Assembly: GCF_018873765.1 (NCBI RefSeq)
Contig: NC_057918.1
Span: forward strand, 12,160,862 to 12,224,861
Direction: 5' to 3'
DNA length: 64,000 nucleotides
Origin: Telopea speciosissima
Taxonomy: Eukaryota; Streptophyta; Magnoliopsida; Proteales; Proteaceae
The notes under the pieces are model-generated. The model searched no databases. It was not told where the DNA came from and worked only from the letters and a program-made list of their open reading frames with translations. This document shows positions 1 through 64,000 of the stretch, piece after piece (within the stretch, counting starts at the first letter, position 1; each line of letters begins with the position of its first letter). Made by a program: the position numbers and the translations under genes.

Positions 1-249
1 TCCCAAAAGGAAAAGCAGAGTGGAGTGGAGTGCACTGCTTACTGTCTTTCTCTCTCTCTCTCTCTCTGTACATGGTAGTATAATTACAGAGCTGAGGCAG
101 AGAGAGACCCCCAAGACATTGAAGTATTGATTGGTGTTACTTGTTACTTATTATTTATGGTATCTGTTTGAACTCACTTGTACGATTTAATGGAGAGATG
201 AAAGAAGTTACATAACTGTACTACAGATGGGGGGTTTGACAGAAGAGAT

Positions 250-284
<35 letters not shown>

Positions 285-1927
285 TAAATGAAGGATGAAA
301 GTGGCAGGACAGTTCTTGATTTTGTTGAGATTTCATCCCCCCCCCCCCCCCACCAACCCTTGCAATTTTGACTCAGGAAGAAGAGTCCCGGCTTTGCATT
401 GGCAGAGGGAATTGTCTGCAATTTCTCTCTCTCCTTGTTTTACAGTTTACACAAAGCAGCACAGAGAGAGAACAGAGAAGACAAGGGGATATGATTTTGG
501 GGAAGGGCCACGTGCATGGACCTTGTTGGTGTGCTGTTCTGAATAAACAAAACAGGTCCAACGGTTCTCCCCACCTATCTCATGCAGTACCGGTGTTTGT
601 TTGTAGGTACCCCCAAGATTGATATATATCGATTAGGGTGAGTGGTAGCAGCACTTGATCGCTGCGAGCTGCTACGAATTATATATTAATCTCAACCGTC
701 GATGTATTTATAGCATTGCTTTCCCACCATTAACCTATAACCGGCTGTTACGGTGAGGCTCTCTCTTTCTCGCAGAGGTGCGCTGTCAGAAGCAGAATGA
801 AACTGGTGCTAGTTGAAGGCTCTGCCACATTCCTCCGCTGTTGCAATGAATGAAACCCTCTGCAATCCACCCTCCGCTACTGCAACTTCCCATCCGAAAG
901 CAAAATATGGCATCAATTGGTGAAAAGAGAGAGAGAGAAGCGGGTGTGTATCATTCTCCCCTCCCACGTCATCGGAATTAACTCGTGAAAAGTAAAGATT
1001 AGGAAAAATTAGTTTGGTGAGGTTAGATTTGGATCGATCAGAGAGAAACTCTTCACTTCTCTCATTTTCTCTCTTTCTTTCAAGTTCCACCATGCTTCAC
1101 CTCTCTTTCTCTCTCGAAAATTCGGAAATTAGAAGTGATATTAAGAACTCAAACTCCATCGGAAATTTGGGTGTTTAATCCCAAAAGAATTCAATGGTTT
1201 CTTTCCAAAATTTTGGGGTTTAAACAGAAGGCCGATGGTAGTCATCGTCTCTCAATGTTGCCCATGTTGATGAAGATGATCGAGAAAGAACTCAGCACCA
1301 TGATATTCCCTTGTGTCTTCTCTTCTGTCTGCTCCACCTACCTTTGCAGACCCGCCTCTGCACACCATCTCCACTTCGCTTCTTCACATTCGATAGAAGA
1401 GGAGGTAACCCAACCGGTTATCATTGTAACAGAAAGAAATAGGTTAAAAGGTTTAGTAAAATAATCAACGATTAAGATTAGCTTTGAAGTACATCAATGG
1501 CTGTTATTAAATGTTGCGCTGTTAACACTATTTTAGAATGACGATGCTTGGGCGCATTAGGGCTAGGCTAGCACACTGCACAAGACAACAGTAATACAGT
1601 CTCAAATAAGATTCGAACGTCTTTTCTACGTACAGTAATGAAGCAGAGGATGATGATGATGATGCTCCTTAAGCCTTAAGAGTTATTAAGTCCATCATCA
1701 TTATTTATCGAAAAAAAAAAAAAAAAGTCTCCATGATCATCTCATTGCTCCGGTTGACCATTACTCATATTTCAGTCGACTTGACTTGATTTGATTTGAT
1801 TGATCAAAGAAATTGGAAACTTGCCTAACATAATTTTAGAATATCATGAGTTTCCATGTACCCGCCAAAAACAGTAGATAATAGAAAGATAACCTTCTTC
1901 AATTAAATTAAAGCTCTCTTGTTTTTA
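1..1927. other. Leading intergenic region, no gene recognised
   Basis: I see no coding sequence I can assign. The stretch holds a CT microsatellite near 49-67, a GA microsatellite near 252-281, a run of 15 C at 337-351, and an A run near 1711-1726. A CACGTG G-box core lies near 509. The CT-rich, GA-rich character near 250-480 and 760-1110 would fit 5' leader DNA of a gene off the left edge, but nothing shows this directly. Short open frames here lack any recognisable domain. Confidence 0.5.
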
Positions 1928-2344
1928 GGGGGTGCTGTTCTCTGTACGGCAGTGCAGGTTACGCCTAAACACATGGGGATAAGGTTGTAAATGAATAACT
2001 GAAATTCGTTTTCATATTCGTATTCGTATCCGTTTAGCATTATCTAAATCCATCCAAAAGCTAAATGGATGCAGATACAAATAGGCTATAGCTATCCAAA
2101 AAGCTATATTTACATGTAAATGGATAAAATATTCGATTCGTATCCTTGTCCATATTCGTTTTGCACTATCCGAATCCGTTCGATAGCTAATCGGATGCGG
2201 ATGCAGATATAGCACTATCCGAGTCTAATCCGATCCGTTTACAGCCCTACATGGGGGATGGGTGCAATAATCATCCTCCCTCCAAGAGTGGCAAGCCCAT
2301 GTGTCTGGGCACAGCCTGCGCTGCAACACTGAGAACATTCTCCC
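1928..2344. mobile_element. Foldback MITE, family 1 copy 1 (interrupted)
   Basis: The ends are inverted repeats: the left end reads GGGGGTGCTGTTCTCTGT and the right end reads ACTGAGAACATTCTCCC, which is nearly its reverse complement. The inner part continues the inverted repeat (CAGTGCAGG against CCTGCGCTGC). Two other copies lie at 6970-7105 and 31835-31981. This copy is longer because a second small element (1980-2249) has inserted into it. No coding capacity. Confidence 0.75.
1980..2249. mobile_element. hAT-like MITE nested in the family 1 MITE
   Basis: It starts TAAGGTTGTAAATG and ends GTTTACAGCCCTA, so the termini are inverted repeats. It is flanked by CATGGGGA (1972-1979) and CATGGGGG (2250-2257), a 7/8 match as expected of an 8-bp hAT target duplication. 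Removing it restores a continuous family 1 MITE. A relative sits at 50508-50757. The interior is built of imperfect short repeats around the words CGGATGCGGATA and TCCGTATCCG. Confidence 0.75.
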
Positions 2345-3481
2345 TTTTTATTATAATTTTCTATTGTTCACCCAGCACGCCTTAAAACAAAGAAAGAAAG
2401 TCCTATAAACAGAAGCATGAGTAGAAAAACTTCCTCTCGTTTTCACATTTCAAAAGGCTACCAATTGCAATTACTTGATCTGTTCTCATGATTCATGTAC
2501 TCAAACGATTCACCATTAGTAATTCTTAATCTTTCATAATAACAAACTTTTGAGATTTTAAGTATAATAAAAATTCTCACTACTGTTATGACTTATGAGT
2601 TATATATGACCTGTGAAATGAGTTATCCCTCTTGCATGTTTTATATCAGAGATTGAGCTAGGAGTGTATGAGTGTATCCAATGTTTTAAATAAGGACTTG
2701 GAATGAAATATTCCAAACAACTCAGCCGAGATTTTGCTTTTTTCTTCACTATTTTATTTATAGGAACTAGTTTTCTGTTTGGAAGCAGTTTCCAAAAAAC
2801 AGAGGTGTTTTTTCATTCAGGGAGGATAGAGATAGACTCATGAGAGTACTGCGCACCATAGGCCACAATCCCCTGGTAGAGTTCTTTTTCCCCTTCATCT
2901 ATTTTGAGAGAAGTGAAAACTGAAAACTTTCCAAAGTTTTTTCGATATGGGAAAAAGCGACCCTAAGGCATACCCTATGCCTTGTCACATGTATTATAAT
3001 AATAATGGGAGAGGTTTTTCTGAACTAGGCAGGGTACTCTCCGCTCTCTTACATAAATATATTTTCGGGAGAAAGAACGCTACTGGTCGCATGGGGCGTA
3101 TAGCCCCTGCACCCAAACACAGGGTGTCGTGAAATGACAATCGTGCCTCCACGAAAAGGCAAAAATCCCTGAGGGTACGATGGTCATTCCGCATGGCCCT
3201 ATGTCCAGACGTAGGGGCCACGCAATGCATGCGACTAGGTAGTGTTCTCTTTTCCTACTTTTCATTCATTTATTGGAAGAGAGGAAAACAATTTAAAAAA
3301 AAAAAAAAGGATGTGAAGATGGACATTGTATGCGTTAGGCTTAGAGAGCCTTTTCTTAATAGTAATTTTGCAAAGGTAAGAGAATAATGATTACAAAAAT
3401 AAACATGAGAGAATGTAGAGTACCATACTTGCTAGAGAATCCTCTCCCTTTCAGATTTTTTGTTTGTTTTTTGGAAAACTT
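2345..3481. other. Intergenic region, no gene recognised
   Basis: AT-rich DNA with short open frames and no domain I recognise. An A run lies near 3296-3308. The stretch ends at the poly(T) that marks the 3' end of the minus-strand LINE. Confidence 0.5.
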
Positions 3482-3521
3482 CTTTTCAAAAGTGTTTTTT
3501 TTTTTTTTTGGTGCAAAAAAA

Positions 3522-4181
3522 CTATTCATTAGGCCGAAACAAGAAAGGAGTTACAATGTCCATGAGGTCCCTAGAAAAAGGGGGTTCCCAAAAGCAGCTT
3601 AGCGGGCTATAGAGGGCCCATTTAGCAATAGTATGAGCCAAGCCATTTGCATCCCTACTAATATGAACAAAATCACAAAAAGAGAAAGAAGCTTTCAGGA
3701 TACAAATATCCTGAATAATACAAGAGAAACTAGGGGAAGAAGGAAGGGGGGAGGGGGACAAGCATTTGATGAGGGAAAGACAATCCGACGAAACCAGAAT
3801 GGAGAGCACTCCCAACTTCCTAGCTGCTGAGAGAGCCAATCGGATTGCCAATGCCTCACCAACCACCGTCGGTGCCAAGGCAAAATGCTCAGAGGCAATC
3901 AAGCACAACTCACCACCCAGATAAAAAACGACGCGGCCAATGCCAAGGGCCTTGGGGCTAGAACCAATAACCGCATCAACGAAGAAGGAGTAGGTTCCCA
4001 CAGGAGGGGAGGGGGGAATCACCACTGAACTCCCAAAAACTTTCGACTGCGAAACATGCACGAAGGCAGACAGAACATCCTCGACTTTCCTATTGACCGA
4101 GGCAATCCACAGCTTGAAGGATGGAACCGAAGATCTGAAGCAACGGGCATTCCTCAGCTTCCAAACTTCCCAGGCCACCAA
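3522..4181 (-). pseudogene. LINE RNase H domain (RVT_3)
   Basis: 219-codon frame in a different phase from the upstream block. WKLRNARCF near the start, the FVDAVIGSS block (first catalytic Asp region), GEALAIRLALSAARKLG (Glu), SDCLSLIKCLS (Asp) and HISRDANGLAHTIAKWAL (His-x-x-Arg-x-x-Asn, last Asp region) mark the plant LINE RNase H fold in order. It ends just before the poly(A) tail, so this is the true 3' end of the element. Confidence 0.88.
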
Positions 4182-5098
4182 ATCTTGCGATCCTTCCTCG
4201 AAGTCCCCGGCCCCTTACTCCATTCCAAGATCCACTCTGAGAGGGAGAGAGAGGGAAGAGCATCCACTCTCAAAAAAACCACTGATGCAAACCAAGCTTG
4301 CTTGGCCAGTGGGTAGTACAAAATGGCATGCTCGATTGATTCAACATCAAGTCTGCATCCAACACAAACATCTGAGTCCACGATACATCTCTGCCTCAGA
4401 TTTTTCAAAACCCCTAAAACACCCAAACAGGCTTTCCACAAGAAGGACTTCACTTTGGGAGGAGCAAGTGAATTCCAAATACACTTCCAAACCTCTTTTG
4501 GGGTAGAGGTGGCCTTCATCGCAGACTTAGAAGAGCACTGAAGGAGCTGAGTACCCAATCTATAAGCCGACTTGACTGAGAAAATACCAGTAGTAGAAGG
4601 GCCCCAACAAAGCGTATCACAACACCTCTCCGAGCTAATAGGGATCTGCAGAATGCACTCTATCTCAAAAGGCAAAAGGAAAGCTCGCAGCTTCACAATA
4701 TCCCACTTAGCTTGGGAGTCAATAAGATAAGAAACTCTATGGAAGGGGCAATCTAGAGACCGAGGAAGATGAAGTCTAAAGCCCTCCAACACTGGAATCA
4801 ACGGGTCCTCCCAGATGTGAATTGAAAGGCCGTTCCCCACAATCCACATCAGTCCTTTGTTCAGAAGCTGTCTTCCATGGAGGATACTTTTCCAAGCCCA
4901 AGATGGCCTACCACCAACTTGTGCCATCAAAAAAGAAGAAGGAAAGTAGATACTCTTTATCAATCTTGCCCAGAGAGAACCCTCCTTAGTAAGCAACTGC
5001 CACCCGAGCTTAGCTAAGAGAGTTTGATTTTGGATATTTAGATCTTTGATGCCCAGGCCTCCATCAAGCTTGGGGAGGTTGAGGCAGTCCTTACCCAC
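4154..5098 (-). pseudogene. LINE C-terminal zinc-binding (zf-RVT) region
   Basis: Continuation of the same LINE polyprotein. It opens with the GKDCLNLPKLDGGLGIKDL block typical of plant LINEs just after the reverse transcriptase. It then runs to a zf-RVT region with the CVGCRLDVESIEHAILYYP block, where the usual Cys/His ligands are partly kept. The next block of the family, starting WEVWKLRNARCF, is in another frame (4181-3522), so a frameshift separates the two. Confidence 0.85.
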
Positions 5099-5275
5099 CC
5101 AATGAATCTTCCTCTCCTCCTTCTTCTAACCCCACAAGAAGTTGCAGCTTGCTCTACTAATGTCATCGAGGAGACCACGTGGGAGTTTAAAGTGAGACAT
5201 ATGATAAGATGGAGAAGCAGTCACCACAGCCTTAAAAAGAACCTCTTTCCCAGCTTAAGAGAGTAACTTTTCCTT

Positions 5276-6691
5276 TCACCCAGCTATCTTTGCAATGGTT
5301 CTATCCTTCAAGTGTTGGAAAGCTACCTTCTTATTTTTACCAATCTCAGAGGGGAGACCAAGATATGTACCAGGGTTAATCAAACCATCCACTCTGATGA
5401 TTCTAGCAAAAATACGCCTTAGCCTTTGTGGAGTATTAGGGCTAAAGGAGGCGGAGGACTTCTGCCCGTTAATAGCCTGGGCCGAAGCTTCACAATAAAG
5501 AGACAGAGCATCCCGAAGGCTTCTCAGAGAGCCATGGTTGGCCTGGAGAAAAATAAGGCAATCATCAGCAAAGAAAGAATGCGTAAGCAAAGGGCTTGCA
5601 GGCCTGATTCGCATCCCACTTAGGCTTCCATCTTTCACAGCTCCCGCAATCAAGGATGTGAGGCATTCTGTGCACAGAACAAACAAGCTTGGAGAGAGAG
5701 GATCCCCTTGCCTAATACCACGAGATAGCACAACAGCTCCCTTTTGGACTCCATTTAGCAGGAAGGAATAGAAAACTGTACTTACACACTGGCTAATAAG
5801 CTGAACCCACTTGTCACATAGGCCCATCTTTAGCAAAATTCTAGAGAGGAAATTCCACTCAATCCTATCGTAAGCCTTCCTCATATCAAGCTTCACTGCC
5901 GCCAAATAATTCCTCCCCCTTTGGACCTGCTTAATATGGTGAAAGGCCTCGTGTGCAATCAAAACATTTTCGGAGATACTCCTCCCTTCCACAAAGGCAG
6001 TTTGCTCGAGCGCCACAATCAGATCAAGACATTTCTTCAGTCTTCTGGCAAGAACTTTAGAAAAAATGCGATACACGACATTGCAGAGACTGATTGGCCT
6101 GAATTGGTCAACTCTTTCTCCTTCCTTCACTTTGGGAATAAGAAGGCTATGAGTTCTATTTAACTTTTTAAGAAGGAGGCCCGAATCAAAAAAGGATCTC
6201 ATTGCCTTGCACACCTCAGGGCCCACAATATGCCAATAAGACTTGAAGAACACAGGGGGAAGGCCATCAGGACCAGGGGCCTTAAGGGGTTTCATACTGA
6301 AAGCTGCAACTTTAGCCTCATCATCAGAGATAGGAAGGCAAAGAGTTCTATTCATATCATCAGTGAAGCTCAGGTGGATAAATTGGAGAGCTCTCTCTAG
6401 GCTATGCGAACCATTCGAAGTAAAGAGATTATTGAAGAAGGAAAAAATCTCATGATCAATATCTACCTCTTTCTCAAGCCACTCCCCTTGCTCAGAAAAC
6501 AATCTTGAAATCTTATTTGTACTTCTCCTCTGAAGTGTAGTGGAATGGAAGAATTTTGTATTCCTATCTCCCTCCTTCAACCATAAGATCCTAACCTTCT
6601 GCTTCCAATGGGATTCCTGCTGGTCAAGAAGAAATTGGAGATCTTTTTGAGCATTCGATTCCAACTCTGTGAAGTGAGGGTGCCAACTCAT
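5276..6691 (-). pseudogene. LINE reverse transcriptase domain
   Basis: Open frame of 471 codons. It begins inside the region between endonuclease and reverse transcriptase (residues 1-130) and covers most of an RVT_1 domain. Visible landmarks are KAPGPDG near residue 138, RPISLCNV near 200, LDMRKAYDRIEW near 269, GIRQGDPLSP near 329, and the catalytic FADDCLIF near 375. The FADD box shows that the catalytic aspartates are present. The frame ends at a stop after about residue 471, and homology continues downstream in other frames. It belongs to the LINE at 3495-6704. Confidence 0.92.
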
Positions 6692-6969
6692 AGCCTGAAT
6701 GTCCTTTCAAAAATTACATTAATAAAATTTTTTTGCATTATTGTTCAAAAAATAATATATAATTTATCTTGGATTTGAAAAATGAAGAGTTTTTTTTTTT
6801 TTGGGGCTGGGGGGCGGGGTTACAAAGAAAAATGAAGATTAAATGAATAAGAATTACATTATACAATAACTGAAGATGGGGAGTGTATGAAAATCAGCTA
6901 TCTTTTTTTGGTAGAACATGAAAATCAAATATCAATTGCTCCTCTTCTAATAGATAGTATAAATGTGTA

Positions 6970-7105
6970 GGAGCATTGTTCTCTGTGCTACAGTGCAGGC
7001 TGTGCCCAGGCACACAGGGGTGGGCGCAATGACCACCTGCCCCCCTGAGTTGCAAGCCCATGTGCCTAGGCGCAACCTACGTTGTGGCACAGAGAACATT
7101 CTCCC
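6970..7105. mobile_element. Family 1 foldback MITE, copy 2 (MULE-type)
   Basis: Starts GGAGCATTGTTCTCTGTGC and ends GCACAGAGAACATTCTCCC, so almost the whole element is an inverted repeat. It is flanked by AAATGTGTA (6961-6969) and AAATGTATA (7106-7114), an 8/9 match. A 9-bp target duplication points to the Mutator-like superfamily. Confidence 0.8.
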
Positions 7106-7114
7106 AAATGTATA

Positions 7115-8446
7115 ATAGGCGATGGTACTATTATACAAATTGTTTCTTGTTTAGTGAAGAGCTAGTAAATAGTAAAGAGAGGCTAGGGAATTTGAAGTAC
7201 TTAGTTTTAAGCCAAAAAGGATGGTAACCGGTCGCGTGATTCTTTTTTCATGCACAAGACCGCATGAATTTATTGTTCAAACCCCCAATGAAATAAAAAA
7301 AATCACATTCAGATATATCCACTTGTGTGAGCTCTCATTGGCCCCCATGCTGATGCAGGCACTACACGATCAGACAACGATCTCTTGCCCTTGTTTTAAA
7401 TAGTCATTTAAAGGTTAAACATATTAAATCTATGAAAAAAATACAAAATAAAAAAACAAGATTTTGATTGAGATTCTTAAGCTCGAAATTTTTTAAAATG
7501 TATAACTATATAAATTTCCAACATTTTGATTTCGGTCAGTCAAACTGATTTGTCGAAAATTCATAGAAATTTTAAACCATCTTCACATTATTTCAAGTAA
7601 CGACTTGTCATCTTATTATATCAGTTTAGTTAAAGTTTATATTTTAAAATGAATTCATACCATTTATATGAATATGCTACATGCCCCCACCTTGTCAACC
7701 CTATGGAGATGATATTATTAAATAAATGCAACATTTTCAAACTAATTTAAAATTTGAAAGAAAAATAATCATTCCTTATAAACAAACATGGCTTGAAGAA
7801 ACTGATTCAAAGTCCGAAAGGTAACTTCTTTTAATTCTTATGTTTAAGAAAAGGGAAAATAAAACAGATCTGTGGAAGACTGAAATAAGATGGGGGGATG
7901 CCTTTGGTTGGTGGGCCATGTTTATGTATGTGAATAGGCAACTACCATATACTAGTTAGGGGATCTTTTAACCATCTGACACAGACCTTCGACTTGGGTG
8001 TCTACAAATGGTAAAGGTTCAGGGCACTGTTACAATTACAATCTCCGCACCAAAAGCTGTAGCCCTTTCCTCCCTTAGCCCTCTGACTCTGACCCTGACC
8101 CTGGCTCTGGCCCTGGCCCTGGCCCTGGCCTTAGCCCCATCATCTGTTATGTACAGTTCCCCCATCAATAAATGAATCAATGATTCATTGTCATTGTCAT
8201 CATCTGTTTTTTTTTTGGGTAAGATTGTCATCATCCTTTGATGGGTAAAGATAGAAGCTATTTTTCCGATCGATTCCAGGGAGTCCAACGCTCAGGGTGT
8301 TGTCGGGGGCATCTAGCGGTTGAACTGTGTCGTACATATCTTGGTGCACGTGTAAGAATGTGTGCGACACAGCCAAACGGCTGGCAGCATCTGGACATGC
8401 TAGGCTCCTTGGATACGAGCTAAATTCTTATTTTCTAGAACCATCT

Positions 8447-8483
<37 letters not shown>

Positions 8484-9430
8484 TAAGTTTTTGACAAAAG
8501 GTTTCTTGCCCGACCGTGCATGGTACATAGTCGTACTTTCAACCCTTGGATGGGCATAATCATGTACAATACATTGCCCTATTGGTGTGACCAGTGACCA
8601 CCCTATCCTATGTGACCATATTACCATATTGGTTTTGAAATGAATTTAAATAAAAATATTCAAAATACTTGTTTTTGTTTTGCTTAATTGGTTTCTTTTG
8701 TGACGTCGTATCATTTCATAAATACATACTCTCAATGGACAAACTTTTGAAAAATTTCCTTACCCTTGTAAAAAAAAATTCCAAACAAATGGGGGGTAAG
8801 GAAAAATGAAGGGGGACTTTCAAAGATACAAAAATCTAAAGGCCCCCATTTGTTTGTTTGATGGGGACATAAATACATGGGGTGGGAGAATTGGAGTGGA
8901 AAAATATTGATGTGACACTTCAAAATTGCATCCCAATCTTTTTTGGTTAAAGGATGATGAACTTACAAAAACTCAAGGAACATTATTAAATGTTGTCTAC
9001 TGATGTGATACTTCAAAATTCTACCCACATCCACCCAACTTTGGTTATTATTCATAAGAAAAGTAACTTTACCTCAACATTTTCACCCATCAACACCTCC
9101 AAACAATGACGGTATGGGAGAAGATTCTTGCCGGATAATTTAGCTTAGACAATGACGGTTGGTTTAACGTGACCAATGTCATAACCCCCATGCCGAAGAA
9201 AGGTTGAACAAAAGCTTTGGTTTATAAGGAATGGGAGAGAGTCCACCTTTAGGACATTAGATTGGAATTTCCTTTCCCTCGGCAGACCAGATTTTGATTG
9301 AATTAAAACAATCCATGAAGGAAGGTGCATGTTCTTGGGCCTCAAGGGGGGCGCCAAATAATCTACATACAACTGCTTTATGCATCCAGTCCACAACCCA
9401 TGGTTGGATGCGGCCCACACATAATTATTT
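7115..9430. other. Intergenic region with simple repeats
   Basis: No recognisable gene. It holds a hexanucleotide array of the CCCTGG type near 8085-8133 and a CT array near 8450-8480. The open frames across these arrays are low-complexity artefacts. The remainder is AT-rich and shows no conserved domain. Confidence 0.5.
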
Positions 9431-12400
9431 TACTTTTTTACCCTCACTTCGTCAAGGAAGCAATTGAGCAGTTCTAAATTCCGTGACTGCCGGCTAAAAT
9501 ATGCCGAAGAGCTGTGATTGTGAAAGAAACCATTCAGGGGAAGGTTTCGCCGCCGCAGAGAAATTATACCGATGGTTACATTCCATATTATTACCTTACC
9601 CATCTCAACAGCATTGGTAGATCTAGATGCTCCTGTGAGAACACAGTTGGCTTTGGAGCTCAAAAACAAAAGATTCGATAACCAATCCCTCTCTATAATT
9701 TAAAATGAACTTTGTAGAGGGTCCACAGTTTGATCAGCTAGGGACACTTTTCAGAAAAAAACTGGACTCAAATAGTACCTAAGAATGAGAATAACACAAT
9801 AAGACCAAGGCTCTGTGATCTGGATACAGGATTCTAGATCTATATGGGGAAACCCTCCACTATACACCTTCCATCTCAAAGCACAATGTCTCTATTCCTG
9901 CATGTGGAGTGTGGGAGCATCTAAAAATTATGGCATACGGACTTGGGACACAAGATTCCATCCCTAGGTAAGGAATCAAAGTAGGAATTTCATGGCTAAA
10001 AAGACATGGGTAGAAGACAACAAACTCTGCAACTATGGGAAACAACACCCCCCCCCCCCCCTCCAAAGACATCAAGATTCCATATATATCAGAAACAGCC
10101 AACAAATGCTCCAAAATTTGAAGAGGAATATGCCATTCATATAGCATGCAGAGGGCCACAATCTTCCTCATCCGTTATGGTTCGAGTTACATCCACTAAA
10201 CATAAACGTCCAAGAAAGAGAAGGTTTGAACATGAAGGAGCTGATTCATAGAAAGTGCACTCCCTGCCAACCTGGATTATAAAGAAGGTAAGCCATGGTA
10301 AATCAGAGATCCCAGTTTCTTCGCTTAAAATTAACTCAACATCTTTTGCTGGCTCCAGTTTGATAAAGCCCTCAAGAGAATCCATCATGCGAAGTGAGAC
10401 ATAACTTTAGAAAACACTTCAATTTCTACATACATCTGATATTCTCATGTCATCATCATAATGTATCCAATCAAATGAGGCCAGAAAATTGTATCTCAAG
10501 AGGCCAAACAGAATCAATATGATATTATTACCAAACAAAGTAGAGCAATTATCACGTTCTAATCAACAAATAGTTTCAAAAGCTGCTGATGACAAACTTT
10601 TCATAAACCTGCTGACGTCAATGCCTGAAACTAGTCTACAAGCAACTTAACTTTCGCAGCACCTTCTATTTTTTTTTTTTTTGCTTCTCCCTCCCCTCTT
10701 CTCCTGTACCTAAAGGTTCCAATCATCCAGGGGGTGAAGTGTGCCTAAAAAAATTAATTAGGAGAAAGTTATGCGACAAGATGAACATCCTGATCACATA
10801 GGGAGGAGAGCCATCTTGGCCATTCATCCAGATACTGGTGTATTTGATGACAATTCAATTTAAACAGGACAAAACTACCTTAATTTTAAGAGATACAAGT
10901 ACCATATCTAGCTAAAGCATCTGCAGAATCATAAACTTCTATCAAGGAACTTTCATTCATGAGCATACTGCCCTTCTGCAACCACCCTAAAAAGTATAAT
11001 TCAACTCCCTTTTCCATTGCAAGGGGCAACCCAACCACTAAAAAGTTCAACTAACATCCTCCCATGGATATCTCTTTTTTTCCCGATTTGGGTTTGCCAA
11101 TTCTGACACACCATACTTGTGTCAGCTCTGAAACTTGTGCCTGTATGAGTGCAACAAAACTAGAAGAAAAGCCAGATGGAGTCTCACTAATCATGGCACC
11201 AACAGGGTAACACCTAGAAGAAAAGCCAGATGGAGTCTCACTAATCATGGCACCAACAGGGTAACACCTCTAGCTGTACAGGTTGAACGTATGAACAAGT
11301 GATAATTCGTTTTATCTCCCAAAACTAATTGAGAAAGGTAAAAATATATTCATTAAATTTTGTAAAAAACAACTTGCATACTCAGGATTCTGTACCAAAA
11401 GATAATTCCTCTTAAATCCGAGAACACATTCCCCCTAGCTACACAACTAGCAAAAAGAAAGACAATCTTTCTCATTTACACTTCCATCGTATTTGTGTCC
11501 CATATCCAAAAAGTATCTAACCCCCTAAATTCACTCACTATATAAAACCATCCAGTTATCAGATTCTTTGCCCCTAGCCACGACCGTAAACCATTGGATC
11601 TTCCTGATTGCTTCAAAAATCTTTCTGCTTTTTATCTATCAGAACAACAAAGGTACATTATTCAAAAACCATGCAGCGAGCAGATCTTATTAGTACCAGT
11701 TCCATCTATAAGTCTGAAAAAAGTACTTTCTAAATCAACAAAACTAATACTCTAGAAGGATCACAACTTGTCAGGGAAGAGCCCACAATCTGAGCTGATC
11801 CAGAGGAGCTATATAATAACAGTAGAGATCTCCTTGTTTGGTTTGTAGATGTATATTTTCATGCTCACAATTTAGTGCTAAATCAGTTTTTCTTTTCAGG
11901 TATACCAGTTTGTACCTATAGACCCATCTCCATAAAGAAAGAAGCCCACACTTGCTGAACAATAAATTAGTGAAGAAGAAGATGATGAACCTTCTCCTCA
12001 GCTTGAAGCAACACTGGCACACATTCAGCATGGCTTCTTGACATGAGATATTCAATCGTAAGTGTACCATCATGCCCTGAAGTCCAAGATCTTGATCCCA
12101 ATTCCCAAAAGGAATTGCCTTTCCCAACTCATCATTTTTCCAAACTCTATGGTCCTTATTTCTACTTCTTGGTCTGATCTGCTTCATCAAAGCTAAAGTC
12201 GGTCAAGGGCTAGGCATTTCCAACATTGAGATCTTGACAGACTGTAAAGACTCCGTATCACATTATTCAGGATGCATCTCAACAGCCACAATTAAGGGCA
12301 TTTTTGAGGGTGAGGTTGAGAACTGCAGAAAAACACCACAGGATGCACACCCAAGCACCCACCATCCTTCAAAAGAAAGATTCTCTGAACGTTTCACTAC

Positions 12401-15400
12401 CTTCAACCGAATGCTTTAATAGAATCATGTATAGCTCGTTATACTTCTCAAGAAGCTAGTTTCATGGTTGCTACCTAATTGGAACCAATCAGAACCCCAT
12501 TACAGTTCCATGCTTAGCTAGATGATAATATAAGGCTTCATCCCAGACATCCCAAAGAAAATCATGTAAGAAGTTTCAAACTTGTTAGCTATAGCCGCTG
12601 AAAGAGTAACAAGTGACAAGAGAAATGGATGAGGTTTACTAGGCTCAAAATACAGCACAAGAAATCCTAATAGAAAAAAACCAGAATCACAGAACCAACA
12701 TTATATGGCAGAATTATTCAACCCCCTTCCTCCACCCCCCCCCCCCCCCTCCAAAAATAAAAAATAAAAAAAATCAAAAACAATATATGGAAGAATCTTG
12801 GACAGCAAAGATCTCTCAATCTCTACAACTGATGGGCTGAAACTTGGATTGATTAAAGACTCTAATGAGTAGGCTAAGTGCCTAAAATACCAAATCCAAC
12901 CAACACTTGGATTGGAAGAAATAAGTACCAAAAGAAAATGAAAACTTGATATAAACAAAAATTAGTAAGTCAGAGAATGATCCATAACTCTCAATCCACT
13001 GATTAGAGGACTACCATACTTTGGTCGATTGTAGTGAAGAGGGAAGGGTAAACAATATCAGAAACTGAGGTCAATTTAATGGTTAGATCAAGAGATGCAT
13101 TAGCAAAGTTCCTGATATCAGTTAGGTTAATAAGAAATCGTATGAAGCACGAAGACTGAGAACCACCTGCAAAACATAAGTAACCAATAGAAATATGATA
13201 GGTATACTATAAGACAAAGAAAGGATGGATGTTACTTATTGGTAGCACAGTAGGAGAAAGAATGGGTGCTGGAAATCAATAGAACAGTAAGTAAAAATAA
13301 GAAAGAGAAAGAAGAAAGATAGAAGACGGGTCGGGGATATGACTTGGTATCACCACTAAGCCTAGGCCAGCCTCACCACAAACTAAACCTCATAGGAGTC
13401 ACCACCTAAGGCCTGCAACTGATTCACTGCAGTAGCAAAACTCAAAGAGAGCAAGTTGTTCATCCAAATCATGGGCAGCATAACGCCCCCCCCCCCCCCT
13501 TTCTCTTTTTATTTATAATAGCATTCAACCAAGAACAAAAAAGGTAAGCCTTATGCATAGCCAAGGGTTCCTTTGCAGCCACAACTAATTAGAATCTTCC
13601 AGAATGAGATCCCTAGCTATTACATGAAAAATAGAAAGTAAATACAATAGAAACAACTAATTAGTTATAATAAATATTTAGTTACTAAATAACTTGGGCA
13701 CTAAACAACTAGTAGCAACACCCATGTAGCTGCCACATGAGCCCACAAAATCCTCAAACAGAATCTCTAATGCAAAAGTCAACCTCGAACCAGGGAAACC
13801 AGCGGGAGATCGATTGCAGCCAGGATCAATACAATGAAAAGAACAAATTAAAAACTGCAACTCTTTTTTTTTTTTTATTGCTACTTTTCTGTTACATATG
13901 AAGAACATAAAAAAAAAGATAAGAAGGGGGGTAGGGGAATGGCTCTCTCAGCCTGGATCTCTCACCCACAGCCATCCCAGCTGTTGAAACATGGAATTTC
14001 TCCCATAACCGATGGCAACAAGACCTGAAAATTCTTTTCTCCAAATCTGATCCTTCCTTACAATAGGGGGCCTATTAATAGCTTAGGCAAGCTTACAATA
14101 AAAATAGAAACGTTCTAAAATAGAAACTACTAAAACCTAACTAAAATAAAGGGTAACTAATATTAGAAACTACTAGGCTTTATTGTTCAACCACATGCAA
14201 GAATAACTAAATAGGAACTAATAGATTTTAGTAACTAAGTACTACTAAGAGAATAGTAAAAAATTATAATCAGATCTTCACACCCCCAAATCACTGTTCA
14301 AGTGAACAGTAACTTCTTTTAAAAATTTTTTTTTTTTTTGGTCTTAGTCTCTTATCTTCTTCGTGCTTCTCTCTAGGCTGTGGCTGCCTTAGGTGATGCT
14401 CCATCGAACCAACAAAAACTTGCCACATCATCAGACCAGGCTGCCTCTCACAGCAGTCGAATCCACAACCTTGGTGGGCCGGTTTTGGGACTTGTTCCTG
14501 CGGGTACATATGGACTTGTGATCTACATGAATCTCCCTCATAAGTCTGGCTGCTGGCTCCTTTTAATGAGTTAACGGGCATAAGTTATATTCAGCAAAAA
14601 TGGGCCTGATACAGGTCCGAATAAACACTTAAAACAGAGTCTATAACAGAGCCTATCGTGGGCTAATAAAACACTTTTAAGTGTGGCCTGCCTTATGGCC
14701 TTTATTCTTCCTTGAATACCCTTCATTCTGCATCAGAAAGATGGGGATGCCTGGTAGTGAAGCTTCAATAAGTGAGTCTTGAATCTTCTACCTTTTGAAA
14801 GATAGTCCCTAAGATGCCAATCATACCCGCACCTCTCAATAACAGGGAGCCAAAATTATGTCATCTTGTAAGTATCCCCAAGCAACCATATGCCCCACTT
14901 GAATGAATGAAAGATCAATGGTGTCAAATCATACGATGCAAACTGAGAAGCTGTTGCTCCAAACTAATTCCCTTGCAATCCCAGATTGAGCTCCTATCAC
15001 CTATCACTAAGAACTTTATTACCCTCTTTATGACATATAAACCATTTTTCATAAAGCCACCTTATATTTACCCACTAGGCTTCAACAAGAGGGCATTTCT
15101 TGAATGCTTATGTTATTTGCAGTGCAACCATGCATGACTAACTCCCTTTCTTTCGTTCTTATTTATTTTTTTATTTTTGGGGGGAAGGGGGGGAGGTGGA
15201 AGGAATAACTGGAGTTTATTGGAGGGGCAAGGAAGAACTACAGAAGATATTGTATAACAACAGTAGCACAAGTGGCCAAGGCCAACCAAAACAGCAGACC
15301 ATCACATAGTAGGATAAGGCCCTAAAATACAGATTTGATCTGCCTACCCAAAACTTGGCTATTTCATCAGCCAAGTCCTCGATATAGAAGACAGGACAAA

Positions 15401-15420
15401 CACAATCCACAATGAGGTAG
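9431..15420. other. About 6 kb without a recognised gene
   Basis: Minus-strand open frames at 9430-9669, 9145-9420 and 11771-12190 are the longest, but none shows a domain I can name. The last contains an isolated IPFGNWD word that recalls RIN4/NOI proteins, but the rest of that motif is absent. A 54-bp unit is exactly tandemly doubled at about 11161-11268. Three poly(C) runs lie at 10048-10061, 12735-12749 and 13486-13499. A purine-rich G tract lies near 15178-15195. It may be old transposon DNA or intronic sequence. Confidence 0.4.
11161..11268. repeat. 54-bp exact tandem duplication
   Basis: The unit starting TAGAAGAAAAGCCAGATG is present twice in a row without visible mismatch, and ends with GGGTAACACC. 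The perfect identity suggests a recent slippage or unequal exchange event. Confidence 0.85.
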
Positions 15421-17100
15421 ATTTCACAATGTAGACTTGGGAGATATCACCTTAAACTCTTAAAGCATGCATAAAACTTTCATTGTTGGCTACAGAAATC
15501 ATGTTTATCCATTAACCTCTGTCTACCTCTTTTCCGATTACCCAACCAACAGTCTACTTTCTGTATTTCCTTAGTCCTTTCGGTGCCTACATGTTTCGCC
15601 AAAACAATCACCACAGGTGGTCATTCATTGTCCATCATTGCACAGCTTCTTCCATCTTGTCAACTAATAACCCACTCCTACGTTCCCAGGTTCGGTCTGT
15701 TTGGAAGGGAAGTGAATGGAAGGCAAATGAAATGAAAACAAAACTGATATGGAAACTTCGGTAATTATCCTCTTTACTGGTTGTGCAGTTAACTAAAATC
15801 TTCTTAGATATAGTAACTAAATTTTACTGTACTTTTCAACCAAATTCCTTAGATTTGAATAGGAAAATAAAGATTGCAATCGAAATGTTTAATTGATTTC
15901 CATATATGGTAAAATCTCAAGTTAGTTACACAATCATAATTAAAAAAATTCCCCCTTTCATGTTTAAATTAATTTCACCACCCTTCATTTCTCCCTCTTC
16001 CTGATCTTCTCACACATCCTCATCTTAGGATATTATGTACCTTTAGTTTTTTGTCACCCAACATTTGTAAAGCAGCACTAGTCTCATATTAGCTGAAACA
16101 CTATTAAACCTTGATAATGAGAAGAAAAGAGAGATGGGAAGAAGAGAATGGAGAGAAGGAAGAGGGAGAGAAAGCTGGATGATGGGGCTGTAAATCTCCT
16201 ATTGCACCAGCAGCTTTATTTATTAGAAATCATTCAATGACACAAGGAATGAAACACTTAAGCTAGCACTACTCCTAAGGTCTAAAAACAACAGCAAATC
16301 TAAACACCTACTTACAATAGGAAATTAGGAATCAACATGGAAACGGGGAAGTACGAGCAGACCCTACAGGTTGACCATCAAGCGTGAATCTCAAGTTTTA
16401 CTAAGGCCAAGCCTCAAGGATAGGTGCAGTACGCCCCAGAAGTCGGTCAGGCCTATATACATGGTCCGAACCCATAAAGCAAGTGCTGACAAATCAGAAC
16501 GGGATAGCAAGGTGTTGTTGCGCATGAGCCGACCCTCCTAGTCAGCCAACTAGCTTGTCTCATAGGCCTGACAGAAGCCAAGCCTTAGGCCAAATAACGA
16601 AGCAACGAGGTGAATACTTTATGGATAAGTGCTCCAAGCTGATCCCATGGGTCGACTAACTTCTTAGTACACGAAAACACCGAACCGACCTGATCATCAT
16701 CTTATCAGCTAGCCTTCCAACCAAGTCCTTCGAACTGCCAGCTCAGCAGATCCAATTCCTTGCCCAACAAGTAATCAATCCAGCAAGGCAAAGGAATCTT
16801 CTCGAAAAGAGGAAATATCTACCTCAAAAGGGCCCTGCTGCGGGGTGTCCTACCCAGATAAAAGCACCTAATAACATAAAGGGATTCTCCATAACCGCCT
16901 ACAGCCCTAGGCCTATAAATAGCAAGGTATGGATCAGGTAAAGAGAGGATTTCACATTTTCTGATTTCTCTCTTTGGAATTATCTGTTGCAAAGAGATCT
17001 AACTTAAGCATCGGAGAGTCCATGCCGGTGCTCCCTTGTTTGTTCATTCTTCTGTGCAGGTCATCATCGGAAGGACGACGTGACGGTTTCTTGCCGCAAC
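15421..17100. other. Intergenic and probable LTR-derived DNA
   Basis: 15421-16200 shows nothing recognisable. About 16330-17100 has a different, more GC-balanced composition. It has a TATA-like CTATAAATAG near 16914 and ends against the Copia reverse-transcriptase fragment. This looks like part of an LTR of another retrotransposon, but I could not find a second copy or matching ends, so the identity is tentative. Confidence 0.35.
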
Positions 17101-17104
17101 ATAT

Positions 17105-17945
17105 CCAACCTACCAGTTTCAGAAAGATCCAAAATGTATTTCCTTTGAGAAAAACTAATACCCTTTTTTGCAACAAACTTCTTCAATCCTAAGAAAATAC
17201 CTAAGTATCCTTAGGTCTTTCATCTGAAATTTCGATGGAGATATGTCTTGACCTCTTCAATGCCAAAAGAGTCATTTCTTGGAACTATGATATCATCAAC
17301 ATACACAACTAGGATCACAATCTTATCCCCCCGACGACGCACAAACACAGAATGATCAGAGAAGCACTAAGTGAACCCACAACCACCAATAACTTTACTA
17401 AACTTATCGAACCGGGCACATAGAGACTGTTTTATCCTATATACAGCCTTGTGAAGACGACATACCTTAGACGCATTCTCCCCCTACGTAACATACCCTA
17501 GAGGTTGTTCCATATAAACCTCTTCCTCAAGATCACCATAAAGAAACACATTTTTAATATCTAACTAAAACCGAGGCCAATCAAGATTCACGGCCAAGGA
17601 GATGAGAACACGAACAAAGTTAAGACACGCCACAGGAGAGAAGGTCTCAAAATAATAAACCTATATGTCTAATTTAATCCTTTAGCAACCAACCAAGCCT
17701 TTTTGAGTGCAAGTATAGCCAAGGAAAACACGGTAACACGCGGAGATAACTTATCAAGATCAAATCGAAGATTATGAGCAAAACAAGTACATCCACACAA
17801 ACGTGGAGGTAAACCAATGAGACAAGAATCAGGAAACACAACAGAAAAAAGAGTTTTACGACTGATAACAACAAATGGCATGCGATTTATCAAATAACAA
17901 ACAGTAAGAACCACATCAGCCCAAAAGGATTTGGGAACATGCATA
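17105..17945 (-). pseudogene. Copia polyprotein: integrase C-terminal part and reverse transcriptase
   Basis: Minus-strand fragment of a Copia pol. Reading 5' to 3': a late integrase block (HVPKSFWADVVLTVCYLINR, then an FGC-like block), then reverse transcriptase with KNVFLYGDLEEEVYMEQP, the HSVFVRRRGDK block, the catalytic VVYVDDIIV near 17290-17320, KDLRILRYFLRIE, and SQRKYILDLSETG near 17130. Many stops and frame shifts make it non-functional. The 5' end joins a CAA-repeat LINE tail at 17946, because an RTE element inserted here. The other pieces of this Copia lie at 18862-19175, 23660-23960 and probably 25353-25988. Confidence 0.85.
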
Positions 17946-18861
17946 CAACAACAACAACAACAACAACAAATAGCCTTATCCCAACTAAATGGGGTCGGCC
18001 ACATAGATCCTTGCTCTTCAATCAGCTCTATTTGAAGTCATACATGAAATGAGGCTTAGGCTAAGCATGTCTTTCCTTGACCACTTCTCCAATGGTTAAT
18101 TTAGGCCTGCCCTTGGCACTTTTGGTTCCCTCAATCTAAATCAAGTCACTCCTCCATACTGGGCATCTGAAGGCGTACGTTGAACATAGCCATGCCACCT
18201 CAAACGACTCTCTCTAAGTTTATCATGGAATGGGTCTACTCCCAACCTAGCTCTAATGTGGTCATTCCTTACTCTATCCTTCCTAGTTTTCCCACACATC
18301 CATCTCAACATCCTCATCTCTGCTACACAAAGCTTATTTATATGACACTTCTTAACAGCCTAGCATTCCTCACCCAACATCATAGTTGGTCAAATGACAG
18401 TCCTATAAAATTTTCCTTTAAGCTTTAAAGGAATACGTCAGTCGCATAGTTCTCCGGACTCACGTCTCCACTTCATCCACCCTATTTTAATCCTTTGGGC
18501 TACTTCATCTTCTATTTCACCTCCTTATTTACTATTGATCGCAGATAATCTAAAACAATCACTTTGAGGGATCTCCCTCTCACCAATATTCACCCCTTTA
18601 TTATCCGTCCCAATCTTGCTAAAGTTACACACCAGATACTCTATCTTAGTTCTATTTATCTTCAGACCTTTTGATTCCAAGGTTGATCTCCATAGTTCTA
18701 CTTTGGAATTAATCCCTACTTCTGTCTCATCCACCAAAACAATATCATCCACAAAAATTATACACTAAGGAACATCATCTTGTATGCCTCTGGTTAAGTC
18801 ATCTATGATAAACGCAAACAAACTAGGAACCTCATCTTGGATGCATGTTTCATATGCATAT
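17946..18861 (-). mobile_element. RTE-type LINE fragment inserted in Copia
   Basis: The minus-strand 3' end carries a (TTG)n tail, read on the plus strand as CAA repeats from 17946. Next to it is the conserved word AGCCTTATCCCAACTAAATG, found at the 3' ends of plant RTE LINEs. Upstream, the frame at 18752-18525 shows the end of the reverse transcriptase (MDDIVLVDE, then ELWRSTLESKGLKINRTKIE). Imperfect 15-bp direct repeats TTGGGAACATGCATA (17931-17945) and TTAGGAACATACATA (18862-18876) flank it, matching 13/15. They are the same Copia integrase codons on both sides, so they form a true target duplication. Confidence 0.88.
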
Positions 18862-19175
18862 TTAGGAACATACATATGAAACATTAAAGAATGGGCAACC
18901 TCTAAAAAGTATTGGTTTTTCTATTCAGCAACACCATTTTATTGAGGAGTATAAGAGCAACTAGTTTTATGGATCAAATCATGAGAAGAACAAAATTCAA
19001 ATATTTCACACTGGGTATTTTCTAAAGCATTATCTGAACAAAAAACTTTAATGGACACATCAAACTGAGTGTTAATTTCAAAATAAAACTAAAAAAAATG
19101 GATAATAATCAAAACAACCATTTAACAAATATAACGTCATCCGAGAATGATCGTCAACAAAGTAACAAAATAAAC
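18862..19175 (-). pseudogene. Copia integrase core fragment
   Basis: Minus-strand continuation of the Copia integrase across two younger insertions. The readable blocks are FVDDHSRMT near 19150, ALEYTQCEIFEF-like text near 19030, and a block resembling the SCSYTPQQNGVAE motif near 18950, with several stops. It is joined to 17105-17945 if the RTE element is removed. The 3.24-kb LTR element at 19176 interrupts it upstream. Confidence 0.75.
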
Positions 19176-19411
19176 TGTTGGAATATGTAATCCAGAATAC
19201 CGTGGGGGTATTCTGGTCTTTTTGGGTAGTTTTATTCTTCTTATATTATTAAGTTTATGTCGGCTATATGGGTTTTAGTCCCACATCGCCCAGTTTAGTC
19301 TCTTTGTAATTTCCCCTCTATTATTAATAGAGAGGTTACCTATCAATGAAACAACATTCTAAGCTATTATTTTCTCTCCTTCTCTCTTTCTAACCCACGA
19401 TTCTGCCAACA
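19176..19411 (+). repeat. 5' LTR of the 3.24-kb element
   Basis: 236 bp, TG...CA ends. It is nearly identical to 22184-22418. The primer-binding site begins at 19412. Confidence 0.93.
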
Positions 19412-22183
19412 TGGTATCAGAGCTAGTCTGATCTAGGTTAGAAAAAGAGAAAAAAAACCCTACTCCTTCTCTTCAATCGACTTCTCCCTTCTTCTCCCTT
19501 TCTCGGCTTCTCCTTCTTCTGTTTTTCTTCTTCTCAACCTTGTAAAGGGGCAGCACTAATGAGGTAAACACAGCATATCAATGATTTAGTTGCTGCCCCC
19601 CTCACTTTCAACCTTTTTTATTAAAAAAAAATTCTGTTCGAAATCTGCTGAAGCCATACCTACGATTTGGGATTTTCCAGAATTTTTTGGAGACCGACTT
19701 CCTATTATTATTAAAGGCTGACCCTCCACCATTGGAGCTCCCTATGCACCCTTCTCCAGCCCCTTTCTACTCTATTCCATTATCCTCATTCCCTATTTCC
19801 TTTTTCTCCAAGCTTTAATTAATTCCAGCCACCATACCCTAATCGATCTCAACTTGTCAGGGTTTTTCAAAACCCTGACTCCAATCGATTTTGGTGTTTC
19901 CTTTTCAGATGCAGCTAATCTTTTGGGGGTGATTCCCTATTACTACAAGCCCTACTCGACCTAAGTTTGGACCCTTTCTGATGGCTAAATTTGTTTCTAC
20001 AGCAAAAATTCCTTAACCTGCTAATTTGGTTACCTGCCAAAAACCCTGACTTTCAAGTTTCAGTTTTTGCTAATTTTTGGAGGGCTGATTACTCCCACTT
20101 CAAGGACCAATCGACCTCAATATTGCACCTATCCAAGTTTTTTTAAGACCCCTACCCCAATCGATCTCTTCTTTTCAGGGTTTTCCAAACCCTGATAAAA
20201 TCGATTTGGGCTAGGGATGTTTGCTGCTATTCGAGTGCTTTGGAGGTGGTTCTAACATTAAAAGAGAACTCTCCTTCATCAGTTCAAGGCTTGAAGAAGG
20301 TCCTTTATGCTGGTGTAGTGCTGTAATGCTGCCTTGCTCTACTTCTGTGTGTGATTTTTTGGAGTCTCTCCCCTTTGAAGATCAGGTCTCACTCTTACTG
20401 GAGATTGATTGTTCACCTTGGAGGTTCCATTCTCGCAGCCTTGGTCAGCATCTATTACATGTCTACATCAGCAATTACAGACCCCTTTCCCTAAATCGAT
20501 CTCAATTTCAGAGTTTTCTAAGACCTTAACAACAATCGATTTTAGGGTTAAGGTTTTCCTATCAAGCTCATATTTTAAGGAGAGTCTTATACATATCAGA
20601 GGAGTATTCAACCCATATTTCAGCATCATTCATCAGTTATTTTTGGACAAAATTCAGGTTCATTCTTATGGCTCGATTTTTCCAATAATCAACCTATTTT
20701 CTTTGTTCTTATGTAGCTGGCTGCTTCAACTACCTATTGGATCTACTGAGTGATTATCTTATATTTGCTGGTTCTATTGAGCTTTACTAACTACCTTGCT
20801 GGTTCTATTGATTGACTTCTGTAAGGATGACTGGTTGACATGTTACTGCTGCCTTTATGTGGACTATTGCTGCCCTATTATTGAGACTGAGTATCCTACT
20901 ATTGGAGATCGAATTTATTTCATTATTGAAGACTCGAATCTACTACCCTGGAGATCAGTTTATTTGGGATTACAACAGTGTGTTCCAAGGTTATTGGTTG
21001 CAACTACGAACCTATTCAGTTATGTGAAGCTTTTCTGGTTCATATCCGGCTCCCTTTGAGAGCTCGATCCTAGCATTGTTCACAAATTCAGATCTGATCC
21101 AAGTTTTTTGTTGAAGCTTCTTACATCCATTGTTGTCCAAATATTTTTGTCAGTTCTATTTAGCCTGTGGGAGTTTATAGTTTGGAATTTTGCACACTAG
21201 TACTTCCTTGTGTGAAATTAGATCAAGTTTTTGCAGCATGGTACCTTCTCCTTCTACAAATTAGATCTGTTTTTTTATAATACAGATCTGATCATTGGAG
21301 ATTGGTGTTTTGGAATTAGTTTGATCGATTGAAAGAAGGTTGTAAATTACTGTGCTGCTTTGTCCATGGTTCATTATCCCACTGCTTCTTTTCACTTCAC
21401 CACCTCCCAAACCATACCTTTGGCATATACCCATAAGCACCTTGGAAGTTTATGGTATTCTCTAAATTGCCATTTCTTCTCTTTCCATTACCCTTGGCAC
21501 CTTTTGGAAAATTTTGGAATATTATGTTTTTGTCCTATCACTTACATCATCTCTGTTATGTCCACGTGTACTACACCTGAGGGGGGGATTATGTACAGTA
21601 TACTGCAGCCATTGCAAGAAGCAGAACTTGCAGGAACACTTGGTGCAAAACATAGAAGATCAGAGTTTTCACCATTGCCAATGGGTATCTACTTTGTTAT
21701 TGGGGTGAGTTTGCCGTAAGGGGGAGATTGATATTAAAGTATTGAAGATGTTTAGTTATTGCCTGCCTATATGAGGTTCTACAGTTGAGTTGATTTTTTC
21801 TGCTGCTTGATTCATCTGCTCGCTATCCTAGTTACTTATCTTCAAGATTATCATTCAGAGATTCATCAGTGGACAGCACTAGAAGATTGGTGAAAGCTGC
21901 CTTTTTTGAAAGACATTCCAGTCCCTGTTTGCCGATCAAGTCTGCCCAAGTTTCGAAGATCTATTTTTTCAAGTTCTTGAAGGTTTATTTAGGAGTTGCA
22001 TTCGTCTTGAAACTGGATTCTGCTACAACTTAGTTTTTTCCCATTTTGTTCAAGTTGGGCATTAGTACCTTGTATGCGTCAACTTGAGGGGGAGTGTTAG
22101 CATTATTAGGAGTTTTTTTTCTTTAGTTCAAGCTGGATCTTCTTTCTTTACTTATTTGTATAATCCAGTTTGAGGGGGAGTGT

Positions 22184-22418
22184 TGGAATATGTAATCCAG
22201 AATACCGTGGGGGTATTCTGGTCTTTTTGGGTAATTTTATTCTTCTTATATTATTAAGTTTATGTCGGTCGGCTATGTGGGTTTTAGTCCCACATCACCT
22301 AGTTTAGTCTCTTTGTAATTTCCCCTCTATCATTAATAGAGGGGCTTACCTATCAATGAAACAACATTCTAAGCTATTATTTTCTCTCCTCTCTTTCTAA
22401 CCCACGATTCTGCCAACA
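22184..22418 (+). repeat. 3' LTR of the 3.24-kb element
   Basis: 235 bp, preceded by the polypurine tract at about 22172-22183. It differs from the 5' LTR by a 4-bp insertion, a 4-bp loss and about six base changes. Confidence 0.93.
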
Positions 22419-22445
22419 TAAACAAATCTTAACTGACTGTTAACC

Positions 22446-23656
22446 AGTACTTGAGGTCTCGTGAGATCTCGACAATTTTCTCGGTTTCGACTCGGGTCAA
22501 GTTGAGATAGGGTGCGAAATAAGAATACATTTTCTCGGCTGAAATGTCACAAAGTTAGTTATATAAATACCATGTTTCGACTTTTCTCGATAGAAATTTT
22601 GACCTATTCTCGATAAACTCGATTGGTTTCGCAAGTTTATGAAGAAAGCAGTTCCAAATCACTTATTTGTTCCAAATCTTACCAAAAAACAAAGTGTGGA
22701 ACACTTGGATTTGATGCTCAAGAACAACACTTAGAGGATATTTGCTGCCCAACAACCTTCCTTGGAGGACATTTGAACATGAAGGCCCAACATTCGTTCA
22801 ATATTAGGATGAGTATAGAGGGATAGGGGTAACTTGGTACTTGGTAGTTGTTGGCTTGTATTGTTAAATGTTGACTTAAGTATATTTGACTCTATATAAC
22901 AAACAATGCTAGATATATGATTTATGAAATGATTCATCATTTGATGTTTTTTCATTCCTATTGCTTATTTAAGTTGTTCTACTTGAATTATATGTGTTCT
23001 AATACTAAAGATGTGTGGAATAAGCCATATCAGTATATATAGATATACAGCGTACACTACCAACCTAGGGTCCCAAGCATAATACTAAATCTCGGTGAAA
23101 TTTAGCCAAAATTTCAAATTTCGGCCTGGCCGAGACGAGATGCCATGTCAAAATGAAAAAATGCAATATGAAATTCGATCATCTCATTTCGGTAATTTTG
23201 GTTTTAAAAAATGCACCATTCCGTTGAAATTTTGATTATTTAGGTTATTACGTTTCAGTATTTTGGCATTTTGCACCTCGAAATGGCCAAAGCAAAACTC
23301 CTAGAAAAATACAATGTTTCGGTCTAGCCGACTGTGGCGAGATTAGTACTATGGAGTATGGTCCTAAGTCAAACTACCATTTTGGTTGTATTTTTAAAAA
23401 ACTAACGGTTCCACCACGTTTATAGGGCTTAAAATAGGTTGTCCTGTAAGTTTCATGACCTAATTAGGTCATATGGCCATCGAAACCAAGGGTCGAGATT
23501 TGACATAAAAAATGCACCAACTCGGTCGAGATATGACCACTGAAACCAAGGGCCGAGATTTGACGCAAAAAAAATGCACCAACTCGCCGAGTTACCAAGA
23601 CAACTCTGTTTTTTGGTTGACAGAAACCAGCCGAGAGACCGAGACCTCGAACCTTG
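22446..23656. mobile_element. Probable DNA element inserted in Copia
   Basis: This 1.2-kb block interrupts the Copia reading between the pre-integrase and integrase pieces. The left edge carries CTTGAGGTCTCGTGAGATCT and the right edge GAGACCGAGACCTCGAACC, an approximate inverted repeat. Inside are many copies of the words CGAGATTTGAC and CTCGGTCGAGAT. A unit of about 62 bp is tandemly doubled near 23470-23590. No coding capacity is seen. I could not find a clean target duplication. Confidence 0.5.
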
Positions 23657-23659
23657 CTC

Positions 23660-23960
23660 TTAATTCAGACACGGACCTCACACATCAGAATGAACTAAAG
23701 CAAACAAAGAAGAACTACGAGTAACATCGCATGGTGGGAATGATGTACGGTGATGTTTTCCAAGCTCACACGCTTCACATTCAAGGCGAAAGATCTTCTT
23801 GCAACTAGGTACCATTTGTTGTAGCTTGGAAAGAAAAAGATGTCCCAAACGGTAATGCCACTGAAGCGGAGAGGTAGAGGAAGCGGTAGCAAAAGCAACT
23901 ATAGTAGTGGAGACGTCAAGGTAGTAGAGACCATCCTTCTCAAGCCCTCACTTATGCGTT
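23660..23960 (-). pseudogene. Copia GAG-pre-integrase domain fragment
   Basis: On the minus strand the text reads LQWHYRLGHLFLSKLQQM, then CEACELGKHHRTSFP, then FALVHSDV. This is the GAG-pre-integrase zinc-finger region of Copia elements, with the His and Cys ligands kept (H..H and C..C). Upstream of it the homology fades near 23960. It fits the same disrupted Copia as 18862-19175. Confidence 0.85.
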
Positions 23961-24087
23961 AACAAACGCCTTTTTCGTCCACAAATTTGGCCCAGTAACA
24001 AAAATACAAAAAGTCATTTCTGGAATAGAAACATGGCCCAGAAACAGAAGTGTTATCATGCAAGCCCTTTATGGCTGGATTAAACTC

Positions 24088-24965
24088 CAACTACTAGTCT
24101 GTTAAGAGCCAACTTCTTGCTAGGGAAAAAGTTCCTTCACTTAATGAGTCATTTGCTCGTCTTCAGCAAATCGTTACTCCTTCCCATGCTAATGCCTCTC
24201 CTAAAGATGGTTTTGCCTTTGTTGCTAACCGTGGCCGAGGTTCCAACTTCTCCATGAAAGTTTGTGGCTCCTAGGGAGGTCATGGTCGTAGTATAGGTGG
24301 CCAACAGGGTAACCGAACCAACAGATAGTGTTCTTTTTGTGGCAAGTTGAATCATTGGTATTATACATGTTGGGAAAACATGGTCGACTAGAGTGGGCTC
24401 CACCATTAGTCAATGTTGCTTATCTTATGGCAATTATGAGAAGGTAGCTTTTTGTGACACCACTATAGCATCCTCATTTGGACACCAATATGGTGCTTCA
24501 CCATCTAGTACACGTGATGACTACAATCAAATACTTAAGCTTCTCCAAAATCTTCAGCCTACAAATGGTGCTTCCTCATCCACAGTCACTTTGGCCCATA
24601 CATGTACCTTTCCCTTGCTTACTTCCACTTCACCCACTCCATGGATAATTGGCTCAAGTGCCTCTACTCATATGATTAGAAAGTCTTATGTTTTTTCTTC
24701 CCTTTAGAAGATTGTACATCCTTCTCGAGTCATACTTGCTGATGGCTTCTCTACCACTTTGTTTGTGTCTGTGTTTGGGTCGGTCTCTTTACCCTCCTTT
24801 CCTAAGTTAACATCTATTCTTCATGTTCCTAACTTACCTTCAAATTTGTTTTCTGTTAGTCAACTAATTTCTATTTTTGGGCCACAAAAAAAAATAGAAA
24901 CGCAGTTGTTATGCACAATCATTTCTATTTCTGGAACTTCCATAAATTTTAAAAAATGCCATTGA
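24088..24965 (+). pseudogene. Second Copia fragment, gag zinc knuckle and protease
   Basis: Plus strand, so opposite to the surrounding Copia. CSFCGKLNHWYYTCW near 24330-24370 is the CCHC zinc knuckle with its spacing kept. PWIIGSSASTHM near 24640 is the retropepsin site, with the usual DSGA changed to GSSA, so the catalytic Asp is lost. SILHVPNLPSNLFSVSQL near 24810 is the usual end of the protease region. Stops and shifts are frequent. The block lies between two copies of the word ACAGAAGTGTTATCATGCA (near 24045 and 25344), which suggests it came in as an insertion or by rearrangement. Confidence 0.8.
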
Positions 24966-24977
24966 ATACCCAAAATT

Positions 24978-25086
24978 TTGGTGGAGGTGGTGGCAGCGGT
25001 GGTGGCAGCGGTGGTAGCTGTGGCGGTGACGATGCTGGAGGTGGAGGTGGAGATTGTGGTGGTGGTAGCAGTGGTGGTGTTTTATT
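24978..25086 (+). repeat. GGT-rich trinucleotide tract
   Basis: Imperfect GGT/GGC trinucleotide array, purine-rich on the plus strand. The glycine- or valine-rich open frames across it are low-complexity artefacts. Confidence 0.8.
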
Positions 25087-25352
25087 TTGAACATGAAATT
25101 ACTGTTTTGCCCATCAAATTAACCATGTGCTCATTAAAGAGAAACTTCCCCCCCCTCTCATTTCTTCCTTTTTATTTCTGGGACAGAGAAGCTTCAAATT
25201 GGAGCTTTTTTTTTTTCTATATCTAAGCAACTTTTTGTACCGGTTCATTTACAAGAACAAAAAAACAAATCATTATTAACAAACACATTTTTATTCTTTT
25301 TTTTTTTTTGTTCCAGGGAACAAAAAACAAAGAAAGAGAAACAGAAGTGTTA

Positions 25353-25988
25353 TCATGCAGGCCCAAACTTGGCAACATGAAATTCTTTTCGCTGTAGTTT
25401 AAATTGTTCCAAATTAATAGTAAGGGGTTGATGAATGTTGAGCTCTTTGGTCATACCCTTTAAAATACTGAAATACTCACTCAAGGAACAATCACCCTGA
25501 TTCAAGTTAAAGAGTTTGTCATATAAATCATAAACACGAAAGATTTTCTTCTCCTGGGAAAATGTTTGCTTCAAGTCATCCCACACTCCTTTTGCGGTGG
25601 TGTAGAACATGACATTGGCAGCAAGAGCGGGATCCATACTGTTCCACAACCAGATGAGGAGGGTGTCATTCTCACACATCCACTCCTCATAAGCTTTCAT
25701 ATCAGCAAGTTCCTTTGAATCAACAGGAGGAGGGTCAGATAGAAGATACTTAAGCTTCCCTTTGGCATTAAAATAAACATTTACTGCCTGCGCCCAAAGC
25801 AGGTAATTAGCAACTCCATGTAGTTTGATAGTGGTAATCTGAACATTAACAGTGTCTGTAGTGGGTTTGGGATCAACCATAATGAAACCAACCGAAATTG
25901 ATAGTAACCTCAGCACAAATCTGATATAATAGAATGAAGTGGAGAATAATTCAACAGAACAGCACCTTATCCGAAAGCATACTACCAA
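25353..25988 (-). pseudogene. Copia gag (UBN2/retrotran_gag type)
   Basis: 211-codon minus-strand frame. The likely gag start is the Met of the block MVDPKPTTDTVN near residue 37. Next come NYLLWAQAVNVYF, WDDLKQTFSQ and IFRVYDLYDKLFNLNQGDCS, then EYFSILKGMTKEL, all typical of the N-terminal gag of Copia-type elements. The frame ends in unrelated sequence near 25353, so the protein is truncated before the zinc knuckle. Its orientation and position fit the 5' end of the minus-strand Copia scattered over 17-24 kb. Confidence 0.85.
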
Positions 25989-27529
25989 TCTATATCAAGA
26001 ACACCTTGGAATCACCCCAAAATTTGGGGGAAAACAATAGCAGCAATAGAAGGTAGCAAAAGTCTACCAAATACTGATCAAGGAGGCCTTCAAAGGTAGG
26101 GAACAATGCCCTGAAAACTCATAGTAATCCGGTAAACAGATCTGATAACAGTATTGATATTCATAGTAAAAAAGAAAAACTGCCAAAAAAACAGAATGCC
26201 ACCAGCAAGTTTTGGGAGAAAAATTACCACCAACGATCGGCAGTCTAGATGGGCTCCAAAATAGGATCGAAGAGCATTCTATAGGTGGGGAATAAAACCC
26301 CAAAAGCTCAACAAGATCTGATGGACAGATCAAAATTAATTTGTAATACTTACCTTCTGAAAAAGTACCCTAACAGAGTACTGCATGGAATGATAGAGAA
26401 CACCAATTAAACAAGATCAGCAATGCTGATCAGCTTCAGAAGTACGTCAAATGATTTTCCGAGAGGAGACTGAGATCCATGGACCTCCAACAGAGACTCT
26501 AACAGTAAACAACCCAATTAACCTTTTAATTTTAATAGAATGCACCGAACACAAAATACTCTGCAGGGACTTCTCCACTTCATCCACCCAGTCCTAATTC
26601 CATAGGCAACATCTTCCTCGGTTTCTCCCTACCCTATTGATGATTGAACTGAGGAAATACCAGAGTCTTCTTAATTCCAATTTGGTATGTCTTCTCAACT
26701 AAAACTATATCACCCGGCAAGCAAAACATTCACCATGGGACTTATTCAGTATATGTCTGAGATCATAATATCATCAGTTCATCACTTTACATCAGGGTCA
26801 TGTTTTCCTATGCCCGTATGCCAGTATGGTATGGCTTGAGATTGTCCTCAAGGTTATTAACACCAGTAAATTTCAAAGATTGCAAAATTTAAAACCATAG
26901 TGAGCAATTTTAATAGGATATAAGAGTAAGGCAGGATTTCCACTTTTGGAGTTTATCGCATTTGGATCTTTATTTTAATTTCGAAATTTAAGACCAACAG
27001 ATAAAATCTGCAATTTGGATCCTTAGTTGGTTAAGACTTCTTCCTAGAAAGTACAGTGTCCTAGAAATTATAGTGTAAGGATTCTCGAAGTGTTTATGAC
27101 AAGGAATTATGCAACTGTCGTTAGGTAAGTTTTCAAAACATCCTATCCACTTAGTGTGCAGCTTTTGACTTCCAACAGAATCTCCAGAGCAAACCTTTTT
27201 CTCTCAACAAGCCAAAGAAATACCCGGGATTCAGCAACTGATGATAAATAATCTAATAGTGTACCCATGGACTATGGTTTTCCATAATTTGCAGGATGTG
27301 ATTGATCGGGCTCCAGACAGAAATAAAACCAAGTAGAAGTAAAAGCTTGTCTACAATATACAAATCCCATTGCCAATTGTGATTATATTCTTGGTTATTG
27401 GGGGTATAAAAATTATACATTCATGGAATAATATCAGACAACAAATTCCCCCAGCAAATTTCTAGTTTTTTCTTTAGTTGTAGATTTCCTGTTGATTTGA
27501 TGTACAATAAAGACAAAGAAGCACATAAC
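25989..27529. other. Intergenic, with a weak RTE LINE remnant
   Basis: About 26570-26660 (CCACTTCATCCACCC and following) resembles the RTE LINE text at 18470-18550, so an old RTE fragment is likely. Otherwise no gene is recognisable. It ends about 1 bp from the stop codon of the mTERF gene, so the last 100-200 bp probably contain that gene's 3' UTR and polyadenylation signals. Confidence 0.4.
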
Positions 27530-28498
27530 TTACAAAGACGCTCTCTCTTCCAGAGAACGCAGCCGCATTTCGATCAAACGCTCCCTAAATTCACCATCGC
27601 TAACTTTCAGCATCTCCGACAAAGAAAGTAAGAGCCCATGCTCGACCAAAAGCCGATGCCGAGGCTTTATCTTCCCATCCAGGCTAAAAGAGAAATACTG
27701 GGGAAACCTCTTGAGCTCCGCCAAATCTCCATTCATCTCATTCAAGAAGTAGTCCACCTTGGGCTGAAAATTATTGGAAATACTAAACGTTAATAACCCA
27801 GGCGACCTCAAAACCATCTTACACGTCTCCTCGTACGAAAATCCCAAGCTCTGCAGATACTCGAGTTTAGGCACAAGGGTGCACTCCACGCTGGAAACCA
27901 AGAGGAGGGTCGTCTGGCAAGTGATTGCGTGAGAACCCACGAATCCAAGCCTGCGTAGGAAATACAGGGCAGGCTTCAAGTGATCATGAACGTTGGAAAC
28001 CAAGAGTCTGGGGCATCGAGCGATGGATGTGCGGATATCGTGAAATGGGATTCCGACATCATTGAGGAGGAAATCGAAGACAGGATAGAGATGGGTGTGG
28101 GGGTCGCAGGTGAGGAGCTGAGGATGCATTCCGAAGATGCGGCGGAAGTTAGAGCGTTCGATACCCATTGAGTAGAGACATTGCTCGACGGACTTGAGGG
28201 AGTCGACAGGAGCGGAGCGAAGATCTGGGTTCTTCTCGAGGGCTTTGGAGGAGTCAACGTTGAGGGCTTCGAGGTAGAGAAGCTTCTCGCGGAAAAGGAG
28301 ACCGGAATCGAAGGCGGAGGCTGGGTGTGTGGGGAGAGGAGTAGAGCGGGTGCGGGTTCTGAGAGGGGTGAAGCCGTCCAGTAGAATTTCGGAGCGTTTT
28401 CTTGGGGAAGGAATAGGGTGTTTGATGGGTTTTGGTGAAGAAGGCTGCGAGGAGTAAAGGAGAGGGGGTTTGTGGGGGAATTGCAATCGAATTATCAT
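27530..28498 (-). CDS. mTERF-family protein, probably chloroplast (MTEF1-like)
   Basis: Intronless frame of 322 codons. The first 60 residues are rich in Ser, Pro, Thr, Arg and Lys and nearly free of acidic residues, like a plastid transit peptide. The rest is a series of mTERF helical repeats, seen as [74 protein letters not shown] and [16 protein letters not shown], which has the proline-containing turn of this family. mTERF proteins bind organelle nucleic acid and act in transcription, splicing or ribosome maturation. The short size resembles Arabidopsis MTEF1-type proteins. The ATG at 28498 is the first in frame and keeps the transit-like region. No stops or shifts are seen, so it looks intact. 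The exact orthologue is uncertain. Confidence 0.88.
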
Positions 28499-30945
28499 CT
28501 CGAATCCAGCAATTGATCGTTGAATCAGAGAATGTGTTTAATACTTACTTGAATTTTCTGCTGGAACGAGAGGGAAAAACAAGCTAGGTTGATTGCGAGG
28601 GAAGCACGGAGATTTTGATGCGATGTTATCCATCGCTGAAGAGAGAAGGCCGGATCAATTTATTGATCCTTCGATGATCTGTCGGTCTGTGTTTGGCTAC
28701 ACGAGACGGACACAAGCGTGTTTGGTTACAGTTTTGTATTCAAGCAGGCTGTGATAAGTGTGGCCTCTGTCACTATAGCCTAGACTGGGGAAATGTTTCT
28801 TAGCGTGGTGGTGGTTTTTCAGTATAGTAGAGCACTGGCCTAAGTCCAACGTCCAAGAAAAGATCGCATGACCAATTCTTCCTCTCTGGTGGACTTTGAT
28901 AATTTGCATCCAAAATCATTTGTTGTAAAATTACTAAATCCCCATATTTTTGTTGGATTGGATCCTCCAACTCTCACCACGATTGGAGGAGAACTGAATT
29001 ACCTAACATAAGCCGAAAGAACCCTTCAAAATGTGGATGATGGGTCCATTTAAAGACCTACGATACTTTCCCCCAAAGAGGGATAAAGCCCTTGACCAAA
29101 TGAAATTGAGGTGATAATATGGTAAGTCAAGACTTTGGGCCTTATTGGGAGCCAAACAATGAGCCTAGACAATTTATGTACTCTCAAGGATCAGCTACAG
29201 TATGTGTGTGTGTGTGTTTTTTTTTTGTTTTTTTCTAATTTTATGAAAAGCCACAATGTGTTGTGAACTTGTGATAACAAAATCTATGAAAAAATCCAGA
29301 ATTTTGAAAATATCAAGAATTTGACGTCCAATGAGCTCAGTTCGACACCAAAATCATTAACCTCGATGTTGAATGTGTGATGAAGGAGGCACATTCAGCA
29401 TCGAATTGAGGTCATTTGATGTCGAACAAGTTCCATTTATGAACGTCAACACTTAACATTGAGAAGTTCAACTTGGAATGTGATCTGACATCGAGCAAGC
29501 ATCGAATGAGACATGCTCGACGTCAACTTTGAGCTTATTCCACATCGACTCACCCATTTTGGAGTCAAATTTCAACATTTCAACGAGGCCCTTAAACAAG
29601 TTGGTTCTGTTTTGGACCGGACTGGGTCTGACCTACTCAGGTTTAACCCAAAACTTTAAAACACTCATATGGCCATATCTTAGGCTCCAAAAGTCCAACT
29701 TAGATGATTCCAAAGATTTTTTGTTTTCATAAATTCTAGATACTTTTATTTGGCATGAAGGCCAGCGATATAGACATCAACTGTCCACTGAAAAATCCTT
29801 GAGTGAACAAGTACCTAGCACACTTAGTAGCTTGTGGTGTGTAAAAGCTCATTGCTATTAGGAGGTCTTGAATTCAAGCTTGTTGGTTCACACCTATCCA
29901 AAAAAAAAAAAAAAAAACTGCCCACTACAAATCTTCTAACTTTCCGACCGTCCAATGAAAAGTTGATCTCTCTCTAATCAATCAATCCAAAATACGTCAC
30001 ATTTGTAACAATAGTCGGGCCGGAGAAATGCTATGGAGAAGAGAGGTTCTCCATCTTCAGTCAATTTTTAGGGTTTATGGTTTATGAAATTGATATATGC
30101 GACAAGTTTGTAGGTAAGTGAATGATTGACATGTCACTTGCTGAATGGTTCCAACTAAAATCCCAAGTCAAGGAATGGCTCAAACCTAAAAAAATGTCAT
30201 ATCCAATGCACAAGGCTCCGTGTTTAGCAGGGTGTGAGAGGTGTCTCAAACCTCTAAACTCTTAAAAGGATAGATAAGACATGCCATCAAATAGCTTCTT
30301 TGTTGTCCAAACAACATCTCTCTTCCCTTCTTATTCTCGACATTCTTTCGAACAAATGATAATTCTATCGACCAAATAATAAGAATGAAGCTTTTGACGC
30401 AAAACTCTCGAACAAAACCAATGCTTAGCAAAATAGCTTATTTGAGCATTTATGAAAAAACTCATGTTGGCAATAGCAGTTGGCCGAAGAAGAGAGTAGA
30501 GTTGGGTAACACTTGTCTTTTTATTTTTTGGTAGAAGTTGGGTAACACTTGTCAATAAGAAAGAGAGAGTGTACATGATTTTTATTTTCAATGAGGGCAA
30601 TAGTGTCATTTACAAGTATACTTGAAAAATATTTATGCCAATGATGTGAGACCATTCTGTGGGGGAGCGTGGCTTCTATGCGCACAGGACCAATGAGAGC
30701 AGGCGTAGAAACATCTCGGGATGCAGGATTTCTATCTTTCATAAGGGGTGGGACGGTCATTTCTACCTCACAAAGAACTTTTCTCCGACAATGACATGCA
30801 TAAAATATGTATGAAAATGACATAATGACATGTCACCATTAAATTATTTAAAAAAATGCTTTTATATCCTATCTTGAAGAATTTTTGGATTTAAAACAAG
30901 GAGCAATTAAAAGTAAAAAAAGCTCAAGAAAGAATTACACTATAA

Positions 30946-30948
<3 letters not shown>
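28499..30948. other. Promoter side of mTERF and intergenic DNA
   Basis: 28499-28700 is the likely promoter and 5' UTR of the mTERF gene. Further on there is no gene I recognise. 29320-29540 is unusual, with many repeats of GACGTC-, CATCGA- and GACATCGA-like words, but it has no coding sense. A GT run lies near 29203-29216, and A runs lie near 29899-29917. Confidence 0.4.

Positions 30949-31015
<67 letters not shown>
30949..31015. repeat. (TA)n(GA)n compound microsatellite
   Basis: A TA run from about 30951 to 30984 passes directly into a GA run to about 31015. The adjoining MULE-type element has inserted just beyond its right end. Confidence 0.95.
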
Positions 31016-31017
<2 letters not shown>

Positions 31018-31026
31018 GTCATTTAG

Positions 31027-31216
31027 GGGGCTCTTCAATTCCTAAAAGTGTGCAGGGCGGCAATGTTAGGTGGAGATGCCGACACCTGGCAGCTCAGACA
31101 TCCAATAGTCCGAACTCATTGATATGGACCGGTGGATGTCCGAGTTGCTAGGTATCAACGTCTCCACCTAGCACTGCCGCACTACACACTTTATGAATTG
31201 GAGAGCATTAAAATTC
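31027..31216. mobile_element. MULE-type foldback MITE
   Basis: 190 bp, flanked by a perfect 9-bp duplication GTCATTTAG (31018-31026 and 31217-31225). The left arm (TTCAATTCCTAAAAGTGTGC, GGTGGAGATGCCGACACCTG) is nearly the reverse complement of the right arm, so the element folds on itself. A related half-element lies near 52470-52545, next to the expansin pseudogene. Confidence 0.88.
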
Positions 31217-31561
31217 GTCATTTAGATATTGTCTTTATTTAAAGGGGTAGACAAAGTAAAGCTAAAAATTCAGTTTTAAACCTTTTGATTACCAAAAAAA
31301 AAACCTTTTGATTTGATTAGTTAAATTATCTGGGCCTCTAAAGCCTGCATGGGTACGCTGGCCAGTGGGAGCGCACACAAGCATTGTCTTGGGTGAGATT
31401 TATGTCTTTCAATGAGGGAAGCACAATACTTTTGCAAGTTTATGTCTAGGTGCAGGGACCACGTGACCAAGTAATGTTATTTTCCCCTAAAATGAAATAC
31501 TTTTTGTATAGCCCGTCATATGAATCCATTTGAAAAATGAGAAAACTCGGAGTCATAGGAG

Positions 31562-31789
31562 CATGGTTTTAGTGCACGGTATGGATAGAATATGAGTCAC
31601 CTTCAAAATCAATATAATACTGATATGGTATCGGCACGGATCAGTTGTATTCGACAAATTTGCCCATGATTTTCTTTAAAAAATGTTTTTTTAACTGGTT
31701 TGCCTTTTGTCCATATCGTTTTACTGATACGACATTGCACAGTAACGGTGCAGTATTGACATATCGAGTGATCCATACCTCAAACCATG
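31562..31789. mobile_element. MITE with CATGGTTTTAG ends, copy 1
   Basis: Starts CATGGTTTTAGTGCACG and ends CTCAAACCATG. A second copy is at 53065-53308 with the same ends and a similar interior (GATATGGTATCGG-type words). It has no coding capacity, and I could not settle the target duplication. Confidence 0.65.
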
Positions 31790-31834
31790 ATGGAAGTGCC
31801 AATAGAAAACAATGGAAAACAATAATTCATTACT

Positions 31835-31981
31835 GGGGTGTTGTTCTCTGTGCCACAGCGCAAGCTGCGCCCAGGCACATGGGGGTGGTGGGCACAATGA
31901 TCACCCTGCCCCCTTGAGTGGCAGACCCATCACCCATGTGCCTCGGAGCAGCCTGCGCTGCGGCAGAGAGAACATCATCCC
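31835..31981. mobile_element. Family 1 foldback MITE, copy 3
   Basis: Starts GGGGTGTTGTTCTCTGTGCC and ends GGCAGAGAGAACATCATCCC. The inner arms (GCAAGCTGCGCCCAGGCACA and the complement at the right) match copies at 1928 and 6970. No clean target duplication is visible. Confidence 0.78.
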
Positions 31982-31999
31982 TTAATTAATTAATACCTA

Positions 32000-33027
32000 A
32001 ACGGGCTTCAATCAGGAATTTAATATTTCAGATGTAGGGATTAGGAAATATCAAATGCGTGTCGGGGATATTTCGGGTCTTTTCAGTTGGGCGTTTTTGG
32101 TTGAGAATGTTCAATGATTCTCTGTGTAGCAAGGTTGAAGAACAGGACTTCCGTCTGTTTGAATCTCGTGGTTCTCAAAATCGATTCTTAGCCCTCTATT
32201 TACCCTTTTTTTTTTTTTTAAATGATTATTTGTTAAGTAATTTTGTTGGTTGGTCTGGGAATTTCGGACGCCACCCGATTCTCTCGTTCGCCTTAAAGAC
32301 CGATTTTGCAGCTCGTCCGGTCGTGAGTTGTAAGCTCTACATCTCTATAGGCCTTCTTTTATTTCTTTCAATTTTTTTTTCTTTTTTTATTATTGCCTGT
32401 AATTTGTTTTCTTTTGCTGGATTCAACGAGTTTGTTTCGTTCTGTTGCTTGGGGGATTAATGTAGTTTTTTTTTTTCATGATTTCATTTGATTTTTTGTT
32501 CTTTCTGTTTGAATGAGGTTGGAATCTCTATTTGGGTACTGTTGCTTGATTTTGGTTGGCGTGACACTGGGTGTTTTTTCCCATCTGGTTTTGTAATGTG
32601 CAGTTTGGTTTGTAGTGAGTTTTTACCTTGAATGAGGTTCGGCAAATGTTAAGCATGGATTTTGGATTTTGGATTGATTGGATTCACTCTTTACCAATTG
32701 TGGATCTTTTTTATCTTTCTTAGTTTGTTTGAGGGATAAATAGAGGCTGGGTGGGAGTTGTTGTTTGTATCTTGAGGTAATCTTGTTAAATCTGAATTGG
32801 GTTTAAATTTCTGGTGGGCTCGATGCATTTGATGTCTCTGTGTGTTTCTAATGGGAATTCAAGTTGTTTGGAATGGGAGTTTCTGTTGCATTCTTCAGGG
32901 AATTGTGTTGATGCAAATGTACAAATGCATTAACGTAGAAAAGATGAAGAGGCGGACAAAATTTTAGCTATCATCTTGAAGGGTTTGCGACAAGGAATTA
33001 AGGGGTTTGCGGTGAAAAAGGTGTAGG
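32000..33027 (+). promoter_or_regulatory. Upstream region and likely 5' UTR of the MIKC* gene
   Basis: T-rich DNA directly upstream of the MADS-box start codon. MIKC* genes often have long 5' leaders, sometimes with an intron. The T-rich stretches after 32190 and 32460 would suit a leader intron, but I cannot fix splice sites. The frame at 32059-32460 has no recognisable domain and is probably not coding. Confidence 0.4.
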
Positions 33028-36000
33028 ATGGGGAGGGTCAAGCTAAAGATAAAGAGATTGGAGAATACCAGTGGCCGACAAGTGACCTACTCCAAAAGGA
33101 GGGCTGGCATCTTGAAGAAAGCTAGGGAGTTATCAATCTTGTGTGATATAGACATTGCCCTTCTCATGTTTTCACCAACCGGCAAGGCTACGTTGTGCCT
33201 TGGAGAACGAAGGTACTCCTTTTTCCTCTTTGTCAGGCTTAGTCAAATTTGATATATTCTCTCTTTTACTTGAGATGTCAGTTATTAGGCCTGTTACATA
33301 GGCTTACCCGCCTAGGCATCGGGATTGTTTGAAAATGTATAGGTTTCAGCTTCAACGACAATGGAGAAAACTATATTACTTTATTCACACTTTGCCATTA
33401 GCTATGTGTGATGTCTCTTATGCACTTTGCTAATTGCTACCCCTTCTTGTATGTTTATACATTTGGCCATTATTGTGTTCTTCTAGTAATACACATAGTA
33501 TTGACAATTACCGAAACAACATTTTGGTGGCTGTGCATTTGCAACAGACCGAGATTGACATGGGGCAACTAATGCAATGGTTGCTTGCACTCCATGACCA
33601 GAATTGGCCGAAGTTCTTCCTTACTTGCTGTTGATGCAGAATTGAGTGCTCGGTATCATGGCTAAAGAACTGTTTAAGTGAGCCTAGATCACATCATAAA
33701 TAATCATTTGAAAACATGAATTAAGAGATATGTGTTAAAGAGGCTAGAGAAGAACAATGTTGTTCTGACTTCTGATCTAGTTTTACCTGAACCACATTTC
33801 CAACTCTTCTATTAGAGTCAGACAGCTGATTCTTGGATGATACAGTGTATGCTGAATGTCATTTTGGTAGTTTTTTTGCAAATCAGAATGTCTCCATCTA
33901 AGAAAGGGGAGAACAATAGGGAAGAAAAAAGAAAATCTTCAATAGTTTCCTTCTGTCAGTATCCTTGATTACACCCCTCTCCGCATGTTGTTTCCAATAT
34001 ATCAAAGAAAATAAAAATAACCCTATTTCATGTTAGTCACGTGTATTTTCATATATTTTCCTGTTTTTTTACAAATTTTATGAAGAATATGATTCATGTC
34101 GTTTAGCTATTTTCTGTCTTGATGTAAAAGTAAGAAATTTTAGTGTAAACTGTAAGTGTTAGTTAAGTCATGAAATTCATGCTTTCTAATTGAAGCCTGT
34201 TTCTCTTTTTATTTTTATTCAAGTATTTATTTTCCAGAAAAGATAAGTTTATTTGGAGAATAATTTTACTTGGGTTTACCCAGGTTATGGGAATCATTTC
34301 ACCAGTAAAGGTTTTGATTCAGTTCATACAAGCACCATATGCTAATGGTAGAAACACTTTGCTTGAGAGCCACAATTAATCTAAATTCAAAATTATGTGG
34401 ATCTGTCTCTTCTTTCTTTTCTTTATGAGTGATTTTATTGATAATAAGACTGCCCACAAAGTATGCGTGAGCTCCTTTCACTTCTACACAACCAACATAA
34501 GTTTTACATTTTGTTCTTATTCATCATTCTTGTTTGAAACTTTGTCTGATAAATCTGGATTTTTCCATTTTATGTTCAGCACCATTGAAGAGGTCATAGC
34601 AAAGTTTGCCCAACTCACTCCACAGGAAAGGGCAAAAAGGTACAATGAATTTCATTCTGAATTGGAACTTATTTGTTTGTTTGTTTTTTATTTTTTAAAG
34701 GATGGATTGTATATGATTAAAAGTAGTGATTAACAGCTTTTCGGTGTATTTTTTAACAGGAAGTTGGAGAGCCTTGAAGTAAGTCTTTCTGTCACAATTT
34801 GTCCTTCTACTATGCACTAGATTACCCTTGCTTTAACCACCCCCCCACAAAAAAAAAAGGAAGAAGAAAAAAGCTTGGGTTTTGAACTATCATAACTATA
34901 TATTCATTAAAATGTTCTTGCACTTTCTTTGAGAGTATAGGCACTAAAGAAAACATTTAAGAAATTGGATCACGACGTAAATATTCAAGACTTTCTGGGT
35001 ACAAGGTATGTAATGATTTCAGTGAAGTTGGAACTCTTCCATCTGAATAAGGCTCAAGCTTTTGGTTGTGCCGCTTGGTAGTTAAAAGAAACCTGATATT
35101 CTTCTTTTGGTTTCTTGCAGCACCCAAACAATTGAGGTATGCATCAGGAACGAGTCAACAATGTACTTTAATTGTTTTCTGTTTGAGCTTATTCATGTTC
35201 ATAATATGTTTATTTTGCTAAAATTTCTCTGGGCAGGAATTGACTAATCAATCAAGACTATTGCAAGCTCAACTGTCAGAAGTACACAAGAGACTGAGGT
35301 TCATATTTGGAACCTACTGTCATTAAGTGTGGTGCTTTTGTTTTGGTTTCTTGTACAGTGACTTTTGACATGAAGCCTGCTATGAGCTTACTGTGTAAAT
35401 GTGTAAATAGAGTTTCCTGTTATATTTGAATCTTTATTTCATTTTTCTCTAAGGTATCATATATATATATTATATTCCAATTAGATCTTGAAAGTCACCA
35501 AGCCCACCAAGCCATATTTACTTTGTCTTGGCCCTTCTAGTTGATTATTGGTTGTCCTCATTAGTGTCGCATTGTGAGGAACAAAGGTACTCCAGGTACA
35601 GCATAGATAGAAGTTGATCTCCTTTATTCAATCATATATTTAACAAAGTCTTTGTTTTCTGAGGAAGTTTGAAGAAAAGATACAATAATTGGTTGTGCAA
35701 GATGAACTTGACAGCTATTCTAATGAATTTAGATGGAGGTTAATTGTTTATTATTTAAGGTTGATATGGGTAAAGGTAGCTGGAGGTTTAGACGATCTTT
35801 TGATGGCGTGAGTCCGATCTTATTATTTATCCTGCAATCTAATATTGATATAATGATAGCTGGAGCTCTAGGTGATCTTTTGATGGCCTGAGCCTGGTCA
35901 TATTATTGTTGTTACGTTAAGAAATTGAGATAATGATAGATGAAACTGTATACATATCAAAACATTTCATGTTTTCTTAGATGAAACTACATACATATCA

Positions 36001-38956
36001 AAGCATTTCATGTTTTCTTAGATGAAACTGCATACGTATCAAAACATTTCATGTTTTCTCTTCTTTGTAAAAAATTATACATTCCTTGTTCAACTGTACA
36101 TAGTGGTATTGAGATGTCTTTTACTATCACATGATGTAGAATAGTAGAAGTAAGATAACAGAGGGAGCTGGTTTGGCTTAAAAATACGTTATCTAGTATG
36201 GAAGTATTGCAAAAAAAAATCTAGTTTTGATCGACGGACCATATAATAATGACATTATTTTCCACTCTTCCAGCTATTGGACTCATCCAGATAAGATAAA
36301 TGACCTAGAAAATCTTGGGGCACTGGAAGAATCTCTCAAGGATTCGGTTAACCGAATTCGAACACATAAGGTATTCCATTTTTTCTGTATGATTAGTGCA
36401 TTCTGTCAGAGTTGATGGTTTATGATGTATTTCTATTGGGAATTCAATTTTATTTTAGGTAATTCAAGAATTTATATAGAATCAATTAGTAGGTACAACC
36501 CATTTTTAATAATCATTCAAGTCAGAAGATACTTTAGACTATATCCTTGAATGATACATCCGCATTCTTTCTTGGTATGGTTATGGTTAACATCCACATT
36601 TACTAGTTCTTTAGTGGTAAATGGATTCATTGGTGGAATACTTGGGTCTGGACATTGACATGCTTAATCTCTGTCCTGTTATATATGTGTCATACACATG
36701 GATAACAAACAGTGGGGGCCTGCTATTTGAGACGCCTACCTCAAAATGTCCTAGACTGCCATGGATCTGATCCAAGAGTCTTAAACCTTTTGTCGTTCTA
36801 TATTTGGTTGCAGGAAATTTTCAGAAGGCAGCAACTTATGTCTCTGGAATGTGCTAGTCAGGTAACGAATTGTGCCACTGTTATCTTTGACTGTTTATCG
36901 TTGCAAGCAAGGGAAAACTCTTACATGATGTATTTTGTTTTTTAGTTTCAGAATGGGATACATTTACCCTTGGGAATGGGAAATGAGCCGCAACCACAAC
37001 CAATATCATGGCTTCCCAGTAATGACAATCAACATATGATGTTGCCAGAGGACCCAAACCTACTTCCTCAGAGGTAAGATGGCTACTTCTATCAAGCTTC
37101 TTAATTCAATTCTGCATTTTCTTTTTCTCGATTGTATAAGGGGAAAAAAAGGGGGATACACTAGAAGCCTAGGCAAATAAACATATTTCCAAACCAGGTG
37201 GAAACTGCTTCTCTGATTCCCTCCATGAACATCTTTTACTTCATTGAGCTGGCTGTTAGATTCTCATGGACACTGTGGTTAAAATGTTTTTGAGTGGGAT
37301 TATGAGTTTCCTGTTTGATTGGGGAAAGAAAGGACCTCCAAAAGTTATACATTCTTACAGCCAACCCCAGTAGAATTGAGAATGTAAAACTGTAATTATT
37401 CCTTAGCTTAAAAGTTCTCAAGTACTGCTTGTATAAATGTGATGCAGATGTGCAGAAAATTCACTACTGTAATTTGAGAATATTATAATATAACATTTTT
37501 CTACAAATATTCAGTTTAGAAAAGTTTTGAGTTGCTTTGTTGGAGGGTAACTGCTTTTGAGCTTGTTGCACTATATGATGTCCATTTGACTGTGATTGGT
37601 TAGGGAATCACTCTATATACTGCAACTGTTTACTTCTCTCTCTCTCTCTCTCTCTCCAAGCAAGCATGCACTGATATGTGTGTATACTACATGAAATATA
37701 AAAGCTTACATTAATGTTTAAGTTCTCGACAGCAGTTATTTTTATTTAATATATGTCATTTTCTGCGTCATTCTCTATTTTCTGTCCATCTGTTCCTGAT
37801 TTTTGGATGTGTCTCTGCTGTGGTTTCTAGAGATCTGGACTGCTCAACAGATCTCTCTCTTCCCAGCTACTCTGGTTATTTTTGCACAGGCAAACAAATA
37901 GATGTTGACAGTTCAGCGCAAGGTGGTGCCATGAATGAGTTGAGCAGAAATGCATGCCTGAGGCTACAACTAGGTGGGCAATACTCATACCCACCTTACA
38001 GTCTCAGTCTGCTTAGTGAAAAGAAATTCAAGCATGACGCAGATATAAACATACAAGGAGACCCAGTGGATTATCAAGTTAATAATGGCTTTGAACCAGC
38101 TAGACCAGGTTATGACCCCAATCAGGGAAGTTGGGCTTCTACATCTGGTTCTTGTCCTGATGGCATGTTCGATGGCCATTCTTATCCACAGGTAGACATT
38201 TTGGTAACATGCTCCATTTTCACAAAAAGGTTTCAGCCTCTTTAGTTTTCGTGAAGTGTTCCTTGTTCCTCTGAGTTCTACTAAACTCAGTCTATTTAAA
38301 ATTGTTGGGGCTTTCCGGGTAAAGATGATATCCCAAACGATCACAGTCTACAAACTGCAGCGCATTGAATTCCTACTGTTAGTGTTAGTTTCCTTAATAT
38401 TCACACTGCTGGTATTCTACGTTTAGCTTTCCAAACATCCAGATGAAGCAACTGAGAAGAAAACCTAGGTCGTTTAAAAGGATCGACAACAGATGTTCCA
38501 GTGCATCAGATTTTTCTTAATTTTAATATCTTGACCTCATCATTCAATCGTTCAATATCTGTGCGTGTGGATCACGTGCATTCTTCTATGAAAGGACTTT
38601 GTGGGCCACATCAGAGGTGATCAGTTTGGATGATTGATTTGATAGGTCCATGTAGAGATCTGGTGGCTTAGAATGCTAGATTCAAGTGCTGTTAGCTATC
38701 TGATGCATGATGCATTAGTTTTTGACAAAGCCCATAAGACTAACCTTAGAGATGAATTTAATAGATCAAATAATAGAACAACTCTATAAGTATTTCCTTG
38801 GTGAAGACCCAATATGGGATCAGCCAAACAGCTTGGCCTGTGTTTCCAAATTTTTATGCTATTCCTGCCCTTGCCACTTCCTAGCTCTTAGGTAGCTGAA
38901 GACCACCTTCCAATTTTAAAGATGATCTTACTTGTTTCTTGCAGCAACCAAATTGA
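33028..38956 (+). CDS. MIKC*-type MADS-box transcription factor, AGL30/AGL65/AGL94-like (P clade)
   Basis: Eleven coding exons with GT-AG borders: 33028-33212, 34580-34639, 34760-34778, 34941-35005, 35121-35136, 35237-35298, 36274-36370, 36814-36861, 36946-37073, 37831-38191, 38945-38956. They join to 351 codons including the stop, with phases consistent throughout. Residues 1-60 are the MADS domain ([20 protein letters not shown], then [18 protein letters not shown]). [39 protein letters not shown] and the [16 protein letters not shown] block are the long I and K-like region of the P clade. The C-terminal part has the [10 protein letters not shown] motif. In Arabidopsis these factors dimerise with S-clade AGL66/AGL104 and drive late pollen development. 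No frame break is seen. The last 12-nt exon (Gln-Pro-Asn-stop) is inferred. Exon 9 could also start at 36952. Confidence 0.9.
35939..36060 (+). repeat. 41-bp minisatellite, three units, in MADS intron 6
   Basis: Three tandem units starting GATGAAACT at 35939, 35980 and 36021, each ending in TTTCATGTTTTCT. Units differ by a few bases. A second, looser duplication of about 100 bp (AGCTGGAG...GATCTTTTGATGGC) lies just upstream at about 35779-35930. Confidence 0.85.
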
Positions 38957-39638
38957 GTTTAGAAGTGATGTTCATTTATGACTTGAGTTGTGTAGCCCAA
39001 AGACATACTTCTCCACCAAAATTGGGTATGTAGAACCTAAAGTACAAGCGGTTGTTGATGTTGAAGAAGACTCTCCTCAATCATCAGCAGCAGCATATGA
39101 AAAGATGGGCAGCTCAGTGCAACTATTGTATGTGTACATTAACGTGACATTTATCTAGTTCTCAGAGACGAAAGGATGCAAATTTGGTCTTTTTGAGCTA
39201 TCAAATCGGGAGTATTTAATCATCTGTATAGTTACTCATATATAACAGGATTTCCAATCAATTTTTGTCTTCATTTTCTTTACAATTTTACTTATGACAG
39301 AGGAGGTAGAGATTGATCCCTCCTTTCATTCTTTCACAGTAACATGAGCTGTAAATTGAATTCATAGTAATAACAGTGATTCAGATAAATGTTATCTTTC
39401 TGTTAATTTTCTTGTGAATTTGTGTGTTTTGTTCCTTTTGTTTCAGAATCCAAGTGTTTAAACCTAGAGGAGCAGTAGCACATATATGAACATGGATAGA
39501 ACTGAAGTAATAATACATTCTTAGTTCCCCTGTACATTGAAGGTTTTTTGTTTCTACAGTGAAGCTCATCCCCACTCAAAATCTATTCACTCATGATTAC
39601 AGATCTTACAGAATAATCCAATTCCTCTCTAATTTGAT
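38957..39638. other. Space between two convergent genes
   Basis: The MADS-box gene ends on the plus strand and LHCA4 ends on the minus strand, about 680 bp apart. This stretch must hold both 3' UTRs and polyadenylation sites. Nothing else is recognisable. Confidence 0.6.
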
Positions 39639-40576
39639 TTAATTTCCCCCGAGTGTTTGGACAATTGTGTTGTGCCATGGGTCAGAGAGGTGCTGTAGGA
39701 GGTTATCGAAGGGTCCTTTCCCAGTCACATTGTGTTGAACAATGAAACCCAAGAATGCAAGCATTGCCAACCTCCCTGCAAAAGAACCACACATAGATAG
39801 ATTAGCTTAGTTTCAGGAATTTTTGAACCCTTTGGGTTCTGGTTATCTGAGAGCATAAACAGACTAAGTTACCATTGGCAAGCTCCTTCTCCTTGGCCTC
39901 TTCAGTTGGTGCAAAATTAAGGGGGTTGAAGATCCCACCAGGGTATCCAACCTCATTGGGAGGCAAGCTGTAGTTCTTGAAGATGGGATCTTGGTTAACA
40001 CTTCCAGGGTTCTTAATATCTTGCCACCTTCTGATCTCCACGTAGTGGAACAAGATGAACTCAATCACAAAGAGGGTGGATGAAGAAGCAAAGTATTCAG
40101 CTTTCCCTGCGTCATACCATTTTGGAACATTGATGATACCGATCGTCGTGAAGACTTCTGGCAGCAGCATCCCTGCTACACCCAACATAGCCCACCTGCT
40201 GTTAACAAGCTCTGCCTGAACAAACCATTTCAAGTTCTCAGGGTCCTCTGCAAGTCCAAGAGGATCAAATCCATTGTCACCAGGGAGGCTGTATTCAATA
40301 TCAACAATTACTTGTTAGACGTATGAAATCATATGATACATATCATAATACAATAATAAATCTATGAATTTACCTGCCATTGAGATACCCTGGAGAGGCC
40401 AAACCCGGCAACCACTCACCCTTGGCTTCAATCTTGAACGAATTTGGAGCCGATGAAGCAGCTTTTCGGACAGAGAATCCTCTGGTAAGTTTGCCAGAAG
40501 ACCCAGACAGGAACTTCGATTTCGATTTGCATGGCCGGAGACCTGCCAGAGAAGCCTGTGTTGTGACGGTTGCCAT
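39639..40576 (-). CDS. LHCA4: Chlorophyll a/b-binding protein of photosystem I, LHCA4 type
   Basis: Three exons on the minus strand: 40576-40374, 40288-39873 and 39775-39639. Their borders are GT-AG, and they join to 251 codons plus stop, the usual Lhca4 length. The first 45-50 residues are a plastid transit peptide rich in Ser, Arg and Lys. The mature part starts near [16 protein letters not shown]. Helix B has [20 protein letters not shown], the middle helix has [20 protein letters not shown], and the last helix has [20 protein letters not shown]. The paired ExxNxR motifs bind chlorophyll and lock the helices. Asn near residue 97 replaces the usual His ligand of chlorophyll 603, a mark of the far-red-absorbing Lhca3/Lhca4. 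The protein pairs with Lhca1 on the PSI antenna in thylakoids. It looks intact. Confidence 0.96.
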
Positions 40577-41379
40577 TGTTTTCCCACCTGAATTCAGAAA
40601 TTTGGATCTCCAAGTTTGGTTGACTCTACTAACTCAGTATCCTTTTTGTATTTGTTCAGTGATAATCTTGTGGCCTAAATTCATTGTTGAAGACCAACGG
40701 TTGGATTGAGATATCCGTGGGAGTCCAACGGTTAAGATTCAGTGATGGGGTTATGCCAACCAATGGGGAGCTCTCGCTCCTTATCATTAACTTTATCTCG
40801 GTGCCACTCTGCCATATCCACAAATCTCTTTCTTTGTTGCTGTTGGTCAAATAAAAATCTTGTGGGGTCACACGCTTACTGGCACGAAGGCAGATTCTTT
40901 TCCCAACCGTCCAATATTTTTCTGACAGATGGCTGGATTATTCTTTTTCAAAATCCTGCTCGTCTATCGACCATCGATGCTCCTTCAAGTGGGTGAGGGA
41001 AAACTCGGTACTTTGTGAGGAAGCCGTCTAGGATAGCTGCCTAAATGGGCTCTAATTTTGGACCCATTTCTCTAATGATGAGAGCCCATATTGTGTAAGC
41101 ATACGGCCCAATTTGGTAACAGAAGGGGTTCGTTGGGTTTGCAATAGTTGTGGGATTTACTCGTTGGGTTGGTTCCGCAGTCAGTCAGGTTGTTTTTTAA
41201 CTAACCCAAAAAAAAAAAAAAAATGTTTTTAATATGCGTTCTTCGAATAGATTTTAGATCTAGAATGCATTCTGTGTAACTTGATTCTTCTTTATTTTCT
41301 CGCTTCAAAATGCATTTTAGACCCAAAATCTATTCTGAAAAATCATACCAAACACAGCTTTAGACATAATTTGTTTTCA
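40452..41379. repeat. Duplicated block, copy 1 (LHCA4 exon 1 and promoter)
   Basis: Most of LHCA4 exon 1 and about 800 bp of upstream DNA recur at 50814-51804 in the same orientation, about 10.4 kb away. The match is broken by small indels, and in copy 2 by one MITE. Confidence 0.88.
40577..40900 (-). promoter_or_regulatory. LHCA4 promoter region
   Basis: Upstream of the LHCA4 ATG on the minus strand. Light-gene elements are visible: an I-box core GATAAG near 40780-40785 (plus-strand CTTATC), a related GATAAAG near 40791-40797, and a CCAAT box at 40760-40764. No clear TATA box. The same sequence recurs around 50941-51240, where the I-box-like words are mostly kept. The elements are assigned from known cab-gene promoters, not tested. 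Confidence 0.45.
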
Positions 41380-42548
41380 ATCCCAACAACCGCATGTAGT
41401 TATAGCCAGCGGAGCTCATCACAGGACTAACAACCACCCACCATTGACAATGCCAACGGATGTCACGATGAGACAGGTCATTCAGCCAATCAGCCTACTC
41501 CAGAGCTCATAAATATTCACAATGGTGGTGCGTAACACCCTAGTGTGGCACGGAATTTAATGATTTTCAGATTCTCCACGGGGATTGATCAATCAATTGG
41601 TCTGAGTTCGAGTCATGTTACAGTCTGAAGAAGGAAGTAGGCACCCTAGTTTGCCCAGTCAAGCCGGTCTTCCTATTGCTTGGCTAAACTAAGTATAAGT
41701 GTATAACATACACAGAAATAAAACTATAGCACAATAAAAAATAAAGTACAAGAAGAAAAATAGATTTTGTGGGACATACTTTGATGTTTGGCTACAAGAG
41801 AAGGATTAATATACATGAAAGTAAAATAAAAGAAGAGTTGAGAAAAACATACCTAAAGTGTTTGGACCCAAGTGTGCCCCCTATGAAATGACCATACCAT
41901 TCCCCTGTTTTTGGCTGTTTTTGTGCTAGGCTGGACCCTCCAGCTCCAGCCATGCCTGGAGGACAGCAAGATCCTTTCATGTAGAGCGATATATACCTAG
42001 CCCAGCACACCAAGGAATCACCTCCGACCAAAATGGTGAGGAGATTGAGAGGGGAGGGTACGTACGTACGTGGGGTGGGTTCAATACTTGAAACGGTTCT
42101 TTGGTGCCTTCACAAAGGGATAAGTTTTACAAGATAGTACTTGAGAAAAAAAGAAGAAGAAGAAGGATAGGAAATGAACCAGAAAGAGAAGAGAAGATCA
42201 CATGAATGAGCTAAGCTATCCTTTAAAGATAGGATACTAAAAGTGATATTTTACTAGACAATAACTTGGGATAACCAAAGTACATGCAACACTAAACCTA
42301 CAACTTAAAACAGAAGAACCCACGTACAAGCTAGAGATCAAATCCTTTAACAAACAAACAAACAAATTAACTTACTGCATGCATGCTTACAACTTGAAGA
42401 GGGAGTTGTTGGGTAAAAGATGTGGAACAACAAACTTACAATAGAGATAGAATATCCCAAACACAACTGAAAATCAAACATTTTATCAAACCACGTAAAA
42501 CTGCCTGTAAGGTCATCATGTTTGAATTTTGGTCCATATAATGCCATG
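41380..42548. other. Intergenic DNA
   Basis: No gene recognised. It holds a short ACGT repeat near 42060-42071, purine-rich runs near 42150-42170, and a CAAA repeat near 42352-42365. The frame at 41792-42031 has no domain. It ends at the stop codon of the antisense BURP copy. Confidence 0.4.
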
Positions 42549-43431
42549 CTAATTCATCCAATGACAAACCTCTATCAGTCCTGGGCCAAAACCCAAGAGC
42601 TTAAAAGCAATATGGTTTCTATTCCATGCTGAAGTATCGAAATGGCAAGCCATAATTGCACGATTAACCTTCTCCCCAACAACATGTATATCGACTGTGT
42701 AGATTTTAACTTTGGAGAGTACATGACAATAGTAGACCTGGAAATAGAAATGTGTGGTATGACAAATGGCAGGTGGCTCGGAGAGGTTCCCATGTACGAG
42801 TGTCATAGCTCCAATCATAACATTTTGGTACGATCCTACCACATTATCCGTGCTCCAGTGTTCCAGATGGTGCCCAAATCTGTAGACAACAAAGTCTACC
42901 AAGTTTTCAAATGAAGTGGCACATGTGTATTCTTCTTCCCCATCAATGGGGCCTCTGTCACACATCTTCAATGTCTCTGGGATATACTCTTTTAGGTGTC
43001 CTCGTTCTACCACACAAACAACTTCTTTAATTCCTCAATGTCCCCATAGGAAAATGGGATTTTTGCTGCTAAGGGCCGGGCTAAAAATGAGGTATAGGGC
43101 ATGGGATTCCTTAGATCAGGGAGAAGGATAGAACTTCCCACTTGCACCATGGATTCTCGATATATAGTATGGGAGTCCCCCTTGGTATTCAACCGATCTA
43201 GCAGGCACTCCCCCGTCATACTATACTCTGTCAAGAATCCATACGACTATTGGTGGCAAGGCTGTCGAGTACATAGCCTCCTTCTTCGACAAGAAATTTG
43301 TAGAGCACGCTATGTTTGCCTGTTTACAAAAGTTAGTGGGGAAGCCTTCTTCCATGTTGTACATTTCTGTATCAACAGGAGTCAGCGGGGAAGCCTTTTT
43401 GGCCAACCAAGCAGGAGGGTTTGGAAGACCA
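42549..43431 (-). pseudogene. BURP-domain (PG1beta-like) pseudogene copy 1
   Basis: Near-complete exon 2 of a BURP gene of the polygalacturonase non-catalytic beta-subunit type, read on the minus strand. It starts GLPNPPAWLAKKASPLTP next to LTR A. It runs through NFCKQANIACS and ESMVQVGSSILLPDL, and ends with the BURP signature CH-X10-CH-X25-CH-X25-CH followed by WMN and a stop. PG1beta-type BURP proteins are secreted cell-wall proteins. There is a stop after WILDRV, a frameshift before RESMVQ, and another near 43010 (KLFV to VERG), so it cannot make a full protein. The four CH pairs are all kept. No signal peptide or exon 1 is attached; the LTR begins where they should be. Confidence 0.9.
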
Positions 43432-43942
43432 TGTAGGATATTTTTTATATTTTAATGTAAATAATAATCCGCCCCTATTTTGTTGGCTCATTGACCAAGT
43501 CACATAGACGTTGTTCAATGTTTCTCATTGGATGTCATCTCTCCTATATTTGAGGTGGTTATGGACTAATCACTAATGGGATACTCCCTTGTAAATTCTA
43601 GTAGTTAGGGAGGCTAGAAATTATCTATAAAATAAAGAGATAAGGTCCCCTCTCTATAACATAAGGAGATAAGGTCCCCTCTCTATCACACATTCACATA
43701 TTGTCATTGTGTCGTGAGCATACGGATAAAGTGAAGAGAGAGAAACCAGTCTCCATCCAGTGACGATAATCGTTATTGTAGCAGACTCGCAATAGGACAT
43801 TAATGGCTTCATTAACGTCATTTGCAGGAATTAACGACTACATGGTGAACGGTATGCATTGTTCTCATATATTTATTATTTTGTGATTCAAGCATACTAG
43901 ACTAGATCTATTTGTGTGATAAAAGGGAATGAATTCCCTACA
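43432..43942 (+). repeat. LTR A of the BURP-carrying element
   Basis: 511 bp with inverted ends TGTAGGATA and TTCCCTACA. A primer-binding site TGGTATTAGAGCC follows at 43945. It is closely related to LTR B at 44379 and to the partial LTRs at 45904 and 47099. The 5' flank is the antisense BURP codons Gly-Leu-Pro, the same flank as LTR B. Confidence 0.85.
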
Positions 43943-44097
43943 CTTGGTATTAGAGCCATAGTTGTGTCTTTTGTGTTCTTGAATTACATATGCATAGTCA
44001 TGATAATTATTGCATCTGACCATTCTCGATTATGTTTATTTGGTAAAGAAAGTTTGTTATGCGTTGTCCTGTTCATAGTTGGGATTTTCCTTTTGAA
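43943..44097 (+). other. Leader with primer-binding site, unit 1
   Basis: About 155 bp between LTR A and the captured BURP piece. It begins with the Met-tRNA-type primer-binding site and contains the words TGCATCTGACCATTCTCGAT and TTGGTAAAGAAAG, which recur after every other LTR of the array. Confidence 0.75.
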
Positions 44098-44378
44098 CCA
44101 TGGATTCTCGGAAGTATGGGAGTCCCCCTTGGTATTCAACCGATCCAGCAGGCACTCCCCCATCATACTTTACTTTGTCAAGAGTCGATGCGGCTATTGG
44201 TAGCAAGCCTGTCAAGTACATAGCCTCCTTCTTCACCAAGGAATTTGTAGAGCACGCTATGTTTGCGTATTTACAAAAGTCAGCTGGAAAGCCTTCTTCT
44301 ACATTGTACATTTCTGTCTCAATAGGGGTCAGTGGGGAAGCCTTTTCGGCCAATCAAACAGGAGGGTTTGGAAGACCA
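44098..44378 (-). pseudogene. BURP gene piece copy 2, between LTRs A and B
   Basis: Antisense to the LTRs. The frame codes for the part from GLPNPP through KASPLTPIETEMYNVEEGFP, CKYANIACS and YDGGVPAGSVEYQGGLPYF to ESMVQ, about 95 codons. The only stop is at the Trp of the GLPNPP(V)W motif. In PG1beta proteins this is the region just before the BURP domain. It stops abruptly at ESMVQ, where the leader begins, and at GLP, where LTR B begins. With LTRs A and B it makes a 1.43-kb LTR-flanked unit (43432-44865) whose interior is about two thirds gene DNA. Confidence 0.85.
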
Positions 44379-44865
44379 TGTAGGATATTTTTTATATTTT
44401 AATATAAATAATAATCCTCCCCTATTTTGTTGGCCCATTGACCAAGTCACATAAACGTTGCACAACCTTTATGCAACGTTTCTCATTGGATTCTATCTCT
44501 ACTATATTTGAGGTGGTTGTGGACTAATAAGATACTCCCCCTATAATTTTTAGTCTCATGGGTGGTTAGAAATTATCTATAAAATAAGGAGATAAGGTCC
44601 CCTCTCTACCATACATTCACATATTCCCATTGTGTTGTGAACATACAGATAAAGTGAAGAGAGAGAAACTAGTCTCCATCAAGTGACGATAATTGTTACA
44701 GTAGCAGACTCGTAATAGGACATTAATGGTTTCATCAACGTCGTCTACGAGAATCAACGACTACATGGTGAATGATATGCATTATTCCTATATATTTATT
44801 ATTTTGTGATTCAAGCATGCTAGACTAGATCTGTTTGTGTGATAAAAAGGAATAAATTTCCTACA
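44379..44865 (+). repeat. LTR B of the BURP-carrying element
   Basis: 487 bp, starts TGTAGGATA and ends TTTCCTACA. A primer-binding-like TGGTAGTAGAGCC follows. It has several small deletions relative to LTR A. Confidence 0.85.
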
Positions 44866-45903
44866 CTTGGTAGTAGAGCCATGGTTATGTCTTATGTGTT
44901 CCTGAATTACATTATGACTGGTCAGTATAATTGTTGCATCTGACCATTCTCGATTATACTTATTTGGTAAATAAAGTTTTTCACCATTTTATTTGACTGT
45001 CCATTTGTAAGTTTTTACCATTTCGACACTTCTGCAAGTTGAAATGGCAGGTCATGATTGCACGATTGATGGATATCCACCGTGTAGATTTTTACTTTGG
45101 GCAAAGAAATGACAGTAATAGACTTGAAAATAAAATGGTGCTATATGACAAATTGCATGGGGCTCGGAGAGGTTCCCAACCAGTGTCATGGCTCCAATCC
45201 TAACATTTTCGAAGGATCCCATGACATTTTGGTTGGTCAAAGGTTCCACATAGTGCCCAAATTTGTAGACAATCTACCAAGTCTTCAAACAAGATGGGAC
45301 ATGTGGAAACTTCTTCCCCTCCAATGGGCCCTCTCTCTCGCACATCTCTAGTGTCTTTGGGATATATTCATTTAGGTGTCCTTTGTCACTTCTCCAAGAT
45401 ATATAGTCGATAATCACCGAGGAACCCCACATGGATTCCTGAAAGAATGTTACATACACAGAGCTTAATCCGTGGGTGGGTGACAGTTGTTTGGCACAAG
45501 ATGCAGGCCCGGAAGATGGCTGCTATAGGGGAGGCCGTAGAAGATCTGAATCCGTGAGTGGGTGACAGTTGTTTAGCACAAGGCACAAACTACTCTCACT
45601 CACTCACTCTCTCTCAACCCCATCCCTTTAATTAGTATATATTAGTGAACTCATGGTCTCTATCTATCAATTCTCTTTCCATCTTCCTCCGCCTTATCGT
45701 TTTTCTATCCTCCTCCTCTGCTCATCGTTCGTGATGCATCCTTTCAGCGTAATACTAGTTGCACTATTTGTGCTTAGGGTAAGAGAATGAATCCGTTTTA
45801 TGTCTGTCTGTACTATCTGTCTGTCGTTCTTTTAATTTTATTTTTATTTACTTATTATTTCTTCAATTTTCAGGTGTCCCAAGCGGATGAAAATGCCGTT
45901 ACT
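44866..45903 (+). mobile_element. Chimeric internal unit 1 (leader, antisense BURP, sense exon 1)
   Basis: The order is primer-binding site and leader (44866-45034), antisense BURP domain half (about 45035-45430, with ICHIAPFYFQVYYCH and the EYIPKTLEMCE block), an unassigned stretch with a doubled word (AATCCGTGGGTGGGTGACAG near 45466 and again near 45547), then a sense copy of the 5' part of a PG1beta-like gene: CTCA-rich leader, exon 1 at 45734-45778 (MHPFSVILVALFVLR, a signal peptide), an intron with GT-AG ends, and the first 11 codons of exon 2 (45874-45906). The gene text then breaks into LTR sequence. Stops in the BURP half rule out a protein. Confidence 0.82.
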
Positions 45904-46099
45904 CAGTCTCCATCAAGTGACGATAATCATTACAGTAGCAAACTCGTAATAGGACATTAATAGCTTCATCAACGTCGTTTGTGGGGATCAACGACTACAT
46001 GGTGAATGATATGCATTGTTCCTATATATTTATTATTTTGTGATTCAAGCATGTTAGACTAGATCTGTTTGTGTGATAGAAGGGAATGAATTTCCTACA
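45904..46099 (+). repeat. Partial LTR, copy 3
   Basis: Only the last 196 bp of the LTR. It begins at a CAGT shared by exon 2 (ACTCAGTATTGG in the intact arrangement) and by the LTR (ACCAGTCTCC in LTR A). The primer-binding site TGGTATCAGAGTC follows at 46102. Confidence 0.85.
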
Positions 46100-47098
46100 C
46101 TTGGTATCAGAGTCATGGTTATGTCTTATGTGTTCCTGAATTACATTATGATTGGTCATTATAATTGTTGCATCTGGCCATTCTCGATTATGTTTATTTG
46201 ATAAATAAAGTTTTTTGCCATTTTATTTAACCGTCCGTTTGTAAGTTTTTACCATTTCGACACTTTTGCATGTCGAAATGGCAGGTCATGATTACGCGAT
46301 TGATGGATATCCACCGTGTAGATTTTTAATTTGGGCAAAGACATGACAGTAATAGACTTGAAAATAAAATGGTGCCATATGACAAATTGCATGGGGCTCG
46401 AAGAGGTTCCCAACCAGTGTCATGGCTCCAATCCTAACGTTTTCGAAGGATCCCATGACATTTTCAGTGGTCAAAGGTTCCACATAGTGCCCAAATTTGT
46501 AGACAGTCTACCAAGTTTCAAAGGAGATGGGACATGTGGAAACTTCTTCCCCTCCAATGGGCCCTCTCTCTCGCATATCTCCAGTGTTTTTGGGATATAT
46601 TCATTTAGGTGTCCTTCGTCACTTCTCCAAGATATATAGTCGATAATCACCGAGGAACCCCACACGGATTTCTGGCAGAATGTTACATACACAGAGCTTA
46701 ATCCGTGAGTGGGTGACAGTTGTTTGGCATAAGATGCAGGCCCGAAAGATGGCTGCTATAGGAGAGGCCGTAGAAAATCTGAATCCGTGGGTGGGTGGGA
46801 GTTGTTTGGCACAAGGCACAAACTACTCTCACTCACTCACTCTCTCTCAACCCCATCCCTTTAGTTAGTATATATTAGTGAACTCACGGTCTCTATCTAT
46901 CAATTCTCTTTCCATCCTCCTCCTCTTGCTCATCGTTCGTGATGCATCCTTTCAGCGTAATACTAGTTGCACTATTTGTGCTTAGGGTAAGAGAATGAAT
47001 CCATTTTATGTCTGTCTGTTATTCTTTTAATTTTAATTTTATTTACTTATTATTTCTTCAATTTTCAGGTGTCTCAAGCGGATGAAAATGCCGTCACT
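46100..47098 (+). mobile_element. Chimeric internal unit 2
   Basis: Same order as unit 1: leader, antisense BURP half (about 46262-46640), then sense CTCA-rich leader, exon 1 (46942-46986), intron, and 11 codons of exon 2 (47069-47101). The distance between the two partial LTRs is 1195 bp, so units 1 and 2 are tandem copies. Both are still clearly similar, with scattered substitutions. Confidence 0.82.
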
Positions 47099-47294
47099 CA
47101 GTCTCTATCAAGTGACGATAATCGTTACAGTAACAAATTCGTAATAGGACATTAATGGCTTCATCAACGTCGTCTGTGGGGATCAACGACTACATGGTGA
47201 ACGATATGCATTGTTCTTATATATTTATTATTTTGTGATTCAAGTATGCTAGACTAGATCTATTTGTGTGATAGAAGGGAATGAATTTCCTACA
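47099..47294 (+). repeat. Partial LTR, copy 4
   Basis: Same 196-bp LTR end as copy 3, with the same CAGT junction to exon 2. It is followed by a mutated primer-binding site (CTAGGTATCAGAGCC). Confidence 0.85.
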
Positions 47295-47578
47295 CTAGGT
47301 ATCAGAGCCATGGTTATGTCTTATGTGTTCCTGAATTACATTATGATTGGTCATTATAATTGTTGCATCTGATCATTCTCGATTATGTTTATTTGGTAAA
47401 TAAAGTTTTTTAACATTTTATTTGACCGTCCGTTTGAAAGTTTTTACCATTTCGACACTTCTGCATGTCGAAATGGTAGGTCATGATTGCGCGATTGATG
47501 GATATCTACCGTGTAGATTTTTAATTTAGGCAAAGACATGACAATAATAGACTTGAAAATAAAATGGTGTCATATGAC
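47295..47578 (+). mobile_element. Third, cut-short internal unit
   Basis: Leader and the beginning of the antisense BURP half match units 1 and 2 until about 47578. There the sequence switches without transition to LINE-derived DNA. This is the right edge of the tandem array. Confidence 0.75.
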
Positions 47579-47769
47579 AAAGGTCCCATAGAGGATAAAG
47601 CGTTCGAAACCTCCTCCATAGATGGACTGGCACATAGAATCTCATTAACATCGTTCGACAACGTTAACTTAACCCAAGCTAGGGCCTCATGCATGGCAGT
47701 CATATCTAATCCTTTCGAAGACACGACTTCACTAAAATTGTTCAAGATCTCCTCAAATACCTCTATTTC
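47579..47769 (-). pseudogene. LINE reverse-transcriptase scrap
   Basis: On the minus strand the text MHEALAWVKLTLSNDVNEIL and MEEVSNALSSMGPL matches the region of plant LINE reverse transcriptase just before the KAPGPDG motif. It lies between the BURP array and the next LTR element, with no tail or duplication visible. Confidence 0.55.
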
Positions 47770-47770
47770 T

Positions 47771-49012
47771 ATTACGTGCAATATTATTTGGCTAGGGTAG
47801 TTATATATATATATATACTTATTTTATTGGTGTTATATAATTATTGTTTCAAGTAGTTTTAAATATTGGGTTAGGAGTTATCAAGGTTAAGTTGTGAGGA
47901 ACAGTTATTAGTAAGTGGTAGGAGTTATTACAGAAGTGGGTTACTTAATTGTATGGGTAGTTATCCTTAGGTTGTTTCCTATTTAAATGCAAATAAACGT
48001 AATGAAAGGCAGAATGAATTATCCAAAATTTATCTCTAGATTTATCTTGAGAAGAGGATTGGCGACCTCCCAATTATGCCGTGACGCCAGGCTTCGTCTG
48101 TAAAGCCAAATCCTATTTTCTCTCTCTCTTCCTATTATTTCTCTCTTTTTTTAAAATATATTTTCTCTTTAGTTTATCCGTGCATCTAACAACTTGGTAT
48201 CAGAGTCGGTTATGGATCAAAGGATAGCAAGGTTGGAGAGAGATGTTCATGTACTCCAAGAAGACAACAATTCATTTTATCCAAGTTGGACGGTCAACAA
48301 CAAATTCTATCCAAGCTTACTGAGTTGTTCGAGAGATTGAATCCTCAACCTTCCAATACCAAGTTCGTGGTCGACATAAATTCGGAGCTGAATATAACCA
48401 ATGAACGACGTCTTCAATGGGTTGAAGCTCAAATTAATACTGTAACGGCTAGCCACAAGTAGATGTATAAGCAAATGTAAGTACTTCAACTCTACGATAC
48501 GATGTTCGACTACCAACAACCCTTGGAAGAGCATTTTGTTAATCATAAGGGCTATGGGTGCCTTGCTAAAAATGGAGGTTATGAAGAACTTTCGAATGCT
48601 GCATTCAATAGTTTCACGGGCAAATGGGAGCAAACTTATAAATTATTTGGCATATCAATTCTATATGATCTTAGTTTTAACAAGGATTGTAAAGATAGAG
48701 CCTCCAAGTTTTGACCTTGAGGACAAGGTCTAATTTTAAGGGAGGAGTTGTTACGTGCAATATTATTCAGCTAGGGTAGTGTTATATATATATTGAATAT
48801 TTAATTATTAATTATTTTATTGATGTTATGTAATTATTATTTTAAATAGTTTTAAGTATTTGATTGAGAGTTATCAACGTTAAGTTGTGGGAAGTAGTTA
48901 TTAGTAAGTAGTAGGAGTTATTATGGAAATGGGTTACTTAGACGTATGGATAGTTATCCTTAAGTTGTTTCTTATTTAAATACAAGTAAACGTAATGAAA
49001 GGTAGAATGACG
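47771..49012 (+). mobile_element. Deleted LTR retrotransposon
   Basis: The 5' LTR (about 47771-48191) is followed by a primer-binding site TGGTATCAGAGTC at 48195. The internal part is only about 555 bp. It starts with a gag-like MDQRIARLERDVHVLQED and ends with a polypurine stretch AAGGGAGGAGT. The 3' LTR begins TGTTACGTGCAATATT at 48749 and matches the 5' LTR until 49012, where it stops early. Almost all of gag-pol is missing. The end PPSFDLEDKV just before the polypurine tract recalls Ty3-type pol ends. Confidence 0.8.
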
Positions 49013-49340
49013 AAGTGGTAGGAGAAAAATATTAATTAAAAAAAAAAGAAAAGAAAAAGATAGCAGATAAGATAAAGATTTGGCTTTATGAACTAAGTCG
49101 GGCGTCCAGACGTAATTGGGAGGTTGCCAATCCTTTCTTTTTTTTTTTTTTGTGGATGAAAGTGTAATCATACAAACTACACACCAATCCCAAAAGGTTA
49201 ACCGACTTTTAGGACCGTGGAATGGCGGAGATACACAACACACACCACACTCACACACCCGATGTGGGACTAAACCCACACAAAAAAAGAAAAAGAAAGG
49301 GGTGTGTGGGTTTATTCATTAATAAATACATGGCTAATAT
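49013..49340. other. Rearranged LTR scrap and AT-rich DNA
   Basis: About 49075-49135 is the reverse complement of part of the 5' LTR of the preceding element (around 48050-48115), so a piece of LTR lies inverted here. The rest is A- and T-rich filler with a CA-rich patch near 49230-49260. Confidence 0.55.
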
Positions 49341-49809
49341 TAGGGTTGCAACAGGGTCGGGTTGGGCCAGGCTTTTTAAATTCCTAGCCCAACCCTGAGT
49401 CCCCTTAGCTGAGCCCAGACCCGCCCAGACCCTGACCCTAACCTGCCAAGCCCAGCCCAAACCCGCCCTTGGCCTATTGACCCTGACCTTGCAATAAAGA
49501 ATATGTGAAAGAAGAGGCTTGAACCTAAGATTTGCCAATAAGAATGGGCTTTTACAAACCACAAGCAACCAAGTGCACTAGGGACTTGTTTATAACTATA
49601 ATAACTTTTTATTTTTTAATAAATAAAGAATTTTTTTCAGGGCCAAAATCAGGGTCAAAATCAGGGTCGGGTTGAGCCAAAGATCTCAACCCTGACTCAA
49701 GGCCAGGAATTTCTAGCCCTAACCCGCCCTCAGGGCTAGAAATCTTTAGCCAATGCCCTGTTCGGGCTTAGGGCGGGTAAGGGCTGACAGGGCCAAACTT
49801 GCAGCCCTA
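49341..49809. mobile_element. hAT-like non-autonomous element, 469 bp
   Basis: Starts TAGGGTTGCAACAGGG and ends AACTTGCAGCCCTA. The perfect 8-bp duplication GCTAATAT lies at 49333-49340 and 49810-49817. The interior is rich in GGGTCGGG and AACCCTGA words. No coding capacity. Confidence 0.88.
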
Positions 49810-49817
49810 GCTAATAT

Positions 49818-50507
49818 TAACTACCCACTTTCCCACTCCTACAATTTTTTTCAACTCCTACAATATCTCTCAACTCCTACAATATCTCCCCTAAAGTTAT
49901 CCCACTTTTAATAACTACGTATAATAAATAACCACAATCCCATACATACATATAATTAATAATAACTAGCTATAATCACAAATCACTACACCTAAATAAA
50001 AATCGACACCTCGACTAAAAAAAAAATAAAATCAACACATAACATTTCATCCCCTAAAATTTGAAGACCATTAAATTACAAATAAAATTAAAAACAATTC
50101 CACCTGGATCCCAAATTGTTTGTGTAATTCTCAAGTTGCTTCCGTCAATTGCCAATGTTATGCCCACAAACCCGTCGGTCCAACAATGCTTGAAGATCCT
50201 GATGAAAATCCCATACCAGGTCGGGCTAGGTCGGACTTCAGGTTTTAATTGGGTAACATAAGTGGTCCTTAATCGGGTCCTAAATGGTGCAGAACCAGGT
50301 TATAGGCCTGTTTAAATATAAACGAGCTTTAATCAGTGCAACCCATTAAAACTGAATATTTTAATTTTATAAAGAGGTATACCATCTTACCACCTCTTAT
50401 TTTGTCTTTTCCCATTAAAATTGAATATTCCAACCATTTGAACATGGCCAATTCATTAGAAATAGGCTGAAATAGTGTACCTCGTGTTGGCCCATGTCCC
50501 ATGATAA
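49818..50507. other. AT-rich intergenic DNA
   Basis: No gene or repeat recognised. Several short CTCCTACAAT repeats lie near 49845-49890. Confidence 0.4.
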
Positions 50508-50757
50508 TAGGGGTGTAAATGAATAGTCGAAATCCGTTTCCGTATCCATGTCCGTATCCGTCCGAAAGCTAAACGGATGCGGATACGGATAGGCTATATT
50601 TATCTGGAAAGCTATATTTACATGTAAACGGATAAAATATCCGATCCATATCCGTGTCTGTATCCATTTAGCACTATCCGAATCTGTCCAATAGCTAATC
50701 GGATGCGGATGCGGATATAGCACTATCCGAGCCGAGTCCGATCCGTTAACAGCCCTA
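50508..50757. mobile_element. hAT-like MITE, relative of 1980-2249
   Basis: Starts TAGGGGTGTAAATGAATAG and ends CGTTAACAGCCCTA. The flanks CATGATAA (50500-50507) and CATGATAT (50758-50765) match 7/8. The interior has the same GCGGATGCGGATA-type repeats as the copy at 1980. Confidence 0.82.
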
Positions 50758-50813
50758 CATGATATAAATTTAAGCTAAAAAAATATCATAAAAATGTACC
50801 CAATAAAGCCTCG

Positions 50814-51804
50814 GATGAAGCAGCTTTGCGGATGGAGAATCCTCTGGTAAGTTTGCCAGAAAACCCAGACAACAGGAACTTCAATTTCGACTTGCATGGC
50901 CGGAGCCTGCCAGAGAAGCTTACGTTGTGACGGTTGCCATTGTTTTCCGATCTGAATTGAGAAATTTGGATCTCCAAGTTTGGTAGTGACTCTAACTCAG
51001 TATCCTTTTTGTATTTGTTCAGTGATAATCTTGTGGCCTAAATTCATTGTTAAAGACCAACGGTTGGATTGAGATACCCGTGAGAGGGTTGAGATTCAGT
51101 GATGGGGTTATGTCAACCCATGGGGAGCTCTCGCTCCTTATCCTTAACTTATCACGGTGCAACTCTTGCCATATCCACAAATCTCTTTCTTTGTTGCTGT
51201 TTTGTTGGTCAAATAAAAATCTTGTGGGTCACACGCTTATTGACACGTAGGCAGATTATTTTCCCAACCGTCCAATACTTTTCTGACAGATGGCTGGATC
51301 CTGGATGGTGGTTTTCAAAATTGAGTTTGGATCTGCTACCCACATGGGGGCGGGTGGGAACAGATCTGAACGCCCCAGTGGAGGGTTCAGATCTGTTCCC
51401 ACCCGTCCCCATGTGGGTAGCTGATCCGAATTCTTCAAAATTCTGCTCGTCCATCGACCATCGAAGCTCCTTCAAGTGTGTGAAGGAAAACTCGGTTCTA
51501 GCTGCCTAAATGGGCTCTAATTTTGGACCCCTTTCTCTAATGATGAGAGCCCATATTGTGTCAGCATGCGGCCCAATTTGGTGGCAGAAGGGGTTCGTTG
51601 GGTTTCCAATGGTTGTGGGCTTTACTTGTGGGTTCCGTAGTCACTTAGGTTGTGTTTGGTTTGCATTATTCGAATAGATTTTGGATCTACAATGCATTCT
51701 GTAACTTGATTCTTCTCTATTTTCTCACTTCAGAATGCATTTTAAACCCAAAATGTATTTTGAGAATACATACCAAGTACCAGCCTTAGACATGATTTGT
51801 TTCA
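50814..51804 (-). pseudogene. LHCA4 exon 1 and promoter duplicate, copy 2
   Basis: Matches 40452-41379. The start codon (50938-50940, minus strand) and the first six codons MATVTT are kept, but codon 7 is a TAA stop where LHCA4 has Gln. A 1-bp loss soon after shifts the frame, and the copy ends before the exon 1 splice site, so no protein can be made. The promoter half is well preserved and carries a MITE (51323-51433) that the true gene lacks. It could still drive transcription of whatever lies downstream on the minus strand, but no gene is joined to it. Confidence 0.88.
51323..51433. mobile_element. MULE-type foldback MITE in the duplicated promoter
   Basis: 111 bp, almost a perfect hairpin: left GAGTTTGGATCTGCTACCCA, right TGGGTAGCTGATCCGAATTC. 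The 9-bp duplication TTCAAAATT is perfect (51314-51322 and 51434-51442). It is absent from the matching place near 40942, so it came in after the duplication. Confidence 0.92.
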
Positions 51805-52117
51805 ACAGAATAAATTTCACAAAATTATAAAGTTTTAATCAATAGATTTTTTCCCCTGATTCAATTTTGAGATGGTTAGGATCCAACCATCAGATTGATT
51901 GGTAGCTTTAACTTTAGTTGCTGACTTTCCTACTTGTTTAGTTGAATTGAAGAACCAAAGATTTAATCTAAGTTTTTAATTATATGATGTTGTTCAATTG
52001 ATTATGATAGGTAGAGAGATGGAGATTGGTATACAATTAAATCTGAAAGACATGATTAACCTCACGGCCTTCTTGGATTCATCAATTGAAAGCAGAGTTT
52101 TTCCTTCACTAGTATTG
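51805..52117. other. Unassigned DNA beside a MITE
   Basis: The frame starting near 51998 runs into a MITE (52127-52271) and seems to resume after it (VYMLEIGILREDCVQG). This suggests an interrupted coding or transposon-derived sequence. I could not identify the protein. Confidence 0.3.
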
Positions 52118-52126
52118 CTTTTGGTT

Positions 52127-52271
52127 GGGACCTTTATCCGCTGCTGGCTGTGCACTGCAGCGCTGCTGTGCCATTGTGCTGCGTAGCAGCGGCCATGTGT
52201 GCATAGTGGGGCCCGTTGTGCACACATAGCCGCTGCTGCGCCGCACAATGGCACAACAGCAGATAAAAATT
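52127..52271. mobile_element. Foldback MITE, GC-rich, copy 1
   Basis: Self-complementary around CGCTGCTG...CAGCAG, with ends GGGACCTTTATC and GATAAAAATT. Candidate 9-bp flanks are CTTTTGGTT (52118-52126) and CTTTCGATT (52272-52280), matching 7/9. A related element is at 59315-59475. Confidence 0.65.
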
Positions 52272-52734
52272 CTTTCGATTGTCTACATGCTCGAGATTGG
52301 GATTCTTAGAGAAGATTGTGTCCAGGGAATGGTGTCAAATTATGTAATATATCTTGACCCATACCAATTGTGCTTTGTACAAATTAGTAGTTTTCACTGT
52401 GACCCACAATACTGGGATATAGATATTAGTGGCTGTGGAGTGACGGAAAACTATCCTCTCCAATTTCTAAAGCTCGGCATGGCAGTGTGGTAGTGCTAGA
52501 TGGAGATCGATGCCAACATGTGTCGCTCAGACATACACGTGGCACCATTTTCCGCCATTCACACATCTGATCTCAAAACAAGCTCCACAGCTCAAGCCAT
52601 TGTTGAAGAGGGTAGTGCTCAAAGCTGCAGTGTTTGTCCCATACCCCTGGATGTACAGGTTTCCATAGCCACAAGCCCCACCTACAAGAAGGGAAAAGAG
52701 AGAGAGACAATTGTCAAATGGGCATTTCATAAAA

Positions 52735-53659
52735 GGGGCAATTACTATCACTACCCTACACTTAACCTATATTTACTAAAACTATCCTACCTTAAACTTA
52801 TTTTTTGAAACTATCCTGCTTTTAAACTTTTACATCTTCTTCTATCCTCATATTTTTAAATACCCAGATTACCCTTCCTTTTCACCTAGTAACCTGCTAA
52901 TCTATTTAACCTACCATTCTTCTTCTATTTTTTATTATTTTTATCATTAAAATTGTAAAAAATGAAAGCATCTATCCGCTTCTTCTCTCTCTCGTTTTTT
53001 ACTCCATTCGTTTTTCCTTCAATTTTTCTATTTAATTAATTTTTTAAAGAGAGTCGATCTGTTCCATGGTTTTAGTACACGCTATCAGAACGGGTTTCGA
53101 TAACCTGCAAAACCGATATGATATTGATATGGAATTGGCCTAGATCGGTTGTATTGGACAAAATTACTCCTGGATCTCCTTAAAAATTATTTTTTTGAGT
53201 ATTTTACCCCATGTTCGTACCGTGCTATCGATACGGTATCGACATTGTATTGGTGACCAGGAAAACCAGTACGTATTGCCCGATACGATACAGATACTTA
53301 GAACCATGATTTGTTCGAAGAAGTACGATGAGGATGAAATGTTGAATAAAAAATTAATTAAATAAAAAAATTGAAGGACAAAAAAAACGGAGTAAAAAAT
53401 GAGAGAAAGAAGAAACGGGTGGGTGCTTTCAATTTTTACTATTTTAATAATAAAAATAGTAAAAAATAGAAGAAGAATGGTAAGTTAAATAGTTTAACAG
53501 ATTACTGGGTGAAAAGGAAAGACAATCTGGATATTTAAAAACATGAGGGTAGAAGGAGATGTAAAAGTTTAAAGCAGGATAATTTTAGAAAAGAAGTTTA
53601 AGATAAGATAGTTTTAATAAATATAGACTTAAGTATAGGATAGTGATAGTAATTGTCCC
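52735..53659. mobile_element. Long-inverted-repeat MULE-type element in the expansin intron
   Basis: Starts GGGGCAATTACTATCACTA and ends TAGTGATAGTAATTGTCCC. The perfect 9-bp duplication TTCATAAAA lies at 52726-52734 and 53660-53668. The two arms of about 300 bp are inverted copies, with mismatches. Between them lies another MITE (53065-53308). No transposase is seen. Confidence 0.9.
53065..53308. mobile_element. MITE with CATGGTTTTAG ends, copy 2, nested
   Basis: Starts CATGGTTTTAGTACACG and ends ACTTAGAACCATG. It is a relative of 31562-31789. It sits in the loop of the 925-bp MULE-type element, with TGTTC on both sides as a possible short duplication. Confidence 0.7.
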
Positions 53660-53889
53660 TTCATAAAAATGCAAAGACTTAGGCCGGTTCATAGAGAACA
53701 AATTAAAAAAAGAAAAGAAAGAAGTAATTTCACATTTTCACGAACAAAACGTACCCATCGTCCCAGATGCAATCACCCCCTCCATAGAAGGTGGTGGCAT
53801 GAGCATTAATCCACCCTCCTCCTCCATTCCCCATAAGCATGTGACAGCAATGAAAAAAAACCCACCAAGAAAAACCCCAGAGAAGCCAT

Positions 53890-55975
53890 TTTCAACCTTG
53901 ATGACTAGAAGTAGAATCTCTGGTTCTTCTTGTGTTAGGCTTTTACCTTCACTGACACGATTTTAGTGTCTACTGTCCATAGGGTTGTAATGGTGTTGCC
54001 ATTGTCAACATCTCCAAGGCCGGCCTCTCTCTAATCTCATTATTTATCTTAGTTTAAAGGGTCTTGTTAATCGCGGCTAATCGATTTGGTTCTGCTTCAT
54101 TTCAACGTATGAAGGGTATAAATCAAAAGAGAACTAACTATTTACCTTAAATAATTCTAATATCCCAAATTAAAACCAATTACAAAATGATTCCGATTAA
54201 ACGGTTCTAGTTAAAATGGTCTTTGCTGGTTTTGATTTTTATTTTGTTTGTCGGTTTGACTTAATAATAGTTTTGATCCCAATTAGAAATGAACCAATTT
54301 TTTAAGTCCAATAAAAAAAGAAGAAAAAAAGGGCGTGTTGGACTTCAATCACGACGTCTAAGTCCAAATTGTTACTTAAGAAATAAAAAATAAAAAAAAC
54401 AATTTAAAATAATTTATGTGGTATAAATTGACTACAAAATACTATAGACCGTATATAGATACCAAGAATTAATAATCAGTTTTTAAATAAGATAAATATG
54501 TACAATTTGGTTAACAACTAATGGTTTCACTTCTTATAATTAAAAAGGAATTGTCTAATTTCTCTCCATTTTGAGTCTTGGTGACACTGGCACGTCCACG
54601 CTCTTTATCATATATCACTCATTACGATTGATCGTTCAAACGATGGACTGATTGCTTGAATAATCGAAAAAAAGAGCCAAACACTGAGTATTGATCGAAG
54701 GGAGCGGAATAGAGGAAAATAGGGCTATATACAATGGTCCAAATAATGAAGCATACTAAGGGTCAGTGTACAAAGACACTGTTTTGGGTTTTTTTTAGCA
54801 ATACCAATCTTTGTTTTGACCATTTTAGTTGAATCAAAGATTAGATGATTAATTTTGTAATGTGAAACTCAAAACTGAATAATCTTGTAATTTTCACTAA
54901 TAATTTGTTGATAACCCCTTTCTTCATGCTCATTCTAACTATTTAATGCCATGCTTTTTTCAACCCCCAAAAAGAATGCTATGCCTTCAAAATAAGTTGA
55001 AAATCCATTTTACCTTTTAAATTAATTATTATTTTAGAATAATACAAAGGGCAAGAAAAAAAAAATTTCCAAATGCCAAATGCACCAATAGAGGACACTC
55101 CCTTTATATATTATCTTATAGGTTTTGGAGACAATCAAAGCAAGGGAGGGGAGGGATTTTTATCTGCTGCTGTACTGACACGCTCAATTTTACTTCATTA
55201 CATTCGTAGATATTCGACACGTGTCAAGATAAGATCCAACGGTTTAAATGTAAAAAGTGAAAATCATTTTCAAATTTGAATTTATCACTTTTGTTTTTGT
55301 TTACTTTTCATTTTAATTTTTTTTTTTATCTCTCTCTCCTCTTTCACGGTAGAGTCTGTTCCGTCTCTCTCCTACTCTCAAGGGAATGCGCCGGAGAATG
55401 GAAAGGTAGCCACTGTGAGTGCAAGTAGAAACCAGCGGCTCTCTTCCATCCCTCGCTCCGGCTACTCATATCTGCTCCAACCCAGATCTCGTGAAACGGC
55501 AATGTCGCCGACATCACTTCCTTCTCTCTCTCTCTACTCCTCCCACTCTGAAGAGAACCGCGAGGGATTTTTGCAAGGACGTTGCTGCCGGAGACGGCAA
55601 CAACTGCTGGATGTTGCCGCTGTGACCATCAACCGCGACCCATGACCCACTCCTCTCACGCGGTTCCCATCTGTACCGCAAGTCTCGCATTCTCTCTGCT
55701 CTCTCACTTGCCGCTGTTATCATCAACGGTCTTGGAGAAAAACAAGGTGAGTCAACATGAAGTTCTCTGTCTGGAAAACTGCCTCTCGTAAACCTCTGCT
55801 CTCTCACTTGTTTTTTTTTCTTATAATCCATCTAGGATTTTTTCCCCCTTTTTTCTGCTACTCTAATTTATTGATCTAAAAACTGATGTTAGGGTTTACC
55901 TTTTTGGTTAGTTATGAATAGTCTCGGGCTTCGTTGTTCTATGATTTTTTATTTTTTTCCCCCTTCAGTGAACAT
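53890..55975. other. Intergenic DNA, no intact gene
   Basis: 53890-55330 is AT-rich and shows nothing recognisable beyond possible expansin upstream DNA. 55330-55850 is CT-rich and resembles a 5' leader, with short frames (55415-55645, 55419-55625) of low-complexity Ser/Arg/Pro type. I see no domain. Confidence 0.4.
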
Positions 55976-56275
55976 GTAATGCAATGAGATGAATGATTCC
56001 ATTGAAAACCCTTCCCATGCATGCTTGCATTTATCGGTATAGTCAACATAGAGAGCCAACATTAGAAATGATATCCATAATAATATGGCTACTGTCAATG
56101 GTGCTCCCCTGATTCCCAGAGGTGTGAGGACAACCAATGTATATGTGATGCCAACATGGAAGACTAATGGAACCTCTGAGCATAAAACTAGTGGTATTAT
56201 AACAGTCTGTGTCTGGAGAAACCTGAGGATGGATTGTAGGAAGCCATAAGCAAACAGCCCTAGGAACATTGGAAT
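55976..56275 (-). pseudogene. MATE (DTX) transporter exon fragment
   Basis: Minus-strand frame with LFAYGFLQSILRFLQTQTVI, VFHVGITYTLVVLTPLGIRG and APLTVAILLWISFLMLALYV, ending HAWEGFSMESF. This is the middle part of a plant MATE/DETOXIFICATION antiporter, including the conserved LRFLQTQ block and two membrane helices. Full MATE proteins are about 480-500 residues with 12 helices. Only about 95 residues are here, and no neighbouring exons are visible, so it is a remnant. Confidence 0.82.
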
Positions 56276-57238
56276 TGCTGTATTTTTTTTTTTTGTTTTA
56301 AATATCCTTTTTGGCTAACGCAAACACACTCACACTCTCACATGTCTTTCTCAAACTCTTTCTCCTCACATCAACTCAGTTACCATATTTATGCATTTGC
56401 CCTTGAAAGCCCTCATCAGAACTGCGAATCTGATTCAATGAGAAACAACCCAAATGTAATTTAGCATCCATAGTAGTTCCAGACTCCATAGATAACCTGG
56501 TTTTCTACTTACCTATTTGCATCTTCGACCCCACCTTCACTGGGGGGGCTCTGTTTTGTTTTGGTGTGTAGTGTGACAATTTATCGAACACGTGATAGGC
56601 ATCAAAACCTGAAAAGAGTAATCCCACTCCCAGTGACGTAGCTTCTCAGCTTTAGCTTTTCACCTGCATGTGGACTCATCTATAAATGAGGAAGCATTCA
56701 GTTTCATGTAAGGACCCGTAACTAACATCTAAATCTTATAAAAGCTAGATGGATACCGAACAAAAAACAATACCTAAAACCATGGGACCAATGCATTGGA
56801 AGAGTTAGGTTTGATAGTGTGTCACGTGAAAGTAGTGGTAGAGAAGAAGGCAACCTAGCTAGCTAGCTAAGTGAAGAACCAGCTTCCTATGTATGTTTGA
56901 CATGACAAGGCCAAGACAATGAAGACAACACCAGATGAAGTCTAATTTTGCAAGTTGCAGACTAGATTACTTGGTTCACACAAACAGCCAATCTCATTTT
57001 CCTTTTGCAGTAGAACCCAAATAAAGTGATGGAATACAAATTTAGAATGAATTGATCTCTATTGATTCTGATTCGATTTCAATTTGGATCATTTCAAATT
57101 TGGTGATAAGGTTTCCCCATCACCAACTTGACTAGTACCTAATACTACTCTTCTCCCATACGAATGGTTCCTCAACAAATAAAACAAAGAGGTGTCGTTG
57201 CTTGCTGCTTATCTCTGTATTCCTTGGTGGGTTCCAAT
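56276..57238. other. Intergenic DNA upstream of the BURP copy
   Basis: No gene recognised. Its right edge (GGCACAAGGCACAAACC, near 57244) is the start of the 5' region shared with the exon 1 copies at 45.6 and 46.8 kb. Confidence 0.4.
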
Positions 57239-57398
57239 TAATTTGGCACAAGGCACAAACCACTCTCACTCACTCACTCACTCACTCTCTCTCTCTCAAC
57301 CCCACCCCTTTAGTTAGTATATATTAGTGAGCTCTATCAAATCTCTTTCCATCCTCCTCATCGTTTTTCTATCCTCCTCCTCCTACTCATCGTTCGTA

Positions 57399-57766
57399 CT
57401 GCATCCTTTCAGTGTAATACTAGTTGCACTATTTGTTCTTAGGGTAAGAGAATGAATCCATTTTATGTCTGTCTGTCGTTCTTTTAATTTTATTTTTTAT
57501 TTACTTATTATTTCTTCAATTTTTAGGTGTCCCAAGCGGATGAAAATGCCGTCACTCAGTATTGGGAGATCAAGATTGGTCTCCCAAAGCCTCCTGTTTG
57601 GTTAGTTTTAAAGGCTTCACCATTGACCCCTCTAGAAGCAAAATTCTACGACGTAAAAGAGGGGTTCCCAGCACAATTTTGCAAGCGGGCAAAAATAGCC
57701 TGTTCAAAAAATTCGCTTACCGGCGTGGGGGAAGCAAACGCATGGCCTCTGGGTTTCTCTAGCTAG
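57399..57766 (+). pseudogene. PG1beta-like BURP gene, exons 1 and 2 (5' part)
   Basis: Exon 1 is at 57399-57443 and would code for a 15-residue signal peptide, but its start codon is CTG where the copies at 45734 and 46942 have ATG. An 83-bp GT-AG intron follows. Exon 2 (57527 on) reads VSQADENAVTQYWEIKIGLP, then KPPVWLVLKASPLTPLEAKF and FPAQFCKRAKIACS, the N-terminal YW..LPKP..KASPL..FC signature of polygalacturonase beta-subunit BURP proteins. The frame ends at a stop near 57764. The BURP domain follows inside the palindrome at 57773-58880. This is the most complete gene order of the family in the window, yet it is dead. Confidence 0.88.
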
Positions 57767-57772
57767 AAGTCA

Positions 57773-58880
57773 CACTACAGAAACAGCGTGGGGGGAGTGC
57801 CTTCTGGATCCCTTAAATACGAGTTATTTCAAGAATCAATGGTAGAAGTGGGAGGTTCTATCTTTCTTCCTGACTTAAGCATTCCGATGCCCAATATATC
57901 GTTTTTATCCCGAGCCTTGGTATGAAAATTTTCATTTTCTTTGGCAGAGCCTGCACAGCATTAATGTCTTTGGTTGAAGAAGCAGACTTGTCTGAAAATA
58001 TACCAAAGACATTAAAACTGTGCAAAAGAGGCCCCGCCCGCTGAAGGGGAATCAGCGTCCATCTGTGCAACCTCCTTTGAAGACCTCGTGGACGTCATTC
58101 TACCGATTTGGAAAGCATGTGCAAGTGTTTAGCACTAAAAATGTCTTTGGATCCATACAAAACGTGACTATTGGACCCATGTCATTCGTACATGGTAATG
58201 TCTCCCAGCCGCCTACTATATGTCATCCACCTCCCTTTTACTTTCAGATCTACTACTGGCATTCACTATCAAAAGTGAAAATCTTCACGGTGGATTTACA
58301 TATTTCTGTTCGTGACGAGATACAAACTTAAAAACTTCACCCCAGAAATATGTAAATCCACCGTGAAGATTTTCACTTTTGGTAGTGAATGATAGTAGTA
58401 GACCCGAAAGTAAAAGGGAAGTGGATGACACATGGTGGCTGGGAGTGATTACCATGCACGAGTGACATGGCTCCAATAGTCACATTTTTGCATGGATCCA
58501 AAGTCATTTTCAGTGTTGAACACTTGTACATGCTTTCCAAATCGGTAGACAATGAAGTCCATGAGGTCTTTAAAGGAGGTTGCAGAGGTGGACGTTCCCC
58601 TTCAGCGGGCGGGGTCTCTTTTGCACAGCTTTAATGTCTTTGGTATATTTTCAGAGAGGTGTGTTTCTTCAATCAAAGACATTAAAGCTTTGCAAAAGAG
58701 GCTATGCCAAGGAAAATGAGATTTTTCGTGCCAACGCTCAGGGTAAAAACGATATATTGGGCATCGAAATGCTTAAGTCAAAAAGAAGGATAGAACCTCC
58801 CACTTCTACCATCGATTCTCGAAAGTACTCTTATTTAAGGGATCCAGAAGGCACTCCCCCCACGCCGTTTCTGTACAGTG
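57773..58880. repeat. Large palindrome of BURP-domain sequence
   Basis: The left arm (57773-58307) and right arm (58343-58880) are inverted copies with scattered mismatches and small indels. The spacer is about 35 bp. The left arm reads in sense as the linker and first half of the BURP domain (FQESMVEVGGSIFLPDL, CATSFEDLVD, and a broken CH-CH region), ending at the VDLHIS text before the third CH pair. The right arm is the same in antisense. Each arm also contains an inner inverted word, AATGTCTTTGG against CCAAAGACATT. Stops and shifts are present in both arms. A transcript through it would fold into a long hairpin. Confidence 0.9.
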
Positions 58881-58907
58881 AATTGTAGATTCCTCTGTTT
58901 AAGTTAA

Positions 58908-59010
58908 GTTTGGTGATCTCGTTGCTTGTACATGGGTTTTAAGATTTTAAGTTTGGTGATCTCGTCGCTTGTACGTGGGTTTTAAGTTTGGTGATCTCAT
59001 AGCTTGTACT
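58908..59010 (+). repeat. Short tandem repeat, three units
   Basis: The word TTTGGTGATCTCGTTGCTTG followed by TAC(A/G)TGGGTTTTAAG occurs about three times, with spacings of roughly 43 and 30 bp. It lies between the palindrome and the AVT1 fragment. Confidence 0.75.
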
Positions 59011-59039
59011 TTGGGTCCCATTTTATTGTCAATGAAACA

Positions 59040-59217
59040 TCACTTTTATTATTGATTAGTACAGTCATTGTGGCCTTGACTGTTCCCTTTTTCGGGTCTC
59101 TGGTGGCACTTGTAGGAGCACTTCTAAGTGCTACGGCTTCGATCATACTGCCATGTATGTGTTACTTCAAAATTTCAGGAAAGTATCGAAGATGGAGTGG
59201 TGAGTTGGTGATTACCT
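59040..59217 (+). pseudogene. AVT1-like amino-acid transporter fragment
   Basis: Plus-strand text STVIVALTVPFFGSLVALVG, LLSATASIILPCMCYFKISG and KYRRWSGELVI. This matches the C-terminal membrane helices of vacuolar amino-acid transporters of the AVT1 group (AAAP family). Only about 60 residues are present, bounded by repeats, so it is a remnant. The surrounding frame (59004-59270) reads through into unrelated DNA. Confidence 0.78.
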
Positions 59218-59314
59218 CACGCATATCTGAGCGTCAATATTGGTCAAATGTGGTTCTGAGGTTTTTCTAATCAACAGATGGGGCATCCCTCCTAGATGAC
59301 ACTCTCTGAAGTGG

Positions 59315-59475
59315 AAAATTATCGCCCCCACTACTGGGGGCGGTGCTGTGCGCATCGTGCGGCACAGCACCGCCCATGTGTGCACAGTGGGCCCCATCGT
59401 GCACACGTGAGTGGTGTTGCACCGCACGATGCTCACAGCACCCCCCCCCCAGTATTGGCGGCGATAAGGACCCCT
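59315..59475. mobile_element. Foldback MITE, GC-rich, copy 2
   Basis: Ends AAAATTATCGCC and GGCGATAAGGACCCC. The inner arms GGCGGTGCTGTGCGCATCGT and the complement fold back. Candidate 9-bp flanks are CTGAAGTGG (59306-59314) and TTGAAGTAG (59476-59484), matching 7/9. A C10 run lies at 59441-59450. Confidence 0.65.
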
Positions 59476-59594
59476 TTGAAGTAGCCTTTCGATGACTCAT
59501 GTCCTTGAATTCTTCCCAAACCTGCATGAGCATATATCATCTAGCTGTTTAAAAAACAATATTCCTGTAATACCAATATGGAGCTCACTTGGCA

Positions 59595-59840
59595 GGATCA
59601 GGCTCCTCTACAGCATGGGGCTGTGCGGTCATCGTGTTACGTGTGACTCTCAGCTCGTCACCTCAACACATGTCCATCCAATGGTTGAGCATCAAGCTCC
59701 TTTTAAATTTGAATTTTAAATGGCATTTTTGAGGAGCTCAATGCCCAACCATTTGATGGGCATCTGTGCTGATATGGCTACTTGAGAGTTACGCACAACA
59801 TGATGACAACACAACCCCAAGCCGCAGAGGATCAAAATCC
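59595..59840. mobile_element. MULE-type foldback MITE, copy a
   Basis: Starts GGATCAGGCTCCTCT and ends AGAGGATCAAAATCC. The perfect 9-bp duplication CACTTGGCA lies at 59586-59594 and 59841-59849. The two arms are long inverted repeats. Copy b at 61481 has the same flanks on both sides, so the copies share a duplicated neighbourhood. Confidence 0.88.
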
Positions 59841-59849
59841 CACTTGGCA

Positions 59850-61471
59850 TGCTTGATGACCACTAATCGAGTCAAAAGAAGGGTCCACCAACTGGAAAAA
59901 AATTTTACAAAAATTTGTTTTGCTAAGATCACAAAAACTTGACCGATGGAGCACAGGATCCATCCCTTGACTTTTGGGTTGTCTAAGCAAAATCTAGTTT
60001 TCCCAACTGGAACTCAAAATAAACTAAAACCTATACTCACACTTTGCTCTTGATGGGAAAGACATTGACAGTACAACCACCACCACCCTCTTGGGTTGTT
60101 CTAATCTTTATCACCCATTATTTTCCATTTAGACTTTTGAAGAGAGAGAAGAGAGAGAGAGAGAGAGAGATAAAATATAAATAATAAAACGGTGGGACTG
60201 ATCGAATTCCTGGTCAATTAATATACCATGATCATGAATGTGGGTGGGTGCTTACCCAACTATAGAATTGGCCAAAAATATTAGACTTGAGAGGCCGGTA
60301 ATGTTAACATGGGGTAGACCTTTTAACCCTCTTGAGTCACTAAAAAACTCTCTGGAAAAGATGGTGTCTTGCTCACGCATCACCTTCTTCTAGCAATGCA
60401 TCCATCGTTTGGACCGAGAGAGAGAGAGACACTAATAAGACATCCACAACACTGATTACAACTAATGCTCCATATCTATTTATAAATTAGATAACCAAAA
60501 TCGTGCCCATATATATATATATATACATTCATAATCATCATCGTTCACTCCCCCAGATATCATGCTACATGTACATGACATGTGGGTATAGTTCGGTTTA
60601 AAAGAAACACATGTTTCATTAGGTATGTAGATTTTGTATTGAAATCCACTGTTCCTGATGAAATTTCAATTTTAACTCGATTTCGGCTGAAACTATACAA
60701 AATAGTGCATATGAAAGCATTGTTCCTATTGAAAGTTAAAAATTTAATCAATTTTGTGAGTTTTTGAATTGTTGTGCAAATCAGTGGGAAAAAATGAAAA
60801 CTCTCACCCCCCCCCCCCCCCCCAAAAAAAAAAAAAAAAAAACCATTTCGGTCCTCTACTTCCTCTCTTCATCGTGCCGCTCTTGGGACTCAGGGTTGAG
60901 TTTCAGTCGGCCGTCGAGCACGGTGAGGAGAGGAGAGGAAGAAGACAACGATCTGAAAATTGTTGTTTTGATTTCTCTCATCCCGGTTCATCTCTTAAGG
61001 GTTTTTTGAATCTCATTTGGTTCAGTTTGTTTTGGTCAACTCGGACCAGTTGTGGAGATAATCAAGTCGGTATTTTAAAATTTGAATATTTATAAAGTGA
61101 ACCGTTAGGTGGTAATATATACATGTGTCACTCCATGGGAGCGTGGCAACATGATGGCTGCCAAGACTTTGGCAGTAGAGGATCTGAATCCAATATTTTC
61201 CCCCAAACACATCCCAGTGTGATAAGGCCGACATATCCCCTAGAAAGACGAAAAAGATCAGGGGTCCGTTGGTTTGTTCATGCTAGGTTGTGTCTGGGCA
61301 TAGATACATCATACACGTATGTCGAGGCAGGGCGTGGATTGTAACATTTCTATACACAATAAAAGAAGGAAAAAACTATACTTCATCATTGCACGTAATC
61401 AAATGTTATGCTTCCCCATTTGGCACATGAGTTTACACGGATGGGACCACAACCCATATGTATATGGAGCT
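59850..61471. other. Intergenic DNA with simple repeats
   Basis: No gene recognised. It holds GA runs near 60146-60169 and 60416-60430, a TA run near 60513-60526, and an unusual C17 A19 tract at 60807-60842. 60850-61090 has CT- and GA-rich leader-like DNA but no domain. Confidence 0.4.
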
Positions 61472-61480
61472 CACTTGGCA

Positions 61481-61736
61481 GGATCGGGCTCCTCTGTGGC
61501 GTGGGGTTGTGCGGTCATCGTGTTGCGTGTGACTCTCAGGTCGCCACCTCAGCATATATGCCCATCCAATGATTGAGCATCAAGCTCCTTTCAAATTTAA
61601 ATTTTAAATGGCATTTTTGAGGAGCTCAATGCACAACCATTTGATGGGCATCTGTGTTGAAATGGCGACTTGAGAGTTTCGCACACAACATGATGGCAGC
61701 ACAACCCCAACCCAAGGCCGTAGAGGATCGAAATCC
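61481..61736. mobile_element. MULE-type foldback MITE, copy b
   Basis: Starts GGATCGGGCTCCTCT and ends AGAGGATCGAAATCC. The same perfect 9-bp duplication CACTTGGCA lies at 61472-61480 and 61737-61745. The outer flanks (TATGGAGCT on the left, TGCTTGATGACCACTAATCG on the right) equal those of copy a, 1.9 kb away. Confidence 0.88.
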
Positions 61737-62376
61737 CACTTGGCATGCTTGATGACCACTAATCGAGTCAAAGGAAGGGTCCACCAGCTGGAAAAAATTT
61801 ACAAAAAATGTGTATTGCTATGAAGTATGAAAATTGGACATGTTCCACAACTATGAAAGAACATGTCCAATCTATGAGGTATGTTCCCTATGATTATTTA
61901 TTTTGTAAAAATACAAACTGTTTCATGTTATCGTTGCAAACTCTACCAACCTTGATGACTTTTGATTTCCAAAAGCTCGTTTTCGGAACTTGCCCAAAGA
62001 GGGGAGGAGTGAACATCAGAGGGATTTTGCTTCCTGTATACCCACTTACTGCACCACCAAACCCATCTCTGAATTTTTTTTATTTTTTTATTTTTGTGTG
62101 GAAATGATCGAAGTGGTTTGGAATATGAAAAATGAGATTTCAATTAAGTTATCCAAGTTCAATTGACACTAAACCCAAGAGTAGTTTTTTCTCTTCACTG
62201 GGATTTTTTTTAACCCACAAAGATGATATATATTGATTTGCATTATCATTGTAACTGTTGCAAATGAAGTTTTAATGAAAAATCATTACTACTTCTGCTG
62301 GAAGACTGAAAGAGTCTGATTCAGATTCTGGACCTTGCATGCATGCTTACAGTTTAATGGGTTTATTCTTTTACAG
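61737..62376. other. Intergenic DNA before the phosphatase remnant
   Basis: The first 70 bp belong to the duplicated flank of MITE copy b. The rest has no recognisable gene. A T-rich stretch leads to the TTACAG splice-acceptor-like site at 62371-62376. Confidence 0.4.
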
Positions 62377-62655
62377 AATATTTGCACAAATGAAGAAAAG
62401 AAGACATACTACTATAAGGGCCCTTTAAATGGGACCATCCATGTAGTTGCTGGTGGTGGAGGTGCTACCCTTGCACTGTTCACCTCCCTCCAGAGTCCAG
62501 ACCAAGTGGAGCTGTTACAGAGACTATGACTTTGGATTCATAAAGCTCACAGCATTTGACCATTCAAACCTGCTTTTCGAATACAAGTGAAGAACAGCAA
62601 CTCTTTCAGAATCTCAGGGGATTATCGGGACATCTTGGCCTGTACAGTAGACATT
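62377..62655 (+). pseudogene. Purple acid phosphatase C-terminal fragment
   Basis: Directly after an acceptor-like TTACAG, the text reads NICTNEEKKTYYYKGPLNGT and IHVVAGGGGA. A frame change then gives WSCYRDYDFGFIKLTAFDHS and NLLFEYK, a stop, and a second change gives ISGDYRDILACTVD. This is the C-terminal end of a plant purple acid phosphatase of the large, PAP27-like class. The KSSDGKVYDSF-type segment between FEYK and DYRD is missing. With two frame changes, a stop and no upstream exons, it is a remnant. Confidence 0.85.
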
Positions 62656-63521
62656 GGCTTATGTGATGTGGGAATAAAGTTCAGATCCAATCAGGAGTGT
62701 TTGTTTGATAGCCCTGTTTCCTTACCTGAAGATGTATTTAAATGCTGGTGGCCTCTTTGTTTCAATCTGTGAGGAGCTAGCTGGTTCTGGATTTTGTTAG
62801 GAAAATTGAATGCCAGATGTTAATGGTTTTAAAATTAAATCATATTTCTTGGAAGAGAAATGAAGATCAAGGACTTGCAATAAAATCTCGGTTTTGTAAG
62901 TATCAATGACATACTCTCCAAAAAATCATGAGTCAGCAGCATTTTTTCATGGAAATGGAAATTAGCACAACTAAAACCAAACAAGAAGGCTAATGGTAGG
63001 TCAAAAATAAAATCTTAAGTATGAATCATATGCAGAAGTTTTACGGTATCTGGTGGAATTGCCATTGTGCGGGAAATGTACTACCCTAAGGGATCTCCTC
63101 TCGTAATGACTTAGTGGTATAAGGAGGGAGGGGGAAATGTTAAGATAAGGGTTTAAGACCTATAAATGTCTCCTCCTTTCGGGGGAGAAAAATTCCAATG
63201 GATAAGGCTTTAGCTTGATTTAGAGATAATGAGGAAGTGTCAGGTGATGGATTTAGGAAGGTATTAAGGACCTCGTCCACACGGAAAGTCGATCTTATGC
63301 CTCAAACTTAATTATAAAAGACACACTAACTAATCATGCTTACTAGCATGCTTAGACTTGGAAAGGAATTCTAATTCATAAAGGAAAAAAGAGTAATGGT
63401 AAAATACATGTGTTGGCCAAGGAGGCCTAGCAGACTTCATTATGCAGAACTTTGATGCTTTCATTGAATCCTCATTATACTATTGCTAGGCTATACAAAA
63501 CATACAATGTAGACATGTTAA
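62656..63521. other. Intergenic DNA
   Basis: No gene or repeat recognised. The DNA may include 3' flank of the phosphatase remnant. Confidence 0.4.
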
Positions 63522-63791
63522 GAGAATTCGGCTCGTCTGTGGCCTGGGGTTAAGCAGACATCGTGATGCGCTCAACTCACTGGCAGTCACATGGATTTCA
63601 TGTTGATCCAATGGTTGTTAGATGGGCTCAATTCAAAATTCAAAATTACTGCTCTAAATTTCAAAAATGCCACGCACACAACCTAGGAGCCCGTCTACCA
63701 AACATTAGATCGACATGAAATCCACGAGACGACATGTGAGTTGAGCACAATACGATGGTCACTCAACTCCAGGCCGCAGACAAGCTCTATC
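63522..63791. mobile_element. MULE-type foldback MITE, diverged relative of copies a and b
   Basis: Starts GAGAATTCGGCTCGTCTGTG and ends CCGCAGACAAGCTCTATC. The perfect 9-bp duplication ACATGTTAA lies at 63513-63521 and 63792-63800. The arms fold back (GGCCTGGGGT against ACTCCAGGCC), as in the copies at 59595 and 61481. Confidence 0.8.
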
Positions 63792-64000
63792 ACATGTTAA
63801 GATGTCTGAAATAAAATTATTTATTCACATCAGATTAAAGCAGATGAGGGAAGTGTACAGACAAAGATTTCATTTTTGTTCTAATATTGTTTAAAAAAAA
63901 GAAAACAACACACAAAAATACTCCTAACAACTTACCAAGTTATTGGTACTCAATTCCTATCTAGGGACCTATAGATCAGATTTAATATGCTACCAATTAA

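Follow-up and report, generated by a model that had tools for sequence, protein, structure and literature searches.

Tandem duplication of an LTR insertion among BURP genes as the probable origin of an LTR-BURP array in Telopea speciosissima

Introduction

In the stretch of Telopea speciosissima DNA analysed here (64,000 nucleotides, referred to as the window), LTRs alternate with pieces of a BURP-domain gene over about 5 kb. The question raised by this locus is whether a mobile element took up a host gene and multiplied with it, or whether a retroelement fell into a BURP gene at a locus that later underwent rearrangement. A preliminary description favoured the first, with a non-autonomous element as the capturing agent, and offered the second as its alternative. 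The evidence reported below supports that alternative. The array is very probably a decayed locus among BURP genes, in which a long-dead LTR insertion became fragmented and underwent tandem duplication along with pieces of neighbouring BURP genes. It looks like the product of ordinary genome decay rather than of a mobile element carrying off a gene.

Results

Composition of the array

The components of the array are as follows (window coordinates, strand, identity).

42517-43431, minus: exon 2 of BURP pseudogene 1, beginning near codon 16 and reaching the C-terminal end, its 5' side interrupted by LTR1
43432-43942, plus: LTR1, 511 bp, TGTAGG...CCTACA
43943-44059, plus: primer-binding site (TGGTATTAGAGCC) and leader behind LTR1
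44085-44378, minus: N-part of BURP exon 2 (BURP-N), copy two, tandem duplicate of 43142-43431 (tblastn 44377-44090)
44379-44865, plus: LTR2, 487 bp
44866-44982, plus: primer-binding site and leader 2
44977-45023, plus: 47-bp scrap of a dispersed repeat, between leader 2 and BURP
45036-45388, minus: BURP-C piece 1 (domain part), from a paralog other than BURP pseudogene 1 (tblastn 45387-45018)
45389-45544, plus: short repeat fragments linking BURP-C to the sense promoter
45545-45904, plus: BURP promoter in sense, followed by exon 1 (45734-45778), a 95-bp intron and the opening 31 bp of exon 2 (45874-45904)
45905-46099, plus: LTR3, 3' part only, meeting exon 2 at a junction that shares AGT
46100-46268, plus: primer-binding site, leader 3, repeat piece
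46269-46620, minus: BURP-C piece 2 (tblastn 46620-46252)
46778-47099, plus: sense promoter 2, exon 1 (46942-46986), intron of 82 bp, start of exon 2 (47069-47099)
47100-47294, plus: LTR4, 3' part only
47295-47463, plus: primer-binding site, leader 4, repeat piece
47464-47581, minus: BURP-C piece 3, truncated, the end of the array (tblastn stub 47582-47447)

The repeats are far above chance, with E values of 0.0 for the main pairs. As first described, there are four complete or partial LTRs, each followed by CT and a Met-tRNA-type primer-binding site. When compared with 13 letters that we take to be the complement of the Met-tRNA 3' end, these sites show 1, 2, 1 and 1 mismatches, respectively. 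The Met-tRNA 3'-end pattern was found 13 times genome-wide, and both of the two matches that were fetched were identified by ARAGORN as tRNA-Met(CAT). In their TG...CA ends, dispersed relatives and a primer-binding site beside the 5' LTR, the LTR pieces agree with an LTR retrotransposon. Since the primer site lies behind all four copies, none of them is a terminal 3' LTR.

The antisense orientation of the BURP pieces reported earlier was borne out by tblastn matches on the minus strand. For BURP pseudogene 1, the match (43430-42528) covered query residues 16-320 with 49% identity and an E value of 4e-88. Pfam PF03181 was recognized at 42552-43034 on the same strand (E 4.5e-38), which identifies a BURP domain, and a single TAG is present inside this match. 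The outer end of the pseudogene fell between 42516 and 42529 across five alignments, 42517 being a reading by eye; BURP similarity on the left thus extends beyond the limit previously set at 42549. The pieces resemble PG1beta and may belong to this subfamily rather than to another BURP class. Five other reading frames of the window were submitted to Pfam: one gave a chlorophyll a/b-binding match and four gave none, including BURP-N and the beginning of exon 2 in a second BURP locus described below. When an intact BURP paralog was searched against PDB sequences, one BURP-domain sequence was matched (example chain 8sy2_A), which has no bearing on the origin of the array.

Between leader and BURP, the 47-bp scrap also recurs in the units behind LTR2-LTR4. 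It has 89-96% matches on many contigs and belongs to a repeat of about 300-420 bp common to the places L068-L070. The segment joining BURP-C to the sense promoter includes a repeat spaced by 82 bp (45460-45500 and 45542-45582).

The two sense units (45545-45904 and 46778-47099) both contain the promoter, exon 1 and intron, as had been noted. The intron had been taken to argue against sense capture of a spliced mRNA. A retrotransposed, spliced BURP copy was rejected because promoter and intron are present.

The insertion site of LTR1

BURP exon 2 is unbroken up to the final base before the TG of the LTR. Across this site, GGAAGACCAAT is found in four of five intact paralogs and GGAAGGCCAAT in the fifth; four of the five are continuous through GACCA|AT. 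As the exon reaches the LTR and most paralogs run on at the same point, insertion of the LTR into an antisense BURP copy is the most likely event. The target GACCA was observed on the left side, and no right-hand counterpart was found in the window. The case for insertion is thus one-sided, since neither the 3' LTR nor the target duplication on the right has survived.

The competing explanation, that a short LTR element took antisense BURP DNA between its leader and its 3' LTR, moved here and was then multiplied in tandem, appears highly unlikely. The order LTR, leader, antisense BURP, LTR does occur once (43432-44865), and the BURP bases just before the LTR (GGAGGGTTTGGAAGACCA) are purine-rich, so that, by sequence, this stretch could conceivably have served as a stand-in polypurine tract. 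Loosely similar bases (TGGAAGCCA) precede the LTR in L056 and L057, the closest copies outside the window. However, no polypurine tract distinct from the BURP exon lies ahead of the LTR: where a capturing element would hold BURP between its leader and a polypurine tract with a 3' LTR, here the exon directly abuts the LTR, in DNA that is continuous in intact paralogs. Furthermore, the BURP sequence before LTR1 extends approximately as far as the 3' end of the gene itself, leader and BURP are separated by a fragment of a different repeat, and the BURP promoter and intron were retained.

The LTR family elsewhere in the genome

Outside the window, 40 LTR matches were obtained, of which 26 were examined for adjoining BURP DNA. 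No BURP match below E 1 was observed beside any of these 26, nor in 12 longer stretches that partly overlap the same places. Weak BURP matches occurred at five outside loci (E 1.3-2.4), including one that precedes the LTR of L056, and were all taken as chance. In a smaller, low-threshold search beside L056 and L057 this last match reached E 0.046, the best value obtained, and BURP homology at these two places was rejected. By eye, 5-bp target duplications were read at 3 of 13 outside LTR placements; L056 and L057 contain three ORFs of at least 130 aa.

The LTR family therefore exists without BURP and is not confined to BURP loci, a restriction that would have spoken against the first idea of a gene-capturing element; this outcome fits a simple insertion as well. 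Dispersed BURP-carrying copies, which capture would predict, were absent from the 26 places and the 12 stretches. In the genome search, the BURP-N piece gave two matches, both within the array. No literature was found that combines LTR-retrotransposon capture with antisense gene fragments and transduplication.

Divergence between the copies

A first tandem duplication of 0.95 kb shows K2P values that are even along its length (BURP 0.127, LTR 0.140, leader 0.142). In a second one, of about 1.2 kb, they are roughly even: 0.060-0.102 for the LTR parts, 0.062-0.097 for the leader, 0.055 for BURP-C, 0.066 for the joining segment and 0.052 for the promoter piece. LTR2 differs from LTR3 by 0.084 and from LTR4 by 0.102, all transitions, while the BURP parts of this duplication are lower, at 0.055. 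LTR and BURP DNA were thus copied together, with K of 0.13-0.15 in the first duplication and 0.05-0.10 in the second; the earlier proposal that joined LTR-BURP units multiplied in tandem was confirmed by the repeat alignments and these distances.

BURP-C and BURP pseudogene 1 are more distant (K 0.233) than the copies of the first duplication (LTR about 0.14). This excess was significant by Fisher tests (p 0.005 and 0.006), although the stretches compared may differ in rate. From these sequences, the antisense pieces represent at least two paralogs which had already diverged before the LTR copies split, and this counts against gene capture.

Complex tandem repeats are prone to misassembly, and a false tandem duplication or misjoined haplotypes might be invoked. 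Such an artefact is scarcely credible here, because the copies are 5-13% apart, which we judge to be well above haplotype or error levels, and because the two sense-promoter units have one common junction yet different later changes.

The 5' end of a chlorophyll-binding-protein gene (40452-41376) is duplicated at 50814-51802 (K 0.066 and 0.12). Local duplication has therefore occurred here otherwise too.

A second BURP locus and its palindrome

Two further features lie downstream of the array.

57214-57762, plus: second BURP locus with promoter, exon 1 (57399-57443, opening with CTG where ATG would be expected), intron and exon 2
57763-58888, no strand assigned: palindrome of BURP DNA with almost no loop, its two arms each about 550 bp long and sharing 86-87% identity

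The sense pieces of the array are 81-84% identical (gaps counted) to 57214-57560, a stretch of the window at a distance of 11 kb that falls outside the coordinates of the preliminary description. In the genome search, this locus was the only other long match of the promoter/exon-1/intron piece, in the same orientation (K 0.077-0.115). Judged by this divergence, it is possibly a direct continuation of the third array unit, but about 9.6 kb of unrelated sequence intervenes and about 390 bp of the unit are missing. An older segmental duplication including the 5' end of the chlorophyll-binding-protein gene would be an equal alternative for its origin. A single large duplication linking this locus to the array is unsupported, because no homology was found between 41.4-42.5 kb and 51.8-57.2 kb.

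The 1.1-kb palindrome, 10 kb from the array, lies behind a BURP promoter, and its predicted duplex has uninterrupted pairing runs of 24-49 bp, which makes the second locus a candidate for hairpin RNA. A functional small-RNA cluster, in which LTR and BURP promoters would transcribe antisense BURP and the palindrome into small RNAs restraining BURP genes, has little probability in our view. Besides the pairing runs, the antisense BURP bodies of the array are in its favour, as are the inverted-repeat siRNA loci described for soybean (PMC3534067). In contrast, the palindrome arms have diverged (K 0.14), and no exact stretch above 18 nt is common with the five paralogs tested among the 98 BURP-domain matches counted in the genome. 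With a longest exact match of only 18 nt to these five, trans-silencing of BURP genes was rejected. No literature was found on an expansion of the BURP family in Proteaceae.

In both sense units, a predicted spliced frame of 43 residues is intact, in which a BURP signal-peptide-like exon is in frame with LTR sequence. Between the units, reading the codons by eye, two silent changes fall in the BURP part and four replacements in the LTR-derived part; owing to these replacements, the tail shows no sign of constraint. It is very doubtful that the array and palindrome would form a young anti-BURP RNA locus policing an exceptionally enlarged BURP family, with the fused frame as a by-product. If true, the hairpin reading would tie gene-family expansion to a self-made silencing locus.

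Discussion

Proposed course of events

For the decayed insertion, which we prefer, three steps are directly supported by the sequence. First, an LTR retroelement lies in exon 2 of an antisense BURP copy, with GACCA as target, seen on the left side only. Second, a segment of about 0.95 kb (BURP exon 2, LTR and leader) was duplicated in tandem. Third, about 2.5 tandem copies exist of another segment, which starts in mid-LTR, continues through leader, BURP-C and sense promoter, exon 1 and intron, and stops in exon 2; exon 2 gives way abruptly to mid-LTR at an identical position in two units, and this is read as the junction of the duplication.

Before the second duplication, we infer that deletions took the internal and 3' parts of the element and that its leader became linked, by way of the dispersed-repeat scrap, with an antisense BURP paralog next to it. 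The latter would have stood head-to-head with a sense BURP gene, if the ancestral gene order is correctly inferred. The palindromic locus (57.2-58.9 kb) would be the closest surviving relative of this sense gene. The copying would have taken place on genomic DNA, by unequal exchange or by replication slippage, and BURP sequence would not have passed through an RNA intermediate. This explanation does not require the array to have a function.

The locus may serve as a worked example of how LTR insertion and tandem duplication can mimic gene capture by a retroelement. Three signs give it away: the target gene continues right up to the end of the LTR, its pieces have diverged unequally, and the joined DNA includes promoter and intron.

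Comparison with known systems

That a retroelement inserts in a gene cluster, which then undergoes unequal exchange, is a known course of events. The present locus resembles it in its pseudogenes, repeat scraps and tandem duplicates of differing age, and differs in nothing essential; the two alternating unit types merely elaborate it.

In tandem LTR-retrotransposon arrays (PMC11899658), LTRs of one family also lie head-to-tail at a single locus; such arrays, common in plants, share internal LTRs and are attributed to a single insertion, a likeness that would suit capture. Unlike these arrays, in which LTRs alternate with internal region and a 3' LTR closes the series, the Telopea array has leader and host gene DNA between its LTRs, its joints are genomic breakpoints and the terminal 3' LTR is absent.

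With the soybean CHS I locus and an aquaporin inverted repeat (PMC3534067), the likeness is a gene-derived inverted repeat and is limited to the palindrome (57.8-58.9 kb). Unlike these siRNA loci, the palindrome is a candidate source of small RNAs, and no matching target emerged among the five paralogs tested.

Maize Bs1 (PMC13317346) establishes that capture by LTR retrotransposons exists, and it likewise has host gene fragments beside LTRs and a primer-binding site. Bs1, however, carries its captured segments within the element, whereas here BURP looks like target and neighbour of the LTR, promoter and intron were kept, and the places searched yielded no mobile copy carrying BURP.

Architecture of the array

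As proposed in the preliminary description, four complete or partial LTR copies were found to alternate with antisense BURP DNA, which lies upstream of LTR1 and between the LTR copies.

43432-43942, LTR1, starts with TGTAGG and ends with CCTACA
44379-44865, LTR2, starts with TGTAGG and ends with CCTACA
45905-46099, LTR3, final 195 bp of the LTR only
47100-47294, LTR4, final 195 bp of the LTR only

After every copy comes CT, and then a Met-tRNA primer site that is nearly perfect (1, 2, 1 and 1 mismatches in 13, respectively). The tRNA 3'-end pattern matching this site had 13 genomic matches, and the 2 of these 13 that were examined were both tRNA-Met genes. The sense promoter, exon 1 and intron reported for two units were indeed present, ahead of LTR3 and LTR4. 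A 47-bp fragment of a dispersed repeat separates the leader from BURP-C, the antisense BURP-domain pieces behind LTR2-LTR4, which again points to genomic DNA having been joined piece by piece. The array copies differed by 5-13%, a divergence which, assessed from the assembled sequence alone, would argue against an assembly error.

The LTR-BURP boundary

In the + orientation of the window, BURP exon 2 before LTR1 and LTR2 reads ...GGAGGGTTTGGAAGACCA, followed by the TG of the LTR. Across the same site, the intact paralogs from other loci have GGAGGGTGTGGAAGACCAATATG or a similar sequence, GGAAGACCAAT being exact in four of five and carrying one change in the fifth. Since the paralogs continue through the site, the BURP gene is unbroken up to the first base of the LTR. 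On sequence grounds, such a boundary would fit the left flank of an insertion whose putative duplicated target is GACCA.

The preliminary description had favoured capture of the BURP gene by an LTR element. With a captured segment, a polypurine tract would normally intervene before the 3' LTR; here the last bases before the LTR are BURP exon, though purine-rich by happenstance. BURP pseudogene 1 (exon 2, 42517-43431, minus strand), left of LTR1, extends leftward to about its natural end. The abutting exon, its continuity in the paralogs and the extent of the pseudogene argue against capture.

Distribution in the genome

The proposed LTR search of the same genome yielded 44 matches, of which 4 fall in the window and 40 outside it; some copies are represented by two pieces. 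The best-scoring outside match reached 81%. Outside matches extended at most ~51 bp beyond the LTR end. No BURP match below E 1 was detected in 26 of these 40, cut out with ~1.5 kb on each side, nor in 12 longer stretches covering some of the same places; among the stretches examined, five loci gave BURP hits at E 1.3-2.4. BURP-N, the exon-2 N-part duplicated at 44085-44378 (minus strand), had no genomic match beyond its two window copies. With the leader/BURP-C query (40 of 94 candidates scored), the only full-length scored matches were the array's two complete units. The third unit was matched up to position 213, other BURP copies, including BURP pseudogene 1, were matched over parts, and the remaining scored matches were repeat scraps. 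Therefore, the LTR family exists without BURP, no BURP-carrying member being found among the 26 of 40 outside matches examined, and the LTR is not confined to BURP loci. Together with the unbroken exon, this favours the alternative of the preliminary description, retroelement insertion in a BURP gene followed by shuffling.

The closest outside copies, L056 and L057, lie 8.4 kb apart at C11:3.415-3.434 Mb within a local duplication (pieces 91-96% identical). Each has an LTR and a primer site, and the 2.4 kb that follow contain no ORF of 130 aa.

The BURP domain itself had 98 matches in the genome. By manual count, 77 cover nearly the entire domain and 69 of these 77 lack a stop, mostly in open frames of ~320-360 aa, on contigs C1 to C11. 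The published counts consulted are far lower: 125 genes across 15 genomes (PMC6102523), with 18, 17 and 30 for cottons and 17 for jujube in further publications.

Divergence and order of events

For the promoter/exon-1/intron query (40 of 61 candidates scored), one long match was obtained beyond the two units, at 57214-57558 in the same orientation; the other 37 of the 40 listed matches were of 71 bp or less. This match differed from the array sense pieces by K 0.077-0.115, whereas the BURP bodies differ by 0.38; the sense and antisense pieces therefore come from different BURP genes.

In the first duplicated segment, K2P was 0.127 for BURP-N, 0.140 for the LTR and 0.142 for the leader. In the second, it was 0.060-0.102 for LTR parts (somewhat higher than the rest, by transitions only), and 0.062-0.097 for leaders, while BURP-C gave 0.055, the joining segment 0.066 and the promoter piece 0.052. 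As K2P was even along the first segment and roughly so along the other, these distances date segments and not an element. BURP-C and BURP pseudogene 1 differed at 62/311 sites (K 0.233), compared with 33/286 for BURP-N and 60/476 for LTR1-LTR2; Fisher tests gave p 0.005 and 0.006. Because this distance exceeds those of the first duplication, BURP-C most likely represents a different paralog.

At an identical place in both units, exon 2 (ACTCAG) switches abruptly to mid-LTR (TCTCCATC), AGT being common to both parents; the second tandem duplication accounts for this switch, as its junction. Overall, the array is ordinary in kind: in a neighbourhood of BURP genes, an old LTR insertion was most likely compounded by deletions and by tandem duplication in two rounds.

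Other features of the window

Predicted splice sites are retained in both array units (45734-46000 and 46942-47180), along with a 43-aa reading frame predicted to join, in frame, a BURP signal-peptide-like exon to LTR-derived sequence. Another direct repeat (~250 bp, 83%) occupies 47772-49010, with a Met-type primer site between its copies at ~48195 (by eye); it is probably another, unrelated LTR element adjoining the array. Part of a chlorophyll a/b-binding gene (PF00504), presumably of Lhca type, occurs twice: its 5' end, together with the sequence upstream, lies at 40452-41376 and again 10 kb downstream at 50814-51802 (K 0.066 and 0.12). An inverted repeat with ~315-bp arms, 87% identical, lies at 52733-53661.

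A putative hairpin-RNA locus

Directly behind the BURP promoter, exon 1 and intron of the second locus, whose exon 1 begins with CTG (ATG in the array units), 57763-58888 forms a BURP-derived palindrome with ~550-bp arms, 86-87% identical, and almost no loop. The RNA fold of 57400-58888 was predicted at -935 kcal/mol, whereas five mononucleotide shuffles gave values between -386 and -409. Among its listed runs (those of at least 18), nine pair without interruption over 24 to 49 bp. The palindrome is thus a candidate hairpin-RNA locus. Silencing of the wider BURP family by it would be unlikely on this small sample of five paralogs, because the longest exact stretch in common with them is 18 nt.

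Comparison with known systems

Gene-derived inverted-repeat loci can yield small RNAs in soybean (PMC3534067). Plant genomes commonly contain tandem LTR structures (PMC11899658). The resemblance of the array to Bs1-type capture (PMC13317346) looks superficial.
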